A DNA stretch of 54,617 nt from Armatimonadota bacterium. Its GTDB lineage: Bacteria; Sysuimicrobiota; Sysuimicrobiia; Sysuimicrobiales; Humicultoraceae. Below, in pieces: positions 1 through 54,617 of this stretch. The notes under the pieces are model-generated. The model had not been told where the DNA came from, did no database searches, and worked only from the letters and a program-made list of their open reading frames with translations. The DNA is taken from contig JAVHMA010000024.1 in the NCBI GenBank assembly GCA_031081715.1, forward strand, positions 1-54,617, in the 5' to 3' direction. Position numbers and translations under genes: made by a program. Position 1 is the first letter of the stretch. Every line of letters begins with the position of its first letter.

Positions 1-2
1 TG

Positions 3-3628
<3,626 letters not shown>

Positions 3629-3690
3629 GAGAGCGGTGCGCTCGCGCGCCGCCCCATCGTAGGCTTGCGGCGCGCAGGCTGTCAACGCGG

Positions 3691-3696
3691 TATAGT
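3691..3696 (+). promoter_or_regulatory. -10 box placing the transcript start at the next ATG
   Basis: TATAGT ends seven bases before the ATG at 3703, so the predicted transcription start coincides with the start codon. There is no Shine-Dalgarno sequence in the upstream bases, consistent with a leaderless mRNA. No good -35 is visible: TTGCGG is present but 20 bp away. Confidence 0.5.
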
Positions 3697-3702
3697 ACGA
3701 GC

Positions 3703-4035
3703 ATGGCCGCGGGTGAGCCGCCGTTTCTCTACCTCACCACGACCGGGCGCCGAACCGGCCGGCCGCGGCAGATCGAGATCTGGTTCGTGGGTACCGGCGG
3801 ACGGTACTACGTGCTCGCGGAGCGCGGCCGGCGCGCGGGGTGGGTGCGCAACATCCTGCAGGAGCCGCGGGTGACGATCCGGATCGGCAGCCGCGAGGCA
3901 CCGGAGGTCGCGGCGCGCGCGCGCGTCCTCGACCCGGTCGCGGACGCCGACGCCTGGACCGCGGCCCGCCGCCTCGCCGAGACGAAGTATGGGTGGGGCG
4001 ACGGGCTGCCCGTCGAGATCACGCCCCAGCGCTAG
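3703..4035 (+). CDS. Deazaflavin (F420)-dependent nitroreductase-like protein
   Basis: Small (110 aa) single-domain protein of the split-barrel Ddn/nitroreductase family (PF04075 type). The start LYLTTTGRRTGRPRQIEIWF is the family hallmark (T-GR-TG-PR), followed by the YYVLAERG and WVRNILQEPRVTIRIG strands. Known relatives reduce quinones or nitro compounds with F420H2, although some members bind FMN or haem, so the cofactor is inferred only. The gene appears leaderless (see the adjacent -10 box). It converges on a DinB-like gene, with stop codons directly abutting. No F420 biosynthesis gene is in the window to support the cofactor assignment. Confidence 0.8.
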   Translation: MAAGEPPFLYLTTTGRRTGRPRQIEIWFVGTGGRYYVLAERGRRAGWVRNILQEPRVTIRIGSREAPEVAARARVLDPVADADAWTAARRLAETKYGWGDGLPVEITPQR

Positions 4036-4527
4036 TCAGCGCCCGCCATGTTCCGCGTACTGTCGCCGCCGCTTCGCGATCGTGTTCAAATGGTAGTCCA
4101 CGTGTCCCGTGAAGTAGTCGACGATGTACGCGATCGTCTGAGGGCCGGCCTGCGGGTGCATGCCGGTTCGCGTCCAGGCTTCGGGCGGAAGGCGCCGCAG
4201 CATCACCGCGGTCACCTCGCGTACCGTCCGGAGCATGGCGAGCGCGTCGTCGAGCGGCACCGCTAGGTAGTCCATCGCCGCGGCCCACCGCTGCTCGTCG
4301 AACGCCACGAACGCAGCCCCCGGCTCGCCCAGGGCGAAGCGGATGCGCGTGGCCGCCACCAGGTCGGTCTCGGCGACGTGCACGACGTTCTCGTGGATGG
4401 TCCAGTGGCCCGGGCCCGGGGAGAACAGCAACTCGTCCCTGGAGAGTCCAGCCACGGCCTCGGCGAGTCGCCGGGGCCCGAGCGCGTAGCGGCCGATGAG
4501 GTCGGTGATCTCCTCGGGTGTCGGCAT
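4036..4527 (-). CDS. DinB-like four-helix-bundle protein
   Basis: 163-aa protein of the DinB/YfiT metal-dependent superfamily. It carries the helix-1 pattern LIGRYALGPRRLAEAVAGLS, then GHWTIHENVVHVAETD (His in helix 2) and a C-terminal DYFTGHVDYHLNTI with two further His residues. Three His in these positions form the usual divalent-metal site. Members include bacillithiol/mycothiol transferases and stress proteins; nothing here fixes the substrate. Start is the ATG preceded by GGGGAGG at good spacing. It is followed by the DM13 gene upstream on the same strand, with a 115-bp gap in which I see no clear feature. Confidence 0.82.
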   Translation of the reverse strand: MPTPEEITDLIGRYALGPRRLAEAVAGLSRDELLFSPGPGHWTIHENVVHVAETDLVAATRIRFALGEPGAAFVAFDEQRWAAAMDYLAVPLDDALAMLRTVREVTAVMLRRLPPEAWTRTGMHPQAGPQTIAYIVDYFTGHVDYHLNTIAKRRRQYAEHGGR

Positions 4528-4642
4528 TGCCTCCCCTTGGTCGGACGGGATGGAGCGGTGGTTCGGGTCATGCCGCTGCCTTCCTGCCTAAGGAGGCGGA
4601 ACTGCGGTCTTCGGCATACGGCTCGGCATGGCGCACTGACCG

Positions 4643-5131
4643 TCAGTTCGCCGGCGCAAGTGGCGCCACGGCGAAGACGACGTGGAAGGGCTTGCAGTAG
4701 ATCACGACCGCCTTGACGTCGGCGAGCGCAACGCCCCTCGGGAGAGCGTAGTTCTGGCCGCCGACGTTCCCCTTGAGCCTGCCCAGCTCGACGTAGCCCG
4801 CCATCACGTCGGCGCGTGTGCGCGGCGTGGGGTGGGCAGTCAGGATGACGTGCAGGTCCGGCCCGTTCGTCACCTGGAAGGGCTCGAGGCGGAGCACGAG
4901 TCCCTCCCCGACGCGGTAGACGGTCGCCATGCCCGATCCCTTGTGGAAGTCGTCGGCGCCGGCGAACGCGCCCCGCGCGAGCACGGCGCCGGTCGCCACG
5001 CCGCCGGGAGACGGTTCGTCCACGGTCCGGGTGATAAACAGCGGTGAGCCCAGGTACCACGCGACGGGCACGCCGGCTACCACCGCGACTCCGAGCACCA
5101 CCGATGCCCAGCGGGGAATCCGCCTGCGCAT
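4643..5131 (-). CDS. DM13-domain membrane-anchored protein
   Basis: 162 aa. An N-terminal signal/anchor helix (about residues 10-28, Arg-rich before, VVLGVAVVAGVPVAWYLG core) leads into a single DM13 domain (about 45-158). The domain shows GAFAGADDFHKGSGMATVYR, FQVTNGPDLHVILT, LGRLKGNVGGQNYALP and VVIYCKPFHVVFAVAPL. DM13 is proposed to be an extracytoplasmic electron-transfer domain with a near-invariant cysteine; here that Cys lies in VIYCKPF. It lies next to a secreted fasciclin protein on the same strand. A 193-bp gap containing a long palindrome separates the two, so they are probably separate transcripts. Confidence 0.85.
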   Translation of the reverse strand: MRRRIPRWASVVLGVAVVAGVPVAWYLGSPLFITRTVDEPSPGGVATGAVLARGAFAGADDFHKGSGMATVYRVGEGLVLRLEPFQVTNGPDLHVILTAHPTPRTRADVMAGYVELGRLKGNVGGQNYALPRGVALADVKAVVIYCKPFHVVFAVAPLAPAN

Positions 5132-5255
5132 GCTCGCACCTCTCCCGGGGGCTGTCCAGGGTCCTGGAACGCCTGGCCGATCGGGCCCCTCGCGGGTCAG
5201 TCTGCGACCGCTTTGTCAAGATTCCATGAACACGCGACCCCGCGTTCGGCAAGCG

Positions 5256-5293
5256 ACCCGCCGGGCCGGGGCGCTCGCCCCGGCCCGGCGGGT
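5256..5293. terminator. Perfect 18-bp inverted repeat downstream of the fasciclin gene
   Basis: Bases 5256-5273 are the exact reverse complement of 5276-5293, leaving only a CT centre. The arm runs ACCCGCCGGGCCGGGGCG. It lies 32 bp past the fasciclin stop and about 120 bp upstream of the DM13 start. There is no T-tract on either side, so a conventional intrinsic terminator is not certain. A strong RNA hairpin or a DNA cruciform would both be possible. The rest of 5132-5324 shows only an isolated TTGACA on the minus strand without a matching -10. Confidence 0.65.
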
Positions 5294-5324
5294 TCTGCCT
5301 ACGACGACGCCGACGTCGCGACGG

Positions 5325-5873
5325 TTACTTGGGGAGAATCACCGCGTCGATCACGTGGATCACGCCGTTGCTCGCCAGGATGTCGGTGCGGATCACGCGC
5401 GCGTTGTCGACCATCACGGTACCGTCTTTGACCGTGATCGTGATGGCCTGGCCGTTCACGGTACGCGCCGAGCTCATCTTGGTGACGTCGGCGGCCAGCA
5501 CGCGTCCGGCCACGACGTGATAGGTCAGGATGGCGGACAGCTTCTGCCGGTCCCGGAGCAGGGTGTCGAGTGTGCCTGGCGGGAGCTTGGCGAAGGCCTC
5601 GTCCGTCGGCGCGAACACCGTGAAGGGGCCCGGGCCCGAGAGCGTCTGCACGAGACCAGCCGCCTCGACGGCCTTCACGAGCGTCTTGAAGGTGCCGGCG
5701 GCAACCGCGGTCTCCACGATATTCCGGCTCGCCGGCTGACTCTGGGCGACGTAGGTCGGGAACTGAAGTGGCTCGCGGAAGCCCTCGGGCGTCCCTGCGG
5801 CCGCGGCACCGAACGATACGGCCGCCACGAGCAGGAATGCCAGGACCGAGCCGAGCATGGAGCGGTACTTCAT
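5325..5873 (-). CDS. Secreted fasciclin (FAS1) domain protein
   Basis: 182 aa. Signal peptide at residues 1-26 (MKYR, then a hydrophobic core [20 protein letters not shown]), followed by one FAS1 domain with its two conserved blocks: [15 protein letters not shown] (H1) and the C-terminal [12 protein letters not shown] (H2). [15 protein letters not shown] is the family YHV segment. FAS1 proteins mediate adhesion or bind small ligands at the cell surface. The start is the ATG preceded by AAGGAGGGG, rejecting an in-frame extension upstream. Its promoter region is shared with the divergent CarH-like regulator, which suggests co-regulation. Confidence 0.9.
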
Positions 5874-5975
5874 GTCATCCCCTCCTTCGGGTAACTGCCG
5901 CTGGTGTCGTTGCCCGGGGTACTGGTTCTCCCGGTGCGTCCCCAGCCTACCCATGCTTGGTGGTGGTATCAATGG

Positions 5976-6019
5976 TTTGTCTAATGTTCGTTTATAATTT
6001 GTTTGACTTGTAAAGTGAA
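5976..6019. promoter_or_regulatory. Tandem 11-bp direct repeats, candidate CarH-type operator
   Basis: Consecutive 11-bp blocks read TTTGTCTAATG (5976), TTCGTTTATAA (5987) and TTTGTTTGACT (5998), with a weaker fourth block TGTAAAGTGAA (6009). The shared core is TTyGTyT at exact helical-turn spacing. CarH tetramers studied in Thermus contact three tandem 11-bp repeats covering the -35 element of their target promoter. Here the third repeat contains the -35 TTGACT of the downstream regulator gene. It is an AT-rich island in an otherwise about 70% GC region. Operator identity is inferred from geometry, not from a consensus match. Confidence 0.6.
5991..6019 (-). promoter_or_regulatory. Divergent promoter for the fasciclin gene
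   Basis: On the minus strand, -35 TTCACT (6019-6014) and -10 TATAAA (5996-5991) are separated by 17 bp. The predicted start near 5984 would give a leader of about 110 nt before the fasciclin ATG. The elements lie inside the 11-bp repeat array, so a repressor bound there would block both directions. Confidence 0.5.
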
Positions 6020-6031
6020 ATGAGCCATACT
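6003..6031 (+). promoter_or_regulatory. Leaderless promoter of the CarH-like gene
   Basis: -35 TTGACT (6003-6008), 17-bp spacer, -10 CATACT (6026-6031). The expected transcript start at 6038-6039 coincides with the GTG start codon. The only GGAGG nearby lies inside the coding sequence, after the GTG. Confidence 0.65.
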
Positions 6032-6038
6032 TTGGTTT

Positions 6039-6977
6039 GTGGAGGAAACCGAATCACGGCGCGCTTCGCAGGAGCCAAAGTACCCGGTCCGGACAGCCGC
6101 CCGCTTGAGCGGTCTGGCGCCGGCCACACTCAGGGCATGGGAAAAGCGTTACGGCGTCCCTGCGCCCGCGCGCACCCCGTCGCGTTACCGTCTCTACTCG
6201 GACGCTGACCTCGGCGAGCTCCGCTGGATGCGGGCACGCGTCGAGGAGGGCATTCCGCCCCGCCAGGCCGCGCGGCTGGCGATCGAGCGCCGGGAGGCCG
6301 GCCTGCCGTTCGACGGCCCGCACACGCTCGAAGCGCCGCGACTCGCCGCCGACCTCAAGGCGTCGTGCCTGGCCTTCGACGAAGACCGGGCGTTGGAGAT
6401 CATCCGCCGGGCCGGCGCGGTGATGCGCCCCACGGAGATCATGCGGTCGGTCGTGCTCGTCGCCGTTGCCGAAATCGGCCGTGACTGGGAAGCGGGCCTC
6501 GTGACCGTGGCGCAGGAGCACTTCGCCAGCCACCTGGCGCGGCGGTTCGGCGATCGCCTCATGGACCTCTACCGGCCGAGCTCCGGGGCCTCCCCGGTGC
6601 TGTGTGCCTGCGCGCCGGGTGAGCAGCACGACCTCGGGTTGCTCGCGGTGGCGATCGAGCTACGCAGCCGCGGCTTCCCTGTGGTGTACCTTGGTGCCGA
6701 CGTCCCGGTCGATGCGGTGCTCGCCAGCGCGGCGTCTACATCGGCCGGGCTTGCCGTGATCGGCTGCACCCTGGACGAGCACCTCGACGCGTACGTGTCA
6801 GCGCCCGAGGCCGTGGCGCGGCTGGAGGCCGCCAGCGGCGCGCCGGTGCTTTGGGCAGGACCTGCTGCGGGCCGCGTCAGCGCGCTGAGCCTGCAGGGGC
6901 ATCGAGCCGAGACCATCGACGCCGCCGTGGCGTACGCTGCCGCCCTGGCCGGGAAACGTTCGACCCCCCGGGCGTAG
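6039..6977 (+). CDS. CarH/LitR-type B12-binding MerR photoregulator
   Basis: 312 aa with three domains. An N-terminal MerR winged helix (about 15-85) contains [21 protein letters not shown] four-helix cap domain (about 100-180) follows. The C-terminal B12-binding Rossmann domain (about 185-300) holds VVYLGADVP. Two signatures of adenosylcobalamin photoreceptors are present: W150-x9-E160-H161 ([12 protein letters not shown]) in the cap, and E195-x-H197-xx-G200 (EQHDLG), whose His is the lower cobalt ligand or the dark/light-switch ligand in CarH. Known CarH proteins repress carotenoid or stress genes in the dark and release DNA on light-driven Co-C cleavage. GTG 6039 is the only possible start after an in-frame TGA at 6021. 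Target genes are inferred to include itself and the fasciclin gene. Confidence 0.88.
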
Positions 6978-7082
6978 GTCCGCCGCCGCTCCCACGCGAA
7001 TACCCCGCACATAGACGCGCGGACGCCCGCACCCGCGGGGAGCGTCGTGGGATGCCGTCGAACGCGCAGCGGAGGATCGCCG

Positions 7083-7568
7083 ATGCAGACAGTCTTCATC
7101 GACCCGCCCGGCGTGGCTGCGCCCGCCGGCCTGTACTCCCACGTCGCCCGCCTGGACATGGCGGGCGGGACGTTGCTCTTCGTCTCGGGACAGGTCGCGC
7201 TCGATGCCGAAGGCCGCCTGGTCGGCCGGGGTGACGTGGCCGCGCAGGCCGAGCAGGTGTTCGCGAACCTCAAAGCAATCCTCGAGGCCAACGACGCATC
7301 GTTCCGCGACGTGCTCAAGATGAACACCTACATCGTGGACATGACGCAACTGGCCGCGGTGCGGGCGGTCCGCGCGCGCTACTTCGGCGACCACCGGCCG
7401 GCGAGCACGGCCGTGGGGGTGACGCGCCTGGCGCAGGAAGAGTTCCTGATCGAGATCGAGGTCGTCGCAGCACTCGCCGCGCGCCGGCCGCGGAGGGCGC
7501 GGCCGGTCGCTACCGCGCGGTCCGCGATGCCGCGCCGGCGAGCAGGGCGAGCACGTCGTCGCGCGTGA
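7083..7568 (+). CDS. RidA/YjgF family protein with basic C-terminal tail
   Basis: Imine/enamine deaminase family that removes reactive 2-aminoacrylate-type intermediates. The core (residues 1-125) shows LLFVSGQVALDAEGRLVG, a trimer-type LKAILEANDASFRDVLKMNTYIVD and RPASTAVGV with the conserved Arg that binds the carboxylate. The start is ATG 7083 behind GGAGG, which rejects an in-frame extension. The last 35 or so residues are almost all Arg/Ala/Pro and are absent from ordinary RidA (about 125-130 aa). That tail is encoded where the gene overlaps the 3' end of the convergent kinase by 59 bp, so it is probably read-through past a lost stop. Follows the CarH-like gene by 105 bp. Confidence 0.85.
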   Translation: MQTVFIDPPGVAAPAGLYSHVARLDMAGGTLLFVSGQVALDAEGRLVGRGDVAAQAEQVFANLKAILEANDASFRDVLKMNTYIVDMTQLAAVRAVRARYFGDHRPASTAVGVTRLAQEEFLIEIEVVAALAARRPRRARPVATARSAMPRRRAGRARRRA

Positions 7569-8463
7569 CCCAGGCGACGTCGCCCTCGTAGGTCTGGCAG
7601 AGCGCCGCGAGCGCCGCGCCGTACCGCAGGCCCGCGCGCAGGTCGCCGTCCAGCGCGCCCCAGAGCAGGCCCGCCGCGAACGCGTCGCCCCGGCCGATCC
7701 GATCCAGCTCGACGCCCGGCACCGCCCGCACAGCCGCGAGGCCGTCGGCCGCGGCCAGGCAGGCGCCGTCGGTCCCCGCGGTTACCGCCACCGCCCCGCA
7801 CCGCCACCGCGCCCGCGCCGTCTCGGCCTGCGCCGCCGGCGGCCCCTCGAGCCCGAACAGCGCCTGCGCGTCATCGCGCGTCATGACCAGCAGGTCCAAC
7901 TCGCGCAGCATGGGGTCGAGGGTCGCGCGCGCCGCTTCAAGGGACCAGAGTTTGTGCCGGTAGTTGACGTCGAACGACACCCGGCCACCGGAAGCGCGGG
8001 CCTCGCGGATCAGTCGCGCGGCCGCGGCGGCGCACCCGGGCCCCAGCGCCGGGGTGATGCCGGTGACGTGTACCCACCGGGCGGCTCGGGCGTAGTCCCA
8101 GTCGATCGCCTCGGCGTCGATCTCGCTGAACGCCGATCCCGCGCGGTCGTAGTGCACCGCGGTGCCGCGCGGCGTGACGCCGCGCTCCAGGAAGTACAGG
8201 CCGGTGCGGCCCCGCTCGGCCCACACCACCGCGGAGACGTCCACCCCGTGGCGCCGGATCTCCCCGGCGACGCGCCGGCCGAGCGCGTCGTCGGGGAGCC
8301 GCGAGATCCACCCGGTGCGAAACCCCAGCCGTGCCAGCGTGACCGCGACGTTTGCCTCGGCGCCCGCCGCCCGCACCGCGAGCGCGGGCGCCGCTTCCAG
8401 CGATTCGCCCGGTGCCGCCGAGAGGCGGAGCATGGCCTCGCCGAGCGTCACGACGTCCAGCAT
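7510..8463 (-). CDS. PfkB-family sugar kinase, probably 2-keto-3-deoxygluconate kinase
   Basis: Phosphorylates a sugar or sugar acid with ATP; best resemblance is to KDG kinase of the Entner-Doudoroff-type pathways. Visible features: N-terminal TLGEAMLRLS, AAGAEANVAVTLARLGF (PfkB signature 1), FDVNYRHKLW typical of KDG/sugar-acid kinases, and DRIGRGDAFAAGLLWG. The last contains the anion hole and catalytic Asp, with Arg replacing the more usual Ala of GAGD. The ATG at 8463 has GGGAGG upstream; an in-frame extension further upstream is non-homologous. 317 aa, normal length. No KDG aldolase is adjacent, so the exact substrate remains open. Confidence 0.83.
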   Translation of the reverse strand: MLDVVTLGEAMLRLSAAPGESLEAAPALAVRAAGAEANVAVTLARLGFRTGWISRLPDDALGRRVAGEIRRHGVDVSAVVWAERGRTGLYFLERGVTPRGTAVHYDRAGSAFSEIDAEAIDWDYARAARWVHVTGITPALGPGCAAAAARLIREARASGGRVSFDVNYRHKLWSLEAARATLDPMLRELDLLVMTRDDAQALFGLEGPPAAQAETARARWRCGAVAVTAGTDGACLAAADGLAAVRAVPGVELDRIGRGDAFAAGLLWGALDGDLRAGLRYGAALAALCQTYEGDVAWVTRDDVLALLAGAASRTAR

Positions 8464-8486
8464 CGCATCCTCCCGGCCCGCCGCGC

Positions 8487-9941
8487 CTAGCGCCCTATCC
8501 CACGCGCGCCGTACGCCGCCTGGGACAGCATCACTTCGACCGGATCGGGCTCCCAGTGGAGGAAGAGGGTGTTGAACGCCTCGGCCAGGGTGGGATGGCT
8601 GAACACCTGCTCGCGCAGGACCCGGTAGGGAATGCCGGCGGTCATGGCGAGCTGGACCATGCCCATGAGCTCCCCGCCCTCGGCCCCCAGGATCGCGCAC
8701 CCGAGGAGCTCGCCGGACTGCGCGTCCACGACGGCCTTCATGAAGCCCCGTGTCTCCCCGATCTCGATGGCCCGGGCGACGTGCGCCATGGGCAGCTTGG
8801 CGATGCGGATCTCGCGGCCCTGGGCGCGCGCCTGGGTCTCGGTCAGGCCCACGCGGCCGAGCTGGGGATCGGTAAAGATCGTGTAGGGCACCGGGCGGTC
8901 CCCGGTCGTGCGGTCGCCGCCCCTGAGCAGGTTCGTGCGGATGACGCGGAAGTCGTCGTAGGAGATGTGCGTGAATTGGGGCCCCCCTTTGACGTCGCCC
9001 AGGGCCCAGACGCCGGGCGCGGTCGTCTCCAGGCGGGGTGTCACGCGGATGAATCCCTGCGCGTCGGTCGCGATGCCGGCGGCGACCAGGTTGAGGCCGT
9101 CGGTGTTGGGGGTGCGGCCGGTCGCCACGAGCAGGTGCGAGCCGTCGATCGTGCGCTCGCCATCGGGGGTACGCACGGTCAGGCGCACGCCGCCGTCCGA
9201 CCCGCGCGACGCGCGGCGCGCCTGCGCGGCGACCACGACCTCGACGCCTTCCTCGCGTAGGATCGCTGCGATCTCGTCGGCGACATCGGGATCCTCCTGC
9301 GCCAGGAGCCGCGGCTCACGTTGCACGATCGTGACCGCGCCGCCCAGGCGGCGGAAGAGCTGGCCGAGCTCGACGCCGATGTAGCCGCCACCCAGGATGA
9401 TCAGGTGGTCCGGCACGGCCTCGAGGTCCAGGGCCGCGGTCGAGTCGAGGGCGTCCACCTGGTCCAGGCCGTCCAGCGGCGGTCGCGCCGGCCGACACCC
9501 GGCGTTGATGAAGATGCGCTCAGCGGTCATGGCGCGGCCGGCGCCGTCCGGGCCGCGCGCCTCCAGCGTCCTGGGACCCGTGAAGCGAGCGTTCGCCGTG
9601 ACCAGATCCAGGCCCGGGGTGTCGCGCAGGCGGCGCTCACTCCCCTGGCGCCAGCTCGTCACGATGGCGTCCTTGCGCCGCCGCACCGCCGCCCAGTCCA
9701 CGCCGACCGGGCCGGCCTGCACGCCGTACTCCCCGGCGCGCCGGGCGAGCCAGGCCACGCGTGCGCTGGCGAGCAGCGTCTTCGTCGGCGTGCATCCTTC
9801 GTTGATGCAGGTGCCCCCGACCCGTCCGCGCTCGATCAGCGCCGTGCGCAACCCGGCTTCTACCGCCAGGCACTTGGCCAGCGGCACGCCGGCCTGGCCG
9901 GCGCCGATCACGATCGCGTCGTAGTGCTCCACCTCGGGCAT
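8487..9941 (-). CDS. MerA-like FAD-dependent disulfide oxidoreductase
   Basis: 484-aa member of the pyridine-nucleotide disulfide oxidoreductase class I family. FAD motif IGAGQAGVPLAK at the N-terminus, redox-active pair in GGTCINEGCTPTK, NAD(P) motif LGGGYIGVELG, and C-terminal dimer domain with FSHPTLAEAFN (catalytic His/Glu pair). It lacks the N-terminal HMA domain and the C-terminal vicinal Cys pair of true mercuric reductase, and the lipoamide dehydrogenase context is also missing. The natural substrate is therefore unknown. ATG 9941 is chosen because GAGGGAG lies at proper distance; a GTG two codons earlier would sit on the ribosome site. Confidence 0.85.
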   Translation of the reverse strand: MPEVEHYDAIVIGAGQAGVPLAKCLAVEAGLRTALIERGRVGGTCINEGCTPTKTLLASARVAWLARRAGEYGVQAGPVGVDWAAVRRRKDAIVTSWRQGSERRLRDTPGLDLVTANARFTGPRTLEARGPDGAGRAMTAERIFINAGCRPARPPLDGLDQVDALDSTAALDLEAVPDHLIILGGGYIGVELGQLFRRLGGAVTIVQREPRLLAQEDPDVADEIAAILREEGVEVVVAAQARRASRGSDGGVRLTVRTPDGERTIDGSHLLVATGRTPNTDGLNLVAAGIATDAQGFIRVTPRLETTAPGVWALGDVKGGPQFTHISYDDFRVIRTNLLRGGDRTTGDRPVPYTIFTDPQLGRVGLTETQARAQGREIRIAKLPMAHVARAIEIGETRGFMKAVVDAQSGELLGCAILGAEGGELMGMVQLAMTAGIPYRVLREQVFSHPTLAEAFNTLFLHWEPDPVEVMLSQAAYGARGIGR

Positions 9942-9973
9942 GCGCACTCCCTCGTCCCGCTTGCCGCGCGACC

Positions 9974-11560
9974 CTAGTGCACCCGACGGGCGTGTCCTGC
10001 CCAGTAGCGCTCGCGCAGCTGCGCCTTGAGGATCTTGCCCGTGCCGCCCTTGGGCAGGGCGTCGGCGAACTCCACGGTCTTCGGCGCCTTGAAGTGCGCC
10101 AGCCGCTCACGGCAGAATGCGATCAGCGCTTCCTCGGTGGCGGTCGCGCCCGGCTTGAGGACCACCAGGGCCTTGGGGACCTCGCCCCACTGCTCATCCG
10201 GCACCCCCAGGACCGCGCACTCGAAGACCGCGGGATGCGCGTACAGCGTGTTCTCGACCTCGACCGAGGAGATGTTCTCGCCGCCGCTGATGATGATGTC
10301 CTTGGCCCGGTCCACGATCAGGAGATAGCCTTCCTCGTCGATGGTGGCCACATCGCCGGTGTAGAACCAGCCGTCCCGGATTGCCGCGGCCGTCGCCTCC
10401 GGATCGCGCAGGTAGCCGTCCATCACCACGTTGCCGCGCGCGACGATCTCGCCGGCGGTCTTCCCGTCAGGCGGGACGTCGCGGCCCTGCGCGTCCACCA
10501 CCCGCAGCTCCACGCCCACGACCGCATAGCCGGTCATGGCCCGCCGCTCGAGCTCCCGCTCCGGCCCCTCCCCAGCCAGGTGTTGCTTGGGCCAGGCGAG
10601 GGTGAGGACCGGCGAGGTTTCGGTGAGGCCGTAGCCGACCAGGGCTCGGCAGCCCAGGCGCTCCTCGATCGCGCGGATCAGCACCGGCGACGACGGGGCG
10701 CCGCCGACCACCGCGAGGCGGAGGCTGCCGAGGTCGAACTCGCCGCGCGCGGGATGGTGGACGAGCGCGTTGTAGATCGTCGGGACCCCGAGCACCGTGG
10801 TCACGCGCTCCGCCTGGATGAGCCGGAAGACCTCCACGGGGTCGATCTTCCGCAGCATCACGTGGACCCCGCCCGTGGCCGTGATCGTGTGGGGCGAGCC
10901 CCAGCCGTTGACGTGGAACATCGGGACCACGTGGAGCAGCACCATGGCATCGTCGCAGCGCAGCGCGATGATCGCGTTCAGCGCGTGCAGGTAGAGGCTC
11001 CGGTGCGTGAGCACCACGCCCTTGGGCCGCCCGGTCGTGCCGCTGGTGTAGAACAGCTCGGCGGGCGCGTTCTCGTCCACCACCGGGTCGTCGGCCGCCG
11101 GCGCCGCGCGGGCTAGCAGCGCCTCGTAGTCGAGCGTGCCGGCGGGCGGCCGGCCATCGGGCTCGAGCACGACCAGCGCGCGCAGCGAGGTCAGGTCGCC
11201 CCGCATCGCCTCGACCAGCGGCGCGAAGTCGCGGTGGAAGCACAGCACGCGGCAGCCGCCATGTCCCAGGATGTAGGCGATCTCCTGCGGGTGGAGCCGG
11301 ATGTTGATCGGGTTCAGGATCGCGCCGGTCTGGAGTACGCCGTAGTACGCCTCAAGCAGGTGGTGGGTGTTATAGGTCAGGATCGAGACGACCTCGCCCG
11401 GGCGCACGCCCAGGTCGGCCAACGCGCCCGCCAGCCGCCGCGAGCGCTCTCCGAACTCGGCGTAGGTGAACCGCCGGTCGCCGTCGATCACGCCCACCTT
11501 GCGGCCGTAGAGGCGCTCGGCGCGGCGGCGGAACTCCAGGGGCGAGAGCGGCACAATCAT
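9974..11560 (-). CDS. Acyl-CoA synthetase (AMP-forming, fatty-acid type)
   Basis: Adenylates a carboxylic acid and transfers it to CoA. The P-loop-like AMP motif FYTSGTTGRPKGVVLTHRS, VGYGLTETSP, GWFYTGDVATIDEEGYL and the C-terminal hinge DRAKDIIISGGENISS are all present. Catalytic Lys lies in PKGGTGKILKAQLR near the end. 528 aa, full length; the pattern matches medium/long-chain or aryl acid ligases (FadD3/AlkK-like). The start codon overlaps the stop of the upstream phosphoribosyltransferase gene (ATGA), so the two are co-transcribed although metabolically unrelated. Confidence 0.9.
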   Translation of the reverse strand: MIVPLSPLEFRRRAERLYGRKVGVIDGDRRFTYAEFGERSRRLAGALADLGVRPGEVVSILTYNTHHLLEAYYGVLQTGAILNPINIRLHPQEIAYILGHGGCRVLCFHRDFAPLVEAMRGDLTSLRALVVLEPDGRPPAGTLDYEALLARAAPAADDPVVDENAPAELFYTSGTTGRPKGVVLTHRSLYLHALNAIIALRCDDAMVLLHVVPMFHVNGWGSPHTITATGGVHVMLRKIDPVEVFRLIQAERVTTVLGVPTIYNALVHHPARGEFDLGSLRLAVVGGAPSSPVLIRAIEERLGCRALVGYGLTETSPVLTLAWPKQHLAGEGPERELERRAMTGYAVVGVELRVVDAQGRDVPPDGKTAGEIVARGNVVMDGYLRDPEATAAAIRDGWFYTGDVATIDEEGYLLIVDRAKDIIISGGENISSVEVENTLYAHPAVFECAVLGVPDEQWGEVPKALVVLKPGATATEEALIAFCRERLAHFKAPKTVEFADALPKGGTGKILKAQLRERYWAGHARRVH

Positions 11561-12141
11561 CGCGACGCCTCCTCCACAAAGGTGATCGTCCCCTCATGCA
11601 TGCTGGCGATGCGCGCCAGCGCCACGACTGGCACACCCAGGGCCTCGACCGCGCGCCGGCCGCCCTCGAACGTCTTCTCGATGACCACACCCACCCCGGC
11701 CACCGCGGCCCCCCCGGCGGCCACCAGCCGCGCGAGCGCCAGGATGGTCGCCCCGCTCGCCAGGAAGTCGTCCACGATGAGCACCCGGTCCCCCGACCGC
11801 AGGTACTCCGGGGAGACCATGAGCTCGACCTGCGCCGCTTTGGTGTGGGACGGCGCGGTCGCCAGATAGACCTGCGCGGGCATGGTGATCGGCCGCTGCT
11901 TGCGCGCGTAGACGACCGGCACGCCGAGCGCCAGCGCCGCGCACAGCGCCGGGGCGATGCCGGAGATCTCCGCGGTGAGGACCTTGGTGACGCCCGCGCC
12001 GGCGAAGCGCCGGGCGAGCTCGCGGCCGCAGGCCTCCATGAGCACCGGGTCCACCTGGTGGTTGATGAACCCATCCACCTTGAGGATGCCGCCGCCGAGG
12101 TCGCGGCCGTCGGCCAGGATCCGGCGACGAAGCGCGTCCAT
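11557..12141 (-). CDS. xpt: Xanthine phosphoribosyltransferase
   Basis: Purine salvage enzyme making XMP from xanthine and PRPP. 194 aa. The N-terminal LRRRILADGRDLGGGILKVD and FINHQVDP are characteristic of Xpt. The PRPP-binding loop is VLIVDDFLASGAT, and YARKQRPITM and the C-terminal GVVIEKTFEGGRR also fit the Xpt family. No clear Shine-Dalgarno precedes ATG 12141, and it follows the cupin gene by 38 bp, so translation may depend on the upstream transcript. No purine riboswitch is visible ahead of it. Confidence 0.88.
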   Translation of the reverse strand: MDALRRRILADGRDLGGGILKVDGFINHQVDPVLMEACGRELARRFAGAGVTKVLTAEISGIAPALCAALALGVPVVYARKQRPITMPAQVYLATAPSHTKAAQVELMVSPEYLRSGDRVLIVDDFLASGATILALARLVAAGGAAVAGVGVVIEKTFEGGRRAVEALGVPVVALARIASMHEGTITFVEEASR

Positions 12142-12179
12142 GGTGGGGGATTTGGCCGCCGCGGCCGCCGCCCCTGCGC

Positions 12180-12536
12180 CTATCGCCGCAGGTAGGCGTC
12201 CCGGCCGGTGATCCAGTCCTCGCGCGGCGGGGTGAAGAAGTCCATCTCGACCGTATCCTCCAGGACCTCGGCCCCGTGGGGCACGCCTCCGGGGATGACC
12301 AGGACCTCGCCGGGGCGCAGGACGAGCTCGCGGCCATCCAGGATGAACCGCATGGCCCCGGAGATGCAATAGCTGATCTGCTCGTTGTCGTGCTGGTGCA
12401 CCGGCACCGACGCGCCCGCCTTCAGCTCGATCAGCGCGCCCATCAGCCGCTGTCCCCAGAACAGCCGGCGGGTCATTCTGGGATTCACGGTCTCGGCCGG
12501 GATCGCCGCAAGGACGTGGTGCTGGACGTCGGCCAC
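12180..12536 (-). CDS. Small cupin-domain protein
   Basis: 118-aa single cupin barrel. Motif 1 reads PVHQHDNEQISYCISG (two His, then Glu/Gln) and motif 2 PGEVLVIPGGVPHG with the fourth ligand His. The metal site thus looks intact. Such single-domain cupins act as isomerases, dioxygenases or ligand sensors, and the function cannot be assigned here. GTG 12536 has GGAGG six bases upstream. First gene of an apparent cupin-xpt-acyl-CoA synthetase transcript, divergent from the aldo/keto reductase. Confidence 0.8.
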   Translation of the reverse strand: MADVQHHVLAAIPAETVNPRMTRRLFWGQRLMGALIELKAGASVPVHQHDNEQISYCISGAMRFILDGRELVLRPGEVLVIPGGVPHGAEVLEDTVEMDFFTPPREDWITGRDAYLRR

Positions 12537-12604
12537 ACGACACCTCCGCGCGCTCGCGCCCCGGGACGGCGCGGTCTCGCGAAGGGGTTACCCACCGCGC
12601 CGGC

Positions 12605-12642
12605 GGCTCCTGCCGGGGGCCCGGACCGGCAGCGCAGGAGCC
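12605..12642. repeat. Inverted repeat in the cupin/aldo-keto reductase divergent spacer
   Basis: GGCTCCTGC (12605-12613) and GCAGGAGCC (12634-12642) are perfect 9-bp arms around a GC-rich 20-bp centre. It lies between two divergent starts (12537-12704 holds no gene), so it could be an operator or a leader hairpin. I see no convincing -10/-35 pair nearby. Confidence 0.4.
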
Positions 12643-12704
12643 GTGCTGCGACGGGGCAAAGTGTCGCGGCGCGCATCGTGCCACTCAGTCACCAGGAGGC
12701 CAGG

Positions 12705-13652
12705 ATGATCTACCGCCGTCTCGGGAGAAGCGGGCTTTGCGTCTCGGCGCTCGGGCTCGGCTGCAACACCTTTGGTCGCGACGTGGACGCGGACGGCGCC
12801 GGGCGGATCGTGCATGCGGCTCTCGACCTCGGTGTCACGTTCTTCGACACGGCCGACATCTACGGCCAGCAGCGGTCCGAGGAGTACCTGGGCCGCGCGC
12901 TCGCCGGCCGCCGCGGCCGGGCGGTGATCGCGACGAAGGTCGCGGGGGAGGTCGGGCCGGGGCCCAACGACCGCGGGGCCTCGCGGGCGCACATCATGGA
13001 CGGCCTCCACGCCAGTCTGCGCCGGCTCGGCACGGACTACGTCGATCTGCTCCAGATCCACTTCTGGGACCCGCACGCGCCGCTCGAGGAGACGCTGCGC
13101 GCGCTCGACGACTTGGTCCGCCAGGGTAAGGTGCGCTACCTCGGCTGCTCCAACTTCGCGGCCTGGCAGCTCGTGTGGGCGCTCTGGATCGCCGACCGCC
13201 GCGGGTTCGCCCCGTTCGTGTCGGTGCAACCCGAATACAGCCTGCTCGCGCGCCGGGTCGAGGAAGAGCTGCTCCCGGCGTGTCTCGAGTTCGGGGTTGG
13301 CGTGATTCCGTACTTCCCGCTGGCCGCCGGCGTGCTGACGGGCAAGTACCGTGAAGGCGAACCCGCGCCGCCCGGTACGCGCGGCCACCGGAGCGAGCGG
13401 TTCGCGCAGCGGTTCGCCACCCCGCGCAACCTGGCTATCGTGCGCCGGCTGGACGCCTGGGCGCGCGACCGGGGCCGCACGGTCGGCGAGCTCGCGATCG
13501 CCTGGCTGCTGGCCCGGCCAGGTGTCGCCACGGTCATCACCGGGACGACGAGGGTCGAGCAGGTGCAGGCTAACGTGAGGGCAACGGAGTGGGTGCTCAC
13601 GCCCGGCGAGGTCGAGGAAGTCGCGGCGCTGGCGCCGCGCGAGGGCGCGTAG
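12705..13652 (+). CDS. Aldo/keto reductase
   Basis: 315-aa NAD(P)H-dependent oxidoreductase with a TIM-barrel. N-terminal MIYRRLGRSGLCVSALGLG, catalytic Asp and Tyr in FFDTADIYGQQ, Lys in VIATKVAG and His in LLQIHFWDPH complete the tetrad. C-terminal VITGTTRVEQVQAN is the coenzyme-phosphate region. It resembles the AKR11/12-type bacterial enzymes acting on aldehydes or sugars. AGGAGG precedes ATG 12705; a longer in-frame opening upstream is non-coding. The next gene on the same strand is alaX, 25 bp downstream. Confidence 0.92.
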   Translation: MIYRRLGRSGLCVSALGLGCNTFGRDVDADGAGRIVHAALDLGVTFFDTADIYGQQRSEEYLGRALAGRRGRAVIATKVAGEVGPGPNDRGASRAHIMDGLHASLRRLGTDYVDLLQIHFWDPHAPLEETLRALDDLVRQGKVRYLGCSNFAAWQLVWALWIADRRGFAPFVSVQPEYSLLARRVEEELLPACLEFGVGVIPYFPLAAGVLTGKYREGEPAPPGTRGHRSERFAQRFATPRNLAIVRRLDAWARDRGRTVGELAIAWLLARPGVATVITGTTRVEQVQANVRATEWVLTPGEVEEVAALAPREGA

Positions 13653-13677
13653 CGCGGTTCTGACGGGGGCACCGGGC

Positions 13678-14436
13678 ATGACCGAGCCGCTCTACCTGCG
13701 CGACAGCTACCTGCGCGAGTTCGACGCCGCGGTCGTCGCGGTCGACGGTCGGGCCGTCGCGCTCGACCGCACCGCCTTTTATCCCGGCGGGGGCGGGCAA
13801 CCGCCCGACGCCGGCCGGCTAGCCTGGGACGGCGGCGAGGGGGGCGTCGTCGAGATGCGGCGCGAGGGCGCCGCGGTCTGGCACGTGCTCGACGTCGAGC
13901 CGCCGACCCCCGGGGCCCGGGTCCGCGGTGCCGTGGACTGGGCGCGCCGGTACGCGATCATGCGTCACCATTCCGCGCTCCACGTGCTGGTCGGTGCGGT
14001 CTACCGGCTCTACGGCGCGCTCGTGACCGGTGGGGCGATCCACCCCGACCGTGCGCGCATGGACTTCTCGCTGGAGGACCTGAGCCGGGAGCGGGTGGCG
14101 GCGATCGAGGCCGAGGCCAACCGGGCGATCGCCGCCGACCTGCGCGTGCGCGTCCGCTTCGTCTCGCGCGAGGAGTTCGAGCGGTCGGACCTGACCCGGC
14201 TCGCGCGCAACCTGGTGCCGCAGGACGTGACCGAGGTGCGCGTGGTGGAGATCGAGGGCTACGACGCGCAGGCCGACGGCGGCACGCACGTGGCGCGCAC
14301 CGGCGAGATCGGCCATCTGCGCGTCACGAAGACCGAGAACAAGGGCAAGGCGAACCGACGGTTGGAGATCGCGCTGGACCCACCTGCCGTGCCAGGGGCC
14401 GTTGGGGCCCCGAGGCCTCCGTCCAGCCCAACCTAG
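13678..14436 (+). CDS. AlaX-type alanyl-tRNA editing protein
   Basis: Free-standing editing domain that hydrolyses mischarged Ser-tRNA(Ala) or Gly-tRNA(Ala). 252 aa. Contains the AlaRS-like N-terminal barrel (DRTAFYPGGGGQPPDAG) and the zinc motif MRHHSALHVL. The second zinc motif is usually written CGGTH; here it reads ADGGTHV, with Asp where Cys is expected. The longer, N-terminally extended form corresponds to AlaX-M/L subtypes. The final 20 or so residues are Pro/Ala-rich and unconserved. Stop codon overlaps the convergent methyltransferase stop by four bases. Confidence 0.85.
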   Translation: MTEPLYLRDSYLREFDAAVVAVDGRAVALDRTAFYPGGGGQPPDAGRLAWDGGEGGVVEMRREGAAVWHVLDVEPPTPGARVRGAVDWARRYAIMRHHSALHVLVGAVYRLYGALVTGGAIHPDRARMDFSLEDLSRERVAAIEAEANRAIAADLRVRVRFVSREEFERSDLTRLARNLVPQDVTEVRVVEIEGYDAQADGGTHVARTGEIGHLRVTKTENKGKANRRLEIALDPPAVPGAVGAPRPPSSPT

Positions 14437-14921
14437 TACAGTCCCGGGATGAACCGCGCGGTCTTCGATCGGTACTCCGCGTAGTCCGGGAAGCGCTCAA
14501 GCAGGAAGCGCTCTTCTCGCGAGGCTTTCGCAGCCATGTACGCCGCGAAGACCGCCGCCAGCGCCAGGTGCAGGCCGCTGGTCTTCCACAGCGCCCACCC
14601 GGCGGCGGCCATGATGAGGCCACCGTAGATCGGGTGCCGGGCGCGCGCGTATATGCTCGACCGCACCAAGATGGCCTGCTGTCGCGGTACCGGGAACGGG
14701 CTCAGGCTCGGGCCGAGCTCCCGGATCGCCCGCCAGGCCAGCGCGGCGCCGGTCAGGCCGCACGCGGCACCGACGATCCGCCACGCCGCCGGCGCCGGCC
14801 AGGACCATCGCCACGCCGCCGGCGCCAGCGCAATGGCCGCCAGCAAGACACCCTGTCCGGCGACCCACCACTCGCCGCGCGCGCCCTTCCACCAGGGCGG
14901 CCGGCTGGCCGTCTCCTTCAC
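14433..14921 (-). CDS. Isoprenylcysteine carboxyl methyltransferase (ICMT)-family membrane protein
   Basis: 162 aa with about four hydrophobic helices and the family C-terminal signature YARARHPIYGGLIM, followed by EERFLLERFPDYAEYRSKTARFIP. The RHP-Y-G motif binds S-adenosylmethionine in ICMT/PEMT-like enzymes. Bacterial members methylate lipids or unknown small molecules, so the substrate here is open. GTG 14921 overlaps the stop of the upstream membrane gene (GTGA), and it is the third gene of the CydA-like operon. That placement may mean a role in modifying a quinone or lipid for the same complex, which is inference. Confidence 0.78.
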   Translation of the reverse strand: MKETASRPPWWKGARGEWWVAGQGVLLAAIALAPAAWRWSWPAPAAWRIVGAACGLTGAALAWRAIRELGPSLSPFPVPRQQAILVRSSIYARARHPIYGGLIMAAAGWALWKTSGLHLALAAVFAAYMAAKASREERFLLERFPDYAEYRSKTARFIPGLY

Positions 14922-16048
14922 CCTCGCGCGGCGGCAGGTCGCTGCGCCGCCCGCAGCGCCTGAACGACCATCCACGCCGCCACGGCCAGGCCCGCCACGA
15001 AGAGGACGACGAACAGGACCAGCGGACTCCACTGCACCTCGACGCGGCCCGCGGCCACGTCGAGGAAGCGCCGCAGCTCCGCGTTCTGCACGACCTGCCG
15101 GCTGACGCCGTTCAGGGCGAGCACCGCGACCTGGGCAGCGGCGGCGGCCAGCGCCATCCGTCGCTGCACCCCGCGACGCTGCGCCGCGACCAGCGCCCAG
15201 ACCAGCCCGGGGCCGAGCGCCGTGAGCGCGGTGAGGAGCACCAGCGGCCCGAACATCAGCGCCCGCACCTCGGGAATCCAGGTGCCGAAGGCGTACCACG
15301 ATCCCGCGGTCGCGAACCACCCCATGCCCACCGTATACAGCCCCAGCGCGAACCGGGCGATCCAGCGCCGGTACGCCTCGGGCTCGCGGGCCGCGAAGAA
15401 CGCCGCGTCCACGATCGCGTAGGCGGCGGTCGTTGTCAGCGCCAGGCCGAAGACCATCAGCCATCGGGGGAGGACCTGGGGATCGCCGACATTGAGCGCG
15501 GTCCCCGTGGGTGCGCCCGCCACCGCGGTACGCTCGAGAATCCCCGGCCAGGCCTCGACGTTGACCATCAGCGTGAACGCGTGGCTGAAGATGAAGCCCA
15601 TGACGACGAACAGCACGGCGGCCGTCCAGCCCGCCGCCGCGTGCAGCGGCCGGAGCCGGCCACCCCGCAGCCCCACGGCGTACACGTAGACGCCGTAGTA
15701 GGCCACGACCAGCAGGCCCACGATCGAGAACCAGAACCAGCCCATCAGGATCGTCGCCGGGTAGAAGACGCGGTGGTAGGCCACCTGCGTGAACAGGAGC
15801 GGGACGATGCCGAAGTTGATGCCGAGCGCGATGAGGATCGGCATCTGGGACATCAGCCGGTCCGAGAGGCGTCGCGCGTGCTCGCCACCCCACCGGCGCA
15901 GCAGCAGCGCGACCAGGATGCCGGCGAACCACAGGTTCATCGGGATCATGTGCAGCACGAAGCCGAGCACCTTCAGTCCCGCCATGAACCAGTAGGGGGC
16001 CGGATAGCCGAGCGGCGAGGGCGGGCCGATCAGGCTGGACGGATCCAT
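14918..16048 (-). CDS. Polytopic membrane partner of the CydA-like cytochrome
   Basis: 376 aa with roughly nine transmembrane helices. The N-terminal part reads [21 protein letters not shown], then [20 protein letters not shown] and [20 protein letters not shown]. The spacing of the first His and of the FG turn recalls the first helices of CydA itself. There is no Glu pair, no CxxCH and no recognisable CydB pattern, so it could be a degenerate paralogue serving as second subunit. ATG 16048 has AGGAG at good spacing (a GTG one codon earlier is possible). The gap to the upstream cytochrome gene is about 16 bp. Confidence 0.6.
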
Positions 16049-16064
16049 CACGGTCTCCTGTGCG

Positions 16065-17438
16065 CTACCGCCGGGCGGGCTCCATGCCGCCCGGCCGGGG
16101 GAAGGCGATCGACGTCAGGTAGCGCGCGAGCAGGTCGGCCTCCTCGGGCGTACCGGTCCACGGCGGCATGAAGAACGTGGACTCGTCCAGGTGGTCGAGG
16201 ACGCGCCGGATCAGCTCCGGCGACCAGCCGCGCATGAGATGGCCGACCGCCGAGTAGCCCACCTGCGCGGCGTGGCAGTTGTTGCACTGATACTGGAAGA
16301 TGACCCGGCCCAAAAACCGCTGGTCCTCCTCGGGAAGGCGCAGCAGCGCGGCCTCGTCGATCTCCCGCCCGCGCATCGCCTGCGGGTAGCGCGCGGCCAC
16401 CAACGCCCGCGTCCAGGTGCCGGTCTCGAGGAACCCGCGGCGTTGCGCGTCGGCGATCTCGTCCACCCTGAGCTGGTTGCCCATCACCACGTTGTAGATG
16501 ATGTAGGGCTTGCGGACCGCCTCGCGGATGAACTCGCCGGTCGAGAACGCGGCCAACCCGGCGACGAACAGGAGGATGGCGAATCCCGGCGTCAGCCAGC
16601 CCGGGTTGCGGTACGGCCCGAGGTAGAGCATCACGAACACAGCGATCGTGACCGCGAAGATGAGCACCATCATGACGTTCAGCGCCGCCGCCGCCGCCAG
16701 GGCGGCCCGGGCCGACTCGGGCAGGAAGGCGTACCACCCGATCCCGCCCAGCACCACCAGCACTGCGCCGAGCAGCGCCGGCCGCGCCGAGCGCGACGCG
16801 ATCAGGTTGCGCAGCGCCGGGTCTTTGACCTTGATCGAGGCGTGCAGGTAGACGTACAGCGAGGCCAGCAGGAACGAGCCGCCGGTGCGCGCGAGCACCT
16901 GGGGCACGAACTGCGGGTTGAGGAACCCGACCCAGAACGTTCGGCGCTCGGGCCAGGCGCCCGGGTTGAGCATGAACGCGGTGATGCCCGTGATGAGCAC
17001 CAGGCTCATCCATGCCGAGGCCGCGTAGATCCAGCCCACGGTCACGTGGGTCCGCTGCGGCAGCCGGCCCCAGAAGTAGTAGAAGATGAACGCCGAGACG
17101 ATCTCCAGGACGAAGAAGACGTACTCCATCGCCCAGCCGAAGACGAAGGTCTGGATCAGGACCTCGGTGGCCAGCGGCGAGGCCAGGCCGATCGTCCACC
17201 AGATGCCGACGCCGGTGATGGCGCCGAAGACGACCGTGACGAGGATGAAGAACCAGGCGTGGCCGCGCAGGTACTCCAGGTAGGCCTTGTGCTTGACGCG
17301 GTACGCGTACTGGGTTTCGAGCGCGAGGAACAGCCCACCGCCCACGGCGTAGTGCGCCACGAGCACGTGCACCACCGCCACCGCGGCGATGAGCATGGGC
17401 GCGGTCAGGAACGGGACGTACCACCAGGGGTAGTGCAC
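16065..17438 (-). CDS. Cytochrome bd-superfamily subunit I fused to cytochrome c
   Basis: 457 aa. Residues 1-310 carry about eight helices aligned with CydA. His24 ([14 protein letters not shown]) matches the E. coli His19 haem ligand. Glu105/Glu112 lie in the helix that holds E99/E107, though spaced 7 rather than 8. EAVRKPY (306-312) parallels the EYGRQPW motif, keeping Glu and Arg. The E. coli His186 region reads [11 protein letters not shown] with no His, and no Q-loop is visible. A soluble C-terminal domain has CNNCH (385-389) and a Met ligand candidate at 424 (FFMPPW). Loss of the quinol site plus a haem c suggests electron input from a cytochrome c-like donor. GTG 17438 has GGAGG upstream. 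Confidence 0.8.
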
Positions 17439-17558
17439 CCGACGACCTCCTGCCCCCGACGAGACCTATTCGGATTCGCGCGACCGCATCCCTACGGCGG
17501 CCGGGGTGGCGGGAGCCTGGCCCCATCGGTGCGAACCCTGATCGCGGAGGCGAGGCGG

Positions 17559-17954
17559 ATGGAGCGACGCAACATCTCGAGCGGGACGCCCTGGGAACCG
17601 GTGGTGGGCTACTCTCGCGCGGTGCGCGTGGGCGCGACCGTGTACGTCGCGGGTACCACCGCGACCGACCCCGAGGGTCGCGTGGTGGGCGCCGGTGACG
17701 CCTACGCTCAGACCGTGCAGGCGCTGCGCAACATCGAGCGCGCGCTGCACGCGGCCGGCGCGCACATGGAGCACGTGGTGCGCACGCGCATCTTCGTGAC
17801 GGACATCGCGGTGTGGGAGCAGGTGGGCCGCGCACACGGCGAGGTGTTCGGCGCGATCCGGCCGGCCTGCACGATGGTGGAGGTCAGCCGGCTGGTGGAC
17901 CCGGCGATGCTCGTGGAGATCGAGGCTGACGCTGTGGTTCCCGACCCGGCGTAG
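17559..17954 (+). CDS. RidA/YjgF family protein
   Basis: 131-aa deaminase-fold protein, normal length for the family. Visible motifs: [66 protein letters not shown] and the C-terminal VEIEADAVV. The substrate-binding Arg of the RidA subfamily (R in RPA-T) is retained in [10 protein letters not shown]. Second RidA-type gene in 10 kb, clearly divergent from the first, so different substrates are likely. GGAGG about nine bases before ATG 17559. Divergent from the CydA-like operon across 120 bp in which I see no clear promoter. Confidence 0.88.
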
Positions 17955-18014
17955 CCGGTGGTGGCGAGCCCGTGGACGCGGGGAGCCGCCGGCGCGCGCC
18001 CCACGGTCGCCACG

Positions 18015-18857
18015 TCAGGCCGCGTCCAGCGTCCAGGCGCCGTCGCGCAGCACGGCCAGGCGCGTGCAGCCCACCTGGCGCAGCACCGCGGCTGCGCGGT
18101 CGTGGAACTCGGCCACCCGATCTGGCGCGTGCGCGTCGGTCGTGACCACCAGCGGGATGCCCAATTCCACGCACCGGCGGAGCACCCAAGGGCTGGGGTA
18201 CGGCGCGCGGACCGCGTGCCGCCAGCCCGAGGTGTTGAGCTCCACGATGGTGCCGGCATCCGCGCACGCCCCGAGCGTGGCTTCGATCTCGTCGCGATAC
18301 CACGCGGCCTGTTCGTCGAAGTAGCGGTCGCCCGCGTTCCACATCTTGATGCGGTCCAGGTGGCCGAGGATCGCCGTGCGGCCCCAGGCGACGAGTGCGC
18401 GCACGCGCCGGTAGTACTCCGCGATCATCGCCCGCGCGTCGCCGCCGAACAGTTCGTCCAGGCCGCGCTCGAACCCCGCCCGCGACAGGTCGTACGCCGA
18501 GGGTACGCCCCGCCCGTCGGTGCCCACGAAGTGCACCGAGCCGATCAGGTACTCGAACGGGCTGTCGGCCAGCATGGCCCACATCGCATCGGCGTACTCG
18601 GGCAGGTAGTCGAACTCCAGCCCCAGGTGGACGCGCAGCCGGTCGGCGTAGGCCGCGCGGACGCGGGCCACCTCGTCGCGGTAGGCGGCCAGGTCCTCGA
18701 GCCGCATGGCGTAGTCCTCGGGAAAGGGCAAGGGCGAGTGGCTGGTGACCCCGAGCGCCTCCAGGCCGGCGGCGGCGGCCGCCGCCGCGTAGTCAGCGAT
18801 TGCGCCCTTGCCGTCGCAGTAGCGGTTGTGGGTGTGGTAGGAGGTACGGAGTCTCAC
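18015..18857 (-). CDS. PHP-domain phosphatase (HisJ/histidinol-phosphatase family)
   Basis: 280 aa. Metal-binding PHP motifs: SYHTHNRYCDGKG (His-x-His), VTSHSPLPFP, GLEFDYLPE, GSVHFVGTD, ILGHLDRIKMW and TTDAHAPDRV. The pattern closely fits monofunctional histidinol-phosphatase HisJ/HisK, which dephosphorylates L-histidinol phosphate in His synthesis, but no other his gene is nearby. A different phosphoester substrate is therefore possible. GTG 18857 overlaps the stop of the BtuF-like gene (GTGA), implying coupled translation. Confidence 0.83.
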   Translation of the reverse strand: MRLRTSYHTHNRYCDGKGAIADYAAAAAAAGLEALGVTSHSPLPFPEDYAMRLEDLAAYRDEVARVRAAYADRLRVHLGLEFDYLPEYADAMWAMLADSPFEYLIGSVHFVGTDGRGVPSAYDLSRAGFERGLDELFGGDARAMIAEYYRRVRALVAWGRTAILGHLDRIKMWNAGDRYFDEQAAWYRDEIEATLGACADAGTIVELNTSGWRHAVRAPYPSPWVLRRCVELGIPLVVTTDAHAPDRVAEFHDRAAAVLRQVGCTRLAVLRDGAWTLDAA

Positions 18858-19765
18858 GCCGCGGCGTCCAGCCTGACCACGCCCTCGGCGCGCGGCGGGC
18901 CGCCCTCCTCGCGCACCAGCGCCGCGAGGATCTCCAGCCCCCCGACGACGCGGGGCCCGGGTCGATTGAAATAGGCGCTGCCGTCTGTCGCGTAGACGCG
19001 GCCGGCCCGCACCGCGGGCAGGGCGTCCCATCCAGGCCGGCGGGCCAATAGCGGCGCCTCGGCGCGCGTGCGTTCCAGGTCGAAGCCGCACGGCATGAGC
19101 ACGATGAGCTCGGGCGCGTAGGCGACCACGGCCTCCCAGGGGACGGTCACCGAGGACGCGCGCGGCCGGCCCAGCCCGTCCTCGCCGCCCGCGATCGCGA
19201 CCATTTCGGGCACCCAGTGCCCGGCCACGAAGAGCGGGTCGAGCCACTCGACGCACAGCACCCGCGGCCGCGGCTCCGGCGGCGGGAGCCGGCGTACGGC
19301 TTCGATGCGGGCGCGCAGGTCGCTGACCAGCGCGCGCGCCGTCCGGGCCGCCCCGGTCAGGTCACCCACGAGCGCAATCGTGTCCAGGATGTCGTCCAGG
19401 CCCAGCGGTTCCAGCGAGACCAAACGCGTGCGGCCCTCGAGGACGCGCGCGGCCCGGCGTACCTCGGTGAAGGACGGCGCGCACACCTCGCACAGCTCCT
19501 GCGTGAGGATCAGGTCGGGCCGCAGCGCCTCCAGCCCCGCGGCGTCCAGATGGTAAACGCTGGTCCCGCGGTGCACGCGATCCCGCACGGCGGCGTCGAT
19601 CGCCGCGCTGGGCTGCGAGGGGTCTACGAGCGCGGTGGAGAGCACGCGGCGGTCGAGCACCTCGGCCGGGTAGTCGCAGTCGTGCGAGATGCCGACGAGG
19701 GCATCGCCCAGGCCGAGCGCGCAGACGATCTCCGTGGCGCTGGGCAGCAGCGAGACGATTCTCAC
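18854..19765 (-). CDS. BtuF-like cobalamin/haem-binding protein without signal peptide
   Basis: 303 aa of the type III periplasmic-binding fold: RIVSLLPSATEIVCALGLGDALVGISHDCDYP at the start, DLILTQELCEVCAPS in the middle, GRVYATDGSAYFNRPGPRVVGGLEIL at the end. There is no signal peptide or lipobox: the fold begins at residue 2. No permease or ATPase gene is linked, so this belongs to the solitary cytoplasmic BtuF-like group rather than to an importer. Ligand binding (B12 or another corrin/haem) is inferred. GTG 19765 has GGGGAG upstream. A B12-binding regulator lies 13 kb away, but no link is shown. Confidence 0.78.
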   Translation of the reverse strand: MRIVSLLPSATEIVCALGLGDALVGISHDCDYPAEVLDRRVLSTALVDPSQPSAAIDAAVRDRVHRGTSVYHLDAAGLEALRPDLILTQELCEVCAPSFTEVRRAARVLEGRTRLVSLEPLGLDDILDTIALVGDLTGAARTARALVSDLRARIEAVRRLPPPEPRPRVLCVEWLDPLFVAGHWVPEMVAIAGGEDGLGRPRASSVTVPWEAVVAYAPELIVLMPCGFDLERTRAEAPLLARRPGWDALPAVRAGRVYATDGSAYFNRPGPRVVGGLEILAALVREEGGPPRAEGVVRLDAAA

Positions 19766-20150
19766 CGGCGCTCCCCGGGCGGGCGGAGGTGGCGGAACAT
19801 CGCGAACAACAACAGATCATAGACGATCTTGAGGCCGCCGCCCAGCACGAACGGGGCCCCCAGGCCCACGGTCCGCATCGCCGCGCCGGCGACGACGGGG
19901 GGGACCCACGCGCTCGGCCAGCCGGCCCGACGCCCAGTGGGAGGCGGCCTGGAGCAGGCGGACCCAGAGGAACACCCCTCCCAGCACCCCGGGGTCCGGC
20001 TCTCCAGCGCATGTGCAGGTAGAACGCGATCACGCTCTGGACCACGAACCCGCCCGCCAGCGAGTCGAGTGAAGAGCGCGGAGAGCCGGAGCATTCGCCG
20101 TCGGCCGTAACGGTCGGCGGTGGCCGAGAAGAGCATTGTCAGATCGCCGA
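19762..20150 (-). pseudogene. Remnant of an MFS transporter, broken across three frames
   Basis: Pieces of one major-facilitator protein appear in order but in different minus-strand frames: FSATADRYGRRRML (about 20136-20095), then VVQSVIAFYLHMRW (about 20045-20005), then GVLGGVFLWVRLLQAASHW with SGRLAERVG (about 19985-19905), then GLGAPFVLGGGLKIVYDLLLFAMFR ending at the stop. The last is a C-terminal helix motif of a soil-bacterial MFS family. The N-terminal half and the region between helices 8 and 10 are missing. At least three frame changes plus deletion make it non-functional unless the assembly is wrong. Its terminal stop overlaps the BtuF-like start. Confidence 0.72.
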
Positions 20151-20407
20151 GCTGAGCAGGGTGGCCGTCAATCAGGCGCCCGTCGGGAGAGAGCCAGGAC
20201 GCGGGTCCGCCGGGGTCGTTCACCCCGGGGCGTTCGGCGAGGCCGGGGGCGGTCCCTGAAGCCGGGGGCGATCCCTGAGGCCGGGGGCCCGAGCTCCCCG
20301 ACGGGCGGAACCTGGCGGCCGGTTCCTCGGGGGGAAGGTCGGCAGCCCGGGACGAACTTGCCTAGGGTGACCGTCGTGGGGGCCGGCGCCCCCGGAGGTG
20401 GGAGTCG
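20151..20407. other. Gene-free GC-rich spacer before pckA
   Basis: No conserved coding region on either strand. Upstream half is probably further decayed MFS sequence. It contains the 19-bp tandem repeats listed separately. Immediately before pckA lies GGAGGTGGGAG, its ribosome site. No convincing promoter seen. Confidence 0.5.
20239..20288. repeat. Short tandem repeat, 19-bp unit
   Basis: GAGGCCGGGGGCGGTCCCT (20239-20257) is followed directly by GAAGCCGGGGGCGATCCCT (20258-20276), two mismatches, and by a partial third copy GAGGCCGGGGGC (20277-20288). The location, between a pseudogene and pckA, suggests slippage expansion in unconstrained DNA. Confidence 0.7.
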
Positions 20408-22009
<1,602 letters not shown>

Positions 22010-22016
22010 CTTCCGC

Positions 22017-23138
22017 ATGAGCCGCCTGCGCATCGGCGTCCTCACGGGCGGCGGCGACTGCCCGGGTCTGAACGCGGTCATCCGGGCCGTGGTGCTCTCC
22101 GCCCACGGCGGGCTCGGGTGGGAGGTCCTGGGCGTTCAGGACGGGTTCGACGGCCTCCTGCACGACCGCGCGCGGGCGCTGGGCCGCGAGGACGTCCGCG
22201 GCATCCTCACGCTGGGCGGCACGATCCTGGGCACCTCGAACCGCGGCAACCCGTTCGCATGGCCCGTGGTCCGCAACGGCCGGACCGAGGTGGTCGACGC
22301 CTCGGGCGAGGTGATCGAGCGCATCCGGGCCCTGGCGCTCGATGCGCTCATCGTGATCGGCGGCGACGGCACGCTGCGCATCGGCGAGCGGCTCAGCCAG
22401 ATGGGCGCGCCGATCGTGGGCATCCCCAAGACCATCGACAACGACATCTCCGCGACCGACATCACGTTCGGCTTCGACACCGCGCGGGTCACCGCGACCG
22501 AGGCGATCGACAAGCTCCACTCCACGGCGGAGAGTCACCACCGCGTCATGGTGGTGGAGACGATGGGCCGCAACGCCGGGTGGATCGCGCTAGAGTCCGG
22601 GATCGCCGGCGGGGCGAACTCGGTGCTCATTCCCGAGATCCCCTACCGCCTGGAGGTGGTGGTCGAGACCATCGAGGCGCGCGCCACCCGCGGCCGACCC
22701 TTCTCGATCGTGGTGGTGGCCGAGGGCGCGCACCCCGTGGGCGGCACCCAGGTCTACCGCGAGCCCGGCGGCCCCGGCCGGCTGCCGCGCCTGGGCGGCA
22801 TCGGGCAGCAGGTGGCCGACGCCCTGGCCGAGGCCACCGGCCGCGAGACCCGGTGCACGGTGCTCGGGCACCTGCAGCGCGGCGGGACGCCCACGCCGTT
22901 CGACCGGCTGCTCGCCACGCGGTTCGGCGTGCGCGCGGTGGAGTGCGTGGCGGCGGGCCGGCTGGGGACGATGGTGGCGTTGCGGGGCCCGTCGGTCATC
23001 GACGTGCCGCTCGCGGACGCGGTCGCCGAACCGAAGCGCGTGCCGCCCGACGGCGAGCTGGTCCGGGCGGCGCGGGAGCTGGGGATCTCGATGGGGGATG
23101 TCGCCGGGCCGGCAGACCCCGCGGCGGGCTTGCTATGA
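22017..23138 (+). CDS. 6-phosphofructokinase, predicted ATP-type (Gly/Lys signature)
   Basis: 373 aa, PfkA fold. N-terminal GVLTGGGDCPGLNAVIR; phosphoryl-donor loop GGDGT with Gly118 at the position equal to E. coli Gly104; catalytic PKTIDND with Lys138 where E. coli has Gly124; GRNAGWIAL and HLQRGGTPTPFD follow. Gly at the 104-equivalent position allows ATP, whereas PPi enzymes carry Asp there. The Gly/Lys combination occurs in ATP-dependent group III-type PFKs. It includes an insertion around 245-260 (GGTQVYREPGGPGRLPR). ATG 22017 lies 8 bp after the pckA stop. Confidence 0.88.
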   Translation: MSRLRIGVLTGGGDCPGLNAVIRAVVLSAHGGLGWEVLGVQDGFDGLLHDRARALGREDVRGILTLGGTILGTSNRGNPFAWPVVRNGRTEVVDASGEVIERIRALALDALIVIGGDGTLRIGERLSQMGAPIVGIPKTIDNDISATDITFGFDTARVTATEAIDKLHSTAESHHRVMVVETMGRNAGWIALESGIAGGANSVLIPEIPYRLEVVVETIEARATRGRPFSIVVVAEGAHPVGGTQVYREPGGPGRLPRLGGIGQQVADALAEATGRETRCTVLGHLQRGGTPTPFDRLLATRFGVRAVECVAAGRLGTMVALRGPSVIDVPLADAVAEPKRVPPDGELVRAARELGISMGDVAGPADPAAGLL

Positions 23139-23171
23139 TCGCTGGTGGTGGGGGCGTTGGAGGTGGCACCT

Positions 23172-24197
23172 GTGCGTCTCGCGGTGTTGACCGGTGGTGG
23201 TGACGCGCCAGGCCTGAACGCGGCGATCCGGGCCGTCGTCCGCCGCGCGCTTGACGGCAACCACGAGGTCATCGGCCTGCGCAACGGCTGGCTGGGACTG
23301 CTCAACGGCGACGTCGTCCCGTTGACCCGCGACAGCGTCTCGGGCATCCTGCCGCGGGGCGGGACGATTCTCGGCACGTCGCGCACCAACCCGTTCAAGG
23401 CGGCCGACGGCGGGCCGCGGATGCTGGAGACCATTGCGCGCCTGGGCATCGACGCGATCGTCGCCATCGGCGGGGACGATACCCTGAGCGTAGCCCTCAA
23501 GCTCCACGCCATGGGGGTCCGCGTGGTCGGGATTCCCAAGACGATGGACAACGACGTGCCGGGGACCGACTACACCATCGGGTTCGACACCGCGGTCAAC
23601 GTGGTGATGGAGGCATGCGACCGGCTGCACACGACGGCCGAGGCCCACCACCGCGTCATGATCGTCGAGGTCATGGGTCGGGACGCCGGATGGGTGGCCG
23701 GCATCGGCGGGCTGGCCGGCGGGGCGGACGTCATCCTGGTGCCCGAGGTTCCGTTCACCATCGAGGACGTCTGCCAGATCGTGCGGCGACGCCACGAACG
23801 GGGCCGGACGTTCAGCATCATCGTGGTCGCCGAGGGCGCCAAGCCTGCCGACTTCGGGATGCCGATCACCCAGGACGCGCGCGTGGACGAGTTCGGACAC
23901 GTCCGGCTGGGCGGGGTCGGGGCCTTGCTCGCGCGCGAGGTCGAGGCGCGAACTGGCCACGAGACACGTGTGACGGTGCTCGGGCACCTGCAGCGCGGCG
24001 GGTCACCGACGGTCTTCGACCGGGTGCTCGCGACCCGGCTCGGCGTGGCCGCGGTGGAGGCCCTGGAGGCCGGGAAGGACGGCGTGATGGTGGCCGTCCA
24101 GGGGACGAAGATCGTCACGGTGAGCCTGCAGGAGGCCCTGGCGGGGACGAACCGGCTGGATTTGCAGCTCTACCAGCTCTCGCGGCTGTTCCACTAG
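23172..24197 (+). CDS. Phosphofructokinase, predicted pyrophosphate-type (Asp/Lys signature)
   Basis: 341 aa, homologous to the preceding gene. Donor loop GGDDT places Asp103 at the E. coli Gly104 position, and PKTMDND has Lys123. Asp/Lys is the diagnostic pair of PPi-dependent PFK, which works reversibly and therefore can serve gluconeogenesis. Other motifs: LTGGGDAPGLNAAIR, EVMGRDAGWVA and HLQRGGSPTVFD. GTG 23172 has GGAGGTGG five bases upstream, so I reject the GTG codons further upstream. It ends 16 bp before the convergent ABC-2 permease gene. Confidence 0.87.
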   Translation: MRLAVLTGGGDAPGLNAAIRAVVRRALDGNHEVIGLRNGWLGLLNGDVVPLTRDSVSGILPRGGTILGTSRTNPFKAADGGPRMLETIARLGIDAIVAIGGDDTLSVALKLHAMGVRVVGIPKTMDNDVPGTDYTIGFDTAVNVVMEACDRLHTTAEAHHRVMIVEVMGRDAGWVAGIGGLAGGADVILVPEVPFTIEDVCQIVRRRHERGRTFSIIVVAEGAKPADFGMPITQDARVDEFGHVRLGGVGALLAREVEARTGHETRVTVLGHLQRGGSPTVFDRVLATRLGVAAVEALEAGKDGVMVAVQGTKIVTVSLQEALAGTNRLDLQLYQLSRLFH

Positions 24198-24213
24198 ATG
24201 CCGTGGGGGCGCG

Positions 24214-24978
24214 TTAGCGTACCAGCCGCCGCCGCATCAGCACGACCGGCAGCGGGAACAGCGCGGCGGTCACCACCACGATCCACGCCAGGTCGGCCCA
24301 GTGCCGTGTCTCGAAGGTCCCCAGCGCCAGCGCGCGGCTCAGTGACACCACGTGCGACAGCGGGGTGAACCAGGTCGCGGTCGCCACCCACGCCGGCAGC
24401 GCGTCGAGCGGGAAGAAGATGCCGCTGAACATGAACATGGGCGTGATGAACAGCGCGAAGTAGAACGGGAAATAGTCGATGCTGGGGTTCACCGCGGTGA
24501 AGGCCATGGCGATCACCGAGAACATCAGGCCCGAGAGGAAGAACAGCGGCGGGATGAGCAGGGCGAGCGGTGAGCGCACCGTCCCGAAGGCCGCGATCAC
24601 GATCAGGAACGTCGTCCCGAACAGCACGCTCCGGGTGGCGCCCCACAGGACCTCGCCCACCACCACGTCCTCCACGTTGAGCGGCGTGGTAATGGCGCCG
24701 TCGTAGGCCTTCTCGTAGTACATCTGCACGTAGGCGTTGTACGTGCACTCGAACGTGGCGCCGAACATCGCGGCGGTGCAGATGAGCCCGGTGGCCACGA
24801 ACGTCAGATAGGGAAGGCCGCCCAGGGTTGTCAGGTAGGCGCCGATCCCGAAGCCCATCGCCAGCAGGTAGATCACCGGCTCGATGAAGTTCACCGCCAA
24901 CGCCTCGGGAAAGATCGACCGGAAGACGAAGACATTGCGCTGCCAGAACCGGAGCGCCCCCTTGGGCGAGAACAGCAT
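24214..24978 (-). CDS. ABC-2 type permease (NodJ/DrrB-like)
   Basis: 254 aa with six predicted helices. Carries the ABC-2 membrane signature near SLSRALALGTFETRHWADL and the NodJ-like opening RSIFPEALAVNFIEPVIYLLAMGFGIG, plus YEKAYDGAITTPLNVEDVVVGE before helix 3. Works with the adjacent ATPase to export a lipid, polysaccharide or drug; the substrate cannot be read from sequence. Its ATG shares one base with the ATPase stop (TGATG), showing translational coupling. Confidence 0.9.
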   Translation of the reverse strand: MLFSPKGALRFWQRNVFVFRSIFPEALAVNFIEPVIYLLAMGFGIGAYLTTLGGLPYLTFVATGLICTAAMFGATFECTYNAYVQMYYEKAYDGAITTPLNVEDVVVGEVLWGATRSVLFGTTFLIVIAAFGTVRSPLALLIPPLFFLSGLMFSVIAMAFTAVNPSIDYFPFYFALFITPMFMFSGIFFPLDALPAWVATATWFTPLSHVVSLSRALALGTFETRHWADLAWIVVVTAALFPLPVVLMRRRLVR

Positions 24979-25955
24979 CACTCGCGCAGCATCCTCCCGG
25001 TCAGCTTGAGGAACACGTCCTCCAGGGTGGCGCGTCGCAGCAGCGCCGACTCGATGGGCAGCGCGGCTTCCCGGATGCGGTGCAGCAAGGCCTCGCCATC
25101 GGCGGTGTAGACCAGCACCAGGTCGCCGTGCGCCTCGTGGCGTTCCGCACCCCCGTCGTCGCGCGCGAGCAGGGTGCCGAGCGCCTGCCGTGCCGGGGCG
25201 CCGTCCAGCCCGCGCAGTTCCACCACCTCGCGCCCCACGTGCTCGCGGATCAGGTCCGCCGGCGCGCCCTCGGCGACGATGCGGCCGTGGTCCATGATGA
25301 CGATCCGGTCGCACAGCGCGGCGGCCTCGTCCATGTAGTGCGTCGTGAGCACCTGGGTGACGCCCATGCGTTTGAGCTGCCGGAGCTTCTCCCACGTGAG
25401 CTGCCGGGCCTGCGGGTCGAGCCCGGTGGTCGGCTCGTCGAGGATGAGCAGGTCGGGCTGCGCCATCAGCGCCCTGGCGATCATCAACCGCCGGCGCATG
25501 CCGCCGCTGAGGTGCTCGACCTTGTCCCGGTGGCGCTCGGCCAGCGCCACGAACTCCAGCAGCTCGTCCGCGCGGCGGCGCGCCTGCGTCCACGGCAGGT
25601 CGAAGTAGCGCCCGAAGATCACCAGGTTCTCGCGTACCGATAGCGCCGAGTCGAGCGTGTTGTCCTGCGTGACCACCCCCAGGCGCGCCTTGATGCGGCG
25701 CGCCTCGCGCCGGACGTCCATGCCGAGCACGGTGAGCTCGCCCGCGCTCGGCTCGAGCACGCAGTAGATCATCTTCATGGTGGTGGTCTTGCCCGCGCCG
25801 TTGGGGCCGAGGAAGCCGAAGCACTCCCCGGGGCGTACCTCGAAAGCCACGCGGTCTACCGCGACGAGCGTTCCGTAGCGCTTCTCCAGGCCGCGGGCGC
25901 GGATGACCGGCACGGGGGCAGGCACGCCCGTGGGAGCGGGGCGATCAGGCACCAC
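24978..25955 (-). CDS. ABC-2 type exporter ATPase (NodI/DrrA-like)
   Basis: 325 aa. Walker A GPNGAGKTTTMKM, signature HLSGGMRRRLMIARALM, Walker B LLILDEPTTGLDPQAR and the switch TTHYMDEAAALCDR. The C-terminal 80 residues form the DrrA/NodI extension. First gene of a two-gene exporter operon. GTG start at 25955, only 15 bp from the stop of the SIS-domain gene upstream on the same strand, so read-through from that gene is plausible. Nothing indicates nodulation: the family is widespread in drug and lipid export. Confidence 0.92.
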   Translation of the reverse strand: MVPDRPAPTGVPAPVPVIRARGLEKRYGTLVAVDRVAFEVRPGECFGFLGPNGAGKTTTMKMIYCVLEPSAGELTVLGMDVRREARRIKARLGVVTQDNTLDSALSVRENLVIFGRYFDLPWTQARRRADELLEFVALAERHRDKVEHLSGGMRRRLMIARALMAQPDLLILDEPTTGLDPQARQLTWEKLRQLKRMGVTQVLTTHYMDEAAALCDRIVIMDHGRIVAEGAPADLIREHVGREVVELRGLDGAPARQALGTLLARDDGGAERHEAHGDLVLVYTADGEALLHRIREAALPIESALLRRATLEDVFLKLTGRMLRE

Positions 25956-25970
25956 GCGAGGTCTCTTCTT

Positions 25971-27005
25971 CTAGCGCGTGAGCGTCACCTTGCGCAGACC
26001 CCGGGGGCTGTCGGGGTTGAGCTTGCGCGCGACCGCCAGGTGGTAGGCGAACAGGTGCACCGCGGGCGCGGCCGCGATCGGCGCCAGCGGTTCGGGCAGC
26101 CCCGCCCGGACCGCCACGTCACCGGGGTCGTCGCCGAAGGCGAACGTCAGCGTCGGGACCGAGCGGCCGCGGAGCTGCACGCGCACGTCGATGAGCCCGG
26201 CCGTGGCGCGGCCCGGTGGCAGCAGGAGGAGCACCGTGCTCTTCCGGTCGAGCGCTGCGATGGGGCCGTGGAGGAGCTCCGCTGCGGACAGCGACTCGGC
26301 CGTGGTATACGCGGCCTCCTTGAGCTTGAGCGCGGCCTCGTCGGCCACGCCGAGCATGTACCCGCGCGTGGTGACGATCCACGGGTCGCGCTTCGCGTGT
26401 TTACGCGCGAGCGCCCGGATCGCGGCCTCCTGCGCCAGCACGGCGCCGGTGACCTCGGGCAGCCGGCCCAGCGCCCGGGCGAGTTCCCGGTGCTGGCCCC
26501 AGCCCACGACCAGCGCCGCGAGCATCGCCAGCGACGCCGTGAACGTCTTGGTCGCGGCGACGGCGTGTTCCGGGCCGGCGGCGAGCGGCAGCACGTGCGC
26601 GGCTCGCTCGGCGAGCGGCGAGGACGGATCGTTGGTGACCGCCACGGTGAGCGCGCCCTGCCGGCGCGCCTCGGCGACCACCTCGGTGACGTCGATGGAC
26701 CGCCCCGACTGCGAGACCCCGATGACCGCCGCCGCCTCCCAGTTGGGTGTGCGGCCGTAGAGGGTCGTGACCGAGGGCATGGCAGTGGCCGTGGGGATGC
26801 GCAGCAGCGTCTCCACCAGGTACTGGCCGTAGATCGCCGCGTTGTGCGAGGTCCCGCGCGCGACGAAGACCACTAGCGACGGGTTGCGCCGGCGCAGGGC
26901 CGCGACGACCTCGCCGACGCCGGCGGCGTGCTCGCGCAGCATGCGCGCCAGCACCTGCGGCTGCTCCATCGTCTCGGCATGCATGGCGTGCGCACGGGTG
27001 GGCAT
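25971..27005 (-). CDS. SIS-domain sugar-phosphate isomerase/deaminase
   Basis: 344 aa with two SIS domains, corresponding to the C-terminal half of GlmS without the glutaminase. Motifs: VFVARGTSHNAAIYGQYL, GVSQSGRSIDVTEVV (phosphosugar Ser loop), TNDPSSPLAERA, AATKTFTASLAML, ALKLKEAAYTTAESLSAAELLHGPIA. Family relatives include amino-sugar-phosphate deaminases (AgaS/NagB-II) and Amadori deglycases (FrlB, FraB). ATG 27005 is preceded by GGAGG. Divergent from the GntR operon, sharing its 100-bp control region, so both sides probably serve one pathway. Confidence 0.87.
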   Translation of the reverse strand: MPTRAHAMHAETMEQPQVLARMLREHAAGVGEVVAALRRRNPSLVVFVARGTSHNAAIYGQYLVETLLRIPTATAMPSVTTLYGRTPNWEAAAVIGVSQSGRSIDVTEVVAEARRQGALTVAVTNDPSSPLAERAAHVLPLAAGPEHAVAATKTFTASLAMLAALVVGWGQHRELARALGRLPEVTGAVLAQEAAIRALARKHAKRDPWIVTTRGYMLGVADEAALKLKEAAYTTAESLSAAELLHGPIAALDRKSTVLLLLPPGRATAGLIDVRVQLRGRSVPTLTFAFGDDPGDVAVRAGLPEPLAPIAAAPAVHLFAYHLAVARKLNPDSPRGLRKVTLTR

Positions 27006-27097
27006 TGCGGCCTCCGGGTGCCGGGCGCGGCACGCCTCGACTATAGCACCGCGTCCCGCCCCGCCGGCAGGAGACCGGCAGCGCGACCGCCAATTAA

Positions 27098-27111
27098 TCA
27101 TAATGTTATGA
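27098..27111. promoter_or_regulatory. Candidate GntR operator overlapping its own start codon
   Basis: TCATAATGTTATGA: perfect 6-bp arms TCATAA/TTATGA around TG. The right arm includes the ATG of the GntR gene (27108-27110). It lies in the only AT-rich stretch (27091-27117) between the divergent SIS gene and the GntR operon. Neither an SD sequence nor a separate start codon is available, so the GntR mRNA may be leaderless and directly occluded by repressor. Confidence 0.55.
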
Positions 27112-27908
27112 CAAATCTCATCTCCCGCCGGTCCCCGGTCCCGCTCTACTACCAGGTCGAGTCGGTCCTCCGCGAGGAGATCGCCTCTGGCCGCTACGCC
27201 CACGACGCGCCGCTGCCCACCGAGGAGGCGCTGGTCCGCCGCTTTGGGGTGAGCCGCATCACGGTCCGCCGCGCGATGGAGCGGCTGGCGCAGGAAGGCC
27301 TGATCTACCGGGTCCCGGGGCGCGGCACCTTCGTGAACGGCGTCCGTTCGCTCGAGTTCCGCATCGAGCGGAACCCGGCCGACCTCATGGGGTTCGAGGA
27401 GGACATCCGCCGGGCAGGCTTCGTCCCCGAGACCCGCGTGCTGCGGCACGACTGGGTGCGCCTGCCCGCCGACGTGGCCGTGGCGCTCGGCGTTGCCCCC
27501 GAGGTCGAGGGGCTCTGGCTCCACCGCCGCGGCAGCGTCGCGGGCGCGCCGCTGTGGATCGAGGACCGCTACATCCTGCGCCGGTGGGCGGCGCGGCTGC
27601 GGCCGCGCGACTACGCGACGCCGAGCCTGCTGGCCACGCTGGCGCGGGCGCAGGGGTTCACCGTGGACCGCGCGGCCGTGCGCATCGCCGCCCGCGGCGC
27701 CGCGCGGGAAGAGGCCCGCCTGCTCGACCTGCGGGCCGGCGCGCCGGTCCTGGTCGCGGAGTTCGCGGTGCAGGCCGCCGGGCAGCCGGCACAGTACGTG
27801 CGCGCGCGGTTCCGGCCCGACCGCTACGCGTTCGCGTTCGTCATCGGGCCGGAGGCTCCACTTCGGGGCCGCCCCGCGCCCGAGGAGGACGCGCGTGTCC
27901 GGCGCTGA
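27108..27908 (+). CDS. GntR/HutC-family regulator with UTRA domain
   Basis: 266 aa. N-terminal winged helix (1-75) with PLYYQVESVLREEIASGRY, PLPTEEALVRRFGVSRITVRRAM and GLIYRVPGRGTFV. The rest (90-250) is a UTRA ligand domain (LWLHRRGSVAGAPLWIEDRYIL, APVLVAEFAVQAAG, QYVRARFRPDRYAF). HutC members often sense amino-sugar phosphates, histidine derivatives or fructosamines. ATG 27108 lacks a Shine-Dalgarno sequence. First gene of an operon: its end overlaps the next gene by 14 bp. Confidence 0.92.
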   Translation: MTNLISRRSPVPLYYQVESVLREEIASGRYAHDAPLPTEEALVRRFGVSRITVRRAMERLAQEGLIYRVPGRGTFVNGVRSLEFRIERNPADLMGFEEDIRRAGFVPETRVLRHDWVRLPADVAVALGVAPEVEGLWLHRRGSVAGAPLWIEDRYILRRWAARLRPRDYATPSLLATLARAQGFTVDRAAVRIAARGAAREEARLLDLRAGAPVLVAEFAVQAAGQPAQYVRARFRPDRYAFAFVIGPEAPLRGRPAPEEDARVRR

Positions 27909-28941
27909 CGGGAAGCTCCTCAAGGTGGGCGAGGCGATCGACAGCCTCTGCACCATCGAGATCACCGGCCGGGGGGTCGTGCGCGATCTCTACCTGGCCG
28001 CGCGCGCCGCGCAGGACGGTCCGCTCTGCCTGGCCGCGGCGCGCGAGCTGGCCGCGCGCGTGCACCCCGGCGACGCCGTGGTCATCGCCACGGGCCTGCC
28101 CACCTACCCGTGGTTCTCCGGAGAGCAGGATGGCCCGGTGGGCGCGGCGACGCTCGCGCGGGCGCTCGTGCTCGGACTCGCGGCGCGGCCGATCGTGGTC
28201 ACCGAGGCGATCCACGTCGAGATGTGCCGGGCCGCGCTGCGCGGCGCCGGGCTCTACGCGCGCGGGCTGGAGCAGGCGCTCAGCCTGCCGACCACGGCGG
28301 CGGTCGTGGCGTTTCCCACCGACCCCGCCGAGGCCGCCGAGGCCGCGGACCGCCTGATGGCGCAGGCGCGGCCCAGGGCGATGGTCGCCATCGAGCGCCC
28401 CGGCGCCAACGAGCGAGGGCACTACCACGGCGCCAAGGGGTTCCAGCTCAGCGACCACTGCGCGAAGGTGGACCTGCTCTTCGAGCGGGGGAAGGCGGCC
28501 GGCGCGTACACGGTCGGCATCGGCGACGGCGGCAACGAGCTCGGCTGCGCGCTGATCCGCGAGACCGTGGTCGCGACCGTGCCGTTTGCGGCCGTCTGCC
28601 AGTGCCCGTGCGGCGGGAGCGTGGTGCCGGCGTTCGTGCCAGACCACCTGATCATCGCCGCCATCTCCAACTGGGGCGCCTACGGCGTGGCCGCGGCGCT
28701 GGCGCTGCTGCTGGACCGCCGCGAGGTGCTGCACGACCGCGAGGTGGACCGCCGCGTGCACGAGTTGTGCGCGGCGGCCGAGGCCAACAACGACGGGCCA
28801 GGCCTGCTCGATCCCGGTACGGATGCCGTGCCCGCGCGGCTGCACGGCGACTTCGTGGAGCTGCTCGGCTTCATGGTGCAAAGTGGCATCGACTTCGGCC
28901 GGCTCTACAAGGAGCCTCGCTACCCGTGGCTCGCCGTCTAG
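27895..28941 (+). CDS. D-glutamate cyclase-like protein (DUF4392 family)
   Basis: 348 aa. Matches the C-terminal domain of D-glutamate cyclase (DGLUCY, PF14336), which converts D-Glu to 5-oxo-D-proline. Seen here: TGLPTYPWFSGEQDGPVGAATLARAL, AIERPGANERGHYHGAKG and the hallmark VGIGDGGNELGCALI. A Cys-rich stretch CQCPCGG follows at residues 240-246. GTG 27895 uses GAGGAGG inside the preceding gene and overlaps it. Its position between a GntR sensor and a PLP enzyme acting on D-amino acids supports a D-amino-acid route; the reaction itself is inferred. Confidence 0.82.
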   Translation: MSGADGKLLKVGEAIDSLCTIEITGRGVVRDLYLAARAAQDGPLCLAAARELAARVHPGDAVVIATGLPTYPWFSGEQDGPVGAATLARALVLGLAARPIVVTEAIHVEMCRAALRGAGLYARGLEQALSLPTTAAVVAFPTDPAEAAEAADRLMAQARPRAMVAIERPGANERGHYHGAKGFQLSDHCAKVDLLFERGKAAGAYTVGIGDGGNELGCALIRETVVATVPFAAVCQCPCGGSVVPAFVPDHLIIAAISNWGAYGVAAALALLLDRREVLHDREVDRRVHELCAAAEANNDGPGLLDPGTDAVPARLHGDFVELLGFMVQSGIDFGRLYKEPRYPWLAV

Positions 28942-28952
28942 GAGGACACCCG

Positions 28953-30026
28953 ATGACCACCGCGACGGTCAGCGCTGCCGACCTGCGGGCGCGCATCGCG
29001 GCGTTGCCGCGCCGCCGCCTGGCGTTCCTGCCCACCCCCATCCAGCACTGCCCCAACCTGTCCGCCGACCTCGGCGTGGATCTGTGGGTGAAGCGCGACG
29101 ACCTGACCGGGCCTGCCTTCGGCGGCAACAAGGTCCGCAACCTGGAGTGGCGGATGGCCGAGGCGATCGAGGCGGGCGCCGACGTGCTGGTCTTCGGGGT
29201 CGAGGCGACCTCCAACTCCGCGCGCCAGACCACCGCGGCCGCCAACATGCTGGGGCTGCCGCTCGTGCTCGTCCTGCGCGGTCGGCCGGAGGCCGCCCCA
29301 CAGGGGAACCTGCTGTGCGATCTGGTGCTGGGCGCCGAGGTGCGCCTGGTGGACCTGCCCACCTACCACGACCTCGACGCCGCCGTGCGCGGCGTGGTCG
29401 AGGAACTGCGCGCGCAGGGCCGGCGGCCGTTTTCCCTCAATCACGGCCGCATGTTCGAACGCGGCGCGGCGCTGGCCACGGTCGAGAACTTCCTCGAGAT
29501 CGTGGAGCTACTGGCGGCGCACGACCGGCGACCGGACCACATCTACATCTCGTCGGGCGGCAAGGGGCTGGCCGGTCTGATCCTGGCCCGGGAGGCCATG
29601 GGTCTGCCGGTGCGCGTGGTCGGTGTCGCGTCCACGGCCAACGAGGATCCCTGGCAGAGCGCCGCGCGGATCGCCACCGAGACCGCCGCGCTGCTGGGGC
29701 TGCCGATCACCGTGACGCCCGACGACGTCGAGGCGACGTGGGACTACATCGGAGGCGGCTACGGCGTGCCCACGCCGGACGGCCTCGAGGCCATCCTGGC
29801 GTTCGCCCGCCGCGAAGGCCTGCTGCTGGACCCGGTTTACACCGGGAAGGCCGCGGCGGGCATGCTCGACCACATCCGCGCCGGCCGGGTGGCGCCCGGC
29901 GCGACGGTCGTGTTCGTGCACACCGGGGGACAGCCGGCGCTGTTCGCGCAGAGCCGGGCGATCGTCGAGCACCTCGCCAGGCGAGACCGGACCACGAAGT
30001 CCACGCACGAGGGGGGAGTCGCATGA
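28953..30026 (+). CDS. PLP-dependent D-cysteine desulfhydrase/ACC deaminase family enzyme
   Basis: 357 aa fold-type II PLP enzyme. LWVKRDDLTGPAFGGNKVRNLEW contains PLP Lys60; TSNSARQTTAAANMLGL is the substrate loop; YISSGGKGLAGLILA corresponds to the phosphate cup; VFVHTGGQPALFA closes the C-terminus. The family splits into D-cysteine desulfhydrase, ACC deaminase and D-serine-type enzymes; ACC deaminase specificity residues cannot be confirmed by eye. AGGAGG is found 7 bp upstream of ATG 28953. Overlaps the binding-protein gene start (ATGA). Confidence 0.87.
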   Translation: MTTATVSAADLRARIAALPRRRLAFLPTPIQHCPNLSADLGVDLWVKRDDLTGPAFGGNKVRNLEWRMAEAIEAGADVLVFGVEATSNSARQTTAAANMLGLPLVLVLRGRPEAAPQGNLLCDLVLGAEVRLVDLPTYHDLDAAVRGVVEELRAQGRRPFSLNHGRMFERGAALATVENFLEIVELLAAHDRRPDHIYISSGGKGLAGLILAREAMGLPVRVVGVASTANEDPWQSAARIATETAALLGLPITVTPDDVEATWDYIGGGYGVPTPDGLEAILAFARREGLLLDPVYTGKAAAGMLDHIRAGRVAPGATVVFVHTGGQPALFAQSRAIVEHLARRDRTTKSTHEGGVA

Positions 30027-31615
30027 AGACACGTCTGGCGATCGCCGTCATCGTGGCGGCGACGCTGCTCTGGCCCTATGCGGCCGGCGCGCAGACCGAC
30101 CGGCCGCTCGTCTACGCGCAGAACGTCCCGGTCACCGCCATGGACACCGCCGGGACGACGATCGGTACGGTTTACCCGGCCGGGTACGAGGCGATGTTCC
30201 TGATCTACGACAACCTGGTCGCGTTCAACGACAAGATGGAGCTCGTCCCGCAGCTCGCGACCGAGTGGACGGTTTCGCAAGACGGACGCACCTGGACGTT
30301 CCGGCTCCGCCGCAACGTCACGTTCCACGACGGGACGCCCTTCAATGCCGACGCCGCGATCTTCCACCTACAGCGCCAGATCGACCCCCAGACCAACCGG
30401 GCTAACCGGCCGCTGTGGGACCCGCTGGGCGGCGCGGGTACCGTCCGCAAGATCGACGACTTCACCATCGCGATCACGACCGAGAAGCCCTACGGCCCGC
30501 TGCTGAACACGCTGGCGCACGGCTCGGGCGGGGTGGTGAGCCCGACCGCGGTCCGTCGCCTCGGCGAGGGGTTCGCGCGCGCGCCCGTGGGCACCGGGCC
30601 CTACGCCTTCGAGCGCCTGGAGACCGGTACCGAGCTCGTTCTCCGCCGCAACGACGCCTACTGGGGCGGCCGCCCGGCCTACAGCCGGGTCGTCATGCGC
30701 CACGTCCCCGACCCCACCACGCGGATCGCGCTGCTGCAGTCCGGACAGGTGGACGTCATCAACCTGATCCCGCCGGAGAACGTCGCGCAGCTCCAGGGCC
30801 ACCCCAACATCGACGTGATCACCCGGCCCGCGCTGCGCACCTTCGGGTTCGCGTTCAACCTCAACCGCCGGCAGTTCCAGGACGTGCGCGTGCGCCAGGC
30901 GTTCAACTACGCGGTGAACCGCGGGCCGGTCATCAAGGCCATCTTCAAAGACTTCGCCACCCCGATCGACTCGCCCATCTCGCCCAACGCGGTGGGCTAC
31001 GTCCCGGTCGGGACCTATCCCTACGACGTGGACCGGGCCAGGACGCTGCTGGGCGAGGCCGGCTGGCGGCCCGGGCCCGACGGCGTGCTCCGCAAGGACG
31101 GCCAGGCCTTCGAGATCACGCTCCTGACGCCCATCGGCCTGCTGCCCAAGGACATCGAGGTCACGCAGGCGTTCCAGAACTTCCTCCGCGTGATCGGCGT
31201 GCGCGCCACGATCAACCGGGTCGAGCCGGCGGCCTTCTGGGACTTCCTCCGCGTGCCGCCCGACCGGCTGCAGTGGGACATGGTGCTGTTCGGGTTCAAC
31301 CCGTCCAACGGCGACGGTGGCTACCACCTCACCTCGCTGTTCGAGAGCAACCCGACCCGCACCGGGCCGCCCAAGGTCTGGAACTTCACCTGGTACAGCA
31401 ACCCGCGGGTGGACCAGCTCCTGGGCCAGGCCGACGCCACCGTGGACGCCGCGCGGCGCCGCCAGCTCCTGGGCGAGGTCGCCCGCATCGTCTGGAACGA
31501 CGCGCCCTACGTCTGGCTGTACGCGGAGAACGTGATCGTCGCCAAGCGGAAGGAGGTCAAGAACGTCGAGGTCCTGCCGGTGATCTTCACGATCCTCCGC
31601 AACGCGCGGCCGTAG
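30023..31615 (+). CDS. Extracellular solute-binding protein, family 5 (peptide/opine type)
   Basis: 530 aa. Signal peptide 1-23 (MKTRLAIAVIVAATLLWPYAAGAQ), then the SBP_bac_5 fold: LVPQLATEWTVSQDGRTWTF, LRRNVTFHDGTPFNADAAIF (family signature), GTGPYAFERLETG, VRQAFNYAVNRGPVI. It lacks a lipobox, so it is probably periplasmic or cell-wall retained. Binds oligopeptides, opines or similar; co-occurrence with D-amino-acid enzymes suggests such a ligand. GGGGGAG precedes ATG 30023. Its stop is followed by a strong hairpin before the permease genes. Confidence 0.92.
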   Translation: MKTRLAIAVIVAATLLWPYAAGAQTDRPLVYAQNVPVTAMDTAGTTIGTVYPAGYEAMFLIYDNLVAFNDKMELVPQLATEWTVSQDGRTWTFRLRRNVTFHDGTPFNADAAIFHLQRQIDPQTNRANRPLWDPLGGAGTVRKIDDFTIAITTEKPYGPLLNTLAHGSGGVVSPTAVRRLGEGFARAPVGTGPYAFERLETGTELVLRRNDAYWGGRPAYSRVVMRHVPDPTTRIALLQSGQVDVINLIPPENVAQLQGHPNIDVITRPALRTFGFAFNLNRRQFQDVRVRQAFNYAVNRGPVIKAIFKDFATPIDSPISPNAVGYVPVGTYPYDVDRARTLLGEAGWRPGPDGVLRKDGQAFEITLLTPIGLLPKDIEVTQAFQNFLRVIGVRATINRVEPAAFWDFLRVPPDRLQWDMVLFGFNPSNGDGGYHLTSLFESNPTRTGPPKVWNFTWYSNPRVDQLLGQADATVDAARRRQLLGEVARIVWNDAPYVWLYAENVIVAKRKEVKNVEVLPVIFTILRNARP

Positions 31616-31624
31616 CCGCCCGCT

Positions 31625-31650
31625 GGCCGGGGGAGCAATCTCCCCCGGCC
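31625..31650 (+). other. Intercistronic hairpin after the binding-protein gene
   Basis: GGCCGGGGGAG, loop CAAT, CTCCCCCGGCC: a perfect 11-bp stem starting 10 bp after the stop and 12 bp before the permease start. No T-tract. Expected to act as an mRNA 3' stabiliser or partial terminator giving excess binding protein. Confidence 0.75.
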
Positions 31651-31661
31651 GGCCCTCCTCG

Positions 31662-32582
31662 ATGGGACCGTTCGCGCTCCGGCGCCTCCTGTTGCTCCTC
31701 CCCCAGGCGCTGGGCATCGCCACGCTGATCTTCGTGCTCTTCCGCCTGGTGCCGGGGGATCCGGCGACCATCGTCGCCGGGCCGGGCGCCACCCAGCCCC
31801 AGATTGAGGCGCTGCGCCGCGAGCTCGGGCTCGACCGGCCGCTGTGGGCGCAATACGCGCGGTTCCTCGGCGACCTGACGCGCGGCGACCTGGGTACCTC
31901 GCTCAGCCTGCGCCAGCCCGTCACGCAGGTGCTGGCGGCGCGCCTGGCGCCGTCTGCCGCGCTCATGGCGGCCAGCCTGCTGCTCACCGTGGCCCTCGCC
32001 GTGCCGGCCGGCGTCGCCGCCGCGGTGCGGCCGCACAGCACCACCGCGCAGGTGGTCATGGGCGTCTCGGTGCTCGCGCTGTCCATCCCTAACTTCCTGC
32101 TCGGGATGATTCTGATGCACTACCTCTCGGTACGGTGGCGGCTGCTGCCGGCCGCGGGGACGGGCGGGCTCGCGTTCCTGGTCATGCCCACGCTGGCGAT
32201 CGCGGCCCGGCTGGTCGCGCTCGTCAGTCGGACCACGCGCGCCAGCGTCATGGAGGTGCTGGGGGAGGACTTCGTGCGCACCGCGCGCGCCAAGGGCCTG
32301 GCGCCCCGCGTGGTGCTCTACCGCCACGCGCTGCGGCCGGCGCTGGTGCCCATCATCACCATGATCGGCCTGCAGGCCGGCTACCTGCTCGGTGGCTCGA
32401 TCGTCGTCGAGACTCTCTTCGCCTACCAGGGGCTCGGGCAGGCGATGATCACCGCGGTCTCGCTGCGCGACTACTTCCTGGTGCAGGGCATCACGCTGCT
32501 CTACGTTGTGGGCTTCCTGCTCGTCAACTTGGTCGTGGACCTCTCCTACGCGGCGTTCGACCCGCGCATCCGCTATGCGTAG
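31662..32582 (+). CDS. DppB-type ABC permease
   Basis: 306 aa, six helices. N-terminal LLLLPQALGIATLIFVLFRLVPGDP is typical of DppB/OppB; the EAA loop reads DFVRTARAKGLAPRVVLYRHALRPALVP, the coupling helix for an ATPase. Ends with DPRIRYA, the family C-terminus. ATG 31662 follows the hairpin. Forms the inner-membrane channel with the next gene. No ATPase gene follows, unlike the 50-kb cluster. Confidence 0.93.
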   Translation: MGPFALRRLLLLLPQALGIATLIFVLFRLVPGDPATIVAGPGATQPQIEALRRELGLDRPLWAQYARFLGDLTRGDLGTSLSLRQPVTQVLAARLAPSAALMAASLLLTVALAVPAGVAAAVRPHSTTAQVVMGVSVLALSIPNFLLGMILMHYLSVRWRLLPAAGTGGLAFLVMPTLAIAARLVALVSRTTRASVMEVLGEDFVRTARAKGLAPRVVLYRHALRPALVPIITMIGLQAGYLLGGSIVVETLFAYQGLGQAMITAVSLRDYFLVQGITLLYVVGFLLVNLVVDLSYAAFDPRIRYA

Positions 32583-33411
32583 GCGGCTGCGCCGGCTTCT
32601 CCGCGTGCCGGCCATGGCCGGCGGGGCGGCGCTGGTCGCGGTCTACCTAACCGCCGGGCTCCTGGCACCCTGGTTGGTCCCCTACGACCCGGACGAGCAG
32701 GACCTGATGGCCGCGCTGCAGCCGCCCTCGCGCGCGCACTGGCTGGGAACCGACGATTTGGGCCGCGACCTGGCGAGCCGCGTGATCGCCGCGGCCCGCG
32801 TCGACCTGGCCGTGGTCGTCGTCGGCATCCTGCTGGCCGTGGTCATCGCGGCGCCGGTGGGACTGCTCGCGGGCTTCGTCGGCGGCCGCACCGACCGTGT
32901 GCTGATGACGGTCTCGGACGCCGCGCTGACCTTCCCCTCGCTCGTCCTGGCCGTCGTGCTGGTGAGCCTGTTCGGGGCCGGGCTGCGCAGTGTGATCGTC
33001 GCGGTGGCGCTCACCGCGGCGCCGGCGCTCGCGCGGCTCATCCGGAGCCTGGTGCTCCAGACCGCCCACCTCGAGTACGTGGATGCCGCCCGGGCGCTCG
33101 GCGCCGGGCCCGGCCGGCTGATCGCGCGCCACGTCGTCCCCAACATCGCCGGCCGCGTCATCGTCTACACGACGCTGATGGGGAGCTACGCGATGCTCAC
33201 CGTGACCGCGCTGGGTTTCCTGGGGCTCGGCGTGCAGCCGCCCGCCGCCGAGTGGGGGAACATGCTCGCTACCACGCGCACCTACCTGGCCACCGCGCCC
33301 TGGCTGCTGGCGGCGCCCGGGGCGGCGATCATCGGGTTCATCTTCGGGCTGAACCTGCTCGGCGACGCGCTGCGCGACCTGTTCGATCCCAAGCTGCTCT
33401 GGCGCCCCTGA
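32575..33411 (+). CDS. DppC-type ABC permease
   Basis: 278 aa with six helices and the DppC N-terminus (APWLVPYDPDEQDLMA, HWLGTDDLGRDLASRVI). EAA loop EYVDAARALGAGPGRLIARHVVPNIAGRVI. ATG 32575 lies within the end of the preceding permease gene (8-bp overlap). The last gene of the GntR operon: it ends 8 bp before the convergent glycosyltransferase stop. The importer therefore lacks its own DppD/DppF ATPases. Confidence 0.93.
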   Translation: MRRRLRRLLRVPAMAGGAALVAVYLTAGLLAPWLVPYDPDEQDLMAALQPPSRAHWLGTDDLGRDLASRVIAAARVDLAVVVVGILLAVVIAAPVGLLAGFVGGRTDRVLMTVSDAALTFPSLVLAVVLVSLFGAGLRSVIVAVALTAAPALARLIRSLVLQTAHLEYVDAARALGAGPGRLIARHVVPNIAGRVIVYTTLMGSYAMLTVTALGFLGLGVQPPAAEWGNMLATTRTYLATAPWLLAAPGAAIIGFIFGLNLLGDALRDLFDPKLLWRP

Positions 33412-33418
33412 GGGCCGG

Positions 33419-34804
33419 CTACCAGCGCTTCTGCGCCCCCGCCAGCTCGCGCGCGTAGCCCAGCGTCGCCACCGGCGACATCAGGAACTGGTAGACCAGC
33501 AGCCAGAGCACGAAGCCCACCCGGTTGCGCCGGATGCGCAGGCCGAGCTCCCGGAACACCCGGACCTGCTTCCAGTACATCGCCAGCGCCATGAGCACCA
33601 CGAACGGCAGCACGAAGAGGGTCATCGGCCCGGCGATCCAGTACTGCCCGAACAGCGCGAGCACGACGCCCGGGATGAAGACCAGCGTGTAGGTCCCGTC
33701 GAGCAAGGGGAACAGCATGTCGACGAAGACGAAGAACCCCGACAGCCGCGGCCGCCGCCACAGCAAGTCGAGGTGGGCGCGCAGGCTCTCGATCATGCCG
33801 CGGGCCCACCGCTGGCGCTGCCGGTTGAGGCCGCGCCAGGTGGTCGGCACGCGGGTGAACGCGCAGGCCGTGGCCTCGAAGCCGATGCGGTACCCGCGTT
33901 TCTGCAGGGCCCACGTGGCGAAGATGTCCTCGCCGACGACCGGGGACCACCCCGTGATCTCGAAGAGCGCCGCGCGACGGAAGAGGCTGAACGCGCCCTG
34001 CGCGACCAGCGTACCCTGGTAGAGCGACTGCTGGCGCTTGACCGACGCGATCGCCAGGAAGTAGTCCCACTCCTGCAGCCGGGCGAGCAGGTTGTCCCGC
34101 GAGTTCTTGACCAGTACCGCGCCCGCCACCGCCGCGGTGTGCGGGGGGTCGGTCAGCATGCGCGCCACGATGCGACGCAGCGCCTGCGGGTGGAGGAAGG
34201 TGTCGGCGTCGATGGTGACGACGAGGTCGGTGTGCACGGCCGCCAGCCCGTAGTTGAGCGCCATGGCCTTGCCGCCGCGGGGCGCGGGTACGACCCGCAG
34301 GTTGGGGAACCGGCCGGCGAGCCGGGCAAGCGTCGCGAGTGTGCCGTCGCGCGAGCCGTCGTCCACCACGATGATGTGAACCGGCGCCGGGTAGTCCTGG
34401 CCAGCCAGCCCGCGGAAGGTTTCTTCCAGCGTATGCTCCTCGTTGAACGCCGCGATGAGCACGGTGACCGGCGGGTAGGCGAGGTCGAGGCGGAGTGGCG
34501 GGGGCGTATCGACCAGGACGCTGATCGCCAGGTGCGCGTTCAGGAAGCCGGGGATCAAGGCCACGAACGTCACCACGAACCACGCGGCCGGCGTCCCGAT
34601 CGCCGATGCGAGCTGCGCGACCCACGGCTGCGCCAGAGAGAGCGAGAACCCGAACCAGGCGCACGCCACCATCGTCGCCGCCACGAACTTCGTCCCTGTC
34701 GGCACGTAGAAGCGCCGCCGGGCCGCGGGTCGTGCGGCCGGGGCCGCCCATCCCGTCCCCGCCGCCCGCGGGAGAGAGGGCATCGGTTCGATGCGCTGAT
34801 CCAT
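33419..34804 (-). CDS. Membrane glycosyltransferase family 2 (PgaC/NdvC-like processive)
   Basis: 461 aa. Two N-terminal helices (about 38-60, 72-96), then a cytoplasmic GT2 domain. VLIAAFNEEHTLEETF, VVDDGSRDGT, VTIDADTFLHP (metal-binding DxD), VVGEDIFATW (catalytic Asp) and RQRQRWARG (Q-x-x-RW) are all present, followed by three or more C-terminal helices. The set D, DxD, D, QxxRW is that of processive beta-glycan synthases (cellulose, hyaluronan, poly-GlcNAc). Polymer identity is not determinable. No partner biosynthesis genes are adjacent. The ATG 34804 start has only a weak GTCGGG ribosome site. Confidence 0.88.
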   Translation of the reverse strand: MDQRIEPMPSLPRAAGTGWAAPAARPAARRRFYVPTGTKFVAATMVACAWFGFSLSLAQPWVAQLASAIGTPAAWFVVTFVALIPGFLNAHLAISVLVDTPPPLRLDLAYPPVTVLIAAFNEEHTLEETFRGLAGQDYPAPVHIIVVDDGSRDGTLATLARLAGRFPNLRVVPAPRGGKAMALNYGLAAVHTDLVVTIDADTFLHPQALRRIVARMLTDPPHTAAVAGAVLVKNSRDNLLARLQEWDYFLAIASVKRQQSLYQGTLVAQGAFSLFRRAALFEITGWSPVVGEDIFATWALQKRGYRIGFEATACAFTRVPTTWRGLNRQRQRWARGMIESLRAHLDLLWRRPRLSGFFVFVDMLFPLLDGTYTLVFIPGVVLALFGQYWIAGPMTLFVLPFVVLMALAMYWKQVRVFRELGLRIRRNRVGFVLWLLVYQFLMSPVATLGYARELAGAQKRW

Positions 34805-34914
34805 CCCGACGGGTTATGCCCCATCGGGCGGCGGGCGGGGACATGGGGTGGGCATTCGCGCGCGGCCCGCCCCGCGCGGTCCGCACCCGGCAGCGCGCCC
34901 GGGCGGCCGGGCGC

Positions 34915-35931
34915 TCAGCCGTCGCGGGCATTCGGCGCCGACGAGCGGCGGTCGTACACCTCCGGATTCACCAGGGCTTCGGGCCGCTCACCGCGCAGGA
35001 CCGCGAGCACCGCGCGCGCGCACACCTCCTCCATGCGGGCCGTCGTCTCGACCGTGTAGGACGCCACGTGCGGCGTCGCCACGACCGTCTCGAGCGCCAC
35101 CAGCGCGGCGTGCGGCGTCGGTTCTTCCCGGTAGACGTCCAGCCCGGCACCGGCCAGACGGCCGTCGCGCAGCGCCTTGGCGAGCGCCGTCTCGTCCACC
35201 ACACCGCCGCGGCTGGTGTTGACCAGAATCGCGCCCGGCTTCATCCGCGCGAGCGCGTCGGTGCCGATCAGCCCGCGCGTCGCCGGCACCAGCGGCACGT
35301 GCAGCGAGATCGCGTCGCTGGCCGCCAGCAGCTCCGGCAGCTCGCAGAGTCGTACCCCGAGCGCCGCGGCGGCGGCCACATCGGGCTGCGGATCGCAGGC
35401 GAGCAGCCGCATGCCGAAGGCGGCCGCGCGCCGGGCCACCGCCCGGCCGATGGCGCCGAAGCCCACGATCCCCAGCGTCTTGCCGTGCACGTCCGTGCCC
35501 GGGACCCGCTCCCAGGCGCCGGCCTTCATCCGGCGGTCGTGCGCCGCGATCCGGCGGGCGACCGCGAGCAGCAACCCCATCGTGTGGTCGGCGACGGCCT
35601 CGGTCAGCGCCCCGGCGGTGACCGTCACCGCGACCCCGCGCGCGGTGGCGGCAACCACGTCCACCGAGTCGGTGCCCACCCCGCGGCGCGCGATGACGCG
35701 CAGGCGCGGCGCGGCCGCGAGCACCGCCGCGGTGATCGGCTCGGTGCCGGCGATGACGGCGTCGGCATCCCTGACGAGGCGGCGCATCGTCTCCTCATCG
35801 GGTGCGGTCTCACCGGGGTGGAGGACGACGTCGGTGCCGGCTTCGCGCAGCAACCGCATGCCCACGTCGGCGACGCGGCCGAACCCGACCGCGGAGACGA
35901 GGACGCGGGCGCCGCGCGGTCCGGCCGTCAC
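34915..35931 (-). CDS. D-isomer-specific 2-hydroxyacid dehydrogenase (SerA-like)
   Basis: 338 aa. NAD motif LGIVGFGAIGRAVARRAAAFGM, HVPLVPATRGLIG, NTSRGGVVDETAL with the substrate-orienting Arg, and the catalytic His in ATPHVASYTVET. It has the two-domain core only, without the regulatory ACT/ASB domain of full-length PGDH. It might oxidise 3-phosphoglycerate or reduce another 2-oxoacid. Its GTG overlaps the stop of the upstream DapA-like gene (GTGA), so aldolase and dehydrogenase probably act in one pathway. Confidence 0.87.
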   Translation of the reverse strand: MTAGPRGARVLVSAVGFGRVADVGMRLLREAGTDVVLHPGETAPDEETMRRLVRDADAVIAGTEPITAAVLAAAPRLRVIARRGVGTDSVDVVAATARGVAVTVTAGALTEAVADHTMGLLLAVARRIAAHDRRMKAGAWERVPGTDVHGKTLGIVGFGAIGRAVARRAAAFGMRLLACDPQPDVAAAAALGVRLCELPELLAASDAISLHVPLVPATRGLIGTDALARMKPGAILVNTSRGGVVDETALAKALRDGRLAGAGLDVYREEPTPHAALVALETVVATPHVASYTVETTARMEEVCARAVLAVLRGERPEALVNPEVYDRRSSAPNARDG

Positions 35932-36863
35932 GGCCGGCCGGCCGCGGCCTCCAGCGGGACCGGCGCGATCCCCGCGTCAGCGAGCCCCAGAACCTCGAGC
36001 AGTTCCTCGAGCTCGGCGCGTGTGCCCGCGTCGAGCGTCGGCCCCGGATGTCGGACCGCCGCAGCCGCGATCGCGCCCCGGCGGCGGAGCAGCTCCTTGC
36101 GGATCGCCAGCCCGATCACCGGCTGGCCCTCGTAGCGGATCAGGGGCAGGTACCGGTAGAAGAGCGTCCTCGCGCGGTCGCGCGCACCGCCGGCGAAGGC
36201 GGCGTGGATGGCGACCAGGATCTCGGGGAACGCAAACCCGGTCATGGTGCCCGCGGCGCCGCGCAGCAGCTCCTCGTAGAAGTAGACGCCGCCCATCCCG
36301 CCCAGCACCGCCACCGGGGACGTCGCGGCGGTGCGCACCTGCGCCACCTTCACGGCGGAGGGGATCTCCTCGAGCTTGATGGCGCGCGCACGGGGCAGCG
36401 TGTCGGTAATGGACGCCAGGAACGCGGCCGGCATGGTCACGCCCGAGAACACGGGCTCGTCCTGCACCACGATCGGTAGCGACGTCGCGTCGTGCACCCG
36501 GCGGTAGTACTCGCGTACGGCCTCCAGCGCGCGCAGGTTGACCGGCGGAGCCACCATGAGGGCCGCGGCGCCGGCGGCTTCGGCCTCGCGCGCGTAACGG
36601 ATCGCCAGGTCCGTGGCCGGCGCGCTCGTGCCGACGACCACCGGCACACGCCCGTCCACACGCCGGATGAAGCGCTCGGTCACCCGGCGGCGCTCCTCTT
36701 CCGTGAGCTTGTGGGCCTCGCCCATGATGCCGAGGATGGTGAGCCCGGCGACCCCGCAGCCGACCTCGAACTCGACCAGCCGGTCGATGCTGGCCTCGTC
36801 CAGGCGACCGTCGTCGGCGAAGGGCGTGGCGGTGATCGCGAAGACGCCCAAGAGCGGTTGCAC
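35928..36863 (-). CDS. DapA/NanA-superfamily aldolase, not true DapA
   Basis: 311 aa TIM barrel of the class I lyase family. Schiff-base Lys163 in AIKLEEIP and the pyruvate-binding turn GIMGEAHKLTEEER replace the usual G-TGE pattern. The conserved Tyr of YN-P motif is absent: VVQDEP occupies 132-137. This argues against dihydrodipicolinate synthase and for another 2-oxoacid aldolase/dehydratase. First gene of a two-gene operon with a 2-hydroxyacid dehydrogenase; together they could split a sugar acid and reduce the product. That pathway is inference. Confidence 0.82.
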   Translation of the reverse strand: MQPLLGVFAITATPFADDGRLDEASIDRLVEFEVGCGVAGLTILGIMGEAHKLTEEERRRVTERFIRRVDGRVPVVVGTSAPATDLAIRYAREAEAAGAAALMVAPPVNLRALEAVREYYRRVHDATSLPIVVQDEPVFSGVTMPAAFLASITDTLPRARAIKLEEIPSAVKVAQVRTAATSPVAVLGGMGGVYFYEELLRGAAGTMTGFAFPEILVAIHAAFAGGARDRARTLFYRYLPLIRYEGQPVIGLAIRKELLRRRGAIAAAAVRHPGPTLDAGTRAELEELLEVLGLADAGIAPVPLEAAAGRP

Positions 36864-36947
36864 GTTGGGGGTATACGCCGCGCGGCGGTCCGCCCCTCCC
36901 GCGCTGCTGCGCTCACCCCGCCGCTGTGCCCGCCTCCGCCGCTACGC

Positions 36948-36953
36948 TACAAT
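36948..36953 (+). promoter_or_regulatory. -10 box upstream of the osmolyte-transporter operon
   Basis: TACAAT with expected start near 36960, ten or so bases before ATG 36971. No convincing -35 at 17 bp (TGTGCC). Supports using 36971 rather than the GTG at 36926 as start. Confidence 0.4.
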
Positions 36954-36970
36954 GGCTCTACGGTCCGGGG

Positions 36971-37612
36971 ATGCTGCATGCCGCGCTCCAGTATGCGCTC
37001 GCCAACCAGGCCGCGTTCTGGCACGCCGCCGGGGTCCACGTCCGCCTGTCGGTCGCAGCGCTGGCCATCGGGTGTCTGCTGTGCGTGCCGCTCGGCGTCT
37101 ACGTCGCGCGCCGCCGGCTGCTGGCCCCGCAGGTGCTCGCGGTGGTCGGCGGGCTGCGGGTGGTCCCCAGCCTGGCGATTCTGTTCCTGGCCGTTCCCTA
37201 CCTCGGGCTGGGATTTCTTCCGGCGCTCGTAGCGTTGACTATCCTGGCCTGCCCGCCCGTGCTCATCAACACCGAGGCGGCCTTCCGCGGGGTCGATCCC
37301 GCGGTCGTGGAAGCCGCGCGGGGCATGGGCATGGACGCGCGGCAGGTGCTGTGGCGAGTGGAGGTGCCGCTCGCCACGCCGGTCGTCGTGGCCGGCGTGC
37401 GGACGGCGGCCGTGGACGTCTTCGCCAGCGCCACCCTGGCGGCGTTCATCGGCGGCGGAGGGCTGGGCGACTTCATCGCCCGCGGGTTCGCCCTCTTCGA
37501 TCCGGCCATCATGCTGGTCGGGGCCATTCCGGTGGCGGTCCTGACGCTCGGCGCCGAGGCCGTGCTCGCCGGCGTCCAGCGTCTGCTCGAACGGCGGGCC
37601 CAGGCGGCCTAG
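36971..37612 (+). CDS. OpuC/YehY-type osmolyte ABC permease
   Basis: 213 aa, about five to six helices. VVGGLRVVPSLAILFLAVPYLG is the OpuCB/ProW membrane signature; the EAA loop is VVEAARGMGMDARQVLWRVEVPLATPVV. First gene of a permease-binding protein-ATPase-permease operon for glycine betaine, choline or related compatible solutes. I prefer ATG 36971 because the -10 box lies between it and the in-frame GTG at 36926; the latter would add 15 residues. Confidence 0.85.
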   Translation: MLHAALQYALANQAAFWHAAGVHVRLSVAALAIGCLLCVPLGVYVARRRLLAPQVLAVVGGLRVVPSLAILFLAVPYLGLGFLPALVALTILACPPVLINTEAAFRGVDPAVVEAARGMGMDARQVLWRVEVPLATPVVVAGVRTAAVDVFASATLAAFIGGGGLGDFIARGFALFDPAIMLVGAIPVAVLTLGAEAVLAGVQRLLERRAQAA

Positions 37613-37636
37613 CCGAGTCAGGCGGAGGTGGTGGGA

Positions 37637-38545
37637 GTGAGGCAGATCGCGCGCACGGTGGTCCTGCTCGTCCTGGTGGCGGCGGTGGCCGCGGCTTGTG
37701 GCCAGCGCGGTGGTGGCGCGCCCGTCACGGTGAAGATCGGGTCCAAGGATTTCACGGAGGAGTTCATCCTGGCCGAGATGTACGCGCTGCTGCTCGAGGA
37801 CGCCGGGTTCCGTGTCGAGCGCAAGTTCAACCTGGGCGGGACGCCGGTCGCGCACGAGGCCCTGGTCAAGGGCGACATCGACCTCTACCCCGAGTACACG
37901 AGCACCGGGCTGCTGACGGTCCTCCGGGAGTCGCCCCTCGCAGACCCCCAGGCGGTGCTCGAGGCCGTCCGGCGCGGTTACAGGGAAAAGTTCAACCTCG
38001 AATGGCTCGAGCCCGCCCAGTTCAACAACACCCAGGCCCTCGCCACCACGCCCGAGGTCTCCACGCGGTACGGCATCCGGACCTACTCCGACCTGGCGGC
38101 CAAGGCCGGCGAGCTGCGCCTGGGCGGGCCCGCCGAGTTCGCCGAGCGCGAGGACGGCATCAAAGGGCTGCAGCGCGCCTACGGCGGGTTCGTGTTCAAG
38201 GAGTTCCGCCAGCTCGGCACCGGCAGCCTGCGCTACGAGGCCCTGAAGAACGGGCAGGTGGACGTCGTCGTCGCCTTCGGCACCGACGGGCAGATCAGCG
38301 GGCTCGGCTTGGTCCTCCTGGAGGACGATAAGCGGTTCTACCCGGCCTACCAGGCCGCGCCGGTCGTGCGCGCCGGCCTCGCGCAGCAGAATCCGAAGAT
38401 CGCCGAGACGCTCAACAAGCTGGCGCCGCTGCTGACCGAGGAGGTCATGGCCGGGCTCAACTGGAAGGTCGACGGTCCGGAGAAGCAGGAGTTCGCCGCG
38501 GTCGCGAAGGCGTTCTTGCAGGAGAAGGGTCTTATCCGACGCTAG
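37637..38545 (+). CDS. OsmF/OpuCC-type osmolyte-binding lipoprotein
   Basis: 302 aa. N-terminal signal with lipobox-like VAAAC at about residues 17-21, so the mature protein is probably lipid-anchored. The fold begins with VKIGSKDFTEEFILAEMYALLLEDAG (family PF04069 signature) and shows GDIDLYPEYTSTGLLTVL and GQVDVVVAFGTDGQI. These match the OsmF/OpuCC branch. Aromatic box residues for the ammonium ligand cannot be assigned by eye. GTG 37637 lies 8 bp after GGAGG; two closer upstream GTGs overlap the ribosome site. Confidence 0.87.
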   Translation: MRQIARTVVLLVLVAAVAAACGQRGGGAPVTVKIGSKDFTEEFILAEMYALLLEDAGFRVERKFNLGGTPVAHEALVKGDIDLYPEYTSTGLLTVLRESPLADPQAVLEAVRRGYREKFNLEWLEPAQFNNTQALATTPEVSTRYGIRTYSDLAAKAGELRLGGPAEFAEREDGIKGLQRAYGGFVFKEFRQLGTGSLRYEALKNGQVDVVVAFGTDGQISGLGLVLLEDDKRFYPAYQAAPVVRAGLAQQNPKIAETLNKLAPLLTEEVMAGLNWKVDGPEKQEFAAVAKAFLQEKGLIRR

Positions 38546-39549
38546 TGGTCGCCATCGCCGTCCAGGGCGTCACCAAGCGGTTTTCCGGCAACGCCCACGC
38601 GGCGGTGGATGACTGCTCGCTCGATATCGGCGCGGGAGAGCTGACGGTCTTGCTCGGGCCCTCGGGCTCGGGCAAGACCACTCTCCTCAAGCTCATCAAC
38701 CGACTCTACGACCCGGATGCCGGCCGCATCCTGATCGACGGCGCCGACATCCGCGGTGCGCCCGCCTACCTGCTGCGCCGGCGCATCGGCTACGTCATTC
38801 AGCAGGTCGGGCTGTTCCCCCACCTGCGCGTCGAGCAGAACATCGCCACGGTGCCCCAGCTCCTGGGGTGGTCACGCCCGCGCATCGACGCCCGGATCGA
38901 CGAGCTGCTGGACCTGGTCGGCCTGCCTCGGGCCTACCGGCGGCGGTTCCCGCGCCAGCTCTCGGGTGGGGAGCAGCAGCGCGTGGGGCTGGCGCGGGCG
39001 CTGGCGGCCGACCCGGCGATCATGCTGATGGACGAGCCGTTCGGCGCCCTCGACGCGATCACGCGCGCCCGGCTCCAGGATGAACTGCGCGCCATCCATC
39101 GGCGGCTGCACAAGACCATCCTGTTCGTCACGCACGACGTGGATGAGGCGCTGCGTCTGGCCGACTGCGTGGTCGTCATGCGCGCGGGCCGCGTCGTCCA
39201 GCACGGGCCACCGATCGAGGTGCTGGCGCGGCCGCGCGACGACTTCGTGCGCCAGCTCCTGGCGGCCGACGATGTACTCCGGCTCCTGAGCCTGCTGCCG
39301 GCCGCGGGGACGGCGCGGCCAGCCCGCGCGACAGGTATGGGCGCGCCGCCCGACCAGGCGAGCGCGCCCGACCCGGGAGGCGAGCCCGCCGTGGGCCCCG
39401 GCGCTACGCTGCGTGACGCGCTCTCCGCGCTCCTGCGGCATCGGGTCGAGGCCGTTGCGGTGCTGGACGACGCCGGCCGGCCGGTCGGCCGGGTGGGGTT
39501 CGAGGAGATCCGGCGCGTCCTCCAGGACGGTCGGCGGCGCGACGCTTGA
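38545..39549 (+). CDS. OpuCA/OsmV-type ATPase with one CBS-like domain
   Basis: 334 aa. Walker A GPSGSGKTTLLKLINRL, signature QLSGGEQQRVGLARAL, Walker B IMLMDEPFGALDAITR, switch FVTHDVDEALRLADC. After an Ala/Pro-rich linker (265-288), the tail (289-330) resembles one CBS unit (LRDALSALLRHRVEAVAVLDDAGRPVG), half of the pair that senses ionic strength in OpuA. GTG 38545 shares a base with the previous stop (TAGTG). No SD is visible, so it probably depends on coupling. Confidence 0.9.
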   Translation: MVAIAVQGVTKRFSGNAHAAVDDCSLDIGAGELTVLLGPSGSGKTTLLKLINRLYDPDAGRILIDGADIRGAPAYLLRRRIGYVIQQVGLFPHLRVEQNIATVPQLLGWSRPRIDARIDELLDLVGLPRAYRRRFPRQLSGGEQQRVGLARALAADPAIMLMDEPFGALDAITRARLQDELRAIHRRLHKTILFVTHDVDEALRLADCVVVMRAGRVVQHGPPIEVLARPRDDFVRQLLAADDVLRLLSLLPAAGTARPARATGMGAPPDQASAPDPGGEPAVGPGATLRDALSALLRHRVEAVAVLDDAGRPVGRVGFEEIRRVLQDGRRRDA

Positions 39550-40181
39550 TGCGCTACCTGGTCGAGAACGCCGGCTACGTCGGGACGCTGCTCGCCCAGC
39601 ACCTCTGGCTCACCGCGGTCTCGCTGGCCATCGCCCTGGCGGTCGCGCTGCCGGTCGGCCTGCTGGCGGCCCGGCGGCCGCGCGTGCGCGGGGGGGTGCT
39701 CGGGGTGCTGGGGGTGATCTACACGATCCCGAGCCTGGCGCTCTTCGTGCTCCTCATCCCCTTCCTCGGGTTGGGCCTGCGGCCGGCCGTGCTGGCGCTG
39801 GTCGCCTACGCGCAGGTCATCCTGGTCCGCAACATCACCGTGGGCCTGCTCGGGGTGGACCCGGCGGCGGTGGAGGCCGCTCGCGGGATGGGCATGACCT
39901 CCTGGCAGCGCTTCGCGCGGGTGGAACTGCCGCTGGCGATGCCGGTCATCCTGGCGGGTGTGCGCATCGCGGTGCTGGCGATCATCGGCATCGGCACGAT
40001 CGCGGCGTTCATCAACGCGGGTGGCCTGGGCGTCCTGCTGTTCACCGGGGTCGCCCAGGGCCACGCCGACAAGATCATCGCCGGCGCCGCGGCGACCTCG
40101 GGCCTCGCGCTCGCCGCGAACGCCCTGCTGCGCCGCGTCGAGCTCGCCGCAACCGCGCTGGCGAGCGGCGAGGGGCGCTAG
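39549..40181 (+). CDS. OpuC/YehW-type osmolyte ABC permease
   Basis: 210 aa, paralogue of the first permease in the operon. VIYTIPSLALFVLLIPFLGLGL and the EAA loop AVEAARGMGMTSWQRFARVELPLAMPVI are shared between them. Its ATG overlaps the ATPase stop (TGATG). It completes a heterodimeric permease. The following 107 bp hold the next operon's leader, with AAGGGGGG as its ribosome site and no other clear element. Confidence 0.9.
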   Translation: MRYLVENAGYVGTLLAQHLWLTAVSLAIALAVALPVGLLAARRPRVRGGVLGVLGVIYTIPSLALFVLLIPFLGLGLRPAVLALVAYAQVILVRNITVGLLGVDPAAVEAARGMGMTSWQRFARVELPLAMPVILAGVRIAVLAIIGIGTIAAFINAGGLGVLLFTGVAQGHADKIIAGAAATSGLALAANALLRRVELAATALASGEGR

Positions 40182-40288
40182 GCGGCGGCCGCCCCGGCGC
40201 ACCTCAGAGGTTCGGCCAGCCGGCAGGAGCGCCGCCCGCCGCGCGCCAACTCGTCCTCAAGTCTGCCCGACGACAAGGGGGGTCTTCT

Positions 40289-41530
40289 ATGACGACGGGC
40301 GCACGCTTGCTCTGGGCGTTGCTGGCCGCGGTCGCGGTTGTCACCGTGGGAGTCGCGCCCGCCTCGCAGTCCGCGCCGGCGCCCCAACTCGGCCGCAACA
40401 TCAAGGTCGGCGTGGTGGACACCTACAGTGGGCCGCCCGCGGTCTTCGGCAACGACGCCCTCAACGGGTTCCGCCTCGCCGTCAACGAGATCAACCGCGA
40501 GGGCGTGCTCGGCGCCCGCATCGAGTTCGTGACCCGCGACGAGCGGTTCTCCCCGGAGATCGGGCTCAGCGTCGCCCGCGAGCTGGTGCTCCAGGAGCGC
40601 GTGGACGTCCTGGTGGGCACGATCAACAGCGCGACCGCGTTGGCGATCTCCGCGTTCGCGCGCGACCAGCGCCTGCCATTCATCGTGTGGATTTCGAAGA
40701 GCGAGGCGATCACCGGCGCGCGCGGCCACCGCTACGTCTTCTCCACCGGCGAGAACACCGCCATGGCCGGCAAGGCGCTGGCGGAGGCGATGGCGCGGCG
40801 CCCCTACAGCCGGTTCTGGCTCGCCGCCGAGGACTACGAGTACGGGCATGCGATCACGAACTCGTTCTGGCGGTTCATGAAGCGCATCAAGCCCGAGGTG
40901 ATCCTCCAGGGCCAGACGTGGTGGCGCACGGGCGAGCCCGACCTGGTGCCCTACCTGACCGCGATCGCCTCGGCCCGACCCGAGGCGGTCTTCTTCGGCA
41001 CGGGCGGCGCCGGCATGACCAACGTGCTGCGGGCGATGAAGACGACCGGGTTCTCCGACCGTATCCCCTCGATGATCCACACCGCCATCGACCACGCGGT
41101 GCTGCGGCCGCTGGGCGCGGGTGCGCCCGAGGGCGTCATGGGGACCATCGACTACCTGTTCTACCATCCCGACACGCCGGCGAACCGCGCGTTCGTGCAG
41201 GCGTTCCAGACCGCCTACGGCGGCCCGCCCGGGTTCCCCGCGTTTCACGCCTACAACACCGCGTACTTCATCGCGCAGGCCTACCGCAAGGCGGGTGCCC
41301 TCGACCGGGAGAAGTTCATCGACGCGCTGGAGGGGTTGCGCATCGACAGTCCGGTCGGCAGGATCGAGATGCGGGCGTGCGACCACCAGGTCGTCCTTCC
41401 GCTGTTCCTTGGCGTGACCCGCCGGTCGCCGCGGTTCCCCGACTTCCTGGTGGCGACGGACATCCAGACCATCCGCGGCGAGGACGTCATGCCGACCTGC
41501 GACGACATCCGGAGGGCCCGGGGCCAGTAA
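40289..41530 (+). CDS. Liv-type (branched-chain amino acid/amide) binding protein
   Basis: 413 aa. Signal peptide 1-29 or so (LLWALLAAVAVVTVGVAPASQSA), then a type I periplasmic fold: IKVGVVDTYSGPPAVFGNDALNGFRLAVNEIN, VLVGTINSATALAISAF, WLAAEDYEYGHAI. Ligands of this family include Leu/Ile/Val, amides, urea and aromatic acids. Two adjacent Cys-containing turns (RACDHQV, TCDDIRR) sit near the C-terminus and could form a disulfide. First gene of a complete five-gene importer. A 10-bp-stem hairpin lies between its stop and livH. Confidence 0.9.
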   Translation: MTTGARLLWALLAAVAVVTVGVAPASQSAPAPQLGRNIKVGVVDTYSGPPAVFGNDALNGFRLAVNEINREGVLGARIEFVTRDERFSPEIGLSVARELVLQERVDVLVGTINSATALAISAFARDQRLPFIVWISKSEAITGARGHRYVFSTGENTAMAGKALAEAMARRPYSRFWLAAEDYEYGHAITNSFWRFMKRIKPEVILQGQTWWRTGEPDLVPYLTAIASARPEAVFFGTGGAGMTNVLRAMKTTGFSDRIPSMIHTAIDHAVLRPLGAGAPEGVMGTIDYLFYHPDTPANRAFVQAFQTAYGGPPGFPAFHAYNTAYFIAQAYRKAGALDREKFIDALEGLRIDSPVGRIEMRACDHQVVLPLFLGVTRRSPRFPDFLVATDIQTIRGEDVMPTCDDIRRARGQ

Positions 41531-41556
41531 CGTCATGACCCCGGCACGGCGGCTAC

Positions 41557-41586
41557 GGTGGCCGGGTGTCCGCGCGCCCGGCCACC
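41557..41586 (+). other. Intercistronic hairpin after the Liv binding-protein gene
   Basis: GGTGGCCGGG (41557-41566), 10-base loop, CCCGGCCACC (41577-41586): perfect 10-bp stem beginning 26 bp after the stop and ending 23 bp before livH. Without T-tract. Same arrangement as in the two peptide importers of this window. Confidence 0.72.
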
Positions 41587-41609
41587 CGGGCTCCCGAGCT
41601 CCGTAGGTC

Positions 41610-42488
41610 GTGGATCTCTCCGCGCTCGCCAGCCAGCTCCTGGTCGGCTTGAGCCGCGCGATGATCCTGTTCATCGTCTCCGCGGGTCTCAGCTTCGTGC
41701 TCGGCGTGCTCCGGGTGCCGAACGTCTTCCACGGCTCGCTCTACATGATCGGCGCGTTCGTCGCGTTCACCATCGCGGCGTGGGCGGGCGAGCCCGCCCT
41801 CGGCCTGGCGCTTGCGATCGCGGCCGCGCCGCTCGTGGTCGCCCTCGTGGGGCTGGTCGTCGAGCGCACGCTGCTGTCCCACCTCTACCAGCGCGAGCAC
41901 CTGATGCTCATCCTGTTCACCTTCGGGGTCATGCTCATCCTCAACGATGTCGTCAAGCTCGTCTGGGGCGCCGACTACCGCTCGATCCTGCCGCCCGCCG
42001 CGCTCCAGGGCATGGCCTCGGCCTTCGGGCTCGCCCTGCCGCGCTACAACGCGCTGCTGCTCGGGGCCGGACCGGTGGTGGCCGTGGCGATGTGGCTGTT
42101 CACCCACCGCACCCGGGTCGGCACCATCGCTCGGGCCGCCGCGGTCGACCGCGAGATGGTCGGCGTGCTCGGCATCGACGTGAGCCGCGTCTTCGCGCTG
42201 GCGTTCGTGGTGGGGTGCTACCTGGCCGGGCTGGGCGGGGCGCTGGTGGCACCGACCACGAGCATCTCGCTCGGCATGGACCACACGATCATCATCGAGG
42301 CCTTCCTGATCGTAACGATCGGCGGGCTCGGGAACATCTGGGGCGCGCTGGTGGGCTCGTTGCTCTTTGGGGTCACGCAGTCGGTCGGGCTGCTCGTCTG
42401 GCCGCAGTTCGCCGTCGTCTTTCCCTACCTGGCGACGGTCATCGTCTTGCTCGCGCGCCCGACCGGGTTGCTGCGCTCGGTGTGGTGA
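41610..42488 (+). CDS. livH: LivH-type ABC permease
   Basis: 292 aa, eight helices. ILFIVSAGLSFVLGVLRVPNVFHGSLYMIGAFVA is the LivH opening (NxxHG). The GLGNIWGALVGSLLFGV region contains the interface loop. GTG 41610 follows the hairpin by 23 bp. Makes a heterodimer with LivM. Confidence 0.93.
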   Translation: MDLSALASQLLVGLSRAMILFIVSAGLSFVLGVLRVPNVFHGSLYMIGAFVAFTIAAWAGEPALGLALAIAAAPLVVALVGLVVERTLLSHLYQREHLMLILFTFGVMLILNDVVKLVWGADYRSILPPAALQGMASAFGLALPRYNALLLGAGPVVAVAMWLFTHRTRVGTIARAAAVDREMVGVLGIDVSRVFALAFVVGCYLAGLGGALVAPTTSISLGMDHTIIIEAFLIVTIGGLGNIWGALVGSLLFGVTQSVGLLVWPQFAVVFPYLATVIVLLARPTGLLRSVW

Positions 42489-43447
42489 CCGTGCCCGTCC
42501 GGCGTCCGGCGCGCGCGTCGGCGGGGGCCGCGGTCGCGCTCCTGGCGGCGCTCGCGCTCTTCCCCGTGGTCGGCCCGGCGTTCGCCGTCTACGTCCTGGC
42601 CCTGATCCTGGTGACCGGGCTGCTGGCACTGAGCCTGAACCTCGTGCTCGGCTACGGCGGGCTCTACCAGTTCCACCACGCGGTCTTCTACGGCGTGGGG
42701 GCCTACACGCTGGCCGTCGCGGTCACGCGCGGCGGGTGGCCCGCCTGGCTGGGCTTCCTCGCCGGCCCGCTGGCCGCGGCGCTCGCGGGGTTGCTCATCG
42801 GTTGGTTCTGCGTGCGGCTCACCCGGCTCTACTTCGGCATGCTCCAGATCTCGCTCGGCTCGCTGTTGTGGATCGTGGTGCTGCGCTGGTACCCGGTGAC
42901 CGGCGGGGACAACGGCATCCACGACATCCCCCTGCCGGCGGTCCTCCAGAGCGTCGTCGGCGCGTACTATTTGATCCTGGCCGTCGTGGCGCTGAGCGCC
43001 GGCGTCCTCTACCTGATCGTGCGGTCGCCATTCGGCATCACCCTGCAGGCGATTCGCGACAACGCCCAACGCTGCCAGACCGTGGGTGTGGACGTGCGTG
43101 CGCACCAGATCGGCGCGATCGTGATCGCGGCGTTCTTCGCCGGCACCGCCGGCGTGCTCTACGTCGCGCTCGAGCGGTCGGTCTTCCCCAACCTGCTCTT
43201 CTGGGTGCTCTCGCTGGAGATCTTCGTCATGTGTCTGCTGGGCGGGTGGTTCACCTTCGCCGGGCCGATGCTCGGGGCGGCGCTCATGGTGGCGCTGAGG
43301 ACCGTGATCGGCCGGTACACGGACCTCTGGACAATGTTCGTCGGGATCATCCTGATCCTGCTGATCTTCTTCATGCCCGAAGGCGTGGCGGGGACCGCGC
43401 TCGCGCGATTGCGGGCCCGAGGGGCAGGAGCGGGCGGCCGTGGCTGA
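42485..43447 (+). CDS. livM: LivM-type ABC permease
   Basis: 320 aa, about ten helices. LALSLNLVLGYGGLYQFHHAVFYGVGAYT is the LivM hallmark (with FHH in place of the common LGH), and AIRDNAQRCQTVGVDVRAHQIGA is its cytoplasmic loop. GTG 42485 overlaps the livH stop (GTGA). A later GTG at 42491 would also be possible. Confidence 0.92.
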   Translation: MTVPVRRPARASAGAAVALLAALALFPVVGPAFAVYVLALILVTGLLALSLNLVLGYGGLYQFHHAVFYGVGAYTLAVAVTRGGWPAWLGFLAGPLAAALAGLLIGWFCVRLTRLYFGMLQISLGSLLWIVVLRWYPVTGGDNGIHDIPLPAVLQSVVGAYYLILAVVALSAGVLYLIVRSPFGITLQAIRDNAQRCQTVGVDVRAHQIGAIVIAAFFAGTAGVLYVALERSVFPNLLFWVLSLEIFVMCLLGGWFTFAGPMLGAALMVALRTVIGRYTDLWTMFVGIILILLIFFMPEGVAGTALARLRARGAGAGGRG

Positions 43448-44189
43448 CCTGCTGCGCGTCGAGGGGCTCGGTAAGGCCTTCGATGGGTTCCGCGCCGTGG
43501 CGGACGCGGCGCTGGTCGTTCCCCAGGGCGCGATCGTCGCGGTCATCGGACCCAACGGCGCCGGCAAGACCACGCTGTTCAACTTGATCACCGGACTACT
43601 GCCCCCCGACCGCGGCCGGGTCGTCTTCGACGGGCACGAGATCACCGGACTGCCAGCGCACGAGATCTGCCGCCGGGGCGTGGGCCGGACGTTTCAGATC
43701 GCCAACATCTTCCCCAGGCTGACCGTCTTCGAGAACGTCCAGGTGGCGGTGCTCGCGCAGCGCCGCACGAGCGCGAACCTCTTCCGCCCGGCGGCCGGGC
43801 AGGCCGTGGAGGATACCGCGGCCATCCTGGAGCGGACCGGCCTTCTGGCCCGGGCGCAGGCGGTCGCGGGCACGCTCTCCCACGGCGACCAGCGCATCCT
43901 GGAGATCGCCATCGCGCTCGGCAGCCGGCCTCGCCTGCTGGTGCTCGACGAGCCGACCGCGGGCATGTCGCCCGAGGAAACCGCGGCGACGATGGCCCTG
44001 GTCGGGCGGCTGGCGCGCGAGGGGGGCCTCACCATCCTTTTCTGCGAGCACGACATGAGCGTGGTCTTCGCCGTCGCGCAGAGCATCATGGTCATGCGGG
44101 GCGGCCGGACGATCGCCCAGGGGCCGCCCGAGGCGGTCCGGCAGAACCGCGAGGTGCAGGAGGCCTACCTGGGGGACGCCGGTGCTTGA
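43440..44189 (+). CDS. livG: LivG-type ABC ATPase
   Basis: 249 aa. Walker A GPNGAGKTTLFNLI, GVGRTFQIANIFPRLTVFENV typical of LivG, signature TLSHGDQRILEIAIAL (SHG instead of SGG, usual for this family), Walker B LLVLDEPTAGMSPEE and switch FCEHDMSVVF. GTG start within the end of livM (8-bp overlap). Confidence 0.94.
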   Translation: MADLLRVEGLGKAFDGFRAVADAALVVPQGAIVAVIGPNGAGKTTLFNLITGLLPPDRGRVVFDGHEITGLPAHEICRRGVGRTFQIANIFPRLTVFENVQVAVLAQRRTSANLFRPAAGQAVEDTAAILERTGLLARAQAVAGTLSHGDQRILEIAIALGSRPRLLVLDEPTAGMSPEETAATMALVGRLAREGGLTILFCEHDMSVVFAVAQSIMVMRGGRTIAQGPPEAVRQNREVQEAYLGDAGA

Positions 44190-44880
44190 GGTGGAGGGGC
44201 TGCACGCGCGCTACGGTCAGAGCCACGTGCTCTTCGACGTGTCGCTGCGGGTGGAGCGGGGCGAGGTCGTCTGCCTGCTGGGCCGCAACGGCGCCGGCAA
44301 GAGCACCACGCTCAAGAGCATCATCGGCGTGGTGCCGCCGGCGGCGGGGCGCGTTCGCTTCAAGGGCGAGGACGTCACCGGCCGGGAGCCGTTCCTGCTC
44401 GCGCGCCTGGGCATCGGCTACGTGCCCGACGACCGGCGCATCTTCGCCGACCTGACGGTGGCAGAGAACCTGGATATTGCGGCCCGGCCGGCGGCCGGGG
44501 GCGAAGGCTGGACGCGCGAGCGGGTCTTCGGCCTCTTCCCGGTGCTGCGCGAGAAGCTCGGGCACAAGGGCGGCCACCTCAGCGGTGGCGAGCAGAAGAT
44601 GCTTGCGCTGGCCCGCGCGCTGGTCGGCAACCCGGAGCTGCTGCTGCTGGACGAGCCGCTCGAAGGGCTGGCGCCGCTGCTGGTGCGGGCGCTCGCCGGC
44701 CAGATCCTCCGGCTGAAAGCGGCGGGGTTGACTGTCCTGCTCGCGGAGCAGAACGTCGGCGCCGCCCTGGGCGTGGCGGACCGGGCCTACGTCATCGACG
44801 ACGGTCGCATCCGCTACCACGGGACGGTGGCGGATCTAAAGGCGAACGACGAGGTCCGGCGGCGGTACCTGCTGGTGTAG
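44182..44880 (+). CDS. livF: LivF-type ABC ATPase
   Basis: 232 aa. Walker A GRNGAGKSTTLKSI, GIGYVPDDRRIFADLTVAENL (LivF form), signature HLSGGEQKMLALARAL, Walker B LLLLDEPLEGLAP and switch LAEQNVGAAL. GTG 44182 overlaps the livG end by 8 bp. Closes the operon. I see no clear terminator in the following 60 bp. Confidence 0.94.
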   Translation: MLEVEGLHARYGQSHVLFDVSLRVERGEVVCLLGRNGAGKSTTLKSIIGVVPPAAGRVRFKGEDVTGREPFLLARLGIGYVPDDRRIFADLTVAENLDIAARPAAGGEGWTRERVFGLFPVLREKLGHKGGHLSGGEQKMLALARALVGNPELLLLDEPLEGLAPLLVRALAGQILRLKAAGLTVLLAEQNVGAALGVADRAYVIDDGRIRYHGTVADLKANDEVRRRYLLV

Positions 44881-44990
44881 GCATTCAGCGGAAGCCCGGT
44901 TGGGGACATGCGGAGCACACGTCGCCCTAACACCTCACATCCGCAACCCTGGAACATCACTGAGGCTTTCGTTGGCATAGAACTATCTCA

Positions 44991-45019
44991 TTGACATATA
45001 CTTCACCCCATAGCATATT
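44991..45019 (+). promoter_or_regulatory. Strong sigma-70-type promoter ahead of the antitoxin gene
   Basis: TTGACA (44991-44996), 17-bp spacer, CATATT (45014-45019). The predicted start near 45026 lies two or three bases before ATG 45029, so the mRNA has essentially no leader. The surrounding bases are AT-rich against a 70% GC background. Confidence 0.7.
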
Positions 45020-45028
45020 TCGCTTAGG

Positions 45029-45622
45029 ATGGGTTCTCGGTCTCGGAGAGCCACTTGGCTTGTTGAGAGGGGGACAGGCGTGCGCCGAGATGTGCGAGGG
45101 GCCGTACCTCGGCGCAAGATCAAGCCGCAAGGCTTCTGGCAGCGGGGAGGCAAGGGGTTCGAGGTCACCGCGCGCTATGTGCGTGGTGAGCTCACCGAGC
45201 AGGAGGCCGTGGTCGCCCTGCGGGAGGCCGTGCTCGCAGCCAGCGTTGAGCCTCGTGAGGACCAGATCAGCGATCACGCGCTGATGGCGGATCTCAGGTG
45301 GTACGCGCGGGCAGTGAGACGGGCCCTGGCACAGCCGTCGGCGTACACCGCCGCGCAGCAGCGTGAGGCTTCGCCGACCCCGAGTCGTGTTATCATCGGG
45401 GAGGGGGGGCGCATCGTTATTCCCGCGCCGTATCGTGACGCACTGGGGGTCCGCGAAGGAGACGAACTGCGCGTGCGTCTGGACGGGGGTGAACTCCGCC
45501 TCACGACCCCGCGGCATGCCCTCCGCCGCGCACAGCAGGCACTCCGGCGGCATGTCCCCGCGGACCGGTCGCTCGCCGACGAGCTGGTCGCCGAGCGTCG
45601 ACTCGAGGCCGAGCGTGAGTAG
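45029..45622 (+). CDS. AbrB/MazE-type antitoxin with a long N-terminal extension
   Basis: 197 aa. Residues 120-165 form an AbrB/SpoVT swapped-hairpin DNA-binding domain (GEGGRIVIPAPYRDALG, GDELRVRLDGGELRLTT), and 170-197 is an acidic/basic helical tail that would bind the VapC toxin. Ordinary antitoxins of this class are about 80-95 aa, so the first 115 residues are extra. They start with a basic segment (GVRRDVRG, PRRKIKPQ) and then a helical stretch (EVTARYVRGELTEQEAVVALREAV), which I do not recognise. The promoter two bases upstream supports the full-length start. An internal GTG at 45314 could also produce a 102-aa short form. Overlaps vapC by 8 bp. Confidence 0.72.
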   Translation: MGSRSRRATWLVERGTGVRRDVRGAVPRRKIKPQGFWQRGGKGFEVTARYVRGELTEQEAVVALREAVLAASVEPREDQISDHALMADLRWYARAVRRALAQPSAYTAAQQREASPTPSRVIIGEGGRIVIPAPYRDALGVREGDELRVRLDGGELRLTTPRHALRRAQQALRRHVPADRSLADELVAERRLEAERE

Positions 45623-45995
45623 CATCGTCCTGGATGCCTCCGCGCTGCTCGCCATCTTGAATCAGGAACCCCGCGCCCGGCGGTGGGAGCATGTGCTGCC
45701 GGACGCGGCCCTGAGCGCGGCCAATCTCTCGGAGGTCGTGACGAAGCTGGCCGAGGTCGGCATGAGCGAACCCGAGATCCGCGACGTCCTGGATGTCGGG
45801 ATGGCCGTGGTGCCGTTCGACGCCGCGCTCGCTCATGCCGCGGGCTTGCTCCGGCCAAGGACCCGTTCGCTGGGCCTCTCCCTGGGTGACCGTGCCTGCC
45901 TCGCGCTCGCCGTGCAGATGGGTCTTCCGGCCCTGACCACGGATCGCGCCTGGGATCAGCTTGGGCTCCCGGTCGACATCCGGATCATGGCGTGA
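45615..45995 (+). CDS. VapC-type PIN-domain toxin
   Basis: 126-aa predicted Mg-dependent ribonuclease. The acidic quartet is present: Asp7 (IVLDASALLA), Glu40 (LSEVVTKL), Asp92 (LGDRACLALA) and Asp110 (LTTDRAW). VapC toxins cut tRNA or rRNA, inhibiting translation, until neutralised by the antitoxin. GTG 45615 lies within the antitoxin gene end, giving a coupled pair. Confidence 0.9.
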   Translation: MSSIVLDASALLAILNQEPRARRWEHVLPDAALSAANLSEVVTKLAEVGMSEPEIRDVLDVGMAVVPFDAALAHAAGLLRPRTRSLGLSLGDRACLALAVQMGLPALTTDRAWDQLGLPVDIRIMA

Positions 45996-46014
45996 GTGCG
46001 GTCGCCGGGGGCGA

Positions 46015-46043
46015 TTGACGGCCGGCCCGCGGTCTGGTAGGCT
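46015..46043 (+). promoter_or_regulatory. Promoter of glnA
   Basis: TTGACG (46015-46020), 17-bp spacer, TAGGCT (46038-46043). Predicted start near 46050, giving a structured leader of about 90 nt. It is sigma-70-like; I see no sigma-54 GG/GC pair. Confidence 0.6.
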
Positions 46044-46073
46044 CTAACCAAGCGCAAAGCAGACAGGGCCACG

Positions 46074-46124
46074 GCGCCCCACACGGTGGGGCGCTTTGTC
46101 ATTTTCTGGCCCCGTCATTGGGGC
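46074..46124 (+). promoter_or_regulatory. Two-hairpin leader upstream of glnA
   Basis: Hairpin 1: GCGCCCCAC / ACG / GTGGGGCGC (46074-46094), followed by TTTGTCATTTT, which looks like an intrinsic terminator. Hairpin 2: GCCCC / GTCATT / GGGGC (46109-46124). Upstream CAAAGC (46055-46060) can pair with GCTTTG (46093-46098) and would compete with hairpin 1. This layout fits attenuation of glnA, or else a simple terminator of the toxin operon lying downstream of the glnA promoter. Confidence 0.5.
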
Positions 46125-46140
46125 AAGGGGGCGTTGACAG

Positions 46141-47589
46141 ATGGCGATCGTAGGCGACCGCGCCGAGACCGCGGTCAGTCCAGCCCGGGTCATCGAGATG
46201 GCGAAGAGCCACGGCGTGCAGATCGTGGACCTCCGGTTCACCGATCTGTTCGGCATGTGGCAGCACTTCTCGATCCCCGTCCGGGAGCTCACCGCAGATC
46301 TTTTCGAGGAGGGCATCGGGTTCGACGGCAGCAGCATCCGGGGCTTCCAGCACATCCACGAGAGCGACATGCTGCTGCTGGCCGACCCCGAGACCGCGGT
46401 GGTGGATCCTCTGTCGCGCATCCCGACGATGCTGCTGACCTGCGACGTTCACGATCCGGTCACCCGGACGCCGTACACCCGCGACCCGCGCTACGTCGCG
46501 AAGAAGGCCGAGGCATACCTGAAGGCCTCCGGCATCGCGACGGCGGCCTACTTCGGGCCCGAGGCCGAGTTCTTCGTCTTCGACGATGTGCGCTACGATC
46601 AGACCGCGAACCAGGCCTTCTACTACGTGGACAGCGGCGAGGGTGCTTGGAACACCGGCCGGGAGGAGAAGCCCAACCTGGGCTTCAAACCCCGGCACAA
46701 GGAAGGCTACTTCCCGGTCCCGCCGTCGGACAGCCTGCAGGACTTCCGCAGCGAGCTCGTGCTGAAGATGCAGGAAGCCGGCATCGAGGTCGAGGTGCAC
46801 CACCACGAGGTCGCCACCGCCGGGCAGTGCGAGATCGACATGCGCTACCGCGGCCTCACCCGTATGGCCGACCAGATGCAGCTCTACAAGTACCTGGTCA
46901 AGATGCTGGCGCGCGCGCACTTCAAGACCGCGACGTTCATGCCCAAGCCGCTCTTTGGCGACAACGGCTCCGGAATGCACACGCACCAGAGCCTGTGGAA
47001 GGACGGCAAGAACCTGTTCTACGACGGCGCGGGCTACGCGAACCTGAGCCAGCTCGCTCTCTGGTACATCGGCGGGCTGCTCAAGCACTCGCCGGCGCTG
47101 CTGGCGATCTGCGCGCCGACCACCAACTCCTACCGGCGGCTGGTGCCCGGCTACGAGGCGCCCGTGAACCTGGTCTACTCCAAGCGCAACCGCAGCGCCG
47201 CGGTCCGCATCCCGATGTACTCGTCGAATCCCAAGGCCGTCCGCATCGAGTACCGGCCGCCGGACCCGACCGCCAACCCCTACCTGGCCGAGGCGGCGAT
47301 GCTCATGGCCGGGCTGGACGGCATCAAGCACAAGATCGATCCCGGCGAGCCCATGGACGTGGACCTCTACGAGCTGCCGCCGGCGAAGGCCGCGCGGGTG
47401 AAGCAGGTGCCGGGCTCGCTCGACCTAGCGCTCGCCGCGCTGGAGAAGGACCACGCGTTCCTGCTGGAAGGCGGGGTCTTCACCGCCGACCTGATCGAGA
47501 CCTACATCGACACGAAGCGGAAGAAGGACGTGGACTACATCCGGCTGCGGCCGCACCCGTCGGAGTTCTACCTGTACTACGACGCGTAG
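46141..47589 (+). CDS. glnA: Glutamine synthetase type I
   Basis: Assimilates ammonia: Glu + NH3 + ATP to Gln. 482 aa with beta-Grasp and catalytic domains. Motifs: [23 protein letters not shown] (metal ligands), [30 protein letters not shown], and NRSAAVRIP. Near residue 400, VDLYELPP replaces the NLYDLPP adenylylation site of the I-beta class and keeps the Tyr; so regulation by a GlnE-type enzyme is possible. Preceded by AAGGGGG, nine bases before ATG 46141. Stands as a single gene between two toxin-antitoxin pairs and downstream of a Liv importer, with no glnB or glnE nearby. Confidence 0.97.
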
Positions 47590-47616
47590 CCGCCGTCCGG
47601 ACGCCGGGAGTCGCGA

Positions 47617-47640
47617 GGAGGCGGGAGCGATCCCGCCTCC
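47617..47640. terminator. Bidirectional terminator-like hairpin after glnA
   Basis: GGAGGCGGGA / GCGA / TCCCGCCTCC: perfect 10-bp stem with a GNRA-type tetraloop, centred between the convergent glnA and vapC stops. No T-tract. Confidence 0.7.
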
Positions 47641-47661
47641 CGTCGTTGCCGGCACCGCTCG

Positions 47662-48069
47662 CTACGCGGCCCAGACCTGGACCCGGAGACCGGGAATCCG
47701 CTCGAAGTCGCGCACGTTGGCGGTCGCCACCTGGAAGTCCATGGCAATCGCCGTGGCCCCGATGATGAGGTCGTGCGCGCCCACGGCGGCGCCTCGCTCC
47801 GCGAGCTCAACCCACAGCCACGCATGGACCCGTGCGGCGTCGAGGCCGAACTCCGCGATCGGAAACCGCGTGAGGATCGCCTCCACGAACCGGTGGCGGC
47901 GGGATCGCTGCTCGGGGTCGGTGGCCCGATGCACCCCGTGGAGCAGTTCGCTGGCGGTGAGCGCGCTCAGGGCCAGTGGCTCCTGCTCCTGACCGCGGAT
48001 GCGCTCGGCCAGAACGAGACGGCCTCGCTCTGCGGCGATGAAGACGCTCGAGTCTATCAGGACGCCCAT
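47662..48069 (-). CDS. VapC-type PIN-domain toxin
   Basis: 135 aa. Acidic residues Asp6 (VLIDSSVFIAAERG), Glu41 (LTASELLHGVHRA), Asp100 (VGAHDLIIGATAI) and a final Asp121 after ATANVRDFERIPG, the usual VapC C-terminus. Closely follows the FitB/VapC branch paired with Phd-type antitoxins. ATG 48069 overlaps the antitoxin gene end by 13 bp. Confidence 0.92.
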   Translation of the reverse strand: MGVLIDSSVFIAAERGRLVLAERIRGQEQEPLALSALTASELLHGVHRATDPEQRSRRHRFVEAILTRFPIAEFGLDAARVHAWLWVELAERGAAVGAHDLIIGATAIAMDFQVATANVRDFERIPGLRVQVWAA

Positions 48070-48338
48070 GGCGGCACCGGCGTGGTGCCCGTTGCGCCGC
48101 GGACCGCTTCGAGGTCGTCGGCGAAGCGCTCCACATCGTCAGGGTCCAGATGAGGCAAGGCCTCGAGCACCCCCGGCAGCTCGCCGAGGCGAACCGGAGC
48201 CGCGGCCTCTGTCGGTCCAAGCTCGGCCACCGGCTTGCCCCCTTTCAGCAGGATGAAGCGCTCGCCCCTGAAACGGACACGGCCGAGGATCTCGGAGAAG
48301 CTTCTCGCAGCATCGGTTACACTCAGCCGTGTTGGCAT
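48057..48338 (-). CDS. Phd/YefM-type antitoxin
   Basis: 93 aa. N-terminal Phd/YefM fold MPTRLSVTDAARSFSEILGRV, FILLKGGKPVAELGP, followed by an acidic helical tail (LDPDDVERFADDLEAV) that would bind the VapC partner. First gene of the pair. The AT-rich region just upstream holds repeats suited to autoregulation. Confidence 0.87.
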   Translation of the reverse strand: MPTRLSVTDAARSFSEILGRVRFRGERFILLKGGKPVAELGPTEAAAPVRLGELPGVLEALPHLDPDDVERFADDLEAVRGATGTTPVPPWAS

Positions 48339-48352
48339 GGCGTCTCAAGATA

Positions 48353-48385
48353 CGAATATCAGATAATCAGATCTGAGTCAATCAG
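48353..48385 (-). promoter_or_regulatory. Promoter/operator of the Phd-VapC pair
   Basis: Minus-strand -35 TTGACT (48381-48376), 17-bp spacer, weak -10 TATTCG (48358-48353). The spacer contains two ATCAGAT copies eight bases apart (48358-48364 and 48366-48372), the second part of a CAGATCTG palindrome. A further ATCAG lies at 48381-48385. These are candidate antitoxin-binding sites. Confidence 0.5.
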
Positions 48386-48681
48386 GCTGCCACTTACTAT
48401 GTCCACCGCATCCATCGGCGTGTTTCCCGCGGTCCACGCCGGCGTTCTTGAGGGTCACCCACTGTACGACAGACATCTCGCGCCGGCCCCCGGTTGGACG
48501 GGCTGAGGCCGGTCGCCAGCTAACGTTCCCCGCGGCGCCGCTCGCACCCTGCGTTTCGGCGCGAGGCGGCCTTGCGTGCCCGGGCGGGTCTCCCGTGCGG
48601 GCAGGGGCGGCGGCGCCACCCGTCTAAGACCCTTTTCCACACCACCTTTTCGCACCGTCTGGGACAGGGGAGGCCTGGCGA
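48386..48681. other. Intergenic region upstream of the second peptide importer
   Basis: About 300 bp without a credible gene. A hairpin-like TGCCCG (48577-48582) and CGGGCA (48598-48603) with inner CGGG/CCCG pairing may form a leader structure. TTGAGG at 48448 lacks a fitting -10. A GGGGAGG lies about 10-15 bp ahead of the ATG at 48682. No riboswitch class recognised. Confidence 0.45.
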
Positions 48682-50256
48682 ATGACCATCCGTCTGCTCG
48701 CGCTCGTCCTGACCGTGCTCCTGACCGCCGCCACTGGCGCCGCCGCGCCGGCGCAACCGCAGTCCGGCGGCGCCGCGGTCGTCGCGCTCGGCGGCGATCC
48801 GGAGACCCTCAACCTGGGCATCACGACCGGCTATGCGGTCGGCGCGGTCGCGGCCAGCATCTACAGCGGCCTGGTGTGGATCGACGCCCGCGGCGACTTC
48901 CAGCCCGACCTGGCCACGGCCTGGACGGTCTCGCCCGATCAGCTCACCTACACGTTCACGCTCCGGCAGAACGTCAAGTGGCACGACGGCCGGCCGTTTG
49001 GCGCGGCCGACGTCAAGTACACGATGGACGAGATCACCGGCAAGCACCACGGCCGGTTTCGCACGGCCTACGCCAACTTCGAGAGCGTGTCCGTCCGGTC
49101 GCCCACACAGGTGGTCATCCGGCTGCGGCGGCCCTACGCGCCGTTGCTGCGGTTGCTCACGGTCTTCGACAGCCCGATTTTGGCGCGGCATCTCTACGAG
49201 GGTCAGGACCCGACGCGCTCGCCGCGCAACAACGAGCCCGTGGGCACCGGCCCCTTCAAGTTCCGCGAGTGGGCGCGGGGCGACCGGGTGGTGCTCGAGC
49301 GCAACCCCGACTACTGGAACCCGGTCTACCTCGACCGCCTGATCTTCCGCATCATCCCCAACGCCGCGCTCCGCGTGACCGCGCTGGAGGTCGGCGAGGT
49401 GGACCAGGTGATGGACTTCTACCTGCCCAAGACCGACGTGGACCGGCTGCGCCGCAACCCGGCGATCCGCATCCGCCTGGGCCAACCGATCCCGTCCATG
49501 GGGTTCCTGTTCATCAACACGCGTCGCGCGCCGCTGGACAACGTCAAGGTCCGCCAGGCGCTCGCGATGGCCATCAACCGGGTGCAGATCGTCACGCAGG
49601 CGATGGGCAATCTGGCGCGGCCGGCGCGCGGGCCGTTCGGCGACGGGTTCCGGTGGGCGTTCTCGCCCGAGGCCGACTACAACCGGCTCTACCCCCTGAG
49701 CGTGGAGCGGGCGAACGCCCTGCTCGACGAGGCCGGCGTCCTGCGCGGGGCCGGCGGCGAGCGGCCGGTGCGGCTGCGGCTGGTCTACGACTCGGCGCGG
49801 GCGCCGCTGGTGGCCGCGGCCGCGATCATCCGCGACAACCTGCGCGCGGTCGGCATCACCGTGGAGCTCCAGCCGATGGATCGGGCCGTGATGATCGAGC
49901 GTGTCTACACCCGGGCCGACTACGAGATCACGCTGCAGACGTTCACCAGCGGCGGCGACCCGGCCATCGGGTACCACCGCATCTACGCGAGCGCGCCGCC
50001 GGGCACCCCGTTCGTCAACGCGACCGGCTACTCGAACGCCGAGGTGGACCGGCTGTTGCAGCAGGCCGCCGAGGTCGCCGACCAGACCGCGCGCAGCCGG
50101 CTCTACGCCGAGGTGGGCAAGATCCTGGCGCGCGACGTCCCGACGCTTGTGCTCTTCGACGAGATCGGCGTGGATGCCGCGCGAACCAGCCTGCGCGGGG
50201 TGTGGACCGGCGCCGAGGCGCGCGACCGCTGGGACGCGGTCTGGATCCAGAAGTGA
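48682..50256 (+). CDS. Extracellular solute-binding protein, family 5 (Dpp/Opp)
   Basis: 524 aa. Signal peptide 1-25 (LLALVLTVLLTAATGAAAPA), no lipobox. DFQPDLATAWTVSPDQLTYTF, LRQNVKWHDGRPFGAADVKYTMDEI (SBP_bac_5 signature), GTGPFKFREWARGDRVVL and VRQALAMAINRVQI are visible. Ligand is a di/oligopeptide or similar. Only distantly alike to the 30-kb binding protein, so different ligands are likely. Followed by a short hairpin and the permease genes of a complete importer. Confidence 0.92.
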   Translation: MTIRLLALVLTVLLTAATGAAAPAQPQSGGAAVVALGGDPETLNLGITTGYAVGAVAASIYSGLVWIDARGDFQPDLATAWTVSPDQLTYTFTLRQNVKWHDGRPFGAADVKYTMDEITGKHHGRFRTAYANFESVSVRSPTQVVIRLRRPYAPLLRLLTVFDSPILARHLYEGQDPTRSPRNNEPVGTGPFKFREWARGDRVVLERNPDYWNPVYLDRLIFRIIPNAALRVTALEVGEVDQVMDFYLPKTDVDRLRRNPAIRIRLGQPIPSMGFLFINTRRAPLDNVKVRQALAMAINRVQIVTQAMGNLARPARGPFGDGFRWAFSPEADYNRLYPLSVERANALLDEAGVLRGAGGERPVRLRLVYDSARAPLVAAAAIIRDNLRAVGITVELQPMDRAVMIERVYTRADYEITLQTFTSGGDPAIGYHRIYASAPPGTPFVNATGYSNAEVDRLLQQAAEVADQTARSRLYAEVGKILARDVPTLVLFDEIGVDAARTSLRGVWTGAEARDRWDAVWIQK

Positions 50257-50274
50257 GCGCGCCGTGAGGCGCGC
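50257..50274 (+). other. Intercistronic hairpin after the second peptide-binding protein
   Basis: GCGCGCC / GTGA / GGCGCGC: 7-bp stem starting immediately after the TGA stop and ending 12 bp before the permease GTG. Confidence 0.65.
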
Positions 50275-50286
50275 CGACGCGGCCGG

Positions 50287-51270
50287 GTGGCCTCGGGCGG
50301 ACTGACGCTCCGGCGGTACGCCGCGGGCCGACTGCTCCAGGCCGCCCCGCTGCTGCTCGGCGTCGTCGTCGTCAACTTCCTGCTCATCGCGCTGGCACCG
50401 GGCGATCCGGTGGCGACGCTGCTGGGCGAGTATCCGGCACCGCCGGAGTACGTCGCGCGGCTGCGGCAGGAGTTCGGCCTGGACCAGCCGATCCCGGTGC
50501 GCCTGGCGCTGTACGTCTGGAACGTCGCCCGGGGAAACCTGGGGTTCTCGTTCGCCTACCGCCTGCCGGTCGCGCAGCTCGTCGTCGAGCGTCTGGTGAA
50601 CACCTTCCTGCTCATGGCGACCGCGCTCACCCTGGCCGCCGCCTTGGGGGTCGGTCTGGGCGTGGCCGCCGCCCGCCGACCCGGCTCGGGACTGGACGCC
50701 GCGTCCACCGGCGTGTCGCTGGCCGGGTACTCGATCCCGGACTTCTGGCTGGCGCAGCTCCTGGTACTGTTGTTCGCGGTCGCGTTGGGATGGCTGCCGG
50801 CCCAGGGCATCCGCTCGGTGCGCGAGGAATACACCGGGCTGGCCGCGGCGCTCGACGTGGGCCGGCACCTGATCCTTCCGGCGCTCGCGCTGTCGTTCCG
50901 GTACATGGCACTGATCGCCCGCCTCACCCGCGCCTCAATGCTGGAGGCCATGAGTCAGGACTTCATCCTGGCGGCGCGGGCGCGGGGGCTGCCCGAGCGC
51001 CTGGTGCTGGTGCAGCACGGTCTGCGCAACGCCGCCCTCCCGGTGGTCACGGTCATCGGCTACAACTTCGCGTTCGTGCTGGCAGGCTCGGCGCTGGTCG
51101 AGACCGTCTTCGGCTGGCCCGGTGTCGGCCGGCTCCTCTACGACGCGATCCTCCAGCGCGACACGCCGGTGCTGCTCGGCATCCTCCTGATGGTCTCGGC
51201 GACGGTCGTGGTCGTGAACCTACTGGTGGACCTGCTCTACGCGGTGCTCGACCCGCGGGTGCGCTATTGA
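50287..51270 (+). CDS. DppB-type ABC permease
   Basis: 327 aa, six helices. APLLLGVVVVNFLLIALAPGDP and DFILAARARGLPERLVLVQHGLRNAALPV (EAA loop) define the family; ends DPRVRY. GTG 50287 has only weak SD potential, so translation may rely on the upstream gene. Confidence 0.93.
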   Translation: MASGGLTLRRYAAGRLLQAAPLLLGVVVVNFLLIALAPGDPVATLLGEYPAPPEYVARLRQEFGLDQPIPVRLALYVWNVARGNLGFSFAYRLPVAQLVVERLVNTFLLMATALTLAAALGVGLGVAAARRPGSGLDAASTGVSLAGYSIPDFWLAQLLVLLFAVALGWLPAQGIRSVREEYTGLAAALDVGRHLILPALALSFRYMALIARLTRASMLEAMSQDFILAARARGLPERLVLVQHGLRNAALPVVTVIGYNFAFVLAGSALVETVFGWPGVGRLLYDAILQRDTPVLLGILLMVSATVVVVNLLVDLLYAVLDPRVRY

Positions 51271-52133
51271 GCGTCGTGGCCGCCGCGGTCGGGCCGGGGC
51301 GGGGGGGCAGCGAGTTCTGGCGCCGGTTCCGCGCCAGCCGGCCCGGCGTGGCCGGGCTGGGGCTGGTGATCCTGCTCGCGGCCACCGCGCTGGCCGCGCC
51401 GTTGGTGGCGCCGCACGACCCGCATGCGACCTCGCTGGTGACGCTCGCCGCGCCCGGCGCGCCGGGCCACCCGCTCGGCACCGACAATCTAGGCCGTGAC
51501 ATCGCCAGCGGCGTGCTCTGGGGCAGCCGCGCCTCGCTGGTGGTTGGCGTGTGCGCCGCGGCCACCGCGATCTTCCTGGGCGTGGTGATCGGCGCGGTCG
51601 CCGGGTTCTACGGCGGCTGGGTGGACGCGCTGCTCAGCCGCGTCACCGAGCTGTTCCAGGTCATCCCGCGGTTCGTGCTCGCGCTGCTCGTGGTGGCGCT
51701 GTTCGGCGGCGGGCTCGGCAAGCTCATCCTGGTGATCGGCGTGCTGTCCTGGCCGCAGGCTGCCCGCGTCGTGCGCGGCCAGTTCCTCGCGCTGCGGGGC
51801 GCCGCCTACGTCGATGCCGCGCGCGTGCTGGGGCTGCGGGATACCCGCATCATCTTCTCGGAGATCTTGCCCAACGTGCTCGCGCCGGTGGTGGTCATCG
51901 CGTCGCTGGACGTCGCCGGCGCGATCCTGCTCGAGGCCAGCCTGGGCTTCTTCGGGCTCGGCGACCCGAACCTGATCTCCTGGGGCCTGATGTTGAACAA
52001 CGCCCAGGCCTACCTGCGCCAGGCCTGGTGGATGAGTGTCTTCCCGGGCCTGGCGATCTCGCTCGCGGTGCTCGGATTCAACCTGCTGGGCGACGGGCTC
52101 AACGACGCCGCCAACCCGCGCCTCGATGCCTGA
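51267..52133 (+). CDS. DppC-type ABC permease
   Basis: 288 aa. APLVAPHDPHATSLV, HPLGTDNLGRDIASGVLWGSRASL, EAA loop YVDAARVLGLRDTRIIFSEILPNVLAPV. The TTG at 51267 overlaps the DppB stop (TTGA) and suits coupled translation; GTG 51276 is an alternative three codons in. Confidence 0.92.
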   Translation: MSVVAAAVGPGRGGSEFWRRFRASRPGVAGLGLVILLAATALAAPLVAPHDPHATSLVTLAAPGAPGHPLGTDNLGRDIASGVLWGSRASLVVGVCAAATAIFLGVVIGAVAGFYGGWVDALLSRVTELFQVIPRFVLALLVVALFGGGLGKLILVIGVLSWPQAARVVRGQFLALRGAAYVDAARVLGLRDTRIIFSEILPNVLAPVVVIASLDVAGAILLEASLGFFGLGDPNLISWGLMLNNAQAYLRQAWWMSVFPGLAISLAVLGFNLLGDGLNDAANPRLDA

Positions 52134-53111
52134 GTCCCTGCTGGAGATCGAGGACCTCCACACCCACATCGCGACCCCGCGCGGGATCGTGCGCGCGGTG
52201 GACGGTGTCTCGCTGAGCGTCGCGCGCGGCGCCGCGGTCGGCCTGGTCGGCGAGTCCGGTTCGGGGAAGTCGATGACCGGGTTCTCGGTGCTTCGGCTGT
52301 TCCCCACCGCGCGGGCCCGCATCGTGCGCGGCCGCATCCGGCTGGCCAGCCGCGACCTGCTCGCGCTCGACGACGAGGCGATGCGGCGCGTGCGTGGCGG
52401 CGAGATCGCGATGGTGTTCCAGGACCCGGCGACGTTCCTGAACCCGGTGCTCCCGGTCGGTCGCCAGGTGGCCGAGGCCTACGCGATGCGGCACGGCTGG
52501 CCGCGGGCGCGCGAGCACGCCATCGAGGCGCTGGCGCTGGTGGGCCTGCCCGATCCCGACCGGCTCTACCACCGCTTCCCCCACGAACTCTCGGGAGGCA
52601 TGCGGCAGCGGGTGGTCATCGCCATGGCCACGGTGTGCCGGCCGCTGCTGCTCATCGCCGACGAGCCCACCACGGCGCTCGACGTCACCATCCAAGCGCA
52701 GATCCTCGACCTGCTGGCGCGCCTGCGGCGCGAGCTCGGCATGGCGCTGCTGCTCATCACGCACGACTTAGGCATCGTAGCCGAGGTGTGCGAGACCGTT
52801 GCGGTCATGTACGCAGGCCGCATCGTGGAATCGGGGCCGGCCGACCGCGTTTTCGCGGCGCCGGGCCATCCCTACACGCAGGGGTTGCTGGCGAGCGCGC
52901 TGAGTGTCGAAGAGACGCGGCCGATCACCCGCGTGATGGAGGGCACGGTGCCCGACCTGGCGGCGCTGCCCGCCGGCTGCCGGTTCCACCCGCGATGTCC
53001 GTTCGTCATGGACCGATGCCGCGCCGACGACCCGCCCGACCTGACGCTCGCGCCCGGTCACGTCGCCGCCTGCTGGCTCCACGACGCCGCCATGGCCGGA
53101 GGCCCCGCACG

Positions 53112-53115
<4 letters not shown>
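52126..53115 (+). CDS. DppD-type ABC ATPase
   Basis: 329 aa. Walker [16 protein letters not shown], signature [15 protein letters not shown], Walker [15 protein letters not shown], switch [12 protein letters not shown]-terminal Cys motif [11 protein letters not shown] marks the oligopeptide-transporter domain (PF08352) that in some homologues holds an iron-sulphur cluster. Overlaps DppC by 8 bp. Confidence 0.95.
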
Positions 53116-54107
<992 letters not shown>

Positions 54108-54164
54108 CTGAAGCGAGGACCGGCGGTCCCTGACCGAGCCGTCCGCTTCGGCGCCGCCCGGGCG

Positions 54165-54217
54165 TTGACGATGCCACTTCATCGCACATATAGTTGTGCT
54201 GCACGCAGTTAATGTGC
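54165..54217 (+). promoter_or_regulatory. Promoter and tandem palindromes ahead of the third TA pair
   Basis: TTGACG (54165-54170), 18-bp spacer, TATAGT (54189-54194). The -10 sits inside GCACA-TATAGT-TGTGC (54184-54199). A second related element GCAC-N9-GTGC follows at 54201-54217. Tandem inverted repeats covering the -10 are what an RHH antitoxin repressor would bind. Confidence 0.6.
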
Positions 54218-54239
54218 TGAATGGGGGTTCCGGGGGACC

Positions 54240-54473
54240 GTGCGGCGGAACGTCACGCTCAAACTCGATGCCGCCCTTCTGCGCGAGGCCCGTGTGCTGG
54301 CTGCCGAGGAAGGTCGGTCGCTCAGTGCTCTGCTGGCCGACCGGTTGGAGATGCTGATCCGGGAGCGGAAGGCGTTCGAGCGGGCCCGGCGGCGCGCGCT
54401 GGCGCGGCTGCGCGAGGGGTGTGACCTGCAGTGGACGCCTCCTCGCACCCGTGACGAGCTCCATGAGCGGTAG
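54240..54473 (+). CDS. Ribbon-helix-helix-type antitoxin
   Basis: 77 aa. The start RRNVTLKLDAALLREARVLAAEEGRSLSALLADRLEMLI fits the RHH (CopG/VapB) fold: one beta strand, two helices. The C-terminal tail is Arg/Glu-rich, ending TRDELHER, and would contact the toxin. GTG 54240 follows GGGGG at a short distance. Overlaps the next gene by 11 bp. Confidence 0.85.
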   Translation: MRRNVTLKLDAALLREARVLAAEEGRSLSALLADRLEMLIRERKAFERARRRALARLREGCDLQWTPPRTRDELHER

Positions 54474-54617
54474 ACGGTTCGTGGACACGAACATCCTGAT
54501 GTACGCGCACGATCGTTCCGCGGGAGAGAAGCACCGGCGAGCGCGCGACCTCGTGGAGGGCCTGTGGCGCGATCGCTCCGGAGTGGTGAGCACGCAGGTA
54601 CTCCAGGAACTGTGCGT
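54463..54617 (+). CDS. VapC-type PIN-domain toxin, cut by the window end
   Basis: First 51 codons only. MSGRRFVDTNILMYAHD has the first PIN Asp (Asp8), and VVSTQVLQELCV the second acidic residue (Glu49). The family normally runs 125-140 aa, so the rest lies past the window. ATG 54463 within the antitoxin end. Confidence 0.85.
   Translation, partial: MSGRRFVDTNILMYAHDRSAGEKHRRARDLVEGLWRDRSGVVSTQVLQELC

Follow-up and report, generated by a model that had tools for sequence, protein, structure and literature searches.

A CydB-less gene pair of the cytochrome bd superfamily, probably a cytochrome c:O2 oxidoreductase of the OR-C kind

Introduction

What does a CydA-like protein do when it lacks the quinol site and carries its own cytochrome c domain, and with which partner does it work? 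The question is raised by a gene in the window, by which we mean the whole stretch of 54,617 nucleotides analysed here (contig JAVHMA010000024.1 of assembly GCA_031081715.1, from an Armatimonadota bacterium). The bd superfamily has been divided into qOR, OR-C, and OR-N, and these groups are named in recent papers (PMC10839748, PMC13189123, PMC11707229). In the papers searched, OR-C is described by name only. Murali, Gennis and Hemp are said to have described OR-C in 2021 as the families that contain a c-type haem and lack the quinol site. The gene (hereafter gene A) and the gene that follows it (gene B) probably encode a two-subunit, CydB-free oxidoreductase of the OR-C kind that passes electrons from cytochrome c to O2; in this reading the donor and the acceptor are deduced from residues and context.

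Identification of the catalytic subunit

Gene A lies on the minus strand (17438 to 16065) and encodes a protein of 457 amino acids from a GTG start codon, which a GGAGG ribosome-binding site precedes by 7 nt. The original prediction had the coordinates 16065-17438 exactly right and left the strand unstated. The plus-strand reading of the same interval was rejected, as it is a mere open frame in GC-rich DNA and shows no evidence of a gene. Pfam assigns residues 16-229 to Cyt_bd_oxida_I (PF01654, 1.1e-13) and residues 377-441 to Cytochrome_CBB3 (PF13442, 2.8e-7), a class-I cytochrome c domain, and no NCBIfam family scored above its cut-off for gene A.

We aligned 50 homologues of A, which come from about ten phyla and are 48-75% identical. 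His24 (codon at 17367-17369; this and all following codons are on the minus strand) corresponds to His19 of E. coli CydA, the helix-1 ligand of the high-spin haem, and Glu105 (17124-17126) and Glu112 (17103-17105) correspond to Glu99 and Glu107. In the segment E306-A-V-R-K-P (16506-16523), Glu306 aligns with Glu445 of E. coli CydA and R309-K310-P311 with the RQP of the GRQPW motif. The positions invariant in all 50 proteins include His24, Glu105, Glu112, Arg184, His199, Glu302, Arg305, Glu306, Arg309, Lys310, Pro311, Cys385, Cys388, His389, and Met424. The domain at residues 377-441 (16116-16310) contains the covalent haem-c motif C385-N-N-C-H389 (16272-16286) and Met424 (16167-16169), which, as in class-I cytochromes c, is the probable distal haem-c ligand.

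The site of haem b558 is altered. Ala183 occupies the position of the E. coli b558 ligand His186 and is followed by the family-invariant Arg184 (both codons at 16887-16892); no histidine occurs at this position in any row of the family that we examined. The stretch between TM6 and TM7, where a Q-loop would be expected, consists of 15 residues in 50 of the 50 rows. The original prediction had described a protein that keeps the helix-1 His, two Glu of the haem helix and an EAVRKPY motif (E306-A-V-R-K-P-Y), that has lost the His186 equivalent and the Q-loop, and that carries an appended CNNCH haem-c domain, and the alignments bear out this description throughout. It had also named, as grounds for abandoning it, a complete quinol site in another part of the protein or a structural alignment without a CydA core. 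No such quinol site was found in A from the alignments and the length of the TM6-TM7 stretch, and the core was recovered by the PDB profile search, hhalign, and Foldseek, as detailed below.

Overall fold and membrane topology

A profile of the A family matched Geobacillus CydA (PDB 5doq) at 9.5e-10, in an alignment that takes in the region of the His186 position, and hhalign aligned A with canonical CydA at 6e-12; both values lie well beyond a chance level of similarity. The profile was required for the PDB match because a direct single-sequence phmmer search of A against the PDB matched only one cytochrome c and no bd chain. The AlphaFold model of A is haem-free and shows eight long membrane helices ahead of the cytochrome c domain, around which its confidence is only moderate (block pLDDT 76-95). 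Its first 19 Foldseek matches are all bd-oxidase chains, and the best TM scores by target are 0.68-0.70, for chains A and D of 9r2g.

Lys and Arg residues are distributed unevenly over the loops of the A family, with a mean of 10.2 in loops 1, 3, 5, and 7 versus 1.9 in loops 2, 4, and 6. According to the positive-inside rule, both termini of A are therefore predicted to be outside the cytoplasm, which for the N-terminus is the same side as in canonical CydA. Because A lacks helix 9 of CydA, the chain past the Glu445 motif should end outside, where the haem-c domain sits. By analogy with the established topology of bd oxidases, the C-terminus would fall near the haem positions of the known structures.

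Partner subunit

Gene B (14918-16051, minus strand; 377 amino acids) starts about 13-16 bases downstream of the stop codon of A. The original prediction missed this second subunit. B has no match in Pfam or NCBIfam. A comparison of the A and B profiles of the window's family alone gave a weak alignment (1.9e-5 over 125 columns). When the sister clades described below were added, hhalign aligned A and B at 2.5e-7 with 93% probability, over 292 columns in one run, and placed His34 of B (codon at 15950-15952) on His24 of A. This His34, the equivalent of His19 in E. coli CydA, is kept by every one of the 44 aligned B proteins and by 22 of 22 rows of a wider set. The B proteins of the two-haem-c clade aligned with canonical CydA at 8e-5, with the TM1 His on His19 and an R-x-x-H motif on His186. 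A profile of B gave no match in the PDB, so a fold comparison was required: the top 15 Foldseek matches of the B model (pLDDT 95) are all bd chains, and the PDB matches include CydA and CydB chains. Taken together, the A-B profile alignment, the alignment of sister-clade B with CydA, and the fold of B indicate that B is a degenerate CydA paralogue (CydA'-like).

Met199 of B (15455-15457) aligns with the His186 position, where the B proteins of the window's family have Met (30/44) or Leu (12/44) and the partners in the two-haem-c sister clade have His. One could imagine that the haem sites of an ancestral CydA were split between the two subunits, with A keeping the di-haem O2 site and gaining haem c, and B keeping the His19-type site (His34) plus, in the sister clades, a His186-type b558 site. 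We put this forward as a tentative suggestion with a modest chance of being right.

A and B could conceivably still form a quinol oxidase, using a new site in B or at the A-B interface, for example, with the haem-c domain as an extra relay or sensor. Archaeal CydAA', which is likewise built of two CydA paralogues, reportedly oxidises quinol according to Murali et al. (2021). In mycobacterial bd, quinol has an alternative site close to b595. E. coli CydB holds a quinone where CydA has a haem, so B could do the same (PMC8951039). However, none of the homologues examined has kept the Q-loop or His186, every one of the 50 retains the haem-c ligands, and 24 of 27 hosts carry a cytochrome b complex able to feed a cytochrome c pool. 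We therefore regard quinol oxidation by A-B as unlikely and prefer cytochrome c as the donor.

Distribution and phylogeny

A scan of GTDB genomes yielded 61 loci with A homologues, 44-75% identical over full-length matches. The records name Acidobacteriota, Planctomycetota, Chloroflexota, Bacteroidota, Kryptoniota, Bipolaricaulota, Zixibacteria, Armatimonadota, Sumerlaeota, and Fischerbacteria. A near full-length B homologue was extracted downstream of A in 46 of the 61 loci; those that did not yield one are mostly at contig edges or in diverged gut Planctomycetes.

In the CydA-superfamily tree built here, a check that the original prediction had proposed, the window's family forms its own clade of 56 rows (support 99/99) apart from quinol-type CydA. 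Within the window's own phylum, A is found in only 5 of 43 genomes, all of the same family as the window. The five proteins do not form one branch, and members of distant phyla are intermixed in the tree. This sparse and scattered occurrence, together with the mixing of distant phyla, makes horizontal spread likely.

Other groups in the tree are a two-haem-c clade (L107-L119, L122, L133, L134), a CQRCH clade (L111, L112, L121, L124), and a further haem-c clade without a detectable partner (L105, L106). The deep branching order is insecure because the inner branches are long. The two-haem-c and CQRCH clades have the active site, the fused haem c, and the B-type partner in common with the window's family. 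The two-haem-c clade differs from the window's A in having two haem-c motifs, and its partner has His at the His186 position, whereas B of the window's family has Met or Leu. In L113, L109, L110, and their relatives, B keeps the His186-aligned His and the catalytic subunit does not have it.

Two loci from genomes of the Zixibacteria phylum (L130:1809-2957 and L132:2590-3729) contain a natural A/B chimera with neither a haem-c motif nor a partner gene. It joins eight helices of A type (1-8), which share about 50% identity with two-haem-c A and have lost the Glu99 position, to a B-type C-terminal helix, and looks like a deletion fusion of adjoining A and B genes. The further haem-c clade is represented by a CydA-like gene that stands alone and includes a haem-c domain (L105:2353-3627 and L106:2926-4185); this gene keeps the His186 equivalent and has Leu in place of Glu107. 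Neither a B partner nor CydB was seen beside it.

Gene neighbourhood

In the window, a third gene on the minus strand (14433-14921), encoding a PEMT/ICMT-type membrane methyltransferase, overlaps the stop codon of B. It was considered as a third subunit and rejected. No homologue of it occurs near A-B in the 61 loci, which makes it an improbable component of the enzyme. Apart from the constant A-B pair, the neighbourhoods vary across the loci. A role for recurrent neighbours was likewise rejected, as the recurrence of pyruvate:ferredoxin oxidoreductase (POR)/DHO_dh genes, ABC-2 permeases, and RND pumps is confined to single lineages or small groups.

Several features of the surroundings are recorded here as observations. 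In some loci of Acidobacteria and Planctomycetes (L005:780-4859, L008:4830-5846, L020, L022, L026, L050, and L056), POR and DHO_dh-family genes are found repeatedly upstream of A-B. In three loci of one genus of the window's own family (L125, L126, and L127), two genes lie directly upstream of A-B, at least one of which is an ABC-2 type permease by Pfam; this gene pair is absent from the window. Downstream of a PEPCK gene, the window contains tandem genes at 22118-23203 and 23145-24197 that resemble 6-phosphofructokinases, a likeness read solely from the GGGD motifs at their N-termini.

The neighbourhoods are relevant to a non-respiratory role, in which A-B would clear O2, peroxide, or NO and shield oxygen-sensitive enzymes. 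Such a role would suit the POR-type gene found nearby in six loci and the DHO_dh gene found in five, as well as the gut or sediment origin of some host lineages, and canonical bd oxidases show side activities of this sort (PMC10839748). Against it, only the A-B pair is constant while the neighbourhoods change, and in several genomes A-B is the sole recognised oxidase. We consider a protective role unlikely. It would, moreover, still run via O2 reduction and thus concerns the role of A-B more than its mechanism.

Respiratory context of the host genomes

In the host genome, which measures 2.98 Mb and is 97% complete, there is no second CydA-family gene and no CydB, for which PF02322 gave no match. 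The genome has one haem-copper oxidase gene adjoining COX2, whose CuA motif was read from the sequence, and two cytochrome b genes, near which a di-haem cytochrome c and CcmF are encoded. These genes imply that the host has both a pool of cytochrome c and the apparatus for attaching haem c. At the cytochrome b locus (L143:2065-3222), one cytochrome b is fused to a ferredoxin-like 4Fe-4S domain and adjoins the second cytochrome b and the di-haem cytochrome c, an arrangement that differs from a standard bc1 operon.

Cytochrome b is present in 24 of the 27 A-bearing genomes. Seven of the 27 gave neither a haem-copper oxidase match nor another CydA-family gene: G030, G031, and G033 from the window's own family, and G009, G020, G021, and G023. 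G030 and G033 are 96% and 95% complete, respectively. In these seven genomes, A-B is the only terminal oxidase recognised by the searches for haem-copper oxidases and CydA-family genes. As all of this rests on draft MAGs, the lack of a haem-copper oxidase could reflect a gap in the assembly.

Comparison with known families of the bd superfamily

Canonical CydAB (qOR; E. coli and Geobacillus 5doq) has in common with A the helix-1 His, both helix-3 Glu residues, Glu445, a (G)RQPW-like motif, and the fold. In contrast, A-B lacks the b558 ligand His186, the Q-loop, helix 9, and CydB, and has haem c instead. OR-C is characterised by a CydA core with the di-haem site, the lack of a quinol site, and a c-type haem domain, all of which apply to A. 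No feature that distinguishes A-B from OR-C was found in a comparison with this description, and A is thus assigned as a further OR-C-type protein rather than a new kind. The haem-c fusion, probably part of the OR-C definition, consequently adds no novelty beyond OR-C. The original prediction suggested that A resembles a published bd family that lacks the quinol site and that it carries its own domain for electron entry, which agrees with this assignment.

The OR-N/CydAA' proteins of Nitrospira, Nitrospina, and archaea resemble A-B in having a CydA core, a missing or altered quinol site, and a partner that is a CydA paralogue. The CydAA' architecture is also seen in A-B, where hhalign and the fold identify the partner as such a paralogue. 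OR-N/CydAA' bd-like oxidases are not known to have a fused haem-c domain. The presence of this domain in A thus sets it apart from OR-N. For the Nitrospina bd-like protein, 14 helices are predicted, three of which replace the Q-loop (PMC3578206), whereas A has eight helices and a short TM6-TM7 loop.

For these related bd-like proteins without a quinol site, a reversed reaction or a quinone-linked device for reverse electron transport was once proposed (PMC3578206), and the same could be imagined for A-B. No quinone site is recognisable, however, and the O2-site residues His24, Glu105, Glu112, and Glu306, for which a pure cytochrome c:quinone device would have no use, are invariant. We consider such a reversed function very improbable.

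Proposed mechanism

The retained residues, the losses, the fusion, the A-B paralogy, the conserved pairing, and the genomic context can all be read at the level of sequence. On this basis, A would retain the di-haem O2-reducing site of CydA, formed by His24, Glu105, Glu112, and Glu306, with the high-spin haems being either b/d or b/b. With haem b558, the Q-loop, and helix 9 gone, its chain would leave the membrane past helix 8 into the periplasm. There, the mono-haem cytochrome c domain (CNNCH/Met424) would be reduced by another cytochrome c, either soluble or bound in a complex, and pass the electrons from haem c to the di-haem site and on to O2. The full route would run from quinol through the cytochrome b complex and cytochrome c to haem c of A, the di-haem site, and O2. 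B, as a degenerate CydA paralogue, would stand in the place of CydB. We infer that A and B assemble as a heterodimer, that cytochrome c is the donor and O2 the acceptor, and that the pair generates proton motive force.

Biological significance

A-B belongs to a recognised but little-studied branch of the bd superfamily. To our knowledge, there is no biochemistry for the haem-c branch, this protein included. The bd-superfamily structures matched by A and B in Foldseek are all bd oxidases with a CydB-type second subunit. A-B represents a compact two-gene version that occurs in about ten phyla and is the sole terminal oxidase found in some near-complete genomes. It bears on whether cytochrome c can drive bd-type O2 reduction and on the role of a CydA-derived partner that replaces CydB. 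If the haem sites were indeed split between the subunits, B would hold a further haem, the wiring would be unlike that of any characterised bd oxidase, and there would possibly be a second electron route or coupling site. Surveys seeking only CydAB or haem-copper oxidases would label some A-B hosts as anaerobic.
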